Part shown: in pieces, positions 1 through 64,000 of the stretch
How positions within the stretch are numbered: position 1 is the first letter of the stretch
Layout: the number at the start of each line of letters is the position of its first letter
The notes under the pieces: generated by a model
Told to the model about the DNA's origin: nothing
What the model saw: only the letters and a program-made list of their open reading frames with translations
Databases searched by the model: none
Assembly (NCBI GenBank): GCA_010015805.1
Contig: ML978128.1
Coordinates: 806,001-870,000, forward strand
DNA from: Rhizodiscina lignyota
Lineage: Eukaryota; Ascomycota; Dothideomycetes; Aulographales; Rhizodiscinaceae
Direction of reading: 5' to 3'
DNA: 64,000 nucleotides
Translations under genes and position numbers: made by a program

Positions 1-2718
1 TGGAAGTGCCGTTTAGGATTTTCCAATGCGGCCGTGTTCTCGTTTGTCTGTAGATTGGAGTGGATGAGCTCAATGAGGCCATTGAGATATTTCGTCGTGA
101 CCTAAATAAGTATTGTTAGCCACAGTCATAACAGTCGAGACTTTAAGTCAACATACCGCTTCGTTCTCTTGGTCGAAGTAGTAGACATATCTGTTCAGTA
201 TCTCCACAAAGAGCTCCACAGATACGGCGGTGTCCATGCACGCATCTGCTACGCGTAGCGCCCTCTGCAGACACTCAAGCACGCGCTTGCCGTCGCGGTA
301 TAGCTCCTTCTTCTCTTCCGGCTTGCCATCTTCCTTTTGTTCGCCATTATCTGTAGCCCACCACAGATGGCTCGCCAGGTATACCGCGCGACACTGATCC
401 GGCTTCTTGAGCAGCTTGCTTCCGTGCAGTGCAGCCTTGGTGATTAACGTATCAAAGTTTTCTCGTCCGAAGTTACGCGTCTGGTGCAAGGCGCCGGCAA
501 TGACGCACACAGCTTGGAACTGTGCGCGGCTGTCGCTGATGCTCTCCTCGTAGACAGTGAATGCCTGAGCGAAGAATTCGTACGAGACTTCTTCATGTTG
601 CGTTTGGTCTGCTATTTGTCCGGCAGATATGAACAATCGCAGCACAAGATCAGCCGTCGAAGGTGTGGAGATGCGGGTGTACAATGCAGAAAGAAGGGAG
701 TGGACGAATTTGTAGTTGGCGGTGGACTGCGTTGACCAATTGTCGTCGAAATGTTCGCGCGTCTTGAAGCGTCGAGCGAGTTTGAGAGAAGAAGTGATGA
801 GAGCTGGTGTGGTGTATTTGATTCGATCGTTGCCTTCGGCGAAGGATTGTCGGGCCTTTTGAAGAAGCTGGAGTTGGGTATCGTTTGAGGACGCTTGGAT
901 CAAATGAACTATTCTCGCCAGCCAGCCCTGCTCCTCGACCGTCTCATCGGTTTCGACGCCTTTCCGTTGCAATGGGCCCCCGGGGTAGCCAGAGCTTTGC
1001 TGAGTCCCCTCTTTGATGAGAACTTTGAGGATCTCAAGGACGCCATCAAGTTGCTCAACGGTTTTTATCTTGATATCATTCTTGAGAAGACTCCTCGCTA
1101 CTTCTCCCGCTACGGCTCGTCGTGTCGGATACGGTTGGGCATGTAATAAAGGAATGAAGTTTGGAAGTGCCAAAGTTGTGAAAAGCGATAAGTAAGCCTT
1201 AACCGTAGCAAGCAGGAGAGCGTGGATATGTTGTTGCGAAACTTGAGAGTGAAGATCTGCGCTGTTGGCGTACTGCGCGACTTTCTCGTTCGCAAAAGCG
1301 AAGACTTGGTCAACGTAATCCAGGCGGTCGGGATAGACGTTTCTACAACTGGTCAGCAAATCTTACTTGATCATGGGATCGACTAGCTTACAGTGCAAGG
1401 TTCGTTAGAGAAACGAGAAGCGCCATGGTGTCCTGAATTGGTAATCTTTGGATCTTTACCAAGCTCGCTACTTGTTCATGGAAGATTTCGAAGAGCTTGA
1501 TGTGGTCCGGTATGCCGTGGGCCTTTGGCGAATCACCATTTGTAGCCTCCGGTTGTGCTGGCTCTGGCGCTGGTTCGGGCTCTACTGCCGTGCTCGCTTC
1601 TGATGGTGCTTCGCTTGGAGTTGGCTCACCAGCTTCTCCATTCTGTTGTGGAGGTTCCGGTTTCCTCTCCTTTGCTATCTTGAGCTGCTCCATCAGTTTT
1701 ACTGTGGCTTCTTCCTCTTGCTTCTCTCTTTCCTCTGGCGTCAGCGCCTCTGCCTCTCGGGCCGCATACGCAGACAAGCGATCCATCAAGCCGATCACTA
1801 TTGCCTTAACGTTGACGTGTGGGTTCAAGCGGGCAGTCGCAGAGAGAAATTGGTCGAGAGTGTGGAGGTGGAATTCGTCCGGAAAAACTTGGGTTATGAC
1901 TTCCAAAAGGTATTCCTGCGCCAGGACATCTCGGCATTGCACAACCTGCTCCAACAGCGGCTGAAGTATCTTCTTGTAGTTCTCCAAGTCCACGAGCTGG
2001 CTGAGGCGCACGAGGTTGCTGCCCACAAGCAATTGCAGTTCCTGTCTCTCTTTCGTCCGCTGCTCCCGTTCTCGCGAGTGTCCCTGGTGTTGCAGCCTGA
2101 CCCAGAGCTTGTTCATTTCCACGAAATTCGTCAGGATGAAGCTTATCGAATCTTGGAGGTTGCCTTCTGGTCCATCCCCGGTGCCTTGAGGTAGATAATC
2201 TCTTGCTTGTCCTGTGAGGTAATATCTGAGGAATAAACCGCGGATTGGGTGCTGGACGCCTCTGGACATCTCCATCATGTCCTTCATGATCTCCTTCACA
2301 GGCGCGTCGTCAATTGACATGTAGACCGTTCCGACAGTGATCATGAGGTAGAGTCGAGGTATGATATTCCCGGCATACTGAACCAGTTCGTACAGATCCG
2401 CAAGGTGGTTCACCGGGTGGTTATCTCGAAGGTATACAGAGAGGTGCCGCAGCGCATCGAAGACACTCATATACAGCTCGTAATACTGCTTTGGTCCCAG
2501 TGTGGAAGTTCGCAACTCAGAAACCAATGTCGAAGAGCACTGTGGCAGTTAGTATAGATGTTCGTTCTTATGGTTTTTGTGGTGCGCGTCACCTTCAAGG
2601 CGTCCATGAGCTTCCCAGGCGTCTCTAGATTTCTGCGCATGAGCGTCGTCTGCTGCCTCACGACTCCGAGCGCATCCTCCAGCAGCCTGGCCTGGTCGAC
2701 AACCTCTTCCGAAGCCAT
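1..2718 (-). CDS. VPS35: Retromer subunit Vps35 (3' end cut by window edge)
   Basis: Vps35 is the cargo-binding alpha-solenoid of the retromer, which recycles receptors from endosomes to the Golgi. Exons on the minus strand are 2718-2593, 2539-1392, 1342-157 and 101-<1; introns are 2540-2592, 1343-1391 and 102-156, all GT-AG with matching phase. The start [17 protein letters not shown] and the following helices are typical of the family, and exon 2 carries the retromer signature [10 protein letters not shown]. An acidic, Pro/Glu/Ala-rich insert lies in the middle. About 853 residues are visible; the last exon still reads as Vps35 C-terminal sequence, so the stop lies beyond base 1. It is divergent from the COX14-family gene across 263 bp. 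Confidence 0.95.
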
Positions 2719-2981
2719 TGTGAACTTGTGGGAGGCTTCGCTCGTGCGTGCAGGTAGGTATGTCGTTTGAGCAGAGCGGCGCTGTGCTTAACTAACAGGC
2801 GGGCTTGCGATGGTGCATACGCACAAGCTAGTTTGTGGCCATTATCCATCTATAGCCCACCGCCCCGGCCGACTTCATCATAGAAAGAGCTCCAGTCTAA
2901 AACTTTAACGTCTATTCGCAATTCCTGATATCTACCTCGAATTAAGGATTTCTTAAGATTCTTATTTCATGGTCTCACAAA
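2719..2981. promoter_or_regulatory. Divergent promoter VPS35 / COX14-family gene
   Basis: This 263-bp spacer separates two start codons facing away from each other, so it must hold both promoters and 5' leaders. I see no clear TATA box. Confidence 0.6.
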
Positions 2982-3781
2982 ATGGCTCGATCCGCGCGAG
3001 ATGCAACACTTTTTACACAGACCGGTCCTTATGCTTCCTCTAAGCCAACGCATCTAAAGCTCGATTCAGTGGCACCACCGAATGAGACACCAGCGCAAAA
3101 GGTAGCCCGGTTGCGTGCGGCAGCCCAGCGCGCGAGATTGGGACAAGAATCAACATGGGATAAGGTTGTTCGGCATGGCAGAGTGGTTGCGGATAAGTCG
3201 CACAGGATCACTGTGTATAGTTTGCTCATATTTTCCGGTAGGGGATCTCAATTACGACTGATCTATACATGAACTAACGTCGTATTCCCCAAGGTCTCGC
3301 CGGCGCATTTATAACGTTTTCAATGGTCGACCTAATCCTTTACAACCGCCGTAAGAAGAAAGAATGGGCAGCAGTCGAAAAGGTGCAACGAGCCGCCACC
3401 CTCACCGCAGCAATCGAAGCAGTAGAGCAAGGCACTGCATCAGAAGCACAAGCAGCCATCGTTCAAAATGAGCGAGAGAAAGCGGCAGAAGCGGAAAGGA
3501 AGAATAACAGGAAATGGTCCGATTTCTTCTACAGTGGGCTATCGAAGGAGGAGAAACCAGGCGGGACTTTGGCAGCGGCAATTGTAACGCAGGAGCAGGA
3601 GCAAGGGGTGCCTATGAGCGTCGTCAAGGCAGTCGAGGAGTACGAGGCGGATAAGGAGGCGAAGAGAGATCAGGCGGCGAGAACGGTGAAAGGAGGGCAT
3701 TTGGACCAAATTGCTGAGAATGCTGCGCAAGCTGCGACGGAAGGGACGAAAGGTTGGATGAGCTGGATAAGAGGACGGTAG
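2982..3781 (+). CDS. COX14-family (cytochrome c oxidase assembly domain) protein
   Basis: Exons are 2982-3237 and 3294-3781, giving 247 residues; the 56-nt intron has a GAACTAAC branch site. The N-terminal 100 residues match, from memory, the fungal cytochrome oxidase assembly domain family (COX14, PF14880): an ATLFTQTGP start, a KVARLRAAAQRARLG helix, then one hydrophobic segment across the splice junction (about residues 78-98) ending in basic residues RRKKK. The rest is an Ala/Glu-rich helical tail with no domain I recognise. A single-pass mitochondrial inner-membrane protein acting in complex IV assembly is inferred from the family. Yeast Cox14 is only about 70 residues, so strict orthology is not certain and I give no symbol. 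Confidence 0.75.
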
Positions 3782-4153
3782 AAGGACCAGAGGACTAAGA
3801 AGACTGTAGTCATATTGTGATTTGTCTAGATATAGATTTGGCTTCGTTGCATGGGCGGCGCATTGAGCGATGCTTGGTTCATGTATGAGTACAAAGCTCA
3901 AAGGGGACGCCTCTTCACTTCACCAAAAGATCTGTACATATGTCAATTGTAAATCTTAATTCAAGATTTGAACATGCGCAACGAATGCTATTCGGAGTAT
4001 ATGTATGCTAAAAATGCAGGGTGACGCGCCATCCCATGCTCCCAATCCGTCCCGAACTCAAAAACTCCTGATAACGATAGTGCCCTGATGCTCATGCTGT
4101 CTAAAATAAGCCATATGGTTATGAATCGTAAGAATATGTACGTCCAAACATCA
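3782..4153. other. Convergent 3' intergenic spacer
   Basis: This AT-rich stretch lies between the stop codons of the COX14-family gene and ATG15 and holds both 3' UTRs. I see no further gene. Confidence 0.6.
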
Positions 4154-6208
4154 TCATATTTCTGCCTTCCAGCTAGCACCCATCGGTATCTGGCCGGTTT
4201 CCCATTTCTTGCAAGAGCCCCACCAGTGGCGGGCTCTACATGTTGCCCTGGGAGCAGCTGGGGTTGAAGTTGGGGTAGGGGTGGGCGTAGTAGTGGTGTG
4301 ATCATAGCAGCCCCAGAAGTAACCACGGGTGCTACATGTTGTAGAAGTGGCAGTGTTGGTTGGCTGGAAAGAGGAAGTTGTTGTAACATGGGGAATAGTT
4401 GTGATTGTTGGAGCCGGAGCAGGAGCAGGAGTGGCTTCTTTCCCGTCCGAAGTGGTTGTAGTCGTCGTTGTTGGATCATTGCATCCAAACCAACCTGGCG
4501 TCTTGCACGTGGAGCTACTAGTTGTCGTGTTAGTCGATGTTGAGGTTGTGGATGTTGTTGTCTCGTCCAAGCATCCCCACCAACCTGAAGTAGATTAGCA
4601 TCCTTCCAAACCAATAGGGAGCCCAAGAAGCAAAGTCTTACCAGGTGTTTTGCATGTCGTCGTCCTTGTTTTAGTGGTCGACGTACTAGACGAAGAGCTA
4701 GTGGTACTGGTGTTGTTATGAGATTCAAAGAACTCCCAGTTAAAGCAATCAACGCAATCGCTATACGCTTCACATTTGGGTGGCGAATCTAGGATGATAT
4801 TAGAAACATTTAGGACGATCATCGCAAGGAATTGTACACAGTATCGGCATTTTGTTATGGGGAGGGCCAAAACTCACCATACTTCTGAATAACCTCATGG
4901 ATCACACTCTTTATCCTGTGATTGCCAAGTCCTACGCGCCAGCCATTGTCTTGAACCGTATCATAAATACAGACAAGGCCTGTGTGGCAAACACTCTCCA
5001 TGGCATATCCGGCGAGCGTGCATCCGCTGTATGCTCCATTGCATGTTCCCATGAATATTGGGTCAGCAGTTTGACCGAAGTGGTAGCCGCCTGTCATCGC
5101 ACGCTCCTGGTGGTATCCGAGGTTGTAGCCTGGGGGAACTGGAAGGCCAAGTCTTGATGCCGCCATGGCTTCTGCAGGAGCTTCAAAAGTAACACAGGGC
5201 AAACCGTAAGTAAGGGCTAGTAGGCTACTTACAGCTCCTCCAAGTGAATGCCCTGCAACCCAGACATCAGCATCCGGATAGAGAGCGGTGACATTGTGGT
5301 AAAGGTCCTGAGCCGCGTAGTAGTACCGATTCTTCTCCTTCAGCGATTTGACCAAGCAGGTGCTATTGCACGTAAAGGCACTAGTTTTGCAGTCGCAGAC
5401 CTGTTTCCAGAGGTACTGGCCTCCTTGAGCGCAACAGCAGCTAAAGAAGAGGTTATCGTTGATCTTGTCGTTGCTTGTGGTCTCGGAACCATCAAAGACC
5501 GCTGGTGACGTTCCTTTCAGACCGATAACGATGGTCTTGTTTTCCGTGTCAGCGAATATGTGCCCTCGCAGACCATCAGCCTCCCATCCGAAATCCTCTG
5601 TGTAGTTGAAGCCACCGCCAACATCCTCCCAATCTCCCTCACCGGGATCCAAGACGTACGCATCAGCTGCGATTTGTGCGAATGACAGCACGGTCTCTTT
5701 ATCCGTTACATTTGGCCCTAGTATGTCGTCTATTGTCCATGCAGAGGGTGGGAGCGACACTGCTTGGCCAGACATTCGTCCATGGTCGATGATCTCATTT
5801 ACCCGAGCGGGATCGCGATCTGCTAATCGTTGGATTTGGAGGGACTCTGACCGCGCCCGAAGCTGCGGCACAGGTTTTCTGTAATTCGACCCATCCTCAG
5901 TCATAAAGACCTGAGCATCTTTGGGAACATCGAGCCGCCGGTGGAGGTTGGGGTAACGATAGGTCCCTCGAACGAAGATGTGTCTCAAGGTCTAGAATGT
6001 AATTAGTACACTAGGCACCATTATCTATGATTGTTACACATACAAACTCATGTTCCCTGGGTTTCACAGCGGGAGTTTCGTGGCCATCGGGATGAGACAC
6101 AATAGGCGGAAGGACTGCCAGTCCATGCCCAAACTGAGGCGTCACCGCCGCAGCGGGACTCGAAAGGTATGATGTTAGAAGAAGGAAAGGAAAGACGGTC
6201 GCTATCAT
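4154..6208 (-). CDS. ATG15: Autophagic vacuolar lipase Atg15
   Basis: Atg15 is a class-3 lipase that degrades the membrane of autophagic and multivesicular bodies inside the vacuole. Exons are 6208-6044, 5991-4878, 4788-4642 and 4584-4154, giving 618 residues. The N-terminus ([15 protein letters not shown]...) is a signal-anchor that targets the protein through the ER. The alpha/beta-hydrolase nucleophile motif GHSLGG sits at about residue 301-306 (Ser about 304), in sequence very close to other fungal Atg15 proteins ([28 protein letters not shown]). The C-terminus is a Thr/Ser-rich tail with four Cys-Trp cassettes ([38 protein letters not shown]). Its start faces the VPS9-domain gene across 473 bp. 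Confidence 0.95.
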
Positions 6209-6681
6209 GGCGATAGAGGAAGATGAAATGGTTGAAAGCGAGTCCAAGGCATGACAGTACAGAAAAGTAGGGTATTCTGTGTGAGATGCTGTGTTGTTGA
6301 TGGTGAATTGGTGGGAGGCGATGCCAAAGGACGACGCACGTGCCTCGAATGACGCCCGCATGAGCGATCGACAGGCCAGCACCCGACCCCAGCCCTACCC
6401 AGGTGGACCAGGGCATCTGAGAGGTGCTGAATGCCGCGTGTCATGCTGCATCTGAGGGAGATCCATTTCACCATTCGGAGCTTCTAGTCAGCAGCATTGT
6501 CATCTCACCTGTGTCCCTCTTTAATCCTCTCCTCCGTGGACGATGGGGTGTATAAAGCTGTTATCATTTTGACACCGCCTCGTCCACCAATCCCACGGCG
6601 GCCGAGACACGACCTTCTGAAAGCGGACACTGCTGAATAGATGAGCTCTGTCACCAGATCGGCTCTCTAACCTTCGCAACA
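6209..6681. promoter_or_regulatory. Divergent promoter ATG15 / VPS9-domain gene
   Basis: This 473-bp spacer lies between two divergent start codons, both of endolysosomal genes. Its only ORFs are open-frame extensions upstream of the ATG15 ATG, without family similarity. Confidence 0.6.
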
Positions 6682-9213
6682 ATGGAGTCCGGCACAGATA
6701 TTACCGGCTCTAGGCCTCAATTGCAGAAGTCTATGACAGGATTCTCGAGATTCGACTCTCCACGACAGACAACGCAAAAGAGCAAAAAGAGCAGGAGCAG
6801 AGCCTCCACGATCCAAGGCACCCCTGTTCCGGACATACTTTTACAAACCGATTATGAGACTTCACCTGAGAAAGAGAGGCGGAGTGGAGAGGACATCTTC
6901 GTTCAAAATGACGAAGTGGATGCTCTTGGAGGTACAGAAGAGCCCGATGCGGAGATGCCGCAGAGCTTTGAGGACCTGCCCATCGAGATTCGGAGCTTGA
7001 CGGAAAGGTGAGTGTTGGAATTTATACGCTATTCTAGGTCAAATCTGCGATTTCATGAATGGTGAAGCTAATGGGGAGCTTTCAGATTCCTCGAGTCCCT
7101 ATCTGCCAAAGTTCATCCGACGCCGCTCAGCATCGACGCGCTTTCCATCCTCTTCCAAGACTTCTACATACGGGCGGAAGCACATATCGCAACGCACATA
7201 GCTGCACTATCCTCCCGAATATCCCGAGATAAAAGTCCCGCTCCATCTGCATCATCGAAAGGATCCCGCGGCAATGGCAAATCCGGCACTGCAACCCCGT
7301 CTCGAAATCGATCTTCGTCGGATGCTGCGAATCAAGAGCAGCAGATGGTGTCTGCATCGGAAATACTGGATAAGAGAAAAGCCCGAAGGATACTAGAATT
7401 GAAGCGTATCGCGCTCGAGGAGGCCGTAGAACGAGCAGTCTGTGAGAAGCTGTACCCAAAGCTGTATCGGCATAGAAGTACAGACGACGAAGAGCGGGAC
7501 CAGAAGCTGCGCTCACGCGTTGCCGCATTATCCCTTGTAGGCATTGGTCTGAAAGAACTTTTGGTCACCGGAACATCCGAAGACCTGTCTGAAGAGGTTC
7601 AAAAGCAGGTTTCAGACGATGAGGAGCAGATCAAGGCTTGGCTGGGGCCAACGCGAGAGAGCCTGATGAAAATGAACGAAGCAGAGTATCCAGCTGCTAA
7701 GCTCGCACACTTGACTGTCGCCCACAAAGGCATTGTTGAGACCCTCGGGAAGATGTTTCCAGCTTCCAGTAGCGCGGACGAGGTGTTGCCGACCCTTATT
7801 TATGCTTTGATGACCACGCCGCCTTCAGAGATCAACGCGATAAGCAACCTGAACTTTATTCAGCGATTCCGTGCTACGAACAAACTAGATGGAGAATCAG
7901 CATATTGTCTTGTCAACCTCGAAGCCGCCATATCGTTCTTAGAGACCGTCGATTTGCCGAGTTTGCGCAAGGGAGAGCTTCCGCAAGGCCCAGATAAATC
8001 TGGTCGACCTATTACTCCACTAGTATCGCATGCTCCAATGCAGCTGGGAATTACTCCAGCAGACGATGTTGTGTCGACTCCAGATTCCGAAGGGAGGTCC
8101 ATCAGCCCGAGACCTCTGCCATCACCAAGTAAGCCAAATTCAAGGCGACTTAGTACCCTTACACAAACCTTCCAAAGTGGCTCCGCGAAAATTGAGGCCG
8201 CCGGCGACAGTTTCCGCGGCGCTGTGCTAGACGGAGCAGATCAAGCGTTCGATGCCATCAACAACACGTTCGAAAATAGCTTCCGGTTCATGTTCGGTAA
8301 AGTGAAGGAGCAACAAAGTAAACGAAGTGTGAGCGGCCCCAGCAAAATTGAGTCGCTCAAAGATGGTCAGAATGGCAAGGAGTTGGATACAAAGGGAGGA
8401 TTGGTGGAAATGCCGAAAACTCTCGAAGACGCGCGGAAACTTGTCAGCCCGACAATACCATCTGAGGAGATCTTCAGCGGCGATATACACGGTGATGAAG
8501 CTAGCGTTAGCGCTGCAAGCGATCAGCCAGAAGACTCTCGCAGCGATCTAGGCGTAACATCCATCGATCCACTTAACACAAGACCACTGGATATGAACTC
8601 AAAGGTCCTAGACCTCATCGGGGGACGACGCCAAATTCGGGATCGCAGTGTCGATTCCTCCCGTAGCGGTGGTAGCGCAGCTGGTAAGAAAGTTGCCTTT
8701 CTCGACACGAGTACGAAAGACCCTCTTTCATCTAGTCCAAGCGGGTCTCCTCCATCGAATATCTTACCTCCTTCAGCCGGTGGTGTAACTTCGTCGCCAG
8801 CACCTATTGCGTCGCCGGGCAATCCTGCACTGGAGGGTATTAGAGGCATTGGCAATTCGTTGAACCCTTTCAATCGCATCAGCGGCGTTGGAGGGCTATT
8901 CGGCCGTAGAGACTCAGCGTCTCCAGGGCACTCACCACAACCATCTACAACATCCTTCACTCCAGGAGCAGAAAAGGAGAAAGCGGCCACCTTACCGGCT
9001 GACGTTGCAGCAGTGCCTGTTACATTAACGCCGAGAGAGGCGAGAGCGCTCACTGGTATTGAAGAGCTGAAGAAGCTTGCTGCGAGCGGTGGATCGGGGA
9101 AGAGGTTCTTGGACATGAAGGATGCGAAGGATATGAAGATTGGAGAAGTGGAGGAGTTGCTGAAGGCTTATCAAGGTCTTGTCGCCAGCGTGAGGAGTGT
9201 GGTAGATACTTAG
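6682..9213 (+). CDS. VPS9-domain protein, probable Rab5-type GEF
   Basis: Exons are 6682-7007 and 7086-9213, giving 817 residues. VPS9 domains catalyse GDP/GTP exchange on Rab5-family GTPases (Vps21 in yeast) at early endosomes. The domain spans about residues 230-385 and includes KLAHLTVAHKGIVETL, the Asp/Pro-type helix around ADEVLPTLIYALM and the ending GESAYCLVNLEAAISFLE. A disordered basic N-terminus precedes it. The long Ser/Pro-rich C-terminus ends in a short conserved-looking helix (KDMKIGEVEELLKAYQGL). No CUE domain is visible, so it looks more like yeast Muk1 than Vps9. It shares a promoter region with ATG15. Confidence 0.85.
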
Positions 9214-9460
9214 ACTCAGCGAGGTGCCCCTGCGAGACATAGATATTGGACTAATTTAGACCACGACTATCGCTCTTGTCCCTATTGAACAGCATAGCGC
9301 GGCGTTTGGGGTGGATGAACTTGTTAATTACGGCAGCGCGGCGAATCACGGCCGTAGTACGCGAATTCCATTATATCATATATCAAACCCTCATCCTTCC
9401 AAAAAATTCTATAAATCTATCTTGCAACCGCGAGTGAGCGTTCAAGTCTCCCCATCTCCT

Positions 9461-10890
9461 TCAACTCCGCAAATACTCACAAACCTTCTTCCCCCATACA
9501 TCACCCTTCTTATATACCACCATCTTCGACACGCTGCCCAACCATAGCCCCTCAATCGCCTGTGCCAGGTCCTCCCCGCTCCCCTCCGCCTTCACATCGT
9601 CCAACTCATACTGATATGTCTTGAAACCGAACACCAGCGCGCCCGTCTTAGGCAGTCGATGCAGCGTCTGCCGCTCCGCGCGCAGCACCGTGTCCTTCAG
9701 ATTGACTTCATCGTCCTTTCCCCCTTGCTGCTCCAACGTCTCCGCAACGGTGACAGGGGCACTGCTGCTGGCGATGGCGTCGCCGTGGTTGCCCTTGACG
9801 AGGAAGAGTTCGCGGTTCGTGGTGACGGCCCAGTTGCGGCGCTGCACTATCTTGCCCGGTGGTAGCGTGGCGAAGAAGCGGTCCATGGATTTCTCGAGCT
9901 TCGACGCGTAGCCGGGTACCGGGTCGTGAATCGAGGCGAGGGGCTTGGAGAATTTCTCGAGCCAGTTGAAACCCGAAGGGAAAGTGCCCATGAAGGCGTG
10001 CAAGTGGTAGCGAGGTTGATCTTGGGTGGAGTCAACGGGTGTGGATGTCCCTGAAGAAGATTGGTAAGAGGCAGGGTGGAAGGACGGCCCTGGGTAGGAT
10101 GGAGGCTCCATGGTTGAGGGTGTGGGAAGGAGGAAGATGAAGTCGCAATCGACGTGTGAGCTCAGCGTCTTCAATGCTGCTTTGGGATCATTGGGAGGTT
10201 GGACAGGTATGTCCTCTCCGGTGACGAGATTCCGTAGGACCTGAGGGGTTGTGGGAGCTTTCTCGTCGACTACATGATTAGAAAGCTGATACATTGTGGG
10301 AAAGCGCTTTGGAAGATAGGTTGTCGTCATCCACTCGTAGAATTCGTTTACTGCAGGGACTCCGGCAGGATTGCATTGAACGACTTCCGGTTCATGATGC
10401 ACGTGGCAATCGCGCCGGATATGAATGCGTGATAGGTATGTTTTATCGACGAGGACTAGGTCGGCTAGCGAACATGTTTCCAGAGCTGCGAACGAATCAG
10501 TAATGTCGTTGGTATTGAAGATACTCTGAGCTCGGCATACCCATGGTCAGGTGGTATTTCGGCTTAAATGGACGGATCTTAATCGGCTCTGTCGTTTTCC
10601 AGTCCAAGTCAGCGAGAGGCTCAATCGCCTCATAGGGATCTTCGAGGATTTCCTTCTCATTGATTGCCCCGAGTTGCGAGATGCGCTGTCACGCCAATTA
10701 GTGATGGATTGCTAGTAGAACGATCCACAGGATATTCAACAGCAAAAGCATTCAGGACGTCTTGAAAAACTCAAACATTAAATCTTACTTTTCGCTGCAA
10801 TTTTGCAGAAGCTCCCCGAGTAAGCCATATCAATATGGCGGCGGACAAGGGAATGGCAAGCAAGAAGAGAAAGGAAGCTGGTGTAATCAT
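9461..10890 (-). CDS. DUF3445 / heme-dependent oxidative N-demethylase-like protein
   Basis: Exons are 10890-10789, 10685-10541 and 10485-9461, giving 423 residues. Exon 1 encodes one N-terminal hydrophobic anchor (MITPASFLFLLAIPLSAAILIWL). The body fits DUF3445 (PF11927): PKYHLTMG at the exon 2/3 junction, then LVLVDKTYLSRIHIRRDCHVHHEPEVVQ and a helix with YLPKRFPTMY. Bacterial relatives are heme-dependent dimethylamine monooxygenase/N-demethylase subunits; in fungi the substrate is unknown to me. The start was chosen because the frame is closed by a TGA a little upstream with no other ATG between. A membrane-anchored oxidoreductase is inferred. Confidence 0.82.
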
Positions 10891-11237
10891 AGCGGCCAAC
10901 AATGCGAAGACAGTTACTAAGGAGAGAATGGACACAACTACTCATCACAATACTACAATGAAAGAAACTCAAGTGGGACTGGAGGACATTAAGATAAGTT
11001 GTGCATAGGGCGGAGTTGAGGGTAAAAGTTGCCGAACTCGGTTAGTCACGGATTGCCACGAGATCTTAGAGGTTGTCGATATTCCGGATAAGAAACATAA
11101 TCGGCATTGGAATATGATAAAGTAAACAGGGATTCGAATACTCTGATATTCTCGTACGAAACCTACAATAATACTCCAATGAAACGAAAGACTTTATAGG
11201 CCGTAGCACAGTTAATAGAGCGCAACGAAAGACGCTC
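10891..11237. other. Intergenic spacer
   Basis: It holds the promoter of the DUF3445 gene and the 3' UTR of the next minus-strand gene. The 64-codon ORF here is out of frame with the DUF3445 signal anchor and looks spurious. Confidence 0.5.
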
Positions 11238-11975
11238 TTAGTATCCCATGGCCGCCATCGGTGTCATGGCATTTCTCTTCGCTCTGAGCATATGCGCTAC
11301 CTTAGACACGCCTAAGAAATCAAATAGAATGCACATCTTGAGCTTTACGATCATGTTCGAGTCGTAATGGTCAGAGGGACTCATGGGTATGTTGCGAAGC
11401 TCCTCTCGAAGGCCGTATGCATCAAGAAGACTGTCGAGAATTCTTGCTACAAGGTAGGAAAAGATGTCAGTTACAGTTCGTCAAATAAGCACGGTTAGAA
11501 TACGTACACGTACCATCTCCCTGTAACATAAGGCGCAACTCGTTCAGCGTTATTCCACTTCGGAATTGAGAGGGAAAGCGACCATCCTGTGTCATCTTTG
11601 GCTGGATTTCAGCACTGAGTGCATCTGGGTGGATCTGGGAATTTGCAAGTGTGACTGCCAGGTTTGTTCTATAGAGATGTCAATATCGACGCAACCTTCG
11701 GGATCAAGGGGGTTTCACCGTCGGATCTTCTCTTCCATACCTCCATCGCGAGCTTCCATGTTGTCACGCATAGAGCGTGATTGCCTGGGCCGTATATCGT
11801 TTGCACAGTAGTCGTCAAGATCATCGTGGCCCATTCCGTACCCAGCATCGCGGCCGACTTCTCGAATGGCCATGTCCATTTCACTCATATCGCCCATCAT
11901 CCCACGAGCCCGAGGATCTGGAGGGTAAGATGCTTGACTACCACGGCGAATTGTCATTTGATGGCCAGAGATCAT
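11238..11975 (-). CDS. Unrecognised small protein, 206 residues
   Basis: I do not recognise this gene. Exons 11975-11719, 11668-11514 and 11446-11238 join with consistent phase into 206 codons, and all three introns or junctions use GT-AG (introns 50 and 67 nt). The first third is polar and rich in Met, Arg, Asp and Gly. The rest looks helical (NLAVTLANSQIHPDALSAEI, RILDSLLDAYGLREELR, KLKMCILFDFLGVSKVAHML). There is no signal peptide or membrane segment. A TATA box about 140 nt upstream and the clean splicing support a real gene. The pattern of a disordered head plus a helical tail fits many lineage-restricted fungal proteins; no function is proposed. Confidence 0.6.
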
Positions 11976-12498
11976 ATTTGAGAAGAAAGAACGTTATCAA
12001 CTAAGATTCACATCTAGAGAAACAGATAGTTGGAGAGACGCAACACAACCGAGCGGGAGGGGAGAGTCTGCGCCTTAAATGTTGCTTGTGCTAGGCATCC
12101 ATCTATATCACATGGCTTTATACATGACGCAGCAGTCGGATGAGCATATTGTGTAACGATGGATCTCCGAGCCAGACATGTACAATCAGGTCTCCCAAGA
12201 GGTGAAGAGACCCGCTTCGGACAAGCCGGAACCACTGGGTTTGCAGATCTTGGTCACACCATCGTCGCTGGGACGTGCAAGAGTGTCCAAAGTTTGCAAT
12301 TTGGACGAGACATTTACCAGAAGGGAAGCCATGTGTGCTGCATCTCCAGTCGAAGGCCCTTCAGTTCCGCCCCGCAGATATGCACGAAGGAGCAAATATG
12401 TCAGTTTGTCCCACGCCCGTGATTTGAGCTGATTCGGTAGATGCGCATTGCCTTCGACTTTCAAACAGAAGTCCAGCTTTCAAGGCAAAACCCTGCGG
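11976..12498. other. Intergenic spacer with promoter of the 206-residue gene
   Basis: It contains a minus-strand TATAAA and pyrimidine-rich leader for the downstream small gene. A minus-strand open frame at 12186-12464 lacks an ATG at its start and resembles nothing known to me. Confidence 0.45.
12117..12122 (-). promoter_or_regulatory. TATA box
   Basis: TATAAA on the minus strand, about 141 nt upstream of the ATG at 11975, followed by a CT-rich leader. Confidence 0.45.
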
Positions 12499-12916
12499 TC
12501 ATCCGCCTTTCCGCCGCGGCTCGCTGTTGCCTCGTCTCTTTCTGTACTGTATTTCTTCTGTGTGTGTTGCGCTTGCATGTCCGCCCTCCTGACTCTGAGA
12601 CCTGCTGTGTGGGATACCGAAAGTTCTCTTCTCGCCGCTTGGCCTCTCAGTGAGGCTCGGGGCTCTCGGGCGCTGCTTTCCTCTCGCGCGGCCACCGATG
12701 TAGGGGATATGGTAGGTCAAGCAGCGCCAGATGTACAGGAGAAGGTCGTAAAGCAGAACGAGTAGCCACGGGGCAATTGATACAAGTCCCATAAATAGCT
12801 GCAACTGTCAGCCTCATATTTCGTTGAGAAAATGCAAGTGATGCACTCACGAAGAACCGGACGATCCACCCTTCAATCACGCTGAAACTGTCGGGAAGAA
12901 TTGACAAGAATGCCAT
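12499..12916 (-). CDS. Small single-pass membrane protein with basic Arg-rich tail
   Basis: Exons 12916-12851 and 12798-12499 join in phase 0 into 121 residues (52-nt intron, GTGAGT donor). The N-terminus is amphipathic (MAFLSILPDSFSVIEGWIVRFF), followed by one strong hydrophobic helix (LFMGLVSIAPWLLVLLYDLLLYIW). A basic motif comes next (YIGGRARGKQRPRAPSLTERPS) with Ser/Thr sites typical of kinase targets, then a disordered tail. I believe similar short proteins occur across Pezizomycotina, but I cannot name the family or a function. Membrane insertion with a cytosolic basic tail is inferred from the positive-inside rule. Confidence 0.6.
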
Positions 12917-13886
12917 TTCGGGGCTCAGAAAAGTGAGGCCGTCATGTCCTCACTGTCATGGCATCAACCCAATCAAGAGTCCAAAAGCAGGTTCATATAT
13001 CAAGAAGAACATATGATGTGCTGGTTGCGTGCCAGCGTTGTTTACCAGAAAGGCTAGGTCCACCTGCCTGCATATTTAAGTAATCGCGCCGCGCAGAAGG
13101 ATCGCCAGGGTTCTCTTCCTTTCACGTCACTGCTCCTATGTATCGCGAGAATGTCCAGAAATTAGAGACATCAACGAGACTATTGTTCAAGGCCACCGGA
13201 GACTGAAAGCGACAGTGACTCTTGCGAAGGATGGGACGTGTGCGAGTCCAATCGGCGTCTCAGAAGAGTTCTAAACGCGGCGTGTGAATTGTAGAATGAC
13301 CAGTGAAGAAGATGGGCCAAACCGAGGAGCTAAGCACGCGCAAAAGTTTCCAGAATATCTTGCGGCAAGTGAATCATGCCTGAGTTGAGGGGGAAGAGAG
13401 GCCTGTGGAGCCGACCTTATTGCTCCGCGTCTGGCCGTTGTTGAGCGTGAATGACTGCAGCCTGACTACACAGGCTTCACTTAAAGCTTCACTCCTCTCT
13501 TCACTTCAACCTCGTACATCACCACTCACCACTTCACCAAATCCTTCAATCAACTCATCTGTTTTCGTCTGGCTCAGTTCGTCTTACATCATAAAAGACG
13601 TTTTCCAACTACTGCGAAATTGATCGAGCTTAAGCTCTGCTCAATTCTAGCAGCGCGTCTTGAGTAAACACCCGACCGAGTGACCACGGTCACTGAGCCA
13701 CTCCGCGGCGCACAAACTTCTTCACTCCTCCCCGATTCTTCTTCCTCAAACCCAACACCCACCGAGCAGCAACTTCGTTCCCTGAACTCTGCTGGAATTG
13801 CCACAACCTTGACCGAGTCTCTTCACTTGGATACACCGAAACTTGACGAGGGCACCCGTCGCGCGCAGACTTCTTCACTCAACGAC
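12917..13886. promoter_or_regulatory. Divergent spacer / 5' leader of BTB-like gene
   Basis: This ~970-bp region separates the small membrane protein from the first ATG of the BTB-like gene. The last 200 bp stay open in the BTB-gene frame from 13668, after an in-frame TAA at 13665, and encode a copy of the N-terminal repeat seen after the ATG, but no ATG opens it. Confidence 0.5.
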
Positions 13887-15354
13887 ATGCCTTCTTCTTG
13901 GTCAAACGTAACTTCTACCGAGCAACAATCTGGTTTCGTGGGCTCTCTTGGAAATTCGACAATGCCCACCAAGTCTGCTCTTAAGTACGTTATGGTGGAA
14001 GACGAAATCTCGCTCAAGGAAGCCATATGCCGCGAAGACTTCATTCCGGTCGACGAAGTGCGCAATGCGATTCTTATCTTCCGAATCCCTGCCGGTCTTG
14101 AGTACACCGTAACGCTTTCCTACGAGTACCTGGTCGCAATATGCCCTGTCCTGGGCTTTAGCTTCGATCAGATGCGCACTGGCAAGAACAAGGATGGCAA
14201 GAACAAGGATGACAAGTGCAAGTACAAGTACGTTTTGGAGGTCAACTCCAAACTTATTGGCATGTCCTTTCTCCGCTACTTGTACATTGGCTCTCACTTG
14301 ATCAAGGATACAAATAACGACCTCGTCGTTCTTAACGACCTTCTCTACCATGCTGAGATGTATCAGTTGGGTTGTATGTTCGCCATTGAAGAACTCACGA
14401 AGGATGCGAAGCTTCACATGCTATATGTGACGAACGTGTCGTGCAGTTTTCCTACACCTCCAGTTCATCTCTTCGACGCTACTCGCTTCGTCTACGAGCA
14501 CTTGAAGGACGAGAAGGACGTCATCGACCTCATCCAGCAATACTTCGTCGGCTGCTTCACGCAGCACTCGCTCAGGTCTCACAGCGAGTTTATGATGCTG
14601 ATCATCGACGTCCCTAGCTTTGGCATCGATCTTTGCAAGACGAACTGTGAGCGCAACTTCGTAGACGAAGGTACGTTTAATAAAACTTTCAGGTTTTCTG
14701 TAAATCTTAGAACAGCAGTAACATGTCGCAGGAGCCCAAGATATCGTCGCGCTTGATATCGCTATCAGGGAAGAAGAGAAGCCGGAGGTCTTAGCGCAGC
14801 GCACCGCCATGCGAGACTTCGTGCGCGACTTTTGGGGCCCAAACACCTTTACCAATCGAACTGGTTACGATCTCCACGACACCGATACCGACGCAGATGC
14901 AGATGCAGATGCTAGTGTCTATCGCAAGTACGTCCACGTGCGTCACCCGAAGTCAACTTCTGCGAAATCGGACGCTTCTCAGGATGAACTCTCAACCGAC
15001 GGCGAGTGGGCCACAATCATGAGCGACTACAACGACTCTTGGGATCAAGTTGTCAAGGGAAAGGCCAAAGCTCGGTCATCCTCGTCATCTCCAGAACCCT
15101 CTGATACTCCGTCACGCCGCGTTACACCGACGCAGTCCAACACGGGCCTTGATAGCGACTGGGAGCTGCCTTCAGCCGACGAGAACGACCTCAATGACGA
15201 GAACGACCTCAATGACGAGAACGACCTCAATGACGAGAACGACCTCAATGACGAGAACGACCTCAATGGAGCCGATGCCGACGAATCTGAGTTCGACGAG
15301 ATCTCCGACGAAGGCTTCGACTTCGAATTCTTTGACGGCCTTCACTTGGTCTAG
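13887..15354 (+). CDS. BTB/POZ-like fungal protein with acidic tandem repeat
   Basis: Exons 13887-14670 and 14732-15354 give 468 residues. After a Ser/Thr-rich start, about residues 35-250 look like a fungal BTB/POZ-type fold: a strand giving FRIPAGLEYTVTLSYEYLV, a KYVLEVNSKLIGMSFLRYLYIG helix region, then a LNDLLYHAEMYQLGCMFAIEEL helix as in the MATH/BTB back region. The C-terminus is acidic and ends with five exact copies of the hexapeptide DENDLN. The start is the first in-frame ATG, but the frame is open upstream to 13668 and encodes a degenerate second copy of the N-terminal segment, so the true start may differ. BTB domains mediate dimerisation or cullin-3 binding; the specific role is unknown. 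Confidence 0.65.
15178..15267 (+). repeat. Exact 18-bp tandem repeat, five copies, in coding sequence
   Basis: Five identical 18-nt units (GACGAGAACGACCTCAAT) encode DENDLN. The identity at the third codon positions points to recent expansion. Confidence 0.95.
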
Positions 15355-15934
15355 GTCTGTATCCGCCAACCTCCGTGGTCCGTGGACCGGCCCATGTACA
15401 TGTAACGTACATACGCATATGAGGCGTTAGGAATCAAAAGGGAATACTGCATCATCGGCGGCTCATGCCGGTACATCTGCTTGTCACGTTTTACGAAAGA
15501 AAAAAGCTTAAAAGGACTCCAAAAAAAATTCTTGCATCACGACTGCGTTGCATTTCTGGGTATCAAAGGGCATAGCGGTGTGGATAATCGTATGGGTCTC
15601 TGCCGTAGTACTTGGATCGTTTCATGTATCTTACATGTATTCGAACGTACATACGCACGGCGACTACTTTCCACGGTCTACGAAAGGGAAAAAAGAAACA
15701 AAAAAGAACAAAAAAAAAAGAATCTGCATTATGACGGCGTTACGATTCTGTTTTCGATGAAACACACAAAGTTCTCACATGAAAGAACACACGACTTGCG
15801 AGGGGGGTATCAAAATGAGCAGCATGTCATGTGAGAGGTGACATCCTCCTCTAGGACATCCTCCTCTGGAAGTAGATAACCAAGTTCCTTGATGATGCAA
15901 ATATGCAATAAAATACAATTCACAAAACCCGTGC
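15355..15934. repeat. Convergent spacer holding a degenerate segmental duplication
   Basis: Two diverged direct copies can be aligned by eye: about 15395-15575 and about 15625-15760. Both have ACGTACATACGCA, then TACGAAAG followed by an A-rich run, then GCAT..GAC.GCGTT and TTCTG. A short direct repeat of GACATCCTCCTCT follows at about 15841-15868. No gene is seen. Confidence 0.55.
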
Positions 15935-17721
15935 TTATGCCTTCTCAATTGACAAATCGCTCTTCTCTAGGTCTCGCGACCTATCATGCTCCTCCTCTTT
16001 GCTCTCATCGTTCTCTATTTCATCTTCCTCTGCTATTTCCTCTAGTGCTTTCTCCGTGTTTGTCATCTCTTTCAACGAGCCTTTCTCAATGTCGACCTCA
16101 ACCTCAGGTGCACCCGGAGCAATAGGTCCCTCTTCTCTAGGTTTCGTGAAGCTCCAACCTCCACCCCAGCCAATCCATCCTGTCTCGTTCGGCCCTCTCA
16201 ACGCGCAAAAGATAAGCGCTAGAACGCTGAATCCCACGCTCGTGCTGCCACTAGCAATCCAGCCACCCTCCGCATAAATATGGTTCCCAGCTGCGGTTCC
16301 CATAAGCTGCCCGAGGAACGTCGCCACCATGAACGCAGTGTTGATCCTGTTGCGGCCCTTGGGCTCGACGGCGTAGATTGCCGAGCGATTCGCCACCTGC
16401 GCAATCTGCATTCCCGCATCGTTGAGCATGGCCTGGATGATGGGGCCAGCGACAGTGTGCGTACCCGCATACGTGCCGATACAGATGCCGATAAGGCCGA
16501 TAATATCGCCGAGAATGACGCTGAAATGCGGGATGAATCGGTCTGTGATGAAGCGCGCAAACAGAGGACTCATGAAGAATGGAACCATCCCCAGCAGCGC
16601 GAAGAGGCCAATGACGACCGGAGAGTAGAAATATGGAGCGCCGGCGAGCAGGAAGGTCAGCGTAGTCCAGTAGCTCGTGAACGTCGCGGACATGCAGATG
16701 GAAATCAGACACGCCTGCACCAGCACTGGGTGCTTCGTGAGCATCGTCAGGATGCTGAATAGCAGCTTGAAGTATCCGATGCCGGTGTTGGTGCGTGGGT
16801 AGTCTGGCATGAAGAGCCACATCAACGCGAAGACGAGATACTGCATGCCGAGCGAGAACCAGTAGATGGCGCGCCAGGTGACGAAGTTGGTCAGCGTGCC
16901 GGAAAGAAGTCGAGCGATAAGGATGCCCATGATGAAGCCGGCGACTACAATGCTGAGGGATGTGGCCTTCCGGTTTGCCGGAGCTAGTTCACCGACGAGA
17001 GGGAGCATGAGCTGAGGAGTGACCGTTGTGATGGAGATGATGAAGGAGATGCTACAAAGATCAGTCTCAACACTAGCATAACATGTGGTTCGAGGTATAT
17101 TTACCCAGTGAAGACGGCGAGAGAGTTGGTGACGCAGAGTCCGATCCATAGCGTCGCTGTGAAGAGGACAAGGGATAGCGTGAATGGTCTTCTCGGGAAT
17201 ATGTCTGCTAATGGACATAGAAACAGTAGACTTTCTCGCAGATTAGCAAAGGCTTGAATTCTCTCTTTTGAGGATGGATTCGCTTACCCGACGGCGTAGC
17301 CAGCCTGCTGGACGGTAGGAATCTCAGAGACCTTTTCATCTGGTACATGGAAAGTATCCGCTCTAAGGAAGGTCAGTTTTTGAGAATCTACAGTATCCAG
17401 AATATGAAATTCTTTCTGCTAGCCAATTGAGGAAAATTTTGTGACGTACAAGATGTTCAAGATGGGATGGCTGTAATACAGATTCGCTACGGTGAACGCT
17501 CCGGCGAATGCAAAGAGAACATTGAGGCCCATTGAGAAGCCCGGTGGGTTTTCGGGGTCCCATCTGCAATTCGGGGGGACGTATGTGATCGCATGGTAAA
17601 ATTTTCGCCAGATTAAGGATAATGTTTTCGAAGATTTCTCGATCTGTGGCTCGTGAGAGGATATGGAATCCGATGATGAAGAAGCCTGCTCCGCAGGCGC
17701 GGCCGCTTTCTCGTCCAACAT
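15935..17721 (-). CDS. MFS transporter (12-TM, major facilitator type)
   Basis: Exons 17721-17450, 17362-17288, 17230-17105 and 17051-15935 give 529 residues. After a polar ~70-residue N-terminus come membrane spans beginning MGLNVLFAFAGAFTVANLYYSHPIL. The loop after span 2 has CPLADIFPRRP, the MFS loop 2-3 motif. The C-terminal half keeps regular hydrophobic spans and an intracellular GPNETGWIGWGGGW loop, then an acidic Glu/Lys-rich tail. The profile resembles the bacterial-like MFS_1 drug/arabinose-efflux group; the substrate cannot be told. All four exons join in phase 2 with GT-AG sites. Confidence 0.85.
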
Positions 17722-18840
17722 CCTGCGTCAGACCTCGTAAACTCTATAAAATCTTAAAAATTATGCTCAACTGGATATCCATCGTACAATATATACAGCT
17801 TTTCGGTGGAATTGGGGTCAGCGAGGTACTTAAATCAATTTTCTTCCCACCGCTATCTACATTTCTACGGGCATTAGAAATAGCATGGGTCGGCTCCTCG
17901 AAATCCTAAGCTAAATTGCAAGCTCTCTGCCGATGTCCCGTGCAGCTGCAGCATGCGAGAGTGGTGGTGACGCCTCGAGCTGCCGATGCCGATAAATTCA
18001 CGTGTCGTTAGCTGCTGGCTGGAGCGCGTCTCGTCGCAGTGACCTGGGTATCCTATTTGGACGACGAACGGGGACAGACCGTCCGCTCTAAACTAGAGCG
18101 GCTACAATGTCAAGTTGAACCAGTTTAGTTCAGATGTTGACAGCTCTATGCGCTCAGTTCTGATGAAAGTACTCCACACCAGGCTTCTCGTCTCTCCAAG
18201 GTCGTGCGTCATAAAGAAACGTTAAGCTTCCTCAAATCGTTCTGGAATTACTAATGGACTCGTCCCAAGAGCCACCTTGGTCAGAATATCAGCCTGTGCC
18301 ATACTGTGGATGTCATTTCTGATGGATATCGTACTTGCATATGTCGACACTATCCACACTTCTCTCGTCTAACTCAAAGTTAGACTTCTGCAACGCCCTC
18401 CATAATCACCTCACCGGCTGCGGCAGTTTCCAAAAACCTCGATTCAGCCATGCATAGACAGCTCCCGCTCTTAGTTACTTTATCGTCTCTTTACTTTCAC
18501 ACTGTTCAGGAGTCTGCAATGGATTGCAATGGTTTGTCAGCATAATCACAACTGATTCCCTGGTTCCCTGAGAAACAGCTGATGCGTTTAGAGTATCCAT
18601 GAGTATGCTGGAACCCTTCTTTTTCCTCACCCCCGCCCTCTATCAATACCGTCATGTCTCCCTTTATAAAGATTTGCAACCCACAAGCACTATTTCTTAG
18701 AGCCTTCCCGAAAGTTTCAAATCCTAGCAACGTCTATTTGAAAGGGGATGAGTTCGACTCGCGTAAACTGTGTGAGACGACCAGCTCACGTCTTCTTGTA
18801 TGTACATCAGTAACAGTCGAGGGAAGGTGGAGTGGGCATT
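17722..18840. other. Divergent spacer MFS gene / HET gene
   Basis: About 1.1 kb lies between two start codons facing apart. I see short unsupported ORFs only and no RNA gene. Confidence 0.5.
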
Positions 18841-20892
18841 ATGGAGAACGGAAATATTCCCAAATTGATTTGCGATGATTGCCAGCGCATTGATTTCGAA
18901 AAGGTCCTTAACCTCACAATGGACGAGCTGCAGGATGCGGATAAAGGCATTCTCATTGCAAAATTCGTTGACAGGTACGTTCAGGAACCAAAAAACAAAT
19001 GCCCTCTGTCGAATCTTCTACAACAACGATTTCCGCCACAATTCAGAATCGGAACTTCGCGCCTACTCATTGACGAGTCACCCGACTGGTTACGGTTTCC
19101 CAAATGGCTGGTATCTTTGGGGCACTGGCATCACAGACACCCCCCATCCAGCCGTCATCCCCTCCAAAGCTAGCCTAGAAAATTTAGTATGGAGAATTAG
19201 ACACTATGCCGAACAATGGGCTCCTCTCTTCCTTGTGAGGCCTTCGTCGTCAAATCAACCGGTTTTCTTAGCGCGGCTCATTGACGAGTACATTGACTTC
19301 TCAATAATCAAGGAATGGATTGGATATTGCGAAGCTCACCACTTAGAGTCATGTGGAAGCCACGTTAAGCCTATCCATGGGATGAAGCTCATCGATTGCC
19401 GTGGCGCCTCTCCAATTCTCATTCCAGCTCCAAGCTCATGCTTATATGCTGCTCTTAGCTATGTCTGGGGACAGCAGACCTCGACAATAGGCAATGGACC
19501 TTCTGAGCGACAGGAGAATGGCCTCGGTGTCTTGGATTCGCTGCCGCTCACAATTAGAGATGCCATCATAGCTTGTCAAAGGATTGGAATACCCTTTTTA
19601 TGGGTTGACCGATATTGTATCGATCAAAGCGACCAGAAGGAGATACACGACCAAATCTCGCAATGGATGCCATCTATGAGAATGCGCACGTTACATTTAT
19701 TGCCGCAACTGGTTCCGATGCCGAATCTGGTCTACCTGGTGTTTCTTTCGGTCGTCGAACTGCTCAAGCTCAAGTTCAATTTGGCGACCTGCAACTGTTA
19801 TCAACGATGCGCCATCCGAGCTTGTTGATTTACACATCGACTTGGTCTAAGAGGGGTTGGACTTTCCAGGAGGCATTGCTTTCATGCCGTCGCCTCTTTT
19901 TCACCGAAGACCAGGTCTATTTTGAGTGTCGCAGTATTCATTGTCAAGAGACCGTTAAAGTAGACTTTGACTTTATTCGCTCGAAATCGAAAAAAAGCGG
20001 CGACTCGTACCATTCACCTGGTCTATTCAACATGCTCAGCAATCAAGAAACCGACATGTCCATAGCCGCAGAGTTACCGAAAACTCTCATAGCAGCGTAC
20101 GGTCTCATTAGCAAGTTTTCTGAGAGAAAACTCAGTCTGGAATCAGACTCCCTGAGAGCATTCCTTGGTATTTTGAGGTACTTGAGCAGATTGCAGCCAT
20201 CCGTTAGACACTTCTGGGGCCTCCCTGTGGCTGTCAACGAAGACTTGGCAAACATTACGGAAGATTTCACGCGAGGCCTTCTGTGGTCCCGTAGGACTCC
20301 CGACAGAGAGCAAAGACGCTCACAATTCCCCTCTTGGAGCTGGACCAGTTGGGCCGGACCCGTTTCCTTCTTTTATCTCGAAAGTTCCAATTTTCTGCCG
20401 AGATGTCGACCAAAGATTGAGCTTGAATTCGAAGAGGGCTCTCAAATGGGGCTGTCTACCGCCATGGTTAGCCCGATGTTCTCCACATGCAGCGACTTCT
20501 ACCCGATAGCGCTACATGTTGAGTGTACCGTCATCCTTCCTGCAGCGCTCGAATTTAGCAAAGTCAACCTCACGGGAATGCGCCCAAAACTGTTCAATGC
20601 CCCTGTTAACATAATTTACTCAGAGCCATTAGTCGACCTATCCGATGTCTACATAATGCTGGAGACACAGGAAGTGGAACTGCTGTTACTATATTCTACT
20701 CCCGAACCGGCACAAATAGCTGGACTGCTCGTAAAACATTACTACGGCTATGCACTACGCGTCGGCATGTGGGAGTGCTCGATAGCTCTTGACAGCACTG
20801 TAGATGGCAATCTTGCGGTACGGATTGGTAATTCTGTGCACGATTTGAAATTGGACCTGCATTGGAAGAGGAAAAGAACGCGGATAGTGTAA
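18841..20892 (+). pseudogene. HET-domain (heterokaryon incompatibility) gene with two frameshifts
   Basis: HET proteins trigger cell death after fusion of incompatible hyphae. The reading frame opens MENGNIPKLICDDCQRIDFE, then moves to another frame near 19000-19010 (in the segment where CPLC would be expected) and moves again at about 19661-19664. The second shift is inside the HET block: LWVDRYCIDQSDQKEIHDQIS in one frame continues as MDAIYENAHVTFIAATG in another, exactly where families read continuously. HET motifs are otherwise complete (YAALSYVWG, RGWTFQEALLS), and the frame stays open to 20892. Without shifts the product would be about 683 residues. No intron with fitting phase explains either shift, so it is a recent pseudogene or there are two sequencing errors in short runs. 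Confidence 0.8.
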
Positions 20893-21266
20893 CTAGCTGA
20901 GAGGAACTTTGCTCAACCTTGCGATTCAATGCCTTGCGATTCATTCAAACACACTAAATAGCGTTTGTTCCAAGCAGAGTTGCCGTGCAATAGCTGTTAC
21001 CAGCCAAATAAGGTGTGGCGTGGCGTTCCGATGTGGCTTGGAAATCAGATTGATTATGTAACAATGGCTTGGCATTCATGTATATTCTCTCCGCCGCAAC
21101 TTTTTGAATTGCTAGCACACCTCTTTCACGACAACGTACACACGAACGATCCTTCGCTTGCGCAACTTTCTTGTCTTCAAAGCTTCACCTTGAAGTCTTA
21201 AGGCGACACATCTGAATGATTTTCGACTTAATCTTCGCCTTCACTCTCGCCTTCGCCGTGTAAAAG
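20893..21266. other. Intergenic spacer
   Basis: It holds the HET 3' end and the SLT11 promoter/leader (CT-rich just before the ATG). Nothing else is seen. Confidence 0.5.
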
Positions 21267-22448
21267 ATGCCTCCAGTTAATGCGATCAAGCACGACGTGA
21301 ACAGGTCCGGAAAAGAAAGCCAGGACTTCCCCTCAGTGTGCGAGAACTGCCTTCCAGATGCGAATTTTGTTCAAATGCTGAAGGAGGAGTACGGCGCCGA
21401 ATGCAAAATATGTAGCCGGCCCTTCACGATCTTCAGATGGAAGGCGGATCGAACTGCGCGCCAAAAGAGGACCAACATCTGCCTCACATGCGCTCGTCTG
21501 AAAAACTGTTGTCAGTGTTGCATGCTTGACTTGAGTTATGGACTTCCGATCACTGTCCGCGACGCCGCATTGAAGATGGTTGCTCCAGGACCACAAAGCG
21601 AAGTCAACAGGGAATACTATGCTCAAGAGCATGAGAAGGCCATCGAGGAAGGTCGTGGTCCTATGGAGGCTTATGAGAAGACGGAGGAGAAGGCTAGAGA
21701 GCTGCTCACGCGGTTAGCGAACAGCGAGCCATATTACAAAAAGCAGAGGAGGCTAGAGTTGGAGGCAGAAGAGAAGGGAGAGCCGGTGCAAAAGGCACTG
21801 CCAGCACCCGGTGGAGACAAGCACACACCTGGACCTATCCGACCTCGAGATTCAAGATACGGAACGGCTTCAGCGATGAGAGGAAGCTCAAGCGGCGCTA
21901 GAGGTGGCAGAGGCGGCAAAAGAGGCGGGAAGGTATTTCCAAGCGCAACTCAATTACCTCCCCAGCCACAAGATATTCTACCACCCGCGGATAAACAGAT
22001 CATGTCGTTGTTCGTCACAGGCGTAGAGGATGACCAACCGGAGCACGAAATCCGAACGTTCTTCTCTCAGTTTGGAAATATCCGATCATTAGTCTGTTCA
22101 CATCGTTCACATTGCGCATTCATCAACTACAATACGAGGAAGGGCGCGGAAGCGGCTGCTGAAGCATGTCAAGGAAGAGCAGTGGTGAAAGGTGTGCCAC
22201 TGAGAGTACAGTGGGGCCGACCAAAGACGCTGGATACGATGGATCGGGATATCCGGCTTGAGTACGCAAGATCGGGAAGGAATACGGCGCAAGCAGCGAA
22301 GGCGGCACAGCTACCAGCGGCAGTGGGCAGTTCTGCAGCCAACCAGATTACGGACGCGCCACAGGATGAGGATCTGGATAGCTTGGCTAACATTGCGGCA
22401 CCACCGGGTTCGGAAGACGTCAATTATGCCAGTTTGGCTGGAAACTGA
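21267..22448 (+). CDS. slt11: Pre-mRNA-splicing factor Slt11 (Ecm2/RBM22 family)
   Basis: This is a single-exon gene of 393 residues. Slt11/Ecm2 belongs to the Prp19-associated part of the spliceosome and contacts U2/U6 snRNA near the active site. The N-terminus has the family zinc-binding region: CENCLP, ECKICSRPFTIFRWK, and TNICLTCARLKNCCQCCMLDL. An RRM occupies about residues 245-320 (SLFVTGVEDDQPEHEIRTFF, then CAFINYNTRKGAEAAAEAC). A Gly/Arg-rich linker lies between. The length matches fungal orthologues (about 380-400). It is nuclear by family knowledge. Confidence 0.96.
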   Translation: MPPVNAIKHDVNRSGKESQDFPSVCENCLPDANFVQMLKEEYGAECKICSRPFTIFRWKADRTARQKRTNICLTCARLKNCCQCCMLDLSYGLPITVRDAALKMVAPGPQSEVNREYYAQEHEKAIEEGRGPMEAYEKTEEKARELLTRLANSEPYYKKQRRLELEAEEKGEPVQKALPAPGGDKHTPGPIRPRDSRYGTASAMRGSSSGARGGRGGKRGGKVFPSATQLPPQPQDILPPADKQIMSLFVTGVEDDQPEHEIRTFFSQFGNIRSLVCSHRSHCAFINYNTRKGAEAAAEACQGRAVVKGVPLRVQWGRPKTLDTMDRDIRLEYARSGRNTAQAAKAAQLPAAVGSSAANQITDAPQDEDLDSLANIAAPPGSEDVNYASLAGN

Positions 22449-22555
22449 ATGGATTCGTGGAATGATTTTCCATAGCATGGCGTTGGTGGACTTTAAAAGG
22501 CTTTGGATCACTTGATCCACATACGAGGCATGGAACAGCAATCGATAAGAATCTG

Positions 22556-23019
22556 CTATAATTGGCCACATTTTCCAGTGACATTACTGTTCAGTCCAGT
22601 GCCTCCCATCAATGTCTCGTTGTCCCCAAGCTCAGTTTCTTGATGGATTCTCAGTTCTATTAATATCAGCATAAGACCCCGTCCAAACTGGTTTATACGT
22701 TCCACATACTGTACTTCGAACCGTCCGAGTCCGTAGCTTTCCCTTGAACAACATTTTCTCGCAATATCTGAGCTACGCCTTCGGCATGCTGTATCCCACT
22801 CAACGCCGCCTCTCCACCCGGTGGGAGCGTCTTGTTCCCCTCGAAACCTTCGCGGGCCGCGGATCGGGCAGCTGTGAGGCGGATTGAGTCGCCTAAGAGT
22901 GGACAGTATTAGCTATTAACTGGTAGAATGAAGTCAATGGAATTCGGACCTTCGAATGCGATGCGCGCGGAGCGCAGGACGTGTCTGTACGCGGCTAATG
23001 CCATTTCCCGGGCTGCCAT
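22556..23019 (-). CDS. MZM1: Mitochondrial zinc maintenance protein 1 (LYR family)
   Basis: Exons 23019-22950, 22892-22710 and 22656-22556 join in frame to 117 residues. The exons are too short to stand out as ORFs; I rebuilt them from splice sites. Mzm1 is a small matrix LYR-type protein (LYRM7 in animals) that chaperones the Rieske Fe-S protein during complex III assembly. Family features are ALAAYRHVLRSARIAFEGD at the start, then GVAQILRENVVQG and KYKLRIHQETELGDNETL near the end. Intron 1 uses an unusual GTCCGA donor. Its start lies 226 bp from that of ZUO1 on the other strand. An alternative start is the ATG at 23004. Confidence 0.87.
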
Positions 23020-23245
23020 GAAACTTGAAGGAGTAAATTATTATCTGAAATTCATTTTCTCGGGATCCTCAGGTATCGAAGGTTTGAACTATCTAGAGTC
23101 TCTTAAAACTGAAGTGAAGCTCTTAGCCACCCTTAGCCCCTGCTCGAAAAAGTTCAGGATCTTCCGAAGATCTTCCGGCCGCCGCATATTTTCACCTCCG
23201 CCGAACTCAACCTTTTTTTGACCACAGTAATATTCGCCCATCACC
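23020..23245. promoter_or_regulatory. Divergent promoter MZM1 / ZUO1
   Basis: Only 226 bp separate the two start codons, so both transcripts are driven from this segment. Confidence 0.6.
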
Positions 23246-24580
23246 ATGGCGGCAATTACCATCAACCTCCCCCTTCCGGTTCTTCCGGAGGGCTGGAGCG
23301 CAGAGAAAGACTTCAAAGCTATTTCCTCTCTTTCACCTGCCACTCAGCGAAATGTCGAGCCCGTGGGGCCTCACTTCCTAGCCCACGCCCGCAGAAAGCG
23401 ACACAAGCGCACCTTCTCCGAAGACGAGCGCATCCAAGCCCAAGAGAACGTCAAGAAGGTCGAAGATGATGACGCCGGCGAGATCAGTGAGGAGGAGGAT
23501 CCGCTGATGCTGCAGCGTGATGCGAAGGACTGGAAAGGACAGGACCATTATGCCGTCCTGGGGCTGTCGAAGTACCGCTACAAGGCTACGGAGGACCAGA
23601 TCAAGCGCGCGCACAGGAAGAAGGTGCTGAGGCATCACCCGGATAAGAAGGCCGCGTCGGGCAAGACCGAGGACGACTCGTTCTTCAAATGCATTCAGAA
23701 AGCGACTGAGACGCTGCTCGACCCTGTCAAGCGCCGCCAATGGGACAGCGTCGACCCCGGCGCGGATTTGGAGCCTCCCTCCAAGAAGCAAGTCCAGAAG
23801 GGCAACTTCTACAAGCTCTGGGGCCCCGTGTTCGAGAGCGAGGGCCGCTTCTCCAAGAAGCAGCCGGTGCCCAAGCTGGGCGACGAGAAGAGCTCGAAGG
23901 AGGCGGTGGAGGGCTTCTACGACTTCTGGTCCTACTTCGACAGCTGGCGCACCTTCGAGTACGAGGACGAGGACGTGCCGGACGACAACGAGAACCGCGA
24001 CCAGAAGCGGCACGTGGAGCGCAAGAACGCGAACGCGCGGCGCAAGAAGAAGACGGAGGACACTGCGCGCTTGAGGAAGCTGGTCGAGGACGCGATGGGC
24101 ATGGACGAGCGCCTGAAGCGCTTCAAGAAGCAGCAGTATGAGGAGAAGAACAAGAAGAAGATTGAGCGCGAGGCGGCGGCCGCGAAGGCGAAGGAGGAGG
24201 AGGCCAAGAGGAAGGAGGAAGAAGCGAAATTGGCGAAGGTGAGGGAGGAGCAGGAGAAGGCGCAGAAGGCGGACGCGAAGAAGGCCAAGGAGGCGGCCAA
24301 GAATGCGGCGAAGAAGAACAAGCGTGTTGTTAGAGGCGCGGCGAAGGATGCGAATTACTTCCACGAGGGAGGCGATGCGTCCGCGGCGGAGATTGATTCC
24401 GTGCTGAACGATGTCGATCTGGTGATTACGAAGGTGGATAATGAGGAGTTGGCGGATCTAACTGCCAAGCTGAACGGCAAGAAGGGTGCTGGAGAGATCA
24501 AGGCCGTCTTCGTGGACGAGGTGAAGAGGCTGGTCGGTGCTGGGAAGATGAAGGAGGGCGAGGCTAAAAACTTTTCGTGA
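23246..24580 (+). CDS. ZUO1: Zuotin, ribosome-associated J-protein
   Basis: This is a single exon of 444 residues. Zuotin with Ssz1 forms the ribosome-associated complex that stimulates the Hsp70 Ssb at the tunnel exit. The J domain starts at DHYAVLGLSKYRYKATEDQI and has the catalytic HPD at residues 131-133. It is followed by the zuotin homology domain (NFYKLWGPVFESEGRFS, then FYDFWSYFDSWRTFEYEDE) and a long Lys/Glu/Ala-rich charged helix that binds rRNA. The C-terminal four-helix bundle (DLTAKLNGKKGAGEIKAVFVDEVKRL) completes the family layout. The antisense Leu/Arg-rich ORF over this gene is a shadow caused by its GC-rich, strongly biased codon use. Confidence 0.97.
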   Translation: MAAITINLPLPVLPEGWSAEKDFKAISSLSPATQRNVEPVGPHFLAHARRKRHKRTFSEDERIQAQENVKKVEDDDAGEISEEEDPLMLQRDAKDWKGQDHYAVLGLSKYRYKATEDQIKRAHRKKVLRHHPDKKAASGKTEDDSFFKCIQKATETLLDPVKRRQWDSVDPGADLEPPSKKQVQKGNFYKLWGPVFESEGRFSKKQPVPKLGDEKSSKEAVEGFYDFWSYFDSWRTFEYEDEDVPDDNENRDQKRHVERKNANARRKKKTEDTARLRKLVEDAMGMDERLKRFKKQQYEEKNKKKIEREAAAAKAKEEEAKRKEEEAKLAKVREEQEKAQKADAKKAKEAAKNAAKKNKRVVRGAAKDANYFHEGGDASAAEIDSVLNDVDLVITKVDNEELADLTAKLNGKKGAGEIKAVFVDEVKRLVGAGKMKEGEAKNFS

Positions 24581-25044
24581 TATCATGAGTTATCGATCGA
24601 TTGATATATATGCGTTGCAGTTATCTCATCATTACAGCTCATATTGGGGAAAGACTGGTTGCTGAGTTGGACTCTTGGACTCGAGAACATAGAGCGTAGC
24701 TAGATCAGATCCTTCAAATTTAGGAATTCACACGGTCACTCTACCGCAAACTTGCTCATGCGTTTGTTGAATTGATTCTTTGATTTGTGACCTTCCATTG
24801 GCCCAGGGCCCCAGAAGTAGAGCCAGTTCGCTATCCATATTCTACATCATAATGAGCTCCTTCGTTGAAGAGCTGTTTAATTAGCCATTATCCTGGCCTC
24901 ATTTCATCAAGCAAACGTCAGTCTGTATCTGCAAAGCAAATGCGGCCTCTCGCTTCGAGCAAGAGGTCCATGGTATCATGCACAATCTAATAACACCATC
25001 CCAGTGAGGTGTGCATTCCCTCACGTGTGTATCTGATTCAAAAA
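24581..25044. other. Convergent 3' spacer
   Basis: It lies between the stops of ZUO1 and the MscS channel gene. AT-rich 3' UTR sequence, no gene seen. Confidence 0.5.
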
Positions 25045-28010
25045 TCAAGGTGAATACGGTCCACGAGCTGGGCCCGCTCCTGGCGGCGATCCACTAGGCT
25101 TGTAGACAGGCCCCTTCCCGCTCTTCTGGCTTCCACTCGTTGTCGGACGGCCCTGATACTGTCCACCTGGTGGAGGTGGAATGGCGCCGCGTGCCTGAGG
25201 AGACGGAATCTGATACGGCTGCTGGTAATTCAAGCCAGGCGGGTTGCTAGCCAACGGGCTTGCGTATCCCGGCTCCTGCTGCTGCGTCGTCTCGCTCACA
25301 GTTCGCATATGCGCCTGGCTCTGGCTCGCAGCTGGACTCAGACCCGCTTGGCGCTTGCCGCGTGTGCTCTCGCGTCGGAGGATTCCGCGAATGTCCTCGA
25401 TCTCTTGGCTAGGAACGCGGCCGCTTGGGCTTTGGCTTGTACCACGGTTGGAGTTGGTATCGGCGCTCAGCATGTTCGAGGAGTCGTTATTCTCGTTCTG
25501 CTCGCGCGAGTTGTACGCCTCGTCGCGTGCAAAGTCGCTATTCGGAGCTCTGGTGTTGATGGCATCCATTGCCTTCGTCTCGTGAGCGTCGAATTGCTTC
25601 TCCGCAGTATCAGGCTTCTTGGTTGGGTAGAGTCTCTTCGCTTCCAGGCCCGCGGAATATTTGTCCTTCTCATTTTGCGCGAGTTCCTCGCTGATTGCAA
25701 CAGAGTAGCCGGGATTCGCAATGGAGCCCATGGCAGCAGCGCTGCCAGCAGGACCGTAGATGGGCACCTTGCGCAGTGCGAGGACGAGGGCGCACATAAA
25801 CTTTGAGCGACGCGCCGCACGCACGGTCTCGTTGTGCCAGTTGCTCTTGTGTCGGATCTCGACGCGCAGCTCCATCTTGTTCATCTCCGCGATACCAAGG
25901 CATTCGACTTCAATCTCGGACTGGAAGTCACGCGAGTTCTCCTTGTCCAGTACGAAATTCTGCATCTCTTGCCTGAGGGCCTTGATATCCTCGAAGCTAG
26001 TGTCGAAGGAGACGAAGATGCTGATTTGCTCGCGCATTGCTTTGCTGCGGGTGACGTTCTCGATCCACAAGCTGTTGAGGACGATGTTCGGGATCTGGAC
26101 CATCTTGCCGTCGTTGACGCGCTTAAATACAGTAAACAACAAGGAAATATGCTCGACGGTGAGATGGGTATCGGTAATATCGACGCGGTCGCCAATGTCG
26201 TACGGATGCTTGACGAAGAGGAAGATGCAAGAACCGAGCACTTCCTGGCAGGTAACAGCGAAAACGAAAGATAGGGAAAGCAGAGCTGTACCAGCAGTAG
26301 CAAGTGTCGTGACAAAGGAGTGGTTAAGGAATGCAACTGGAGAATTGTTAGCAGGTTGAACTCGAAGAGCCTTATTTCATCAACTCACCAAGAACGAAAA
26401 CGCAGATAACAAACGCGACAGTCGCGAGAAGCCCATCAAGCACCTTGATAGCTTGGTCGACATCGTGCATGCTGCTCGCCACAGACTTTCGCTCACGGCC
26501 AATCTCAGTGACCATCATGATCATCTCGTCAAGACTGATATCGCCATTGCCATCGCGGTCAATTGCAAAGAAAGCTTCGTCTGCTTCTGCTTGCTTGCCT
26601 GCGCCAAGAACTTCACGGATATCCTCTGGGTACAAAGCGTCCCTGCCTTCCACCACAAAGGACATCCAGAGACGTTTAGCGAGGGCCTCAGCGGAGCGGT
26701 TGCGCTCAAGAGCTTCAACAACGATGGAGTGGGCGGCGTTCGGGTTCATAATTTGTTTGCCGGTGATTTCGTGGGCGACATTGCCGAAGACGGAAGTAAT
26801 CTTATCGCCAAATCGACCAACGTCCTGCAGAAGTCGGATTGGCGTGCCGGAGCCAGATCGCTGATGGCCGCCGCTCTTCAGGCCAGGAATTGCCAAGTCC
26901 ATTGAGTCCGTCATAGTGTAGTCCTCTTCCGCAAACTCATTGCAAAACATTGGGAACAACGCTCGCGAAGCTTCGAAGAGAAGGCCAAGCAAAAACACGT
27001 TGTGCTTCGACTCGATGACCTTCGTATTGAACTGTTTGCGATGGTAGCTGATGCTGATGAGCTGGATGATGAACTTCTCGGCGAGGAAGATAAGTGACGC
27101 AACGAGAAGAGCGGCCAGAATCTCGCGAATGATGTTCTGCCATTGCTTAAGGGTGGTTGCTGTCTTCGGTTTACCGTTTGCAACTTCTTCAGCAGCTTCT
27201 CGCAGGGTATCGGGATTGTTCGTCATCAACGGAGAGAATGTTGCCAAAGAGCAGAGTGCCCACAGAGCGAAGGTAACAGGCAGAGCCAGTGCCTTGAGTA
27301 CCAATGCATATTTACGGGTGCCAGAAGAGACGACGCCAGCGAAAAACTGGAAGACTGAGGGTAGAAAGTGCGTGAAGATCTTCGCAATCCACAAGCTCAA
27401 CCAGACTACCAAGATTAGTCAACAGTTCAACGATTTACTCTTCCATGAACTCACCAATCTCGACCCAGGTAAACAACCACACAATCCTTACTCCGCCTAT
27501 CTTTGCATCCTTCGCTGCGGTCGCGCCGATAATGATGGGAAGCGCGATCGCGATACCCAGTGGCAGCACGTAAACAAAGTATCGCGTGATGATGCTGAAA
27601 TTCATAAACTTGTCGTAAAACTTGCCCATCCAGGTAACCGTGTCTTCCTCGCCATCATAGCCCCGCCTGCTGCTCGAGCCCTTGCTGTCTACCGTCTTGA
27701 GCCTTCGTCGACCACGCGTGTGTCGATGGAAGAGGCCGCCGCTCTTCTCGGAGACAATGGGTGTCATATCGTCTTGCTCATTTCGAGCTGTCGTCGAAGA
27801 GCCAGTCCGGAAGCCACTTCGTGCACTGCTATGACTGACGACTTGCTGGAGAGGAATCTCGTCGTGCCGCGCCATGCTGCCGCCTTTGTCGCTGTTGTGT
27901 TCGTACTCTGATGATTCGAGTGGTTCGAAGCCTTCTCCTTCGGGGGTAAAGATTGGAAGTCGGGGGGAGAGGTGCTTCTTTTGAGATCTGAATGATCGGC
28001 CGATCGACAT
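25045..28010 (-). CDS. EF-hand MscS-type mechanosensitive channel (Msy1/Msy2-like)
   Basis: Exons 28010-27455, 27405-26389 and 26336-25045 give 954 residues. In fission yeast, Msy1 and Msy2 are ER channels that control calcium during hypo-osmotic shock. A disordered N-terminus precedes several hydrophobic spans (RYFVYVLPLGIAIALPIII, then an ILAALLVASLIFLAEKFIIQL span). A cytosolic segment carries an EF-hand loop (DRDGNGDISLDE). The MscS pore helix and beta-domain follow (FVFAVTCQEVLGSCIFLFVKHPYDIGDRVDI, with VQIPNIVLNSLWIENVTRS). The last ~250 residues are Pro/Gln/Ser-rich and disordered. ER or plasma-membrane location is inferred; I cannot say which paralogue it matches. Confidence 0.9.
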
Positions 28011-29371
28011 GCGAGTGAAAGTGGGAAGAACCCTTGACGATCAATTGAAGGAGTGGGTGAGATGATGAGATCTGTGGGAGGAAGTTTGCGTGTTCAGACT
28101 TTGTGGGTCTCGGATGAAATTGGATGTGCTAAGTGGCTTGACGTATGTTGCGCCGTCGTTGGTGAAGAGGAAAACTGGAGCGTTACACTAGCCTCTCGCT
28201 GCGCAGAATTGGAGGGCTGAGGGCTGAAAATTCTTGGTTCCTGGGCGATCTTCAATTGAAGCACGCGGGAAGGCGAAGTCGGAAGAATGACGATCTGCAG
28301 TGTTTGTCAAAGGAATGTACGTCACCCGCGTTTGTTGGTGGAGCTGCTTCCGAGGCCGTGAGAGAGAGACTTTGAATGAGTGAATGAGCTTCAAACGAGA
28401 GATAATAAGAGATTTGCACAATGAGGGACGCGTCAATCTCCTGCCCTCGAGCTCGACAGCTTAAGCGTGATGAGCAGCAGGGCTGCGGCGGGAGTGCGGC
28501 CTTGTGCAGCTTCATTCACGCCAGAAAAGGGGGCGTCATCGGCTAGGCCCGATGCGGGAAGGCCGGCAAGCCACAGGCAGGGGCGATGCCGCTGCAGCTT
28601 TTCAGGGACGCGTTTCAGGCTGGAGCTGAAACGCGTGACTGGCCAATCGATCGATCAGGCCCGAACTGCAAATTCTACATCCCAACATGCTCGAGGAACA
28701 GCGAACCGCTTCGTTACCGGCGTCTCTGCATCTGCTCAGGAGCTGGAGCAGACCTAGCTCGCATCTAAACAATGTCGAATCAACAGCTGAACGCCGATGT
28801 TGAACCAGACCGCTCAGATTGCACTGTAAGACAAGATCAGGTGCCTTGGCCAGGAACCCATCCTCCACGAGTACATAGTATGTCCATAGGAGCGTGTGCA
28901 ACAGCCACAGAATGCTCTTTACAGCCGCGCGGACGGCGAACGAGCAGCATGTTGAGGCTCCAGACGGCAGAAGAGCGTTCTCCTGCCCCTTGAGCAGAAG
29001 TGTGGAGACTCACGTAAAAATCAGTTTTCAGCGGAGAGCAACCGTCATCGCTCGGATGCGTAAGCGATCCACTCCAGGAAACGGTACCCAATGCAGGGTG
29101 AATTGTAAGACAAGCAATACAGGGCGGTTCAGAAGGCGCTGCCTGGACTTTACGCATGCGCCACATGGAAGCAATTCTTCCGCCGCAAATGCACGATCGG
29201 AGGAGCAGTGTATCCAAAGTTCCAAATAGTAAGAGAGTGTCTCCACCACATCTGGCGGTACTACTCCGTCCTGCTGTTTCGGCTTGAAGCAGAAGCTCTT
29301 CTTTTCATTGCTCAACATCCTCGGCTCATGACACAGGACACCTCCAGACTTCGATCCCAGATCACGATCAA

Positions 29372-29700
29372 TCACCGCACGGAACCTCGTATACCCGCCC
29401 ATGCCACCGCATCCCAGTTCAGTATCGCAATCCGGATCTTCGCAGGGTCATTTTCTCGCAATGCTCTCCACCATTTCGGAGAATCAGCGCAGGGCGGGCG
29501 TTCGAGACTCGCAATGTCCACTCGCGTATTGCCGAACACGATGTGCTTTTCATCGACAATCGCACCTTCAAGACTGGAAATGCTAGAAAACAAGTCCACG
29601 TTGAGAAAAAGAAAGACTAACGTGTTGCATCGTGCCATATCACACCGCTGGTGAAACCAGCACCAGATGTCGCTTCATGCGAATTCCGTCACGGGCTGCC
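29372..29700 (-). pseudogene. Possible gene remnant
   Basis: A 39-nt intron-like segment (GTTAGT...TTTTCTAG, pyrimidine-rich, about 29583-29621) joins two open segments. The first reads GAGFTSGVIWHDATR and the second ISSLEGAIVDEKHIVFGNTR, followed by PKWWRALRENDPAKIRIAIL; it ends at a stop at 29372. The frame is closed by a stop upstream with no ATG. The sequence looks coding-like but I recognise no family. It could be a degraded gene or chance. Confidence 0.25.
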
Positions 29701-30668
29701 GAATGTAGACTCGCCTAACAGAATGCGGTAATTCATCCTCCGTTTTGTTTCCACTTTGGTGCATCATACATGTCCTTTTCAAGAAAATCCCAAGTCATCC
29801 ATATGCACGCGTGTTTGAAACCACGGGTTGCTCGTGCATGAAGCTTCGTCTACAAAGTCGGTTCTTACTGTACATCGTACAACTTCCTCACAAGGTCGAG
29901 GTCACACCGATGCACACAAGCAAGAATCACAAACGATCGTGTGGGTCGTAGTCAGCAGGTTGTTCATCTGCCATCTCATCTATCCAGCTGGGATCCAGTG
30001 TGCAATCTCTATCGTCCTTTCTTTGGCTCTCTTCTTGTCGGTTGCAATCCAGTCCTCGCCTTCAGCAACAGTACGCCTTGCTAGTTCAATAAATTTATTA
30101 GTTGTTGAATATCTGCAACGTCAACTCAATTTGATGGGTGTTGTCTTCCCTGATTGTGGCCTGGTTGGGCCATTCAGGGAGTGCCATATCGTAGCTGACT
30201 TTTCATACTGTCTACCAGGCGGAGTCACTTCGACGAGTCCACTCAGTCTCAGAGTGAACATTTACGGAAGATGCTATCTGCCCATGCCTTAGATCTCCTT
30301 TCTAGTGTCGTGCGCAATGCAATTCGTGTCCATCATGTTCTCAAATACGCGTTCTATCGCATCTGGGGCAGGCAGGTGTCCTTTGATTTGCTGCAGCACC
30401 ATTTTTAGACCACTATCTAGGTCTATCTACTGGCTGTACCTTCAAATCTTCGCCGCTTTCTGCCTCCAGGCCGCCTCCTCCCGGACCTGGCATCTAGCAA
30501 GAGTTTAGAGGGGTGAGTATGTACACCACTGGTATTAGGTTGAAAGATGCAGTTGTGGTTCGATATGCGACGGAGCTTCCTGCGGCCTTTGATACAAAGC
30601 GGACAAGATGAAATTATTGTGTCGGGTAAGTCGAGATAAAGCATTTCGGGGATACTTGATGATCAACA

Positions 30669-30707
30669 GTATCCTCCAATGCAGTCCGCCAGGTTGGCGG
30701 AGGATAC
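30669..30707. repeat. Inverted repeat
   Basis: Arms GTATCCTCC (30669-30677) and GGAGGATAC (30699-30707), with an inner CCGCCA/TGGCGG pair around a three-base loop. Confidence 0.6.
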
Positions 30708-30929
30708 GATGATTGTGTGCATCGCCCTCGAGGCTGAAGGCGTCATTTCGAGATCTGCATGTCTTCAAAAGATCGGCAAGCAATTGTAGAGTTCCAGGAT
30801 TACCAAAGACGGCCCGCGCAGGTTGCCTTATAGCTGTCCACTAGTTTGGCACCGCAGACTTTGAAATGAGCAACGGTAAGCCACATAAGAGCTCGTATTC
30901 AAAGGCCAGCGGCTAGATACTGTGGCATG

Positions 30930-31420
30930 CTGTGATTCGTGAAACACATTCTTCTGTCGTTCTGCTATGTAACCCGTAAGCGCAATCCGAAGCCGTGAAG
31001 TCCGTAGCTCGCCGGCTCGCCAATGATGTGTGAGCAATGGTTTGATTATCTTAGGAGTGAGACAGAAGTTAGAGATACGGCCACTCTAACTTGTGGCGAG
31101 AGAAAAAGAGATTGTATTCGACAACCAGCGCATATACACGTTCATTTAGCATTGGATTTGTAAAACACCTTCTCCTAACGTTTGCGATACAATCTAGAGG
31201 CGTAATCCGAAGCCATAAAGGCCATGAATCGTGGCTTGCCGACTGCTGCGCAATCGACAGTCTCATTATATTAGGAGTGAGAAGGACTTAGAAACATTAC
31301 CTCTCCAGCTCAACGAAAGTGCGAAGGAACTTGTATTCGATACCTAGCACTTACATATATTCGCTTACTAGTGAATTTGTGCCAGACTTATTTCCGCCGC
31401 TATGCTACGTACATATGCTA
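30930..31420. repeat. Two diverged tandem units of a ~220-bp repeat
   Basis: Landmarks recur about 218 bp apart: ATTATCTTAGGAGTGAGA near 31046 and ATTATATTAGGAGTGAGA near 31265. Also paired are CGCAATCCGAAGCCGTGAAG with CGTAATCCGAAGCCATAAAG, and TTGTATTCGACAACCAGC with TTGTATTCGATACCTAGC. The same landmarks occur at 44.5-45.5 kb. Confidence 0.6.
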
Positions 31421-31885
31421 GAATGGGATTAAAGTGATACATGCGGACACAGTTGCGTAAGTCGTATCTGAAGATGCCTCTTCTCCCAGAATTTGGCAGG
31501 CTCAAGCACCTGTGATGTATATTAGAAGAAATGTGGGAGAGTGGGGGAGATATATAGTCACGACGGGGTGGGCTTGGCATGGCAAGGGTGGTCATGCGGC
31601 TCTGCTAGGCCCCTGAAATGCCAAGACTCGTGGCCGCACGGGCCATAGACCCTTCCCCATATCTCTGCCATCCAGCCATCTTCATATCATTCATTCTAGG
31701 CACTTTCACGATACCATAAGACCGAGTCATAAATCTCCGCTTGCTGTTTGATTCGGTGAGATTTGTAGGAGGCTAGCTAATTGTGCAATTTCAGGATCTA
31801 GATCGCTCAAATGCAGGTACGCTGGTGTGGCTGGTCCCAGCCTCTTGCTGGAATCCAACCACACCACCAGCCTTCTTTTTGCGCC

Positions 31886-31893
31886 TATATATT
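31886..31893 (+). promoter_or_regulatory. TATA-like element
   Basis: TATATATT about 120 bp upstream of the secreted protein start at 32012. Confidence 0.4.
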
Positions 31894-32011
31894 CAAAACC
31901 CTTGCATGAGATCTTCTTCTCAGACAACTGCAGAACAATTATCTTTCTCTTGCTGACATTTTGAGATCAACTCCTCTGCAACTTCAGTTCACCGTGACAA
32001 ATATCCTCAAG

Positions 32012-33043
32012 ATGCGCTGTCTTCTATCTATCGCTTCCTTCGCGCTCCTCGCCTCCGCACACCCTCTTCTCTCAAACCGACCACAACTTCCTCAACGCCG
32101 AAGAAGTCCACAACCATACTCTGTCGTCAATGTCGATGGCAGCTCAGATTCAGAGCCGACATCTGGACCGACGACGATCGTAGAAACTGTTACCGTCGAC
32201 TCTCCCAAAGCGACAGAGACAGAATTCAGGACGAAGACTGCCAAACTTCCTCCCGCTACCCACACCATCATCACCACACTTGTCCTCTCCTACGAAGAGT
32301 CCGTAACGACAGTTGTCGTCACCTACACACAACCGCATGCCGCGATCAGCACATCAACTCTCGTAGCAGACCCGCCTCCATACACTGTGGACTCGTCTTC
32401 CCCTACAACAGTGACTGTCGTCTCAACAGAGTCAACATCAACATCGTCGACTTCATATTATGACGATGGATTGTGGCACACATTCTATCCGGTCAAGGAC
32501 TTTGGACCATCAACCACATCCTCATCCTCAACATCAACCTCATCCTCATCTTCTCCCGCCGCCGCGACTCCTCCATCGAGCTCGTCGTATTCCTCCAAAC
32601 CTACTATCTCCTCCCATTCCTCTGCATCCTCAACATCCGCAACCGCTCCTTCAACATCACCTTCCGCGTCTCTGAGCACAACCGAAGCTCCCCTTCCCGA
32701 TGCGTCGGACTCTATTCCTGCCACTACGTCTTTCACTACGACGTCTACAAATGCCTGGTTCTCAGCGGCGTCTGTAAGCACACCAGCTGACTATCCTCGC
32801 TCCTCGTCCAATACGGCCGACTCCATATCCATACCTGCAACTACATCATTCACTACGACGTCGACGAATGCCTGGTTTTCAGCGGCTTCTGTGAGCACCC
32901 CCGCTGACTATCCTCGCGCCTCGTCATCGACTCCGGCTTCGGCGAACTCAACACTTTCAAAGAGAGATGTTCTCCTCGAGTACCTCGGACCCAAGAGCTG
33001 GACGACCATCTACCCTCCGCAACCGACCACAACTACTTCGTAA
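32012..33043 (+). CDS. Secreted Ser/Thr-rich protein with internal repeat and Kex2 sites
   Basis: This is a single exon of 343 residues. The ATG at 32012 begins a clear signal peptide (MRCLLSIASFALLASA). It is followed by RRR (possible Kex2-type site), a Thr/Val-rich region, and a Ser/Thr-rich mucin-like stretch likely to be O-glycosylated. Two near-identical copies of ATTSFTTTSTNAWFSAASVS follow, spaced 39 residues apart. A dibasic LSKR site releases the C-terminal DVLLEYLGPKSWTTIYPPQ segment. There is no GPI signal. I do not recognise the family; a cell-wall or surface protein is the safest reading, a processed peptide precursor a second possibility. Confidence 0.7.
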   Translation: MRCLLSIASFALLASAHPLLSNRPQLPQRRRSPQPYSVVNVDGSSDSEPTSGPTTIVETVTVDSPKATETEFRTKTAKLPPATHTIITTLVLSYEESVTTVVVTYTQPHAAISTSTLVADPPPYTVDSSSPTTVTVVSTESTSTSSTSYYDDGLWHTFYPVKDFGPSTTSSSSTSTSSSSSPAAATPPSSSSYSSKPTISSHSSASSTSATAPSTSPSASLSTTEAPLPDASDSIPATTSFTTTSTNAWFSAASVSTPADYPRSSSNTADSISIPATTSFTTTSTNAWFSAASVSTPADYPRASSSTPASANSTLSKRDVLLEYLGPKSWTTIYPPQPTTTTS

Positions 33044-33428
33044 CGCTTTAACGACTTCCACGAATACGAAAATCGATCACGGCATCAAAATGAATACGCA
33101 ATGAGCGATATGTACATGAAAATACAGGATACCAGTGCAGGACACAAGAATGGTTTACGTTAAATATCCCTTTTCGATTCATGTAGATTTCTTTTGCACC
33201 CTTTTAATATGGGTTTAATGGGTCACGGGAAACGGATTATCACTACAGCAGCATAGTGCATGCGCTGAATGAAACTAGCGACGGCGCTTTTTGATCTGAT
33301 AGACTTTGTATGATACAAATAATACGATCGAATGGAATCACGCAACAATCATCGCGCTCTTACGTCTGTGATTCCCATGCTCCTAGTTGTGAGGTGTTGC
33401 CGGCTTCGCATCAGATGAGGGCAATACT
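33044..33428. other. Convergent 3' spacer
   Basis: AT-rich sequence between two stop codons. No gene seen. Confidence 0.5.
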
Positions 33429-34526
33429 TTAGAGTCTTCCTTTCCTTCTGTCCTCACCAATCTTCAGAATTGGCTTTAGATTCTTCGCCTGTACCCGCTC
33501 CCACAAGCTACCAAGGCCAGCCTCTTGGCCCTTCTTTTCTTCCCTCCGGAACCACTCCTCCGCGGTCTTGATTCTGTCCGGGAAGATCTGATCCAGAAGT
33601 TTGTAGTCCCGCTGAATTACGCCCGTATTCCCGCCTGAGTACTTCCACATGTTCCAAAACCCTGTGAAATTCTGTCGGAACGTCATGGCGGCTGGGTCTT
33701 TCAGGTCAGAATTGTATCCTGACGGGCGTTCGGCTGCGGCGCCCATATCACCCTTGGCCCAATAGTCCTCCAGACTGGTATCGATGTACCGGGCAGGATG
33801 GCCTGTGACCTTCTCGAAGGCCTTTGCAAGCTCATCGTAGCCGATATGATCGATGGCAACTTCCAGATCCATGCCATTGGACCGCTCGGGGTGGTCAAAT
33901 AGCCAGCGGACGTAGTATTCGCAATCATCCAGCGCAACATGCACGACCGAGCCGTTGCCCAGCGGTACCTTCCAGGTCACCACGCCATCCTCAATGGTGG
34001 GCACCATAATAGTCTGCGCCGCAATCGTCATTTCGATATACGGTCCCGTCGTGAACACCGCCGCTCCCATGCGTCCCCTATTCAACCTATTCTGCTGCAG
34101 AATCCACTCTCCAACCCGTCCCTTGCCGTCATAATGCCCAGTCCGGAACTTCGGGTCGTACCCGCTCTTCTTGTACACAAAGTCCAGGTTCCCATACACG
34201 AGGAACTTGATCCCTTCTTCCAATGCAATCTCATACGACCGGATGGCCCAGTACATCTCCGTCTTCTCGCCCGAGTTAAAGCCGTCGATGTTCACGAACG
34301 CGCCCCAGCAATCTTTGAAGCCTGCGTGCAGGTCCGTTTCCGAGGCGAACGTGCCTTCGACGAGCTCGACATTGCTGCCGAGACTGGCAAGTTGTCGGGC
34401 ACGTGCGGATGTGGAGTTGCGCGTCAGCACGCGAACGGCGTATTCGCCGTCTTTCACGAGACCGCGGATTACTGGAATGCCTTGGGCGCCAGTGCCGCCG
34501 ATGATGAAGATTTTGCGGGGTGCCAT
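33429..34526 (-). CDS. NmrA-like NAD(P)-binding protein
   Basis: This is a single exon of 365 residues. The Rossmann motif FIIGGTGAQGIPVIRGL sits at the start, followed by VRVLTRN, the usual position that selects NADP. Further family features are VELVEGTFASETDLHAGFKDCWGAFV and VYGNLDFVYKKSGYDPKFRTGHYDGKGRV, close to fungal NmrA-like/HSCARG proteins that act as redox sensors or reductases. The ATG at 34526 was chosen because the fold starts directly after it; the upstream open frame (to 34703) has no family sequence. Its substrate is unknown. Confidence 0.88.
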   Translation of the reverse strand: MAPRKIFIIGGTGAQGIPVIRGLVKDGEYAVRVLTRNSTSARARQLASLGSNVELVEGTFASETDLHAGFKDCWGAFVNIDGFNSGEKTEMYWAIRSYEIALEEGIKFLVYGNLDFVYKKSGYDPKFRTGHYDGKGRVGEWILQQNRLNRGRMGAAVFTTGPYIEMTIAAQTIMVPTIEDGVVTWKVPLGNGSVVHVALDDCEYYVRWLFDHPERSNGMDLEVAIDHIGYDELAKAFEKVTGHPARYIDTSLEDYWAKGDMGAAAERPSGYNSDLKDPAAMTFRQNFTGFWNMWKYSGGNTGVIQRDYKLLDQIFPDRIKTAEEWFRREEKKGQEAGLGSLWERVQAKNLKPILKIGEDRRKGRL

Positions 34527-35360
34527 GGTGGTGAGTAAATCAGTACTGATCCGGACCTGAGGTTTATTTGGGATTATTGTCTCGAATCCGAAGTGTTGCG
34601 AAGCTGAGTCGATTGTATACAAGAGACAGCATTCCAAGGCCGTATATATCACGCGAGATAGCCCTCGGGCGTTTATTTGGAGTTTAGTGATCGCATTAAA
34701 CAAGGAGAGATGAATACTGAACAGAATGAAAGTTGGATACTATTCAGAGGTGAAGTCGGTGGGTGAGGTCCCATTTCGGTGCATTTTTTGATTATATGAT
34801 CAAGGCTTTTGCGGAGACGGAAACACAAAAGTGCCATTTAACGGGGCGGAAATGTAGAGGCTACGGTAGATGAACTCGGAGGGCCTTAGTGATGGCATGG
34901 CAAATGGATCCAGCTTTACTTGTACTGTTCTTGAGGCCAGATGATATTTATGTAGAAACTCTCAAATTGCATGTGATTCGATGAAAATGGAATAAGAGAG
35001 TTAAATCATATCACAGAGAAATAGGCGAGTGCCAAATGCAGAAAATGAATGTCATTAAATTGTAATTATACTGGACGGAGTCGAGGTATGGTAGATTCTT
35101 CAAGAGATAGCCTAATGTATGGAGGTGAAGTTCGAATGGGAATGTGTTTGGTTGGGTTGGGTACCCAAATCTGGGTGGCACACCCCAAAATCGGTTGATC
35201 TCCGGGTACTTCGATGCTTAAGGGAGCCTAGCTCCGTACTTAAACATCCACTCCACGTCAACGAACGCAGATCGACAATGAATTTAACAACACCACCATC
35301 TTCGCTCTAGAAGCCTATCTTCTAGGAGAAAATACTCGTGTACACTACAAAAGGCCCACA
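34527..35360. other. Divergent spacer
   Basis: This 834-bp AT-rich region separates the NmrA-like gene and the DUF2458 gene. It includes GCTCCGTACTTAA, a partial form of a motif that recurs in the window. No gene is seen. Confidence 0.5.
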
Positions 35361-36310
35361 ATGGCATCAGATGGCAATAATGTCCCAGACCTTGCCTCCG
35401 TTCTTCAGGCTCTCGCATCGTTCACTACACCTCAACCTCCAGGCCCGCAACAACTGGCACCACAGCCGCCTCAAGAATCTACTTCCAATACCGCATTTGT
35501 ACAGCAATTGTATCAGTTGAACTCTTCTGCTGGTTCAGAAAATGCTCCGGGCTCCGGGCCGAATCTCCCGCAGCCCCGTCCGCAACAACGTGTCGTGAAT
35601 GATGTTGTAGAACGCACAAGCTCCCCGACGATTGATCCGGCCACTATCACGGATTGGAAGATGGGATTGAAATGTGTATCATTCATATCTCAAGCAAATC
35701 CAAACTTTAAAAATGCTATCCGAAAGGTTCATACTCTCTCAAACACATACCGCTACTGTGAGCTTATGGTCGAGAGCAGATGATTCATGCTCAACATCAT
35801 CACGAGAGGCTCTGGTGGGTGTAATGTCAATTCTTCAATAATCCATATATGCTAACAACTTCTGCTCAGGTATCAAGGCTTCAATGACCTGCTTGAGAAG
35901 CACGGACGACAGTACGTTCCCTGGCCTTGTTCCGGCTCGAACCCCCAAGATCTAACTCAGATAACGCAGGATTCCCGAGGACGGTCCCGTAAATGTACTA
36001 ACTCTATCATAGCTCGTGAGGCTAGAATTTGCGCTAATGACGATGCCAGATTGATGATATTGACGAGGCGAAAGCATATGTTTCGAAAGTGCATATGGCA
36101 GCAGTAGAAATGCACACGGCAATGACCGTAGAGCTGAAGGTCCTTGGAGTTCCTTTCTTCGGCACCAAACCGGAGCACGTTAAAAGAAATGGAAATAGAG
36201 AAGTCAGTCAAAATGGGGGCTCTCTCACAAATGGAGTGAAAATAACAGAACGGGAACTGCTCGATCTCCAACGCAAGATGGTGCAGTATCTGGAAGACAT
36301 GTACGGTTGA
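35361..36310 (+). CDS. DUF2458 fungal protein, five exons
   Basis: Exons 35361-35726, 35780-35814, 35870-35911, 35970-35988 and 36050-36310 join in frame to 240 residues. The family layout is a Gln/Pro-rich N-terminus, then DPATITDWKMGLKCVSFI, a helix with MIHAQHHHERLWYQGFNDLLEKHGRQ, and KVHMAAVEMHTAMTVELKVLGVPFFGT. I match this to DUF2458 (PF10454) from memory. The helical centre is split over three tiny exons (35, 42 and 19 nt), each bounded by GT-AG introns of 53-61 nt. The function of the family is unknown to me. Confidence 0.8.
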
Positions 36311-36803
36311 GCGAGGGATGGCTCATAATTCCCACATCAACTACACACTTGTCTTAGACTTGTGTTTCTGTGGCAGTATATGTCAATACGCCGACACTTT
36401 GTGTTGCCCCGATCAAGCACCCGGTCGACGGAGCAAGAGGGTATCATTAGCTTTTCATTGAGCATCTGGCTCACGTATGATTGGCCAATTGGTGTCTCGT
36501 GGTCGCACTAGCAATTTGAGAGCGGTGAAGGGGAAATTAAATTTAAGATTGGTTCAGGTGGCAAATCTCGTCGCGGAGCACACGACAACAAAAACAAGCG
36601 GCTAGCGCGAATAGCAACCCCACTACTATATAAACACGGGGGCCCCCCGCGAGCTCTCTCTCTCTTTCTTTCTTTCTTTCTCTTCATTCTCACAACAACA
36701 AATCGGTTGCTGATCGACCAACTTGCTCACACCGCTGCTGCTCACTCGCTTCACTCAAATCTTTGATCAACAAGGCATTCACTTCAGACTACGCGCCTTC
36801 AAA
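36311..36803. promoter_or_regulatory. Promoter and leader of the Cys-rich GPI-type gene
   Basis: This spacer ends with a TATA box (36627), a CT/CTTT microsatellite at 36652-36690 and an unstructured CA/CT-rich leader. Confidence 0.55.
36627..36634 (+). promoter_or_regulatory. TATA box
   Basis: TATATAAA located 177 bp before the ATG at 36804 and just upstream of a CT-rich tract, the usual fungal core promoter order. Confidence 0.6.
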
Positions 36804-38326
36804 ATGGGCACTCTCTTTTTGATGCTGTTCTTCAGCGTCTTCCTTCTCTGCACTGCCACTGGTAATGGCGTTGTTGCCGTGAAGAACGCGGTCACCACCG
36901 CTGTTGCTACCTTCACTCCTGGCCCTCTCTACTTCCACCCGGTCTTTTCGGGCAAAGATGTCGCTTATCAGTCCAACACCTGCCTTTCTCATGAGAACGC
37001 TTGCGGCTTCGGATGTTGCCCTGAAGTAAGTCAATTTCATTCACTCGGAATACTTTCACACAACACGATTGCTAACGCCGCACAGGGCTCAACCTGCTAC
37101 AACAACGGTCAAGGTTGCTGTCCTGATGGGTGAGTCTTTTCTCCAAGTGGTCTCTTTGTTCAGACAATACTACTCTCATGTACTTTAGCGCCGCCTGTAC
37201 CAAGTCTCACAACAAAGCGATTCCCTGTGTTGCCAGCGCCGCTTCGCAGTGCGGCGTGTCCCCTGAACCTCGCAGCTGCTGCCCGGCTTCCGCCCCGCTC
37301 TGCATGTACGCCCACAACTTCGGCCGTGGCTGCTTTGCGAACCCCATCTCGCCCAAGACGACACATACTTCCGACAAGGAGCTCATGGCACGCGCAACCA
37401 CGGATGAAGGCCATCCTACTGCTGCACCTCTCATCTTCCACCCCGTCGTCCACATAGGCAATACTACGGAAATCATCAACACCTGCATTGGCAATGAGTC
37501 CAAGTGCCAGAATGGATGCTGCCCTGCGGGTACATACTGCTTCACTCAAGGCGAGGTGCCTGGTTGCTGTCCAAATGGGTAAGCACGCACGATCCCTTGT
37601 CGTTGACACAGTACTTACCTTTTTTCCAGAACCGATTGCCATATCCCAGACGCCGCACACTACTGTGCCCACGCTGTCGATCCCGCATGCACCACCGCTG
37701 ACCCTACCTGCTGCCCGAGCAGTGCTCCGACCTGTGCTGCCGCTGTCGGCTTCGGTACTGGCTGCATGGCTCTGCCTACGATGACCACGACCATCAATAT
37801 CGCTGCAATGACCTCTATCGACCGTCCAGTGCCGCGCACTGTCGCTCTCACGCCTCGCGAGGCCGTTGCAGCCGTCCTGTCTCCCACACCATCGACTACG
37901 TCACCAACTGTCACCAGCATGGCTGCCACTGCAAGGACTGGACACTGGACTACCCTGACCACATACTCCAATGGTCTTGTCCTCATCGCTACTATTAGCG
38001 ATACCACAGTCACGGTGTATCCAAGCACATCGTCGTCCCACCCGTCCAGGTCTGTCGTTGTGAGGACCAGCACCATTCTGGTGCAGCCGACCACACTCAC
38101 CGTGACAGCGACGAAGGCATCCCTGGTCCCCACCACCCTGACGTCGACAGAGGTGGTCACAGCGGTCGGCACGGAGTCCGCTGCTGGTGGCAACATGTCG
38201 TCATCCTCTGCTCCGACTTCGGTGGCCGTGACGCTTGCTACTAAGCCCTCAGAGGCTAACCGGGTCGGTGCTGGCGTTGGAGCTCTGCTTCTTCTTGTTC
38301 TTGGCTTGTCTTCCCTTGTTCTCTAA
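36804..38326 (+). CDS. Cys-rich GPI-anchored surface protein with duplicated Cys module
   Basis: Exons 36804-37025, 37086-37129, 37189-37578 and 37630-38326 join in frame to 450 residues. A signal peptide (MGTLFLMLFFSVFLLC) leads to two homologous ~95-residue modules, each with a CGFGCCPE or CQNGCCPA knot, a GCCPDG/GCCPNG end and an SAPLC/SAPTC...GRGC/GTGC tail. A Thr/Ser-rich stalk follows, and the last ~20 residues are hydrophobic (GALLLLVLGLSSLVL) without basic residues after, as in GPI signals. Introns fall at similar points in the first and second module (after the CCPDG/CCPNG codons), consistent with duplication. Cell-surface location is inferred; the family is not one I can name. Confidence 0.8.
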
Positions 38327-39799
38327 GTTCTCCAATGGAGAGCTTCACTCTCATTGAATAGGTAGTTTAAATAGCTTTCAACAATGAAAGAATACACCTT
38401 TTCTTTACCCTATTATAGCTTGAATACTTGCGCAAATTGAAATCATGTGACTTATCCCTGGTTGTATCACGTGCTCTACCCCTGCCAAGGCTCCGCCGGT
38501 TCTCCCTCGTTTTCCTCTCTTGCCCAAACTAAAGACATTGTGTTTATCTTCACGTTATAACTCCTAGTGTAATCATATCGTTGCTCGGGCAGCAGTCAGT
38601 AAACAGGTTGTTTACTGACTTGGTGGAATGAGAAGCTGGCATTACGGTCCTGGACATAGTCGTACAGCGGCCCATAGTAACTCTCTTCTCTCTATTGTCT
38701 AAGCTAGAGAGGTTGTATTTCTCTCTAAGCTGTAATTCCTGGTATAATCAAACCGTTGCTCCGGTAGCAGTTGATAAGAGGCGTTTGTGGACCTCATGAA
38801 CCTCCGCCTTGATAAGAGGGAGAGAGCGGAGGGGATGGGGACGACAGCTCAAAATTATCCGAGGCGCGTATATCTAATGCAACTTGATCCTCCAGCTGAG
38901 CCGCTCGATATGTATCCAATAAGGCTAACGCTGGCAGGATCTACAATATGCATATGCACGATGCGGCAACGCACCAATCATGCTTCCCACCAAAAAGCCA
39001 CTTAATGAGCGAATGCACGATGCGGAGGCTGGGAGGCAACAAATAGATGTCAAGAACTTTATTTGAGTTGCAAACGTTGTGGTTCCTATGACTGCCTTCG
39101 ACTGAGGGTGGAGCGACACTTAGGTGTACAATATTGATTTCTGCTGAACAGTGCAGATTCGAAGAATTGTCGAACCTGGCAAGATAGGCCAATAAGCAGT
39201 CATTAGACACATGTCGCGAGATCATACCTTTCAACTGTCGAATTCTGTGAGCTCTCTCGTAAGAGCTCCCCCTCCAGCACGTGTACGCACCGGCCTGACC
39301 GTTGAGTCTCAACTGGAGCAATTTGAAATACCTAACTGCTATTGCACCACATAACCCGCAGTCTTCTTCACTATGCCATGAATTAGATCGTGGGGCCGAT
39401 TTCGCTAGCTCTTGCCCATCCTCCTACAAAACCCATCGTCGTCCTACTCGAAATCCTTCTCTTCTTCACCAACACTAGGCGTTTCAACGAGAACAAAGAG
39501 CACACAAGAAACTCCACAATTCCATTGAAACCAACACAACTTCACTTGAAGGTCATCGAGCTTCTTCTACTGTATTCACTCAGCGAGCAAAGTTCTTCTT
39601 ACAAAGTTTACGAAGCTTCGAGACTGGAGGAAGAGCGTCACCGTCAACCTTGTGCATATTACTAAGCCGCATTCTGACGTAGAAACGCCAAGAAACGCCA
39701 AGAATTGCTCTCCGGGAAGACAAAGGCACCCGCACCTCAGCCCGCCTCTTTGTCTTCTCCACCGTCATCGTCCCGTCGTCAAAGAACATCAATATCGAC
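38327..39799. other. 1.5-kb gene-poor spacer with tandem duplication and hairpin
   Basis: It contains two diverged copies of a ~175-bp unit (about 38520-38695 and 38696-38870), a perfect 12-bp-arm hairpin at 38594-38620, and the TFIIB promoter at its right end. No gene is seen. Confidence 0.55.
38594..38620. repeat. Perfect hairpin (12-bp arms, 3-nt loop)
   Basis: AGTCAGTAAACA, loop GGT, TGTTTACTGACT, without mismatch. Confidence 0.85.
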
Positions 39800-40873
39800 A
39801 TGGCGGCCACGCAGATGCTATCTCCTGGAGAAGTGCCCTCTGTGGTACCAGAGGGCGATGGCGCATGGCAGCAAAACCTCAATATCCACATGGTCTGCCC
39901 CGAATGCCAGGAAGTGCCGCCTAACATCGTCGAATCGTACACGGACGGCGATGTCGTCTGCGGCAGCTGCGGCCTTGTGTTGAGCAACCGGCTCGTCGAT
40001 ACACGATCGGAATGGCGTACCTTCTCCAACGACGACGGCAAAGACGTCGACCCCTCGCGCGTGGGCGACGGACCCAATCTCCTCTTGAACGGCGATCAGC
40101 TTGATACCCGCATCGCGGCGAGTGGAAACGCGAAGTCGAGGGAGCTCCAAAGGGCACAGGGGAAGACAACGGCAGACAAGGCAACCAAGGGCTTGATGAA
40201 GGCGTACGAAGACATCAGCATCCTGTGCGAGAAGAAGGGCTTCACAAAGCTGGTCAGCGATTCGGCAAAGCACATCTACAAGCTCATCGACGACGAGCGC
40301 GCACTGAAAGGCAAGAGTCAGGACGCCCTCATCGCCAGTTGCATCTTCATTGCCTGCCGACAGAACAATGTAGCCCGCTCCTTCCGCGAAATCACAGATC
40401 TGACGAGAGTGCCGAAGAAGGAGATTGGCAGGACCTTCAAGACAGTCGAGAAGTTCCTGATCAACTACAATCAGAAGCACAAGGTGCAAAACACTGGAGG
40501 CCTCGTTATTTCCAATCAAGGCTACCGCAATACCGAGTCGAGCAAGGCTAAGGATGTCTGTCGTCGCTTCTGTGATCAGCTCCGACTCAAGCCGAACACC
40601 AGCTACGTCTGCGAGGAGGTTGCGGAGAGGATGAGCGAGACGGGATCGCTGGCTGGACGCTCCCCACTGTCGATCGCCGCGGTGTGCATCTACATGTGTT
40701 CAGCGGCCATGGGTGTGCCGAAAACACCAAAGGAAATTGGTCTGGTCTGCGGCGTCAGCGACGGAACAATTCGTTCGGCCTACAAGGGCTTGTACCCGGA
40801 GAGGGAGCAGTTGATCGACGCGGCGTGGTTGGAGAGCAGAGGAGGAGACATGTCCAAATTGCCACCAGCATAA
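39800..40873 (+). CDS. SUA7: General transcription factor TFIIB
   Basis: This is a single exon of 357 residues. TFIIB bridges TBP-DNA and RNA polymerase II and helps choose the start site. The N-terminal zinc ribbon has CPEC (residues 33-36) and CGSC (54-57). It is followed by the B-reader/linker (EWRTFSNDDGKDVDPSRVGDG). Two cyclin repeats cover about 125-220 and 230-330, including SQDALIASCIFIACRQNNVARSF and SPLSIAAVCIYMCSAAMGVPKTP. Length and order are those of yeast Sua7. It is nuclear. Confidence 0.97.
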   Translation: MAATQMLSPGEVPSVVPEGDGAWQQNLNIHMVCPECQEVPPNIVESYTDGDVVCGSCGLVLSNRLVDTRSEWRTFSNDDGKDVDPSRVGDGPNLLLNGDQLDTRIAASGNAKSRELQRAQGKTTADKATKGLMKAYEDISILCEKKGFTKLVSDSAKHIYKLIDDERALKGKSQDALIASCIFIACRQNNVARSFREITDLTRVPKKEIGRTFKTVEKFLINYNQKHKVQNTGGLVISNQGYRNTESSKAKDVCRRFCDQLRLKPNTSYVCEEVAERMSETGSLAGRSPLSIAAVCIYMCSAAMGVPKTPKEIGLVCGVSDGTIRSAYKGLYPEREQLIDAAWLESRGGDMSKLPPA

Positions 40874-41710
40874 TCGGTTTGCATTTACGGGCACTTACAC
40901 ATTGCATTTTGCGGAGTATTCGGACAGGTTGAATGATACCACAGGGATCTTCTTTCATTTGCTTTCACGAATTCTTTAGCATAGACCGAGCTAACAAAAC
41001 CGGAACTAGCTCAAGGAAATCACTTCAAGTCATGTGTGCACTCTCTTTTGGCGGTCATGGTGGATCTTAAGGGAAAGTCGTCTGATAGAAGAGCTGCCGT
41101 CGATGAGGCTTCTCTCACATTTGAGCATGGAGAACGGTGAAACGGAGGAAAGCTCTTAGTACGGAGTACACTCGAGAGGCATTTGTACTCTAGCAATGCA
41201 TGAATAGAGATTAAGGATCCCTCCATATTATATGTGTTTCTCAGTGTCATGTGAGTGCAGATGGTATGTCAGATGAATCCAACTACGGCCATGGCCTTTT
41301 TGGCCGGAAGAAGACTTTCCTTGGAACTTGGTGAGATACGTAACACTGCCACACTCACGGTAGAAAATTATGGAGTAATGCAGTGGAGATAGAGTCCCTG
41401 CAGTGCTAGCGCTCGACAGTATAAGCATGCACCTTTGTGCAGATATGGTGCGCCCCGGACCGCGACCGTGTTCCAGAGCTGCACTGCCGAGCGCTTCCCA
41501 CACTTCTTACGCAGCCTGCTTCACATCACCTCCAACATGCCAGCGCTCCTCTTTGATCTACTGTATTATTAGACGCCACACTCGAACGATGTGCTACGCT
41601 CATTACCTCCCTTATCACTGACAAAGCCCAATTCTTCCGCCGACTCGGCGGCCCTTCCGCCAGCCAGCGTTGATCCCCTAAGCCCATCACTACCGCCCCT
41701 CCTTATCACC
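40874..41710. other. Intergenic spacer
   Basis: TFIIB 3' end and the promoter of the M28 peptidase gene, including TACGGAGTAC at 41160-41169. No gene seen. Confidence 0.5.
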
Positions 41711-44446
41711 ATGGCCGAAGACGACTTCGCCAAGATACCCATACCGACATATGAGGAAGCTACGTCCTCTACCCCGCCGACAACTCATTACCTTGGACCC
41801 TCAGAGATCAGTGACGACGCGGAGAGACAAGCGTTCCTCACGCCGCACCCTTCGCCGGGGCCACGACCTCCTCGACGACGAAATGGCTACCACGCGCCCT
41901 CTGTGCAGTCCGTCCGCTCGAGTGAAGACAGTATAGACAGTATACTCGTTGGAAGTGATAGCGAGGAGGAGCATGAGGGCCAGGAGGACGAGGCGCTGCG
42001 GCGCGACATGGAGGAGATGGACATGGACGACGACGTCGAGGGCGGGGAGCGGAGCCGCAGCAGAAGGCATAGATCAGTGTTGGGCTCACGGCTGTCGAAG
42101 CGATTCGGGCGGTGGGGCACCACGCTGTCTGAGATCCGGCTCCCGCGCGTGCCGATGCCCAGCATGGAGTGGTTGACGCGCCGGCTGCCAAACTGGAAGT
42201 GGTCGATTCCAGACCAGTACCGGCCCGGGTGGCAGCTCATCGCGCGGCTGTTTGGGCTGTTCATCGTCGTGGGGCTGCTGTATGTGCTGTTCGTGCTGCA
42301 GATCATGCCGGGCTCGAGGGGCGACTTTCCGTTCGACCCGGAGCTGCTGCGATCGTGGGCGCAGGGGCATGTTGACGAAGGGCATATACGTGACAATCTC
42401 AAGCATATCACGGGGTACAGCCATATTGCTGGGTCGGAGGGCGATCTGTACCTTGCGAGGTGGATTGAAAGCGCGTTCCGTGGTGCGATGATGGACGACG
42501 TCCATACCACCGAATACGAAGTCTACCTCAACTACCCAAAGCCTGGTGGCCGACGAGTCGCGATAGTGAGCCCACCACAGCTAGCGTGGGAGGCTAAGTT
42601 GGAAGAGGAGAGTGCGTACGAGCATCCTACAGCGCAGCAGGAGAATACGCTCGTATTCCATGGACATTCAAGGGCAGGCAATGTCACTGGCCCATTAGTA
42701 TATGCGAATTATGGCAGCCGGGAAGATTACAAGAGATTTCACGACAACGGAATAGATCTTAATGGCACAATTGCTTTGGTACGATATTACGGAACGCAAG
42801 GAGACCGAGCTTTGAAGGTAAAGGCGGCTGAGGAGTGGGGAGTTAAAGGGGTCTTGATATACTCGGATCCACAAGAGGATGGATTCGTCAAAGGAGAACC
42901 GTGGCCGAAGGGAAGATGGCGGCCTAGTGATGGTGTGCAGAGAGGCGCTGTGAGCTTGATGAGCTGGGTAGTTGGAGATGTTCTCACCCCTGGACTGCCC
43001 GCCCACAAGGACACCCCGAGGATTAGTAAAGACAACAACCCAGGACTGGTCAATATCCCAAGTCTGCCACTAGCTTGGCGGGATGCACAAAAGCTGCTTC
43101 AATCGTTGAAGGGACACGGAGAAGAAGCTCCGCACGAGTGGGTCGGCGGAGTACCTGACGTGAAATATTGGTCAGGCGACCAATCCAGCCCTGTCGTCAA
43201 CTTATTGAACGACCAGGACGAGAATGAGAGGCAGCCGATTTGGAATGTCATGGGTGTCATCGAAGGCATCGAGCAGAAGGAAAAGAAGGTCATTGTCGGA
43301 AACCACAGGGACTCGTGGTGCTTTGGCGCAGGCGACCCTGGAAGGTAAATTATGCAATCGTACTTATATCACAGAAATGCTGACCTGTAAAGTGGAACGG
43401 CTATAATGCTGGAAGTCGTCCGGGTCCTTGGCCAACTCCGATCTCAAGGCTGGCGACCCTTACGCTCCATCGTCTTCGCATCTTGGGATGCCGAGGAATA
43501 TAACCTCATTGGTTCCACGGAGTACGTGGAAGACAATTTAGAATCACTCCGAAACGATGGCATTGCATATCTCAATGTCGATACAGGGGTGGTCGGCGAC
43601 GACTTCCGCGCGGCAGCATCTCCTATTCTGAAACAAGCACTTACTCGCGTCCTTGGTCGCGTAGGTGATCCATTTAAGAATGCCTCGCTCGGGGAGCTTT
43701 GGCAGAAAGAAAAGAAGAAGCTTGACGGGCTTGGTGCAGGCAGCGATTACGTTGCTTTCCAGGATATGGCTGGCGTATCGAGCATTGATTTCGGCTTCTC
43801 GGGCGAGGGATACCCGTACCACTCCTGCTACGAGACCTTTGAGTGGATGGAACAATACGGCGATCCAAAGTTCCTCTACCACAAGGCCCTCGCCCAAATC
43901 TGGATCCTTCTCATCCTTGAAGTGGCGCAAGAGCCACTCGTCCCCTTCGACCTCCGCCACTACGCACTGGCGATGAACTCATACCTCGTCCACCTCGTGA
44001 CATATGCAGAGAGACATGGATCTCCGAGCAAGGAACAGTTTAACCTCAAACCCCTCTTCGAAGCCGTGGGCCACTTCAGGGAAAAGGCCAAAGAATTCCA
44101 CAATTGGGACGACGCTTGGTTCGGCACGGTCATCGCAAACAACGGCTTCGAGAGCACGGCGATGACAATGCAGAGATATTGGCATAACGATCGCATTTCG
44201 AACTTCGAGGCGGACTTGCTAGATCTCCCGAGGGATAAAGATGACCACGCACAGCATGGCGTCCCTGGAAGAGAGCAGTTCAAACATATAATATTCGGCC
44301 CACAGAAGTGGAGCGGGTATGATGAGGCGTACTTCCCGGCCATTGTCGATGCCATCGACGAAGGCGACTGGTCGAGCGCACAAGCGCAAGTGAAAAAGGC
44401 AGCAGGGATAATCAGGCGAGCTAGTGACAATCTCACGAGGCCTTAG
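41711..44446 (+). CDS. Glutamate carboxypeptidase II-like M28 metallopeptidase (Tre/Vps70 type)
   Basis: Exons 41711-43344 and 43393-44446 give 895 residues. A long acidic cytosolic N-terminus with a PTYEEA motif (PY-like, a possible WW/ubiquitin-ligase site) leads to one TM helix at about 178-199, making a type II membrane protein. The ectodomain contains a protease-associated domain (GPLVYANYG to GVLIYSDP), the M28 zinc-site region (GNHRDSW, then GAGDPGSGTA across the intron, and WDAEEYNLIGS), and a C-terminal dimerisation domain like transferrin receptor. Yeast relatives (Tre1/Tre2, Vps70) act in endosomal sorting; the zinc residues H, D and EE are kept, so catalysis is plausible. Confidence 0.9.
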
Positions 44447-44499
44447 AGACGGGCCGTGGCGCATTGGGGGAGCGTGCATTTGTATATATCGATATCCTA

Positions 44500-45460
44500 T
44501 GTTGATCAATCGGCCTGGTGTGTTCACCTGCTATTGGATTTGTGGGAGACCTTCTTCTACCGTTTCACACTGTAGCCCGGAAGTACTCTCCGAAACAGTA
44601 AAGTCCAAGACAGCCAACTTACCGAATGTTGTCTGAGGGACGGTTTGAATATGTCGAGAGGTACAGCGTAGAGGGGGATACGACTTTGCCAGCTTGCACG
44701 AGAGAGTGAAGAGGTTATAGTGACTCTCCCCAGCCTAGAGTGTTCGCCTGCTGTTGGATTTGTGACTGTACTTTTTCTGCCGCGCTGGCCTTCGGCACGG
44801 GCACCGGAAGACCTAAGGCCGTGCTTGCGGCACGGCCGGTACAGCTTGAGCGACGTACAGCATACTCTTTCTCACAGCGCGACCACTGCGACTTCTGCAG
44901 GCCTGAACGTATGGCATGTGCTGCCACGCTAGCAACAGGCTGTGGAGGATTGCGATCCTCCTCGTAGATGTCTATTGGCTCCTCGTAGATGTCTATTGGC
45001 TCCTCGTAGATGTCTATTGTATTTCAACCCCTCAAGAAGCATTCATCCGTTTTAATGGAGTGGCCTTCTGTTGCTTCGTGTAAGAATTTATGTAGTCGTC
45101 GTTTTTCTATTTGCGGAGTAGCGTAGTTTGCAATTAGCGTATGATAGTACCTACAATTAAGAAGTCCGTCCAGGAAGTAGTGCCTGGGACTAGATGTGAT
45201 AGCCTTCTTCTACCGCTATGCGACTCTGTTCGGGACTACAATCTAAAGTTGCGAAGTCCGTAAACGCATACTCCGCGACTGTTACGAGAGCAATAGTTTG
45301 ATTATGTTGGGAGGTACGGAGTCCGGTGAAATACGACTCAGGCAGCTTGAATAAGAGGCGAAGGAGGTTATTATAACTACCATTGACCTAGTGTATTCGC
45401 CAGCTGTTAAATATATGATAGACTTTCTTCTCCTGCATTACAACTACGTCCAGAAGTGTG
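44500..45460. repeat. Diverged copies of a dispersed repeat
   Basis: Recurrent blocks include GTTCACCTGCTATTGGATTTGTG (44524), GTTCGCCTGCTGTTGGATTTGTG (44741) and ATTCGCCAGCTGTTAAATATATG (45397). Before the last two lies a shared block with ATACGACT, CAGCTTG, AGAG and GAGGTTAT (44680-44720 and 45340-45380). GCAATAGTTTGATTATGTTGGGAG near 45290 matches 31035 at 21 of 24 bases. Confidence 0.6.
44958..45019. repeat. 21-bp tandem repeat, three copies
   Basis: Three near-complete copies of CTCCTCGTAGATGTCTATTGG, identical to each other. Confidence 0.95.
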
Positions 45461-45832
45461 GAAAGCGTCGGAGGACGTTCTGGGAGACGATGCAATTTAG
45501 AGTTGCTCGAAACAACGGTTCTAGGTGCAGGGGAACGGGAATACGACATTAGGGATGCGCTGAGATATGGTAATCGATATGATCTATATCGCGAGTGGAG
45601 GATACTGCGTTAGAGGTCCGCGCTCCAAGGGATACGTAAACAGGAGAGCTTTGTAGTCAACAGTCGAGGCATTGTGAAAGACATGATTGCTGAAGTGGTA
45701 AGATAGGACGATCTCTTGCAGGTTGATATCTAGGTGGAAGAGAGCGATAATTAAGCTATGTGGTATCGATAGTTTCAGATCATGAGATCCATGTTCTAAT
45801 ATTCAAATTTGCCGCCCAAGAAGACTCCAAAA

Positions 45833-47428
45833 TCAAACGGTAGCATCCTTAGTCGTCTCATGACCTTTCTCCAGCTCCTCCATCGTTTGAAGAGTCACCG
45901 AAGGCATTGTCCTTGCCACTTTGACAACATCGAGCGGACTCTTGGCGGTCAGGAAAACGGCATCCATGTCTTCCAAAGTGCGGTTCATGGTTTCGGGGAG
46001 GAAGAAATAGATGACTGTTGAACACATTAGCATGTAGAGCATAATTGTTTGAGTGGCGGCCTTACTTGGCAATAACAAGCAGAGGTTGATCACTGCAAAG
46101 ACGATGAAGAATTTGTACCCAATGGTGGTAAATCCGGTTGGTGTCACTTCGACGACCAAGAAGTTGAAGGCCCATAGCGTAGCTGTCGTCAGCGCATAAA
46201 TTGGTACCCTGTAAGCCAGTGGAGCCACTTCCGTCCCGTAGAGGTAATTTATGCCCAGAGCACCAACACCGAAAAATGTAGCGATGAGGAAGACGCATAC
46301 GCCCGCAACGATTCCGCAAGCCTTGTTGGTTGCTGCTGCCGATACCGTTCCAGCAACAATAATAAACATGGTTCCCATTCCAATGACTCCGATCATCATC
46401 AGGAATCGCCGGCCCACGCGGTCAATCGTGTAGAAGGTAATGAAACAGCACAGAAGTTGCCATAGGTAGATCGATCCGGACAGAACGCGTGCAACGATAT
46501 TGTCTACTCCGACGTACTGAGAAAAGATGGTCTCCGTGTAGAAACCGATCACTCCGATTCCATTAATCTGCTGAGAGAAGGTGCTGAACATTGCCACGAG
46601 CGTACGGTTGAGAAGTCGATCTTCCTTGTTTGTGAGGAGAGCAGCGAAGCTCCCTTTGCCAGTTTCAGCAAGCGATAATTCCATCTTGCGAATGTCTTCG
46701 GCGACCTTCTCATCGTCTTCAGGGAGGTCCTCCAGGATAGCCATGAGAGCCTTGGCCTCCTCGATTCTTCCGTGCTTTACTAGCCAACGAGGCGAATCCG
46801 GTAGTATTGGTAAGAATATCAGCATCCAGATTGCTGTGATGATGGGAACAGCAAGCGGGAAACGCCAAGAAGACGAGTCGTCAACGAAGAACATTCCCAG
46901 CTCGATCCATTGTGATATTGATAGGCCAATGCTAGCGAAGGCGCCTTCGAGGACAACCAGCGCTCCACGATGATGAGCTGGAGACGACTCTGCCTGCCAG
47001 ACTGGGACGGTAGAACTGATACAACCAAATGCAAAACCCAGGACAAGGCGGCCGACAATCAGTTGACCGAGGGAGAAGCTGGATGAGAGAAGGATTGATC
47101 CAATGATGGTCCCAATAGATCCGAGAGCTATGGTCTTGATTCGGCCGAGTATGTCGCCCAGCTTGAAGCAGGTGAGAGCTCCAAGCATACATCCCACAGT
47201 GTAGAGTGCGACGACAGTACCCTGGATTCTCGCATTCTCCGCCTCGACACCACCTTTGGTAGTGACAGTGTCTATCCGGGGGAAAGTCTGAAGGAACGAA
47301 GTGAGATTGACAAGACCACCAAGACATGCATTGTTGTAACCCAATAGTATGTAAGCAGGCAGAACGACCGTATAGATCATGAAATTAACGAGACGATTGC
47401 CTCTCAGGCCAAGGTAAGGGGACTTCAT
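45833..47428 (-). CDS. MFS sugar transporter (hexose/SP family)
   Basis: Exons 47428-46066 and 46014-45833 give 514 residues; the intron is 51 nt. Twelve membrane spans are visible with sugar-porter signatures: GDILGRIKTIALGS (loop 2-3), GRLVLGFAFGCISSTVPVWQAE, PDSPRWLVKHGR at the central loop, QQINGIGVIGFYTETIF, DRVGRRFLM, and the ending PETMNRTLEDMD. The open frame extends to 47605, but the added residues are Arg-rich without a membrane or family feature, so the internal ATG at 47428 is preferred. The transported sugar cannot be told. Plasma membrane by family. Confidence 0.9.
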   Translation of the reverse strand: MKSPYLGLRGNRLVNFMIYTVVLPAYILLGYNNACLGGLVNLTSFLQTFPRIDTVTTKGGVEAENARIQGTVVALYTVGCMLGALTCFKLGDILGRIKTIALGSIGTIIGSILLSSSFSLGQLIVGRLVLGFAFGCISSTVPVWQAESSPAHHRGALVVLEGAFASIGLSISQWIELGMFFVDDSSSWRFPLAVPIITAIWMLIFLPILPDSPRWLVKHGRIEEAKALMAILEDLPEDDEKVAEDIRKMELSLAETGKGSFAALLTNKEDRLLNRTLVAMFSTFSQQINGIGVIGFYTETIFSQYVGVDNIVARVLSGSIYLWQLLCCFITFYTIDRVGRRFLMMIGVIGMGTMFIIVAGTVSAAATNKACGIVAGVCVFLIATFFGVGALGINYLYGTEVAPLAYRVPIYALTTATLWAFNFLVVEVTPTGFTTIGYKFFIVFAVINLCLLLPSKAATQTIMLYMLMCSTVIYFFLPETMNRTLEDMDAVFLTAKSPLDVVKVARTMPSVTLQTMEELEKGHETTKDATV

Positions 47429-48110
47429 TTTTGCACGACTGGTTCTCTGGATCACCGTGATACCTGACCTCTTGAAGTAAACATGCCGGAAAAGCGGCCG
47501 CAAATGCAATTTATAGACGAATGAGGGACCAAGTTTCCGCTGGACTTTCCTGGCAATTCGCCGAGGAGACCCGGCACTCCCCACACATCTTATTGAAACA
47601 TTCACCAGAGCGGCGAAATCTGGTGTGAAACTGCGGGGAGGCGACGATCAATCTCCGTGGATTTGGGACGGACGGTGTTGTCCCGTCGATCAATCACGAC
47701 TCACGAGGCGCATGATTCATTCATAGTGCTCCGGACAACCGGAAAACGGTGAACATGTAGCTCGAGTCAGTGAGCGAAGAAAGGAGAGGAAAGTAGCATG
47801 ATTTCTTTATCACACTTACTCGGTAGAGCGTATTGCCTCGGGTTACGGAGTAGATTGGCGGTGAGGTGCAACCGGCGAAATCTTCTGCGGGAGGTTTGGA
47901 GGTCACAAAGCTGGTAACAAATTAAGCTCTTGCATAGAGCCGCGCTAGACTGTATTTGGGATGGTCAACAACCTCGTCGTATTGCTTGTGGAGCTTGTTT
48001 TTGGAGAGCCTCATTCGAACATTTCAGCTCGTCAATTTTCATTCGCAAGTCAACTCGATACGCTTCATTTTGGGACCATATTTCCGCAGCTGTGCCTTGC
48101 ATTTGGCGAC
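47429..48110. other. Intergenic spacer
   Basis: Sugar transporter promoter and the 3' side of the NmrA-like gene; includes TTACGGAGTA near 47851. No gene is seen. Confidence 0.5.
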
Positions 48111-49271
48111 TTACAACTTCGGGTCCTGAGGCTGCCTACCAGTCCAATATTTCTCGATAAACGCCACGAGCTTGACCGTCTTGATGTCCGGAAAATTCGC
48201 GTTCAAAGCATCTTCCTCTTTGATGTCCAAATCACCCAGTGCCATCGCTGTCCCCAGACCAGCAAACATGCCCAAGATCACATCCGTAGCGTCAAACTTC
48301 TCAGTGCTGTAATGCGCAATATGAGCGTCGTTCGCTGGAATTCTCGTGACCTTACCCTCCCTCAGCTTCTCCAGCGGGTCGTACGCGACGTCGAACTTGA
48401 CGCCCCTGGCCTTCTCCGCGGTAGCGACGATCTCGTGGAAGGTGACCTTATCTCCAATGATCCACGAGTGCTCTTTCCAGCTTCCCGGCTTCATGCCGAT
48501 TGCCCGGCTGACGAATTTCGCCATGTCTGTGGAGTGCGTGAAGACTACCCGCTCCTCTCCAGTACCTGGGATAGCTGCTTTGCATGCCTCAATGTCGACG
48601 AACGGCACCTCGGAGGGCATATAAGTTAGGGCATAAGGTTGTCCAAAGTAGTCCATGAAGTAGCCGTTGTGAAAGAGCGTCCACTCGATAGAGGGGTGCT
48701 TCCGTAGCTCCTTGACTGTGTCCTGCTGGAAGGATTTCCAGATGATCTTCAGGCGACTATGTGTAAGATAAGACAATCATATTAGCAAGTGATCCCCGTG
48801 GTGCTCTGCTGGCCGACTGCTCTTTGAACCATGACACTTCGTGCTCTCCAGGCTCTTGTGGTGATGCATACTCATCGTCCTTCTCATAATCGACAAGCCA
48901 TTCAGTAGGCGCGAATCGCTTTACCGCGTCCGCTTCAGCCGCCGCTCTAATCAATCTGATCTGCCGCTCGAAGACCCCAGGGAATGGTGCGCCGAAAGTG
49001 CAAAGTATGATCTCGATCTTGTGTTCTTCAAACGTCTTCCTCAGATCGTCCTGGTCGTCGTAGGAGACAACGAGAACGCGTACAGACGGAAGATGATCGA
49101 ATACGGCCGATGGCTACCAACAAGCTTTAGTAAACGTCTCTAGAAACGGCAAAGAGGAGATTAGAATACCTTTCGCCCGAGTACGTAGACGTCGTGGCCT
49201 CCAGCGATAAGTCCGTCAACGAGCGTACGTCCAACGTGGCCGGTGCCGCCAGCGACGGCGACGACAACCAT
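48111..49271 (-). CDS. NmrA/isoflavone reductase-like NAD(P)-binding protein
   Basis: Exons 49271-49170, 49113-48872 and 48756-48111 give 329 residues. The Rossmann motif AVAGGTGHVGRTLVDGL opens the protein. FGAPFPGVFERQIRLIRAAAEA and KRFAPTEWLVDY follow, then HPSIEWTLFHNGYFMDYFG, all typical of the NmrA/PCBER group of reductases. Intron 2 is uncertain. A strong donor GTATGC at 48871 gives a 115-nt intron; a weak GTCGGC donor at 48817 would give 61 nt and insert 18 residues, and both keep frame. The reaction and substrate are unknown. It lies 683 bp from the sugar transporter start in the same direction. Confidence 0.82.
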
Positions 49272-49682
49272 TGTGAATACAAGAAATGTAGAATCCTTTC
49301 TTTCAATAAGTACGTCTCACTCGCGTATACATGTACTTGTAGATCCTAATTGAGCAGGTGGTAAGCATAGAGTTATCTCCGTGTCAGGCTGTCAGCATCA
49401 TTTGAATGAATCAAAAGAATTCATTATCAATCACAATTTGCTTTGCATTACTTCCCAAACGACATATAGTCTCTCACATAGTTGCTAACCGTCAATGGAT
49501 GAAGTTATGAATTGGTCAAATTGCATGTACAGACAGCGGATTATGCGAAATTCTGGCGTTAGTTAACTAGGTTAAAGCTTATGCAACCCCCTCCTTCAAA
49601 CCTCTAATTCGGATTTAATACATAGATGCCAAACAAAATAATCGAAACTATTATTGAGCTTGAATTTAGATACTTCCCCGCA
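49272..49682. other. Intergenic spacer
   Basis: NmrA-like promoter and the 3' end of the STAND-like/AAA gene. AT-rich, no gene seen. Confidence 0.5.
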
Positions 49683-52600
49683 TTACTTGAAAGGCCCATA
49701 ATATTTGTGAGGATTAGGTGGAGTCAACTTCTGTTGCCAAACAGAGGCAGGGGCTACGAAACGGCCCTCGTCGCTTAATTTGCTCCTTAAATCGGCAGCC
49801 TTGGACAAAAGACCTAGCCTGGTTATCTCCTGATATGCATAATCCTCGGATGAATAACCGCGCAATTCCTGCATATATTGCCTCAGCTGTACGCGCGACT
49901 TAATGGCCAACCGTAAGCGCCTCTCGAAATCTGGACCCTCTAACGCTGACTCGAAAGCATTCCTCAACTCCCAACCACTGAACTCCTCTGTATCCAACTC
50001 CTCCCAATTGTCTATTATAGGACGAACTTCAATTATCATTCCATGATCTTTGGCCAAATCCATCAGGATGCCTTTTTTTGCATCGTTATTCAAGAGTCCG
50101 AGCTCGAGGGACATAGTGATCCGTGAGAAAACACTGTCGTCAATTATCCCTGGTCGATCGGTCGTGAGAAATACCAGGCCGCAATGCGTCTCGAGTGTTC
50201 TAAGAAGGAGCGCAAGGTTATCATCTTGTCCAGAACGCTCTTTTCGCCTTCTCAAAAATATAAGGTCGACATGTTCAAGTAACAGAACGGCGCCCCACCG
50301 TTCCGCTTGGCTTAGTATCGCTTTCAACGCTTGATCAGCCTTCAGGGTGTCTTTAACGGTATCTGCAGAGGATATGCAAATGATGGGCCGTTTAATGAAT
50401 TCAGCGGAATATTTCGCAGTAGTCGTCTTTCCGACCCCGGGACCGCCGTGGAGCAGGAATAATGTTGGAAATGAGGGTGTGTGGCCCGGCTTTGCGTAGG
50501 ACTGAATCACATTGATCACAATATCCTTCGATTCTGCAGGTAAATAAAGCCTTTCCATGGTCTCCGGATGGTACTGTGTCGATTGAAGAGTGTCTACGTC
50601 AAACTCTCCCCAAATATTATCGTCAAGACAGTAGGCTGGTATTTTTGGCGGGCAGGTAAGGGCAGTTAGTGGTTTCAGATGTGACTGCGGGACATGCCTC
50701 AGTTCCACATCAAGCTCTTGCAGTTGGCGCTCTCTAGCGGGTTGTAGCTGCTGGTCAACAATGATACGCCGACTCCTGGTAGCCGTTCTACAGTCCAACC
50801 AATGGACTTTACTGCCCAGCTCCCAATAGCGACGGCCACGTTCGATCAGCTGCCGACGGTAAAGATGCTCTTTTGGGAGATATCCTGCGGGCGTATACTT
50901 CAGATCAGTTATGTCCATCTCCCTGACAAACTGCGGTATCTTCAGATCGTAAAAGCACCTAACGAAACATTTCCCATTGTGACCGACTGCCCATGCCCTG
51001 ATGATGAGTGGACGGTATGCGGTTGGCGAGATTGGCTCCATCCCAGATAGCTCCGAAATGACGAAAGCCCGAAGGCTGCCATCTTCACGAGTATATATCG
51101 TGGAGTTCACCAGGTAAATCATTGGTAGTTCGGCGAATTGAATGACTTTGCACTTTCTTTCTTGGATCTCGACTAACTTGTGAGAGACAAGACTTAGATC
51201 GTCTTCGATGCTCGCCATCGACAGTTTCCTCTCGGGTGGATATCGTACGACAGACGACTGCGGCATTAGCGCCGAAGAATAAGCAACTGACGCTGACTGA
51301 GTATCCTGAGACAGCGATGCAGTGAGAAGGATTTTGATGAGTGAGCTGGTGTCATTCACTAAGTCGTTCAATTCTTTCAAGACGAATTCTCTTTCATCCC
51401 GACCCTCTGAATTTCCAGAAACTAAGAAGTCAATGCTGTCGATGATTATGAATGTGCACGGCGCCTCAGCACTCTTGAGACACTTTGTGAAGAGACCCCA
51501 CAGCAGTCGAATATCGCTAAGGTTTGCTCCTTTGAGGTTACCAGAAAGCTCTTCCGAGATTTCGGGACGCTGTTTCAAGAGCTGCCGAAGGAAGTCCTGT
51601 ATTAACACTCGGTAATTGCTTGGCTTTATCGATTGTCTATTGCCACAGAAGTGCCGTAGCACAACACATGTTTCGAAATTACTTTCTCCAAAAATCAAGA
51701 GCGGTGATACGAATGAGATACCGAATGTTTCTCTCTGAAGAATGTTGTTTCCATCGATCCACAGAAGCCGGGAGGTTTCCGACTCGATCCAGTCCATCAC
51801 CTTTTCGACTTTCAGAATGTTGCGCTGCGTAGATCTGTGTTGCCGCATCTCTGGTAGCTGCTCCGCAATCTTTTGTTGTTGCATGCGTGCTTCGTCAAAT
51901 TCATTCAACTCTGTGAACATCGCAGCCAATTGGCCATCCAAGTCACAGGACTCGTTTGAAAGACCTGCTGGAAGCTCACGGTCGATATAATCGTCCGTTG
52001 TCTCTTTACTGTCGACGCAATGTTGTTCTATCTGTGCTTCAATCCACCGACGGAAGAGATCACTGGTCTGTTCGATGTCACTTGGTTTCGAGAATTTGAT
52101 TGACTCTCCTTCAATAAGCTCCAGTATTTGCGACACTTTCGCAAGGACAACCTGTCCGGTGAAGTGGCTGTGAAGCTGAGTGATATGTATGATCTCCTCG
52201 TATGTTCGCTCAATTGATTGAACCACTGGTTCAAGCCCCTTCCACGGCCTCGTCATGGCTCTGAGAGTATTAACAAAGCGGTTCCTTGCGTAGAGCTTCA
52301 GTGCCTTAGCCAAGAACCTTTGGAAGGCTTCAAGGAGCCTCCCTATCGTCTCGACAAGTCTTGCGCGAGGAAAGTAAGTCGTCAAATGATCGATCATCGA
52401 GAACTTGGTCTTGATCGTTATCATGTACTCTTCAACATTCTTCTTCATTTCTTCATAGTTGACTTGAACAACAAGAAGAAGCTTGACGGCACCATATGTC
52501 AAAGCCACGTATTCCGGTGCTTGACCCACGAGCACGTCCATGACTTTTGTGTATTCATAAGCTGTCTCAGAAGCAGCTCGAAAACCACGTTTGACCATAT

Positions 52601-52976
52601 CAGCAAAGGCACGGTCTGATTCAGGTGTTTTGGCGGGATATTTGCTATCGTGTGCCTCCTTCGCTTGGTGTATCATCTTCAGGACGCTGCTCCGGCTGGC
52701 TTCGTAGGCCCTTCGCTCTTCAGGCTTGGCGAGTTCCAAAAACTCTTCAAGGCGCCGGTCCAGCTTGGCTTTGGATATTTGAACAGTCTCTTGCCGAAGT
52801 ATTTCGTTTGTCCATGCCGTCGAATCCCAGGCTTCACCAGCTTTCTTTTCCTGGCCCGGTACATTTCCTCTTGGGTGAGGCGCTTCTGTACCCACATCCA
52901 TGGCCTGCCAATTATCAGTCCCGATATCTTCTGGCTCAAGTGTTAATTCTGACGTTGCAAATGGCGGCTTTGACAT
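49683..52976 (-). CDS. STAND-like N-terminal region fused to C-terminal AAA ATPase
   Basis: This is a single exon of 1097 residues. About 75-240 is an all-helical segment like the N-terminal domain of fungal STAND/NLR proteins (DUF7708 type: KMIHQAKEAHDSKYPAKTPE, then YVALTYGAVKLLLVV). About 395-560 resembles a NACHT/STAND NTPase core (VMDWIESETSRLLWIDGN, VVLRHFCGNRQ, then FIIIDSIDFLVSG as Walker-B-like and IKILLTAS as sensor-like), but I see no GxxxxGK(S/T). About 610-760 resembles the domain (DUF7025-like) often placed before fungal AAA modules (EDGSLRAFVISELSGMEP). About 820-990 is an AAA core: Walker A GGPGVGKTT near 843-851, Walker B VLLLEHVD (His in place of the usual second acidic residue), and an FSRITMSLEL arginine-finger segment. 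Function is unknown; a fungal immune/allorecognition or remodelling ATPase is inferred. Confidence 0.8.
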   Translation of the reverse strand: MSKPPFATSELTLEPEDIGTDNWQAMDVGTEAPHPRGNVPGQEKKAGEAWDSTAWTNEILRQETVQISKAKLDRRLEEFLELAKPEERRAYEASRSSVLKMIHQAKEAHDSKYPAKTPESDRAFADMVKRGFRAASETAYEYTKVMDVLVGQAPEYVALTYGAVKLLLVVQVNYEEMKKNVEEYMITIKTKFSMIDHLTTYFPRARLVETIGRLLEAFQRFLAKALKLYARNRFVNTLRAMTRPWKGLEPVVQSIERTYEEIIHITQLHSHFTGQVVLAKVSQILELIEGESIKFSKPSDIEQTSDLFRRWIEAQIEQHCVDSKETTDDYIDRELPAGLSNESCDLDGQLAAMFTELNEFDEARMQQQKIAEQLPEMRQHRSTQRNILKVEKVMDWIESETSRLLWIDGNNILQRETFGISFVSPLLIFGESNFETCVVLRHFCGNRQSIKPSNYRVLIQDFLRQLLKQRPEISEELSGNLKGANLSDIRLLWGLFTKCLKSAEAPCTFIIIDSIDFLVSGNSEGRDEREFVLKELNDLVNDTSSLIKILLTASLSQDTQSASVAYSSALMPQSSVVRYPPERKLSMASIEDDLSLVSHKLVEIQERKCKVIQFAELPMIYLVNSTIYTREDGSLRAFVISELSGMEPISPTAYRPLIIRAWAVGHNGKCFVRCFYDLKIPQFVREMDITDLKYTPAGYLPKEHLYRRQLIERGRRYWELGSKVHWLDCRTATRSRRIIVDQQLQPARERQLQELDVELRHVPQSHLKPLTALTCPPKIPAYCLDDNIWGEFDVDTLQSTQYHPETMERLYLPAESKDIVINVIQSYAKPGHTPSFPTLFLLHGGPGVGKTTTAKYSAEFIKRPIICISSADTVKDTLKADQALKAILSQAERWGAVLLLEHVDLIFLRRRKERSGQDDNLALLLRTLETHCGLVFLTTDRPGIIDDSVFSRITMSLELGLLNNDAKKGILMDLAKDHGMIIEVRPIIDNWEELDTEEFSGWELRNAFESALEGPDFERRLRLAIKSRVQLRQYMQELRGYSSEDYAYQEITRLGLLSKAADLRSKLSDEGRFVAPASVWQQKLTPPNPHKYYGPFK

Positions 52977-53779
52977 TGCGGAGCTAACCAGACATTAGAG
53001 CGCGTTACCATGGTTCGATTTTAAGTATACGAACTTCTGTGTGCTAAGCCACGCAGCCTTACGCCGCATTCAGCCTCGTCGCATTTTCCTTCCTATGAAA
53101 ACCGAATAAAATGATTGTACGTGCGAACAGAGAACGGTTAGGTGATTGATCTATCGATCCACTGCCCAATTCTCTAATCTCTATTTAGGCGTTGTGCGAA
53201 ATAAACATTTCTCTCTATCAAGAGCTGTTTGACGGAAGAATAAGGTAGAAGGGATTGTCTAGTATATAAATTGGTCAGTCTTGCAACTCTGTAATAATGG
53301 CGACGTTTCGGTAGGCTGAGCGAATGACAAGTCGCCCGACAGGCTTGTATGCAATAAGTAATGAAAGGAGTAAAGACCACTGCTTCTCCACATGCATGAT
53401 GCAAGTCGAAGACGCCCAGCTGGAGTTTGAATATGCCTCGTTGCCAATTTCGGCTGACCGGACGAACGTCTGCACCTTGCACGCCGCAGAAACCCTTCAC
53501 GCTCATTATTGGGCCCGGTGAAATACCATCCCCGTCGATCTGCGGACTTCTCACTCGAGTTCGGGAAGACGTTATCGTACCACAAGAGTGCCCAGGAGCA
53601 AGATTCAAAGCCGAAGCGCTTTTAACGAAAGGAGGAAGAACAGGTAAGAATGCCCGTCTTCTCCGATATCATTGACCAAAAATGTTAAGTATTTACAAAG
53701 AATATGGGTACTTTTCTTGTTTCGTCATCCCATCTCATGTATGTTTTTTTGTCTCCGTCTCCTCTATTGTGTATCATAA
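52977..53779. other. Intergenic spacer
   Basis: It holds the STAND-like/AAA promoter and the LysM gene 3' UTR. A 144-codon minus-strand ORF at 53174-53608 overlaps plus-strand ORFs of similar length and shows no domain, so I do not call it. Confidence 0.45.
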
Positions 53780-55203
53780 TCATGATCCCTTCACGCAGTA
53801 CTGGTATCCCTTCCACAGATTGCTGCATTGGCTGTCAACCTGCGTATTCCATGACTGGAACTGCGCGAAAGTGAAGCCGAACTGCTGGCCCAGCGTCCAG
53901 CAATTGTCCCCGTCGGCGACGGTGTAAAGCTGCGGGCAGGAGCTCGAGACGCCGGGACCAAGCGGTGCCGACGACGAAGAAGATGAAGAGGCAGAGGAAG
54001 TTGTGGATGGGGATGGGGAGGCCGTTGTGGCCGCGGCAGCAGCGACAGAGGCAGAGGAAGAAGGCGTTGATGGAGTTTCGGCCTTGGCTCCGTTGTCAGC
54101 GGGAGAGCCGATCGAGGGGACGCCGGGGACGTCAGTTGCTTGTGGAGAATAGCTGGGGAAACCGCTGAAAGCTGGTGCGCTGAACGTGTGGATGGTCGTG
54201 ATCCTGGTCTTGGTCTTGGTGGAGGTAGGAGTGCTAGTTGGTGCGACAGTAGTAGTCGGCTGAGCGGTAGTCGACGGGCTCTGAACAGCAGGAGTTGAGA
54301 TGGCAGGTGGGGTATACACCGGCGTAGATGCCGCTGAAGTAGGCGCCACCGAAGTAGGCGATGCTACTGAAGTAGGTGGTGCTGCTGAAGTAGGGGCTGC
54401 GGTAGACTCAGCTGGGGGCGAGGTGTTGACAGGCACGTCAGCGCCATCGAGGTTGCAGTCGTGAGGTGCGGATGTCCAGCCAACGAGCCTGTTGGCAATG
54501 TCCGAAGCGTAGCAGTGAGTGGCTACGCCGGCGGCAAGGTTGTTGTCGGTGACCGATCCTGAGTTGTAAATGCGAGCGGCGCGGTAGTACTTGGAGACGT
54601 CGTCGGTGCCAGCCTCAGAAATGCACTGCTTCAAGCCGTCGCCCTGAGAAGTTCCCTCGACACCATCTCTGAGCATCTGGGTGATGGTATCAGCCGGGCA
54701 AGGGTTCTGAACACTGCCACCGTCGTTGCAGGTCGCTGCGCCATCGTGATCTTGCATGAGGCCAGGGTTGCGGACGCCATAGTTGGTTGTTGGAGCGCGG
54801 GGGCAGCCGTTCGATTCCTGCATCATAACGGCACTGCAAGCTAGTCAGCGGCCAGCGTTTATAGAAGATTCGTACTTTCGACTTACAGAATGAACTGCGC
54901 TGGAACACCAGACTCCGAGGCAACAGTTTGGATACCGCTCTTCATATCACTGATCTCCTGATCGGACGGGTTGTCAACGTCCCACTGACTGCAGGAGCCC
55001 TTCATGATGCTCTCGTTCTCCGAGAACATCGTGTCGAAGTCCTGCCACGTGCTTTGGGCCGGCCACGAGGGAGGAGCCCCGCTCCCAGTGTACTGTGTGT
55101 AAGTGGTTGCTGCTCGCTTATCAAAGAGAGAGGCACGGAGCGGTGCTCCAGAAATGAGTGTCGGCAAGCTGCCAGCAGCAAGCAAAGCAAAAATGAATGA
55201 CAT
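53780..55203 (-). CDS. Secreted lysozyme-like protein with C-terminal LysM
   Basis: Exons 55203-54887 and 54833-53780 give 456 residues. A signal peptide (MSFIFALLAAGSLPTLISGA) and a KR site near residue 29-30 suggest processing. Residues about 40-220 look like a lysozyme/transglycosylase-like domain: GVPAQFILAVMMQESNG (candidate catalytic Glu), NPGLMQ, KYYRAARIYNSGSV and CYASDIANRLVGW. A Ser/Thr/Pro-rich linker follows, with short TSVA/TSAA repeats. The last ~50 residues are one LysM (YTVADGDNCWTLGQQFGFTF, then NLWKGYQYCVKG), which binds chitin or peptidoglycan. An extracellular muramidase acting on bacteria is inferred. Confidence 0.85.
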
Positions 55204-57266
55204 GGTGAAAAGAGTGACTGAGAGGAAGAAACCTAAGCTTCGCTCACGGATCGAAAACTGTGCGATACCTCATGAAAGGAGACAATGGGAGTGAGCCCTT
55301 ATATGAAAATCTTCGAGCAGGGAAGCGCCGCGGGGTGCCATGACAGTGGCATGACTAGTCACCACACAGCTGGTCAAAGGCAGGTAGCGCGGGAGGTGGA
55401 CTGAATGTGACGTGCAAAGTGACATCCATTGCGCCTCACTGGCTGCAGTCTTTGACGGCTCTAGACGCGTTCGGGAGAGCGGCGAGCGTCCTTGTTGGAC
55501 AGTGTCGATGTTCATCTCCTCGAAATGAGAGCAAAGGAGCACGCATCCCTGGGAAGCTTGTTTCGAACAAAGCAGCTGTGGCGTCCGGGCTTTCGGCTAG
55601 TGCAGGGTTCTCGCCGCGTACCTGACGATCTTTCTGGCCATTCTTTGTCTTATTGGCTGTGTCTAGCCTTTCGAACGAGCCTCAACCCCACCAATGCCAC
55701 CTTTCACACGGCTTTCAGACAGCGGACTCGCAGTCTTACTGCTATAGCCCCGGCCGTGCAGCTATTCTTCCACAGACGAGCTGCATGGTTGCGCCGCCGA
55801 GAGAAAAGAAATGGAATGCATGCCCAGCGGTTGTTTCTGTTTCTAGCATGTCACCCTGGTTTGTTTCTGGAATTGTCAAACTCGCCGCCTATCGTAAGCA
55901 GGCATGAAAGAGAAACAAAAAACGCAACATGTTTGTTCACGAGACCGGCTCGCCGAAGACACGGCGTCTGCTGAGCTGCTCTCGCCATCTTTCGTTCCAG
56001 TTGCGGAGGACACCGAGGAGGCGGTGCTACGCTCCGCAAGCTCGGCGGTCGTGCCATTTCGGATGGTTTGGAACAAGCAAAGCTGGGCGGAGGAATGGGA
56101 GCGGAGGACTGACCTCTTCGCACCCCTTTACGTAAAGTGGAAGGTCTCAAGTCACTCAGCGTGAACGCGTGGTGATTCCTTCGCTTGACGCTCGGAGGGC
56201 GAACTTCGTGGTTCCCTGCAGAGGGAAGAGCTTCCACGCCCTGCAGTTGGTCGAGATCTTGTTTCCAAGATGCCCCTGAGCGACTCCGAGCGGAACGGTG
56301 ACCCGGGGCGGGCGTCGCTAAGTGAGTACATAAGGGTACATAGGGGCGGTAAGCTATTGCGCAAGCGACGAAAGACAGCTGCGAAATCCCTGAGGCTAAA
56401 GTGAACGTTTCACGATGCTCACGTTCGCGAGAGTTGAGGGAACGGATTGGTCGCATCGACCACCGTCAGGGCGTCTAGTGCCCGCCTCGGCCTGACCCAC
56501 CCGACTTGTCTCTCCCCGGGAAAAAATGAGAGCTGGAGCGGATTTCGGATCCCAGGGTGGCCTTTGCGATCTCATGCGGTCAATGTTGCACAGCCGCACA
56601 TTCCTCCTGTGGCTGAGGAGCGCATGAATATTGACTGTCCAAGCCGCAGTCCAGATGCCTCTTTGCCACGAGGCATTTCATTGATGGCTGTCTCTCATTA
56701 GCGTCTATCTAAATCCAATATCTGAGTGAGGAACAATTGCGGAATGGCATGTCTTAGAGGTTGTGCACGAACAAACTGTTTGCGCCGTCGCGGGAAAATG
56801 CAGAGGATTTTGTTTTATGAGGCGTTGCCTGCGCAAATGACCTGCTCCTCTTGGACGCCAATGGAGCAATGTTTCGACGATCGCAGCAACCAAGATTCAC
56901 TTCGGAGATTCGTATGGAGCCGAAGTCGGGTTGAAGATGCGATTTGGAAGTTGAAAAGCTTGGGACTATTTGACCTCCGGTCTGCGACAGCTTCGGCGTG
57001 GCTTGAGAACGTCGAGCCAACCAGACGGGAAAGTGAGCGACACGATTTCAAGCAAGATCTGGCAGGTAAGATGATGCATCACAATCAACGAGAGGCAGGT
57101 TACAGAGCTTTGAAGTGCTCATAACTTCATTTCGGATCTCGTATGACCGGCTACTAGTTCAGGTCATTGTCGTGTCAAGAAAAGTCTATTCGCGCCGGCT
57201 TTTGAAGTTCCACGCTGCCTATTGTACATGTCTGGGAGATTGATTCTTCGAGAATGTGAGACATGC
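55204..57266. other. 2-kb gene-poor region
   Basis: It holds the LysM gene promoter, with TATAAG on the minus strand at 55298-55303, about 95 bp before the ATG. There is a 201-codon minus-strand ORF at 55851-56456 without recognisable features. A plus-strand ORF at 56744-57124 (126 codons, with RVEDAIWKLKSLGLFDL) could be a small gene or remnant. Neither is supported enough to call. Confidence 0.45.
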
Positions 57267-59343
57267 CTACTTCACCACCTCGTCAATCTCTTGCCTGTAT
57301 CTCTGCTGCGATTCGCACATCTCCAAAAAGACTTTGTACTTGGCGTCCAGCAGCTTCTTTTCCTTCTTGCCCGCGTCTCCTTTGGCCGGATGGACCGCCT
57401 TGCCGACCTTGCTCATCCTGTCCATAATGCTCCAGAGACTCTCGCCCTCACCGCCTTTGCCGCCTTCCGTCGCAGCAGCCTCGCTGGCCGCCTTTGCTCC
57501 GAGCATTGCCGCACCATGGCAAACAGCTGCGTGCACATATCGCGGGATAAGGACTGGCATATCGCAGCTCGTCGCCATGAGCTCCATCAGAATACCATTC
57601 TGGCATTGTGATCCACTCATGAAGATACTGCTGATCTTGTGGCCGGAGCTGTTCATTTGTTCGATGATCTGGCGGGTTTGCAGAGCGATGAATTCCATCG
57701 TGGCATAATAGTAGAGAGCCAGTCCGTCCATGGACTTATCAGAGCTCAATCCGACAACACTTCCACGCATATTGGGGTCTGCGATAGGCGAGCGGTTTCC
57801 GAACAGGTCACCGTAGAAGAAGAAATGCCGGCCAAGGTGGGAAATGAACGGCGCCTTCTCCTTGCCTGCCATCTCGCGCAGATGCTCGTTCAGGTAATCG
57901 TAAATGTTGGTGTTGAATGTTTCAGCCACACTGAGTGCCTCTTGATGCGCAGGATGTGTCTCGATAACATGTTTCAGCAGTTCGCCGGTCGCCGATTGTC
58001 CTCCTTCCGCTAGCCAGTACCCAGGAATAAGAACGTCTCGATATGGGCCCCAGACGCCGTTCACAAACACTGGTTCCGCAGACATAGCCAGATGGCACGT
58101 TGATGTGCCAGCCACTGCTGCCAGTCGCGTAAAAGCTTGTGAAACATCGTTCGAAGCGTGCGTAGCATCAAGTGTCTCGTCATCGAGCTGGACCTTAGCC
58201 CCAACAGTGCCAATCCAGCCAGCATATGCGTCAATGACGCCACTGCCTACCGCGATGCCGGCCGGAAGGCCCATGTCGGCAGCAGCCTTTTGCGAGAGAT
58301 ATCCGCAGACTTGGCCCGCAGTGAGATATTGACCATTCTAAAGTACCGTTAGCTTCCTCTAATTTCCCTCTTCAACGAGTTAAGAATTACTACGCCATTG
58401 ACACCGCCCATGCGCTTGAAGTTATCCTCGCACAAGTCTTTCAGGCCAATGTCTGTGAGGAAATCTTCTTGCCAGCCCTTCACGCTACCATCGACCCCAA
58501 CCGGAACGAATCCTTGCTTGCAGACTACGCTGCAGAAGCTACGCTGTTCGCCGCCAGTCGCCATATGTGTAAGAGCGTCCGTAAGGTCGTAGAATTTGCA
58601 GCGAGCGAACAGCTCCGGCGGCATGTTGTTCTTCAACCACAGAACCTTTGGAATCTCCATCTCAATTGACATCTTTCCGCCCACATATCTCAATAGATTA
58701 TGGTTTGTGTCATTGATCAACTCCGTCTCCTTGACCGGCCTATGATCGAGCCAGAGAATGATGTTCCGATCGTTTCCATCTTTATTATCGAAGTTGGGGC
58801 CAGTCACGCAAACGGGTTGGTCGGTATCTTCGGAGAAGACTGCAAGGGAGCAGGTTGCGTCGAATCCTGAATAGAGCATTAATTGAGTTCCCGGTTCCCA
58901 ATTGTGGAGCCGAAGTCCTTACCAATGCCCTTGATCGTGGAAGGGTCAATGTTATGCTGGTTCATTGCCCGCTGGATCGATGTGCAGATGCACCGCCAGA
59001 TGTTGGTCGTTGATTGCTCATAGTAGCCAGTTTGTGGTTGCCAGAGACCAATGTTCTCAGATGCGAGACCGACAATGTCTCCATGATCATTCATAATGCA
59101 TGCTCTCGCACTGCCCGTCCCGACATCGATCCCGATGTAGTGCTCGATCTGAAGCTTGTGAGATTGGCGAATTCAAAAGGGTAGGGGAATCCGAAAGTAC
59201 CGTTGGATTGATCTGTAAAAGCAATTAGAACTCGCTTTACAAAGCGGTCTGGAGTCGACTCTCACCTCATTTCTAGGGTCAACGGACATTTTCCTGCTCG
59301 ACTGCCGATACGGCGTACGGAAGGGGACTTGAGAGGAAGACAT
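57267..59343 (-). CDS. FGGY-family carbohydrate kinase (YDR109C/FGGY type)
   Basis: Exons 59343-59266, 59212-59201 (12 nt), 59148-58923, 58866-58394 and 58337-57267 give 619 residues. FGGY kinases phosphorylate sugars or polyols; human FGGY and relatives act on D-ribulose. The actin-like ATPase phosphate-1 loop is YIGIDVGTGSARACI. GYYEQSTTNIWRCI, IILWLDHRPVKETE and GSGVIDAYAGWIGTVGA mark the sugar-binding region. GTSTCHLAMS and IFMSGSQCQNGILMELMA (adenosine motif) complete the fold. Length fits the fungal members (600-700). Cytosolic by family. The 12-nt exon encodes INPT; skipping it would also keep frame. Confidence 0.92.
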
Positions 59344-60019
59344 GATGAAGAAAGGAGCTATCCCAAGTCTAAACGGATGCCACACGTTACACAGCGAAAA
59401 AGCTCAGGGTCCAGACTTCAGGGCTTTCCCGCAGTGTACGTGAGGGGAAATGGGCTAAGAAAGTGGTGTGAGGGGAACGGCACAGAGGTAGTTGTGATAG
59501 AAGCAGAGCTTGCCTTGCTTTTGGCTGGTGGTGCGTGAAAAATTGTTGAGCTACTTCTGTTGATCGCCGGCCCCACTACTATGGCTGCATCGTGAGCTCA
59601 TGCTAGGGTAGCGCCAAGAGTCCACGATGGAAAGATTGGCGGGTCACAGAAGGTTAGTCAGGCGCGTCTGCGTCCTGACTGAGGGTTCGGTCGGGCCGCT
59701 ACCTCAATTGAGTGGCCCGATTGGTATGCGGATTCCAAAACTTGGGATTGTCTTGCCACGAGCTCGGGAGACTTGCCTACATGCATACCTCCGCGTCCGG
59801 GAAACGCGTCGAGCTCAGGAACAAGCGCGTGACGAAGTTCTTGGGCGCATTGCGGGGTGCTTCTTATCCGGACATATCCTAGCTTCAGGCCCGGTGAAGC
59901 CCCGAAGAAATTCCGACTCTGTAGAGAGGTAGCGGAACTTACCGCAGGAGTTCGACATTGACGGGGATAGCTGATCGCAAGGAGACGACTTTCATTTACT
60001 CATGTAAAAGTCCTCCATA
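59344..60019. other. Divergent spacer FGGY kinase / EMC10
   Basis: Promoters of both genes. A 101-codon plus-strand ORF at 59627-59932 has no support. Confidence 0.5.
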
Positions 60020-60684
60020 ATGCTGTCCTTCCTCCCTTCAGCGCTCTGTCTGGCCGTACTCACCCACCTCGCCGCCGCAGCCGACTCTACCTGCACGACC
60101 TCGACCGTGACGATCCACGCGTGGTCAGTCCAAATCGCTACGCCCACTCCACTAGCAAAGATATCGCAGACAACATGCGGCTCTGAGCCACCAAAATACT
60201 CGCTTTCATCATGGATACAGCCGACTGAGGAATATAAGGACCACGACCTTGTCCGGATAGGACACTACGACACGTCGGTCTCCGACGTCGAAAAGAGCTG
60301 GGACGGCATTGTAACATCTGCTGCTTCTCTCGCGCCAGGGACGAGGAAAGTCTTGACATTGCACACCGACCTTAACGGCAAGATTTTGCACCTCGGCTTC
60401 AGAGCGAGCACTGCGAAGCCGAGTGAGGGACAAGACGAGGTGGAGATTCAGGTGAAGCAAATACAGCCGGGCCCGAAACCGCTACTGAACAGGCCCGTGG
60501 TGCTGGATGACACCGGTAAGGTCAAGACGGATGAGAAGGATGAGAAGACTTTCATACAAAAGTAAGCCTATTTGGTGAACCGTGCACAGACTGTGGAAAG
60601 CTGACCTCGCAACTCAGGTATTGGTGGGTTCTTGCGATTTTCCTGGTGATGCAGCTCGTGGCGGGAGGAGGTGGAAAAGAATAG
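60020..60684 (+). CDS. EMC10: ER membrane protein complex subunit 10 (Emc10-like)
   Basis: Exons 60020-60561 and 60618-60684 give 202 residues; the second exon is only 67 nt. The EMC inserts tail-anchored and multipass proteins into the ER membrane. There is a signal peptide (MLSFLPSALCLAVLTHLAAAA), a lumenal beta-rich domain, and a TM helix at the C-terminus (YWWVLAIFLVMQLVAGGGG). The closing segment KTFIQKYWWV...LVAGGGGKE matches my memory of fungal Emc10 tails. Without the short exon the protein would lose its membrane anchor. Confidence 0.82.
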
Positions 60685-61189
60685 TAAGATCACTTCTACA
60701 TGGGGTAATATTTGCTATACTTCTGGCGCGAGCCAGCGAGCGAGAACGAGCCGTGAGTTTGTGTGTCGCGGATACGCAGTCGCAGGCTACACAGGCTATT
60801 TATCAAGGGGTTGGAAGCATTATTCCATGCGATCACGACGATCTTATTGATTCAGCAGAGAGAGCGTCTTTGCAATGCACATTTAGGATTGAAGCTCCAG
60901 ATGATACCCAACAAGATGCCCTAGTTACTGTACATAGAAAGAATCATGCCATGTCCAAATGCGCTCTGATGAAAATGCTTTTGCTTTTCCCGCTCGCCAT
61001 GCTGGAGACTCGTCGAATGAAAAGACATGTCATCAGACGCATTGACCCATTGTACATCAAACAAAATTGACGAATTGAAAAACATGAATGAGTAACCGCT
61101 AAAAAGACAACTGCAATGAATCAATCAGAACCGTAACGCTCAAGTGACAATGAAGAATTAGCAACTGAAATGAAAAATGGTGCTACCAT
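60685..61189. other. Convergent 3' spacer
   Basis: Lies between the stops of EMC10 and the Rab gene. A 162-codon ORF at 60582-61070 overlaps EMC10 in another frame and is rejected. Confidence 0.5.
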
Positions 61190-62221
61190 TTAGCAGCATC
61201 TGCCTCGTCTTTTTCGTTGCCGTCCCTGTATCTCATTCTGCCACTCTGTCGCATCCGGATGAGCAGCGACATCCTCGTTCCCACCAGCACCAAAAGTCGG
61301 TAGGCCAAGCCAACTTCGTCTCTTGTCGCCATAGCCTACTCTGAAACTCCCTCCGTTCGCGCCGCCGTATATTCCCTGGGTGCGGCCGTTACCGTTGCCG
61401 TCTGATCCCCTACTCTCGAAGTAACCTGCACCTGTGCCCGTTTCAGGAGTGGTGGCTGCTTGCTCCAGTTCTAGTCTTTGATTTCTTTGTTCTATTAACC
61501 GTCGTGTGACGACACGGAACACCTCGTCAACTCCTTCGCCTGTCGAGGCAGACACTTCGTGACAGGATGTCCATGTCCAGGCAAAGTCTTGCCCCCATAG
61601 TCCGGACGAGCGATTCGAGTGTGGGCTAGGTAGCGGATTACCGCTAGGCGGGCTGAGTGATGGCCCCAATCCGTGGCCCGCGAGGAGCATCTCCGCTTTT
61701 GGCGTTGGTACTCTGGCAGGTGTATCTCCTCCTGTTGGTTGCATGTTTGCCCCTCCTGTTTGGTTGGGGTAGAGGTTTTCTGCAACATATGCAATGCTCC
61801 TTTCGTACGGCACTTTGCGTCTTGAGGGTTCTTCCGCCACTATGTCCGCCTTCGTCCCCACGACATGAAGGATTGTATCTTCAGCCAGATTTTCTCTCAG
61901 CTCAGACAGCCATCGTCCCATTTCGATGAAGGAGTTTGCCTCTGTGATGTCATAGCACAGGATGGCAGCATTCGCGCCTCTGTAGTACAACTTGCTGATA
62001 CTCCTGAATCTCTCTTGTCCTGCGGTATCCCATATCTGCAGCCTCACAACAGACCCAGTGTCGATATCAACAACGCGTTTCGTCAGGAAGCTTGCGCCGA
62101 CAGTCGAGGCAGTATTTGTGGGGGAGACACCCTTGACATAGCGATGTACGAGAGAGGTTTTGCCGACGCCTTGGGAGCCTAGCACGACGATCTTCGCTTC
62201 GAGGCTGTTTGAGTCGCTCAT
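61190..62221 (-). CDS. Rab-family small GTPase with long insertion (Rab5/21-like)
   Basis: This is a single exon of 343 residues, far longer than the usual ~210. P-loop GSQGVGKTS is at residues 15-23, switch I TVGASFLTK at 40-48, and G3 WDTAGQERF at 64-72. The G4 box is TKAD (123-126) rather than NKxD, and the G5 SAS is at 224-226. Between G4 and G5 lies a ~60-residue Gly/Pro/Ser-rich insert. A further disordered region precedes the C-terminal CC, which is the geranylgeranylation signal. Rab5/21 grouping is from switch I only. It would act on endosomal membranes. Confidence 0.85.
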   Translation of the reverse strand: MSDSNSLEAKIVVLGSQGVGKTSLVHRYVKGVSPTNTASTVGASFLTKRVVDIDTGSVVRLQIWDTAGQERFRSISKLYYRGANAAILCYDITEANSFIEMGRWLSELRENLAEDTILHVVGTKADIVAEEPSRRKVPYERSIAYVAENLYPNQTGGANMQPTGGDTPARVPTPKAEMLLAGHGLGPSLSPPSGNPLPSPHSNRSSGLWGQDFAWTWTSCHEVSASTGEGVDEVFRVVTRRLIEQRNQRLELEQAATTPETGTGAGYFESRGSDGNGNGRTQGIYGGANGGSFRVGYGDKRRSWLGLPTFGAGGNEDVAAHPDATEWQNEIQGRQRKRRGRCC

Positions 62222-63110
62222 GATTGAGCGGGAATGCCGGGCGACGACTTCATTGGGGAGCGTCCAAGGTTACTTAAAGAGGTCTCAGGAGTGTGAGAAA
62301 GGATAACTATTCACGTATGTCGCGTGAGTAACTGCGCATGTGTCATGGGGGCGGCGAATGAGGGTCAGACGGGAGGAAGAGGCGGAGTACGGAGTTGGTA
62401 GAAGGGAGAGGTTGAGCTCTAGTCGCGACTCATCATTGTTGTTGTGCTTGGTGCAGGTCGGACACGAACCCAATTTCGCGTCTTCAATATTGGCGCGCGT
62501 CTTCTCGTGAGCCACTGCAAGGATGAAGGTTGTAGATGTCCGTGATCGTTGTTGTTTGGCTTGGCCGTCGGAGTACGGAGTACGTCACTTTAGTGCATCA
62601 ACGCATGTGCATTTCACGCCGCGGAGGCTCTATCAATGCCGATGTTCCTCTGTACCTATTCCAGTTGCCGAACGGCAAGTCTCTTCGGCCCTAAATCTCT
62701 TTCCGATGCTAAGGATCCAGATTCGATAGCCAAGCGGCAAATGTAGGAATTCAAGGTTCGGTGTGACTTGGTCCATTCAGCCGAGGACCATTCAGCATCC
62801 GACAATTCTAGCTGTAGCTCCCTTCCAAATCATCACCGCATCATTTGTCCCGTCTCCCAGTCGCCTCATCATAAATTTTGGAGCGGCTTTCTTCCCATTA
62901 TATCCACTATATTTCCATTCCTATCCTATCGTCATCAGCGAACTTCCTTCTTGTCTCCACTGTCTCTGATACCCCACGCATTGGCCATTCCCCACAATTG
63001 CGGCCTACCGTCCGACCTATTTTATTCCCGCCACCGCTATCACTGCTACCTCGATTGGATAACATCTCACCCATACCAGCAGGTGGTGATTAAGTGTATA
63101 CCCCGAAAAG
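62222..63110. other. Divergent spacer Rab / cytochrome b2-like gene
   Basis: 889 bp holding two promoters, with the motif TACGGAGTAC at 62575-62584 and a partial copy near 62390. CT-rich towards the plus-strand ATG. No gene seen. Confidence 0.5.
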
Positions 63111-64000
63111 ATGAATCATAAATCAAACAACACGCAAGCGGAGAAACTTTCTGGGGAGGATCTGGCGAAGCACAACTCGAAAGAGTCATGCTGGGTAAGT
63201 CTTTACTCTATGCACCACGATATGGAACAGGACATGTCAATTGACCCTCCTGCGCAGGTTATCATACACGGCCGCGCATACGACGTCACGGAATTCCTGC
63301 CAGAACACCCCGGAGGCCCGAAGATCATCCTGAAGTACGCCGGCAAAGATGCGACGGAAGAGTTCGATCCCATCCACCCTCCGGATACTCTAGACAAATA
63401 TCTCGACAAGTCTAAGCACCTCGGGGAGGTAGATATGGGCACAGTAGAGAAGGAAGAGAAGGAGGAAGACCCAGAAGAAAAGGGGAGGCAAGAGCGGATA
63501 AAGAACATGCCAATTCTGGAGCAATGCTACAACCTCCTGGACTTCGAAGCGGTGGCAAAGAACGTCATGAAGAGAACAGCTTGGGCATACTACTCCAGTG
63601 CAGCAGACGACGAGATCACAATGCGAGAGAATCGCAACGCATACCATAAGATATGGTTCAGGCCGAGGGTACTACAGGACGTCACGGACATTGATCTCTC
63701 AACTACCATGCTTGGAACTAAAGTCGACATCCCATTCTACGTCACCGCAACTGCGCTCGGGAAACTGGGCAATCCGGAAGGCGAGGTTGTCCTGACGCGC
63801 GGCGCGAGGAAACATAACGTCATCCAGATGATCCCGACATTGGCCTCTTGCTCTTTTGACGAGATTGTAGATGCCGCCGAAGACGGCCAATGCCAATGGC
63901 TGCAGCTATACGTCAACAAGAACCGCGACATTACGAAACGCATTGTACAGCACGCCGAGAAGCGCGGCTGCAAGGGCCTCTTCATCACAGTGGATGCGCC
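63111..64000 (+). CDS. Cytochrome b2-like FMN-dependent alpha-hydroxyacid dehydrogenase (3' end off window)
   Basis: Exons 63111-63194 and 63258->64000; at least 275 residues are visible. A cytochrome b5 domain comes first ([23 protein letters not shown] with heme-binding His, then the KSKHLGEV region). The FMN-dependent barrel follows ([63 protein letters not shown]). This order is that of yeast Cyb2, an L-lactate:cytochrome c oxidoreductase of the mitochondrial intermembrane space. No mitochondrial presequence is visible at this start, so it may be a cytosolic member of the family (as many fungi have). The catalytic His/Arg region lies beyond the window. Confidence 0.92.
   Translation, partial: [296 protein letters not shown]

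Follow-up and report, generated by a model that had tools for sequence, protein, structure and literature searches.

A single-exon gene joining DUF7708, NPHP3_N, DUF7025 and AAA domains

The window, a stretch of 64,000 nucleotides of the Rhizodiscina lignyota genome (C8:806001-870000; the genome scanned comprised 33.4 Mb on 29 contigs), holds on its minus strand a single-exon gene (P0001, 49683..52976) that encodes 1097 residues and was delimited by its unbroken frame and four Pfam domains. The frame opens with an ATG at 52976 and the last base of its stop lies at 49683, with no N in the stretch. A hand estimate puts the chance of a stop-free run of 1098 codons at about 47.5% GC near 1e-25. 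A chance frame was rejected, as was the alternative of two separate genes, since neither a stop nor a gap lies between the halves. All four domains, each on the minus strand, exceed the curated Pfam cut-offs: a helical N-terminal DUF7708 domain (PF24809, 4.1e-28; residues 133-271, 52164..52580), an NPHP3_N/NACHT core that lacks a P-loop (PF24883; residues 383-552, 51321..51830), DUF7025 (PF22942, 1.3e-15; residues 605-700, 50877..51164) and an AAA core (PF00004, 1.9e-16 over two stretches; residues 841-960, 50097..50456). These matches bear out the initial annotation in its description of a single-exon fusion with an NLR-type helical N-terminus and a DUF7025-like segment. The single-sequence AlphaFold model of the N-terminus is all-helical at low confidence (pLDDT 45.4), and a fold search of the PDB with this poor model returned no match at E <= 0.001. 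A close-relative search of viral and prokaryote collections retrieved no relatives. Ten other frames of the window were also passed through Pfam and seven matched, all to ordinary families (sugar transporter, NmrA, Ras, TFIIB, FGGY kinase, M28 peptidase and PA domain).

The NPHP3_N match scores 5.8e-15 with the whole protein (over two stretches) and 2.3e-11 with the core region alone. Ordinary NPHP3_N proteins carry LWxxGIPGAGKT, whose K and two of whose G never vary (19/19), whereas the window core reads LLWIDGNNILQRETF; alignment and hhalign place the missing P-loop at GNNILQRETF (residues 409-418, 51723..51752). The motif GxxxxGK[ST] was absent from the window core both directly and when a single GT-AG intron of 40-170 bases was allowed, so that an intron-hidden P-loop was rejected as well. 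The same scan recovered the motif in all five control genes, two of them only across an intron (two controls, C5:687k and C8:371k, fall under the DUF7708 cut-off as single matches). Two ordinary genes of this genome have an intron within the P-loop codons, and the intron trap is thus real here.

Other features of the core persist. An alignment of the nine cores that are paired with, or fused to, a DUF7025 gene (see below) reveals a Walker-B-like strand in the window core, TFIIIDSID (residues 508-516, 51429..51455), in agreement with the initial annotation, which had noted such a strand and also the missing P-loop. The hhhhD pattern is kept and its first Asp is invariant in 9/9 paired or fused cores, while the D-E that follows in the NACHT motif is retained in few of the nine. 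When compared with a profile of the 19 ordinary cores, the window core aligned with an hhalign probability of 98.9 (E 3.4e-17 in this one comparison), the alignment breaking at Walker A. On the basis of this match and of the retained Walker-B strand, the window core is, as far as its sequence tells, a degenerate NPHP3_N homologue and not an unrelated domain. Structure searches returned little: the single-sequence model of the core is poor (mean pLDDT 41.5) and had no PDB match at E <= 0.001, and the nine cores, searched as a profile against the PDB, gave a best E of only 0.16. The core model's sub-threshold fold list contains KaiC-, RadA- and AAA-type folds amid unrelated ones and was not counted. 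Neither a winged-helix part nor C-terminal repeats were seen in the window gene, in which DUF7025 begins about 50 residues past the core.

The AAA module of the fusion

The AAA module had been described as complete, the one intact NTPase of the protein, and this holds for its Walker A, GGPGVGKTT (residues 844-852, 50421..50447), which is intact by sequence and paralogue comparison. The comparison with paralogues showed three other motifs to be altered. First, Walker B (LLLEHVDLIF, residues 898-907, 50256..50285) has Glu in place of Asp and, as had been pointed out, His in place of Glu (LLLEHVD), whereas DEAD or DECD stands in 15 of 16 DUF7025-AAA paralogues of this genome (at C12 only if a presumed intron is removed), the exception being C2u with KEAD. 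Second, sensor 1 (LTTDRPG, residues 937-943, 50148..50168) reads TTDR, with an Asp where all 16 other copies have N. Third, the lid motif (FSGWELRN, residues 999-1006, 49959..49982) has SGW, compared to NGR in 14 of the 15 readable others (C2u has NGH and C6b is not covered). Overall, 30 of 49 paralogue-conserved columns are retained in the fusion (61%) compared with 79-100% for 15 of the paralogues and 70% for C2u. The N-terminal stretch of the AAA (model columns about 80-160) is missing in the fusion and seen in 14 of 16 paralogues, C9p and C2u being incomplete over it. Weak matches to PADLOC IetA and NCBIfam models lie within the AAA half.

In AAA proteins, loss of the Walker-B Glu usually spares nucleotide binding and blocks hydrolysis. 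Because Walker A is kept while the Walker-B Glu and the sensor-1 Asn are lost, the fused form would probably bind ATP without turnover and could act as a locked or slow switch, or as a regulatory subunit.

Pairing of DUF7025-AAA genes with cores that lack a P-loop

We found 17 DUF7025 genes in the genome: the fusion, eight that lie beside a gene with a P-loop-less core, and eight that stand alone. The pairs (C16:431k, C1:114k, C1:1276k, C1:2911k, C3:231k, C4:1775k, C9:716k and C12:855k) have the two genes within about 5 kb of each other, and seven of the eight are divergent, C1:114k (C1a) being convergent; in the C3 pair a hydrolase-like frame lies between the two genes. DUF7708 was detected in six of the eight partners, and these six together with the window gene have the top seven DUF7708 scores in the genome. 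No DUF7708 could be detected in the partners at C9 and C12, and these pairs were assigned from the core alone: a profile from which the C9 core had been left out still recovered that core (4.6e-12); the C12 core, a weak match (0.0017), was inspected owing to its position beside a DUF7025 gene. Pfam NPHP3_N matches 8/9 of the paired or fused cores at E <= 1, and a genome search with one paired core retrieved paired cores throughout (itself, C1b and C3, plus C9 at E 0.12). As in the window gene, neither a winged helix nor repeats came to light in the partner genes, whose core frames stop about 25-75 residues past the last core strand (judged by eye; a further exon is possible). For the lone DUF7025 genes, the upstream region was read to about 4.4 kb at C10 and about 1.5 kb elsewhere, their lone status further out resting on Pfam scans at E <= 10 (68 and 23 candidates). 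The lone C3:983k gene has an ordinary NPHP3_N gene some 8 kb away, and the two were left out of the pairs; C1:3038k holds an apparent relic of the family.

The linkage is far beyond random expectation. Six of 13 DUF7708 genes have a DUF7025 gene no more than 5.5 kb away, compared to a random mean of 0.07, and six was reached in 0 of 200000 placements (DUF7708 genes at E <= 0.01, window excluded; nine contigs of unseen length lumped and positions rounded; the weaker matches C16:478k, C10:1201k and C2:2420k, E 0.014-0.25, stayed outside the count). With eight neighbour pairs and one fused protein, the family displays a Rosetta-stone pattern.

P-loop loss goes together with pairing in this genome. 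None of the nine paired or fused cores has a P-loop, whereas all five unpaired DUF7708-STAND genes do (hand Fisher 1/2002, one intron allowed); the DUF7708 genes C4:1130k and C12:419k have no NPHP3_N match and are outside both counts. Among the genome's best 30 NPHP3_N loci, 27 have a P-loop, 23 directly and four across a presumed intron. The scan came up empty at L040, L055 and L057, although L040 still has the GxGK columns in the alignment. The intron-made match at L036 looks like chance, yet this locus also retains the GxGK columns, and C10:1201k (L062), one of the weaker DUF7708 matches, shows a P-loop once a presumed intron is removed.

Non-canonical P-loops were noted earlier in fungal NLRs (excerpts of PMC4986451), and a survey of Sordariales has a section on non-canonical NLR domains (excerpts of PMC12258605). 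The window gene might therefore be a fungal NLR of the ordinary sort that carries an additional AAA domain and whose P-loop is non-canonical, its neighbourhood merely reflecting NLR clusters. We consider this very unlikely on several grounds: repeats and winged helix are missing from what was seen of these genes, the P-loop is lost in every paired or fused core, the partner is a DUF7025-AAA gene in every pair, and the five P-loop-bearing DUF7708-NPHP3_N genes have no DUF7025 gene nearby.

The AAA trees, which included 17 of 18 rows, the 62-column fragment at C1:3038k being left out, likewise set paired genes apart. Paired and lone genes are split with one change, compared to 5.9 in shuffles (0/20000), and under a mixture model the split was matched in 0/500 shuffles. 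The branch itself has support of 58/49 and appears in 53% of bootstrap trees, and an AU test did not reject a placement of the window AAA among the lone AAAs (p 0.19). In the AAA tree the window gene adjoins the paired C3 copy (C3p) on a very long branch (support 92/79), unlike its core, which groups weakly with C4p in the core tree (support 46). Groupings common to both trees are C1b with C1c and C1a with C16. Tree distances of the two halves correlate with r 0.59 over nine genes (28/20000 permutations as high) and with r 0.77 over the eight two-gene pairs without the window gene (1/20000); with plain differences the values are 0.44 over nine (254/20000) and 0.57 over the eight pairs (65/20000). 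The window gene thus lowers the half-to-half correlation. Judged from these comparisons of sequences, the two halves of the paired genes have diverged together.

The poor fit of the window gene to this co-diversification, its AAA end branch of 3.81 (median 1.04) and the change of 19 of its 49 conserved AAA columns are what one would expect of a copy that is decaying or relaxed, one that arose when a pair fused by chance and whose AAA is now losing function. Set against such decay, all 1097 codons are open, Walker A is kept and four Pfam domains score above their cut-offs; the apparent relic at C1:3038k is by contrast a fragment with two in-frame stops. On balance we regard decay as unlikely, while giving it real weight.

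A proposed two-component module and its relation to known systems

The pattern of domains, linkage, P-loop loss and fusion is observed in one genome. We favour the reading, with a probability of roughly 0.6, that the window gene is a fused copy of a two-component module in which a degenerate NLR switch is served by an AAA ATPase. The first component would be NLR-derived and consist of the N-terminal region (DUF7708 where detectable) and the P-loop-less NPHP3_N/NACHT core; the second would be the DUF7025-AAA ATPase. We envisage that the first component can no longer switch through ATP binding and that the second sets its state, taking the core as adaptor or substrate, with the helical N-terminus as an output that may be shown or hidden while the AAA ring cycles. 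The N-terminal region of AAA machines is the usual site of adaptors, and in the fusion the core occupies the place of the AAA protein's own N-terminal region. The proposal of the initial annotation that the AAA module took over the switch function of the first core gains indirect support from the eight further P-loop-less cores beside DUF7025-AAA genes; the mechanism by which it would do so stays at the level of inference.

AAA proteins commonly unfold partner proteins, and the pair could also be a unit in which the AAA acts on the helical protein as its antidote or as a disposal machine, following a toxin-antitoxin or spore-killer logic. Linked pairs that are mostly divergent, multi-copy spread and fast divergence (the eight partner cores share 16-22% identity with the window core) would all suit such a logic. 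It would be strange, however, for a toxin and its antidote to be fused when the AAA is crippled, and the poor model of the N-terminus had no significant structural match, and we rate this reading as distinctly unlikely.

Returning to the module of a degenerate switch and its AAA ATPase, the pairs may represent, although here we are tentative and put the odds somewhat below even, an undescribed two-component signalling family of fungi, in which an NLR without its own switch is driven by a dedicated AAA ATPase, encoded back-to-back or fused. If the two-component reading is true, these genes would amount to a split NLR; and should the AAA prove to drive the dead core, this would be an NLR-like system whose ATPase switch has been passed to, and is housed in, a different ATPase class. 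DUF7708 and DUF7025, both domains of unknown function, are now tied concretely to each other and have a partner that can be tested. A search for DUF7708 or DUF7025 found no paper in the library covered, and a search for fungal NLR-AAA pairs found none described in the titles and abstract openings of the matches listed. Such a module would tend to escape surveys that key on a nucleotide-binding domain together with repeats.

The window core is homologous to those of fungal NPHP3_N/NACHT NLR (STAND) proteins, and DUF7708-like domains also head the five P-loop-bearing NPHP3_N genes of this genome; helical N-termini of fungal NLRs are the subject of PMC9815663 (seen in excerpts). Unlike fungal NLRs, the window gene lacks a P-loop, shows no winged helix or repeats and has an AAA module attached. 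It shares the DUF7025-AAA-lid order with stand-alone fungal DUF7025-AAA proteins, but these have their own N-terminal region and, in readable copies except C2u, a canonical Walker B, whereas the fusion has the NLR core.

In organisation, the closest systems are the NWD2/HET-S and sesA/sesB/STAND clusters and the head-to-head NLR pairs of plants. As excerpts of PMC3321046 describe them, the former are adjacent genes, some in divergent pairs, with co-evolving parts and a proposed functional unit, in which the STAND member is the signal-transducing ATPase and a prion-like motif connects it to its partner, an effector. Here, too, a STAND-type gene adjoins a partner gene, in eight pairs within one genome, but the STAND member lacks a P-loop and the partner is an AAA ATPase. 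A head-to-head arrangement was judged rare in the Sordariales survey, with 13 such pairs among 225 two-NLR clusters (excerpts of PMC12258605). In the plant pairs RGA4/RGA5 and RRS1/RPS4, also head-to-head, the helper P-loop is needed and the sensor P-loop is not, while Pik-1/Pik-2 requires both (excerpts of PMC9528088). The pairs described here resemble these sensor-helper pairs in being mostly head-to-head and differ from them in that both plant members are NLRs.

P-loop codons split by introns

In the ordinary NPHP3_N gene at C2:2674870 (locus L027), a 49-bp intron interrupts the P-loop codons (GSG^KT), and a 53-bp intron does the same (GAG^KT) in the ordinary NPHP3_N gene at C3:3048620 (L028/L063). 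The P-loop codons of the ordinary NPHP3_N genes L062 (C10:1201k) and L064 are likewise split by a presumed intron, and because the introns lie inside these codons, the P-loops of L027, L028/L063, L062 and L064 are overlooked when the genes are read frame by frame.

A secreted-type neighbour of the window gene

The window gene is adjoined by a secreted-type protein (window 53780-55269, minus strand) that features a Ser/Thr/Pro-rich linker and a C-terminal stretch judged by eye to be LysM-like; Pfam at 1e-5 revealed no match in the window frame 53783-54844 within this protein.

Paired, apparent relic and lone DUF7025-AAA loci

Only one of the eight pairs of a P-loop-less core gene and a DUF7025-AAA gene is convergent (C1:114347-117730; L007, L019), with ~100 bp between the end of the AAA match and the end of the core-gene frame. 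The N-terminus of the C12 partner (L083, C12:852972-851919) displays a weak SesA-like match (E 0.014, under the cut-off). An AAA fragment with two in-frame stops (L015, C1:3038007-3038243) is apparently a relic of the DUF7025-AAA family. The lone DUF7025-AAA gene L073 (C2:2385539-2386966) has KEAD as its Walker B, which is degenerate, as it is in the window gene.
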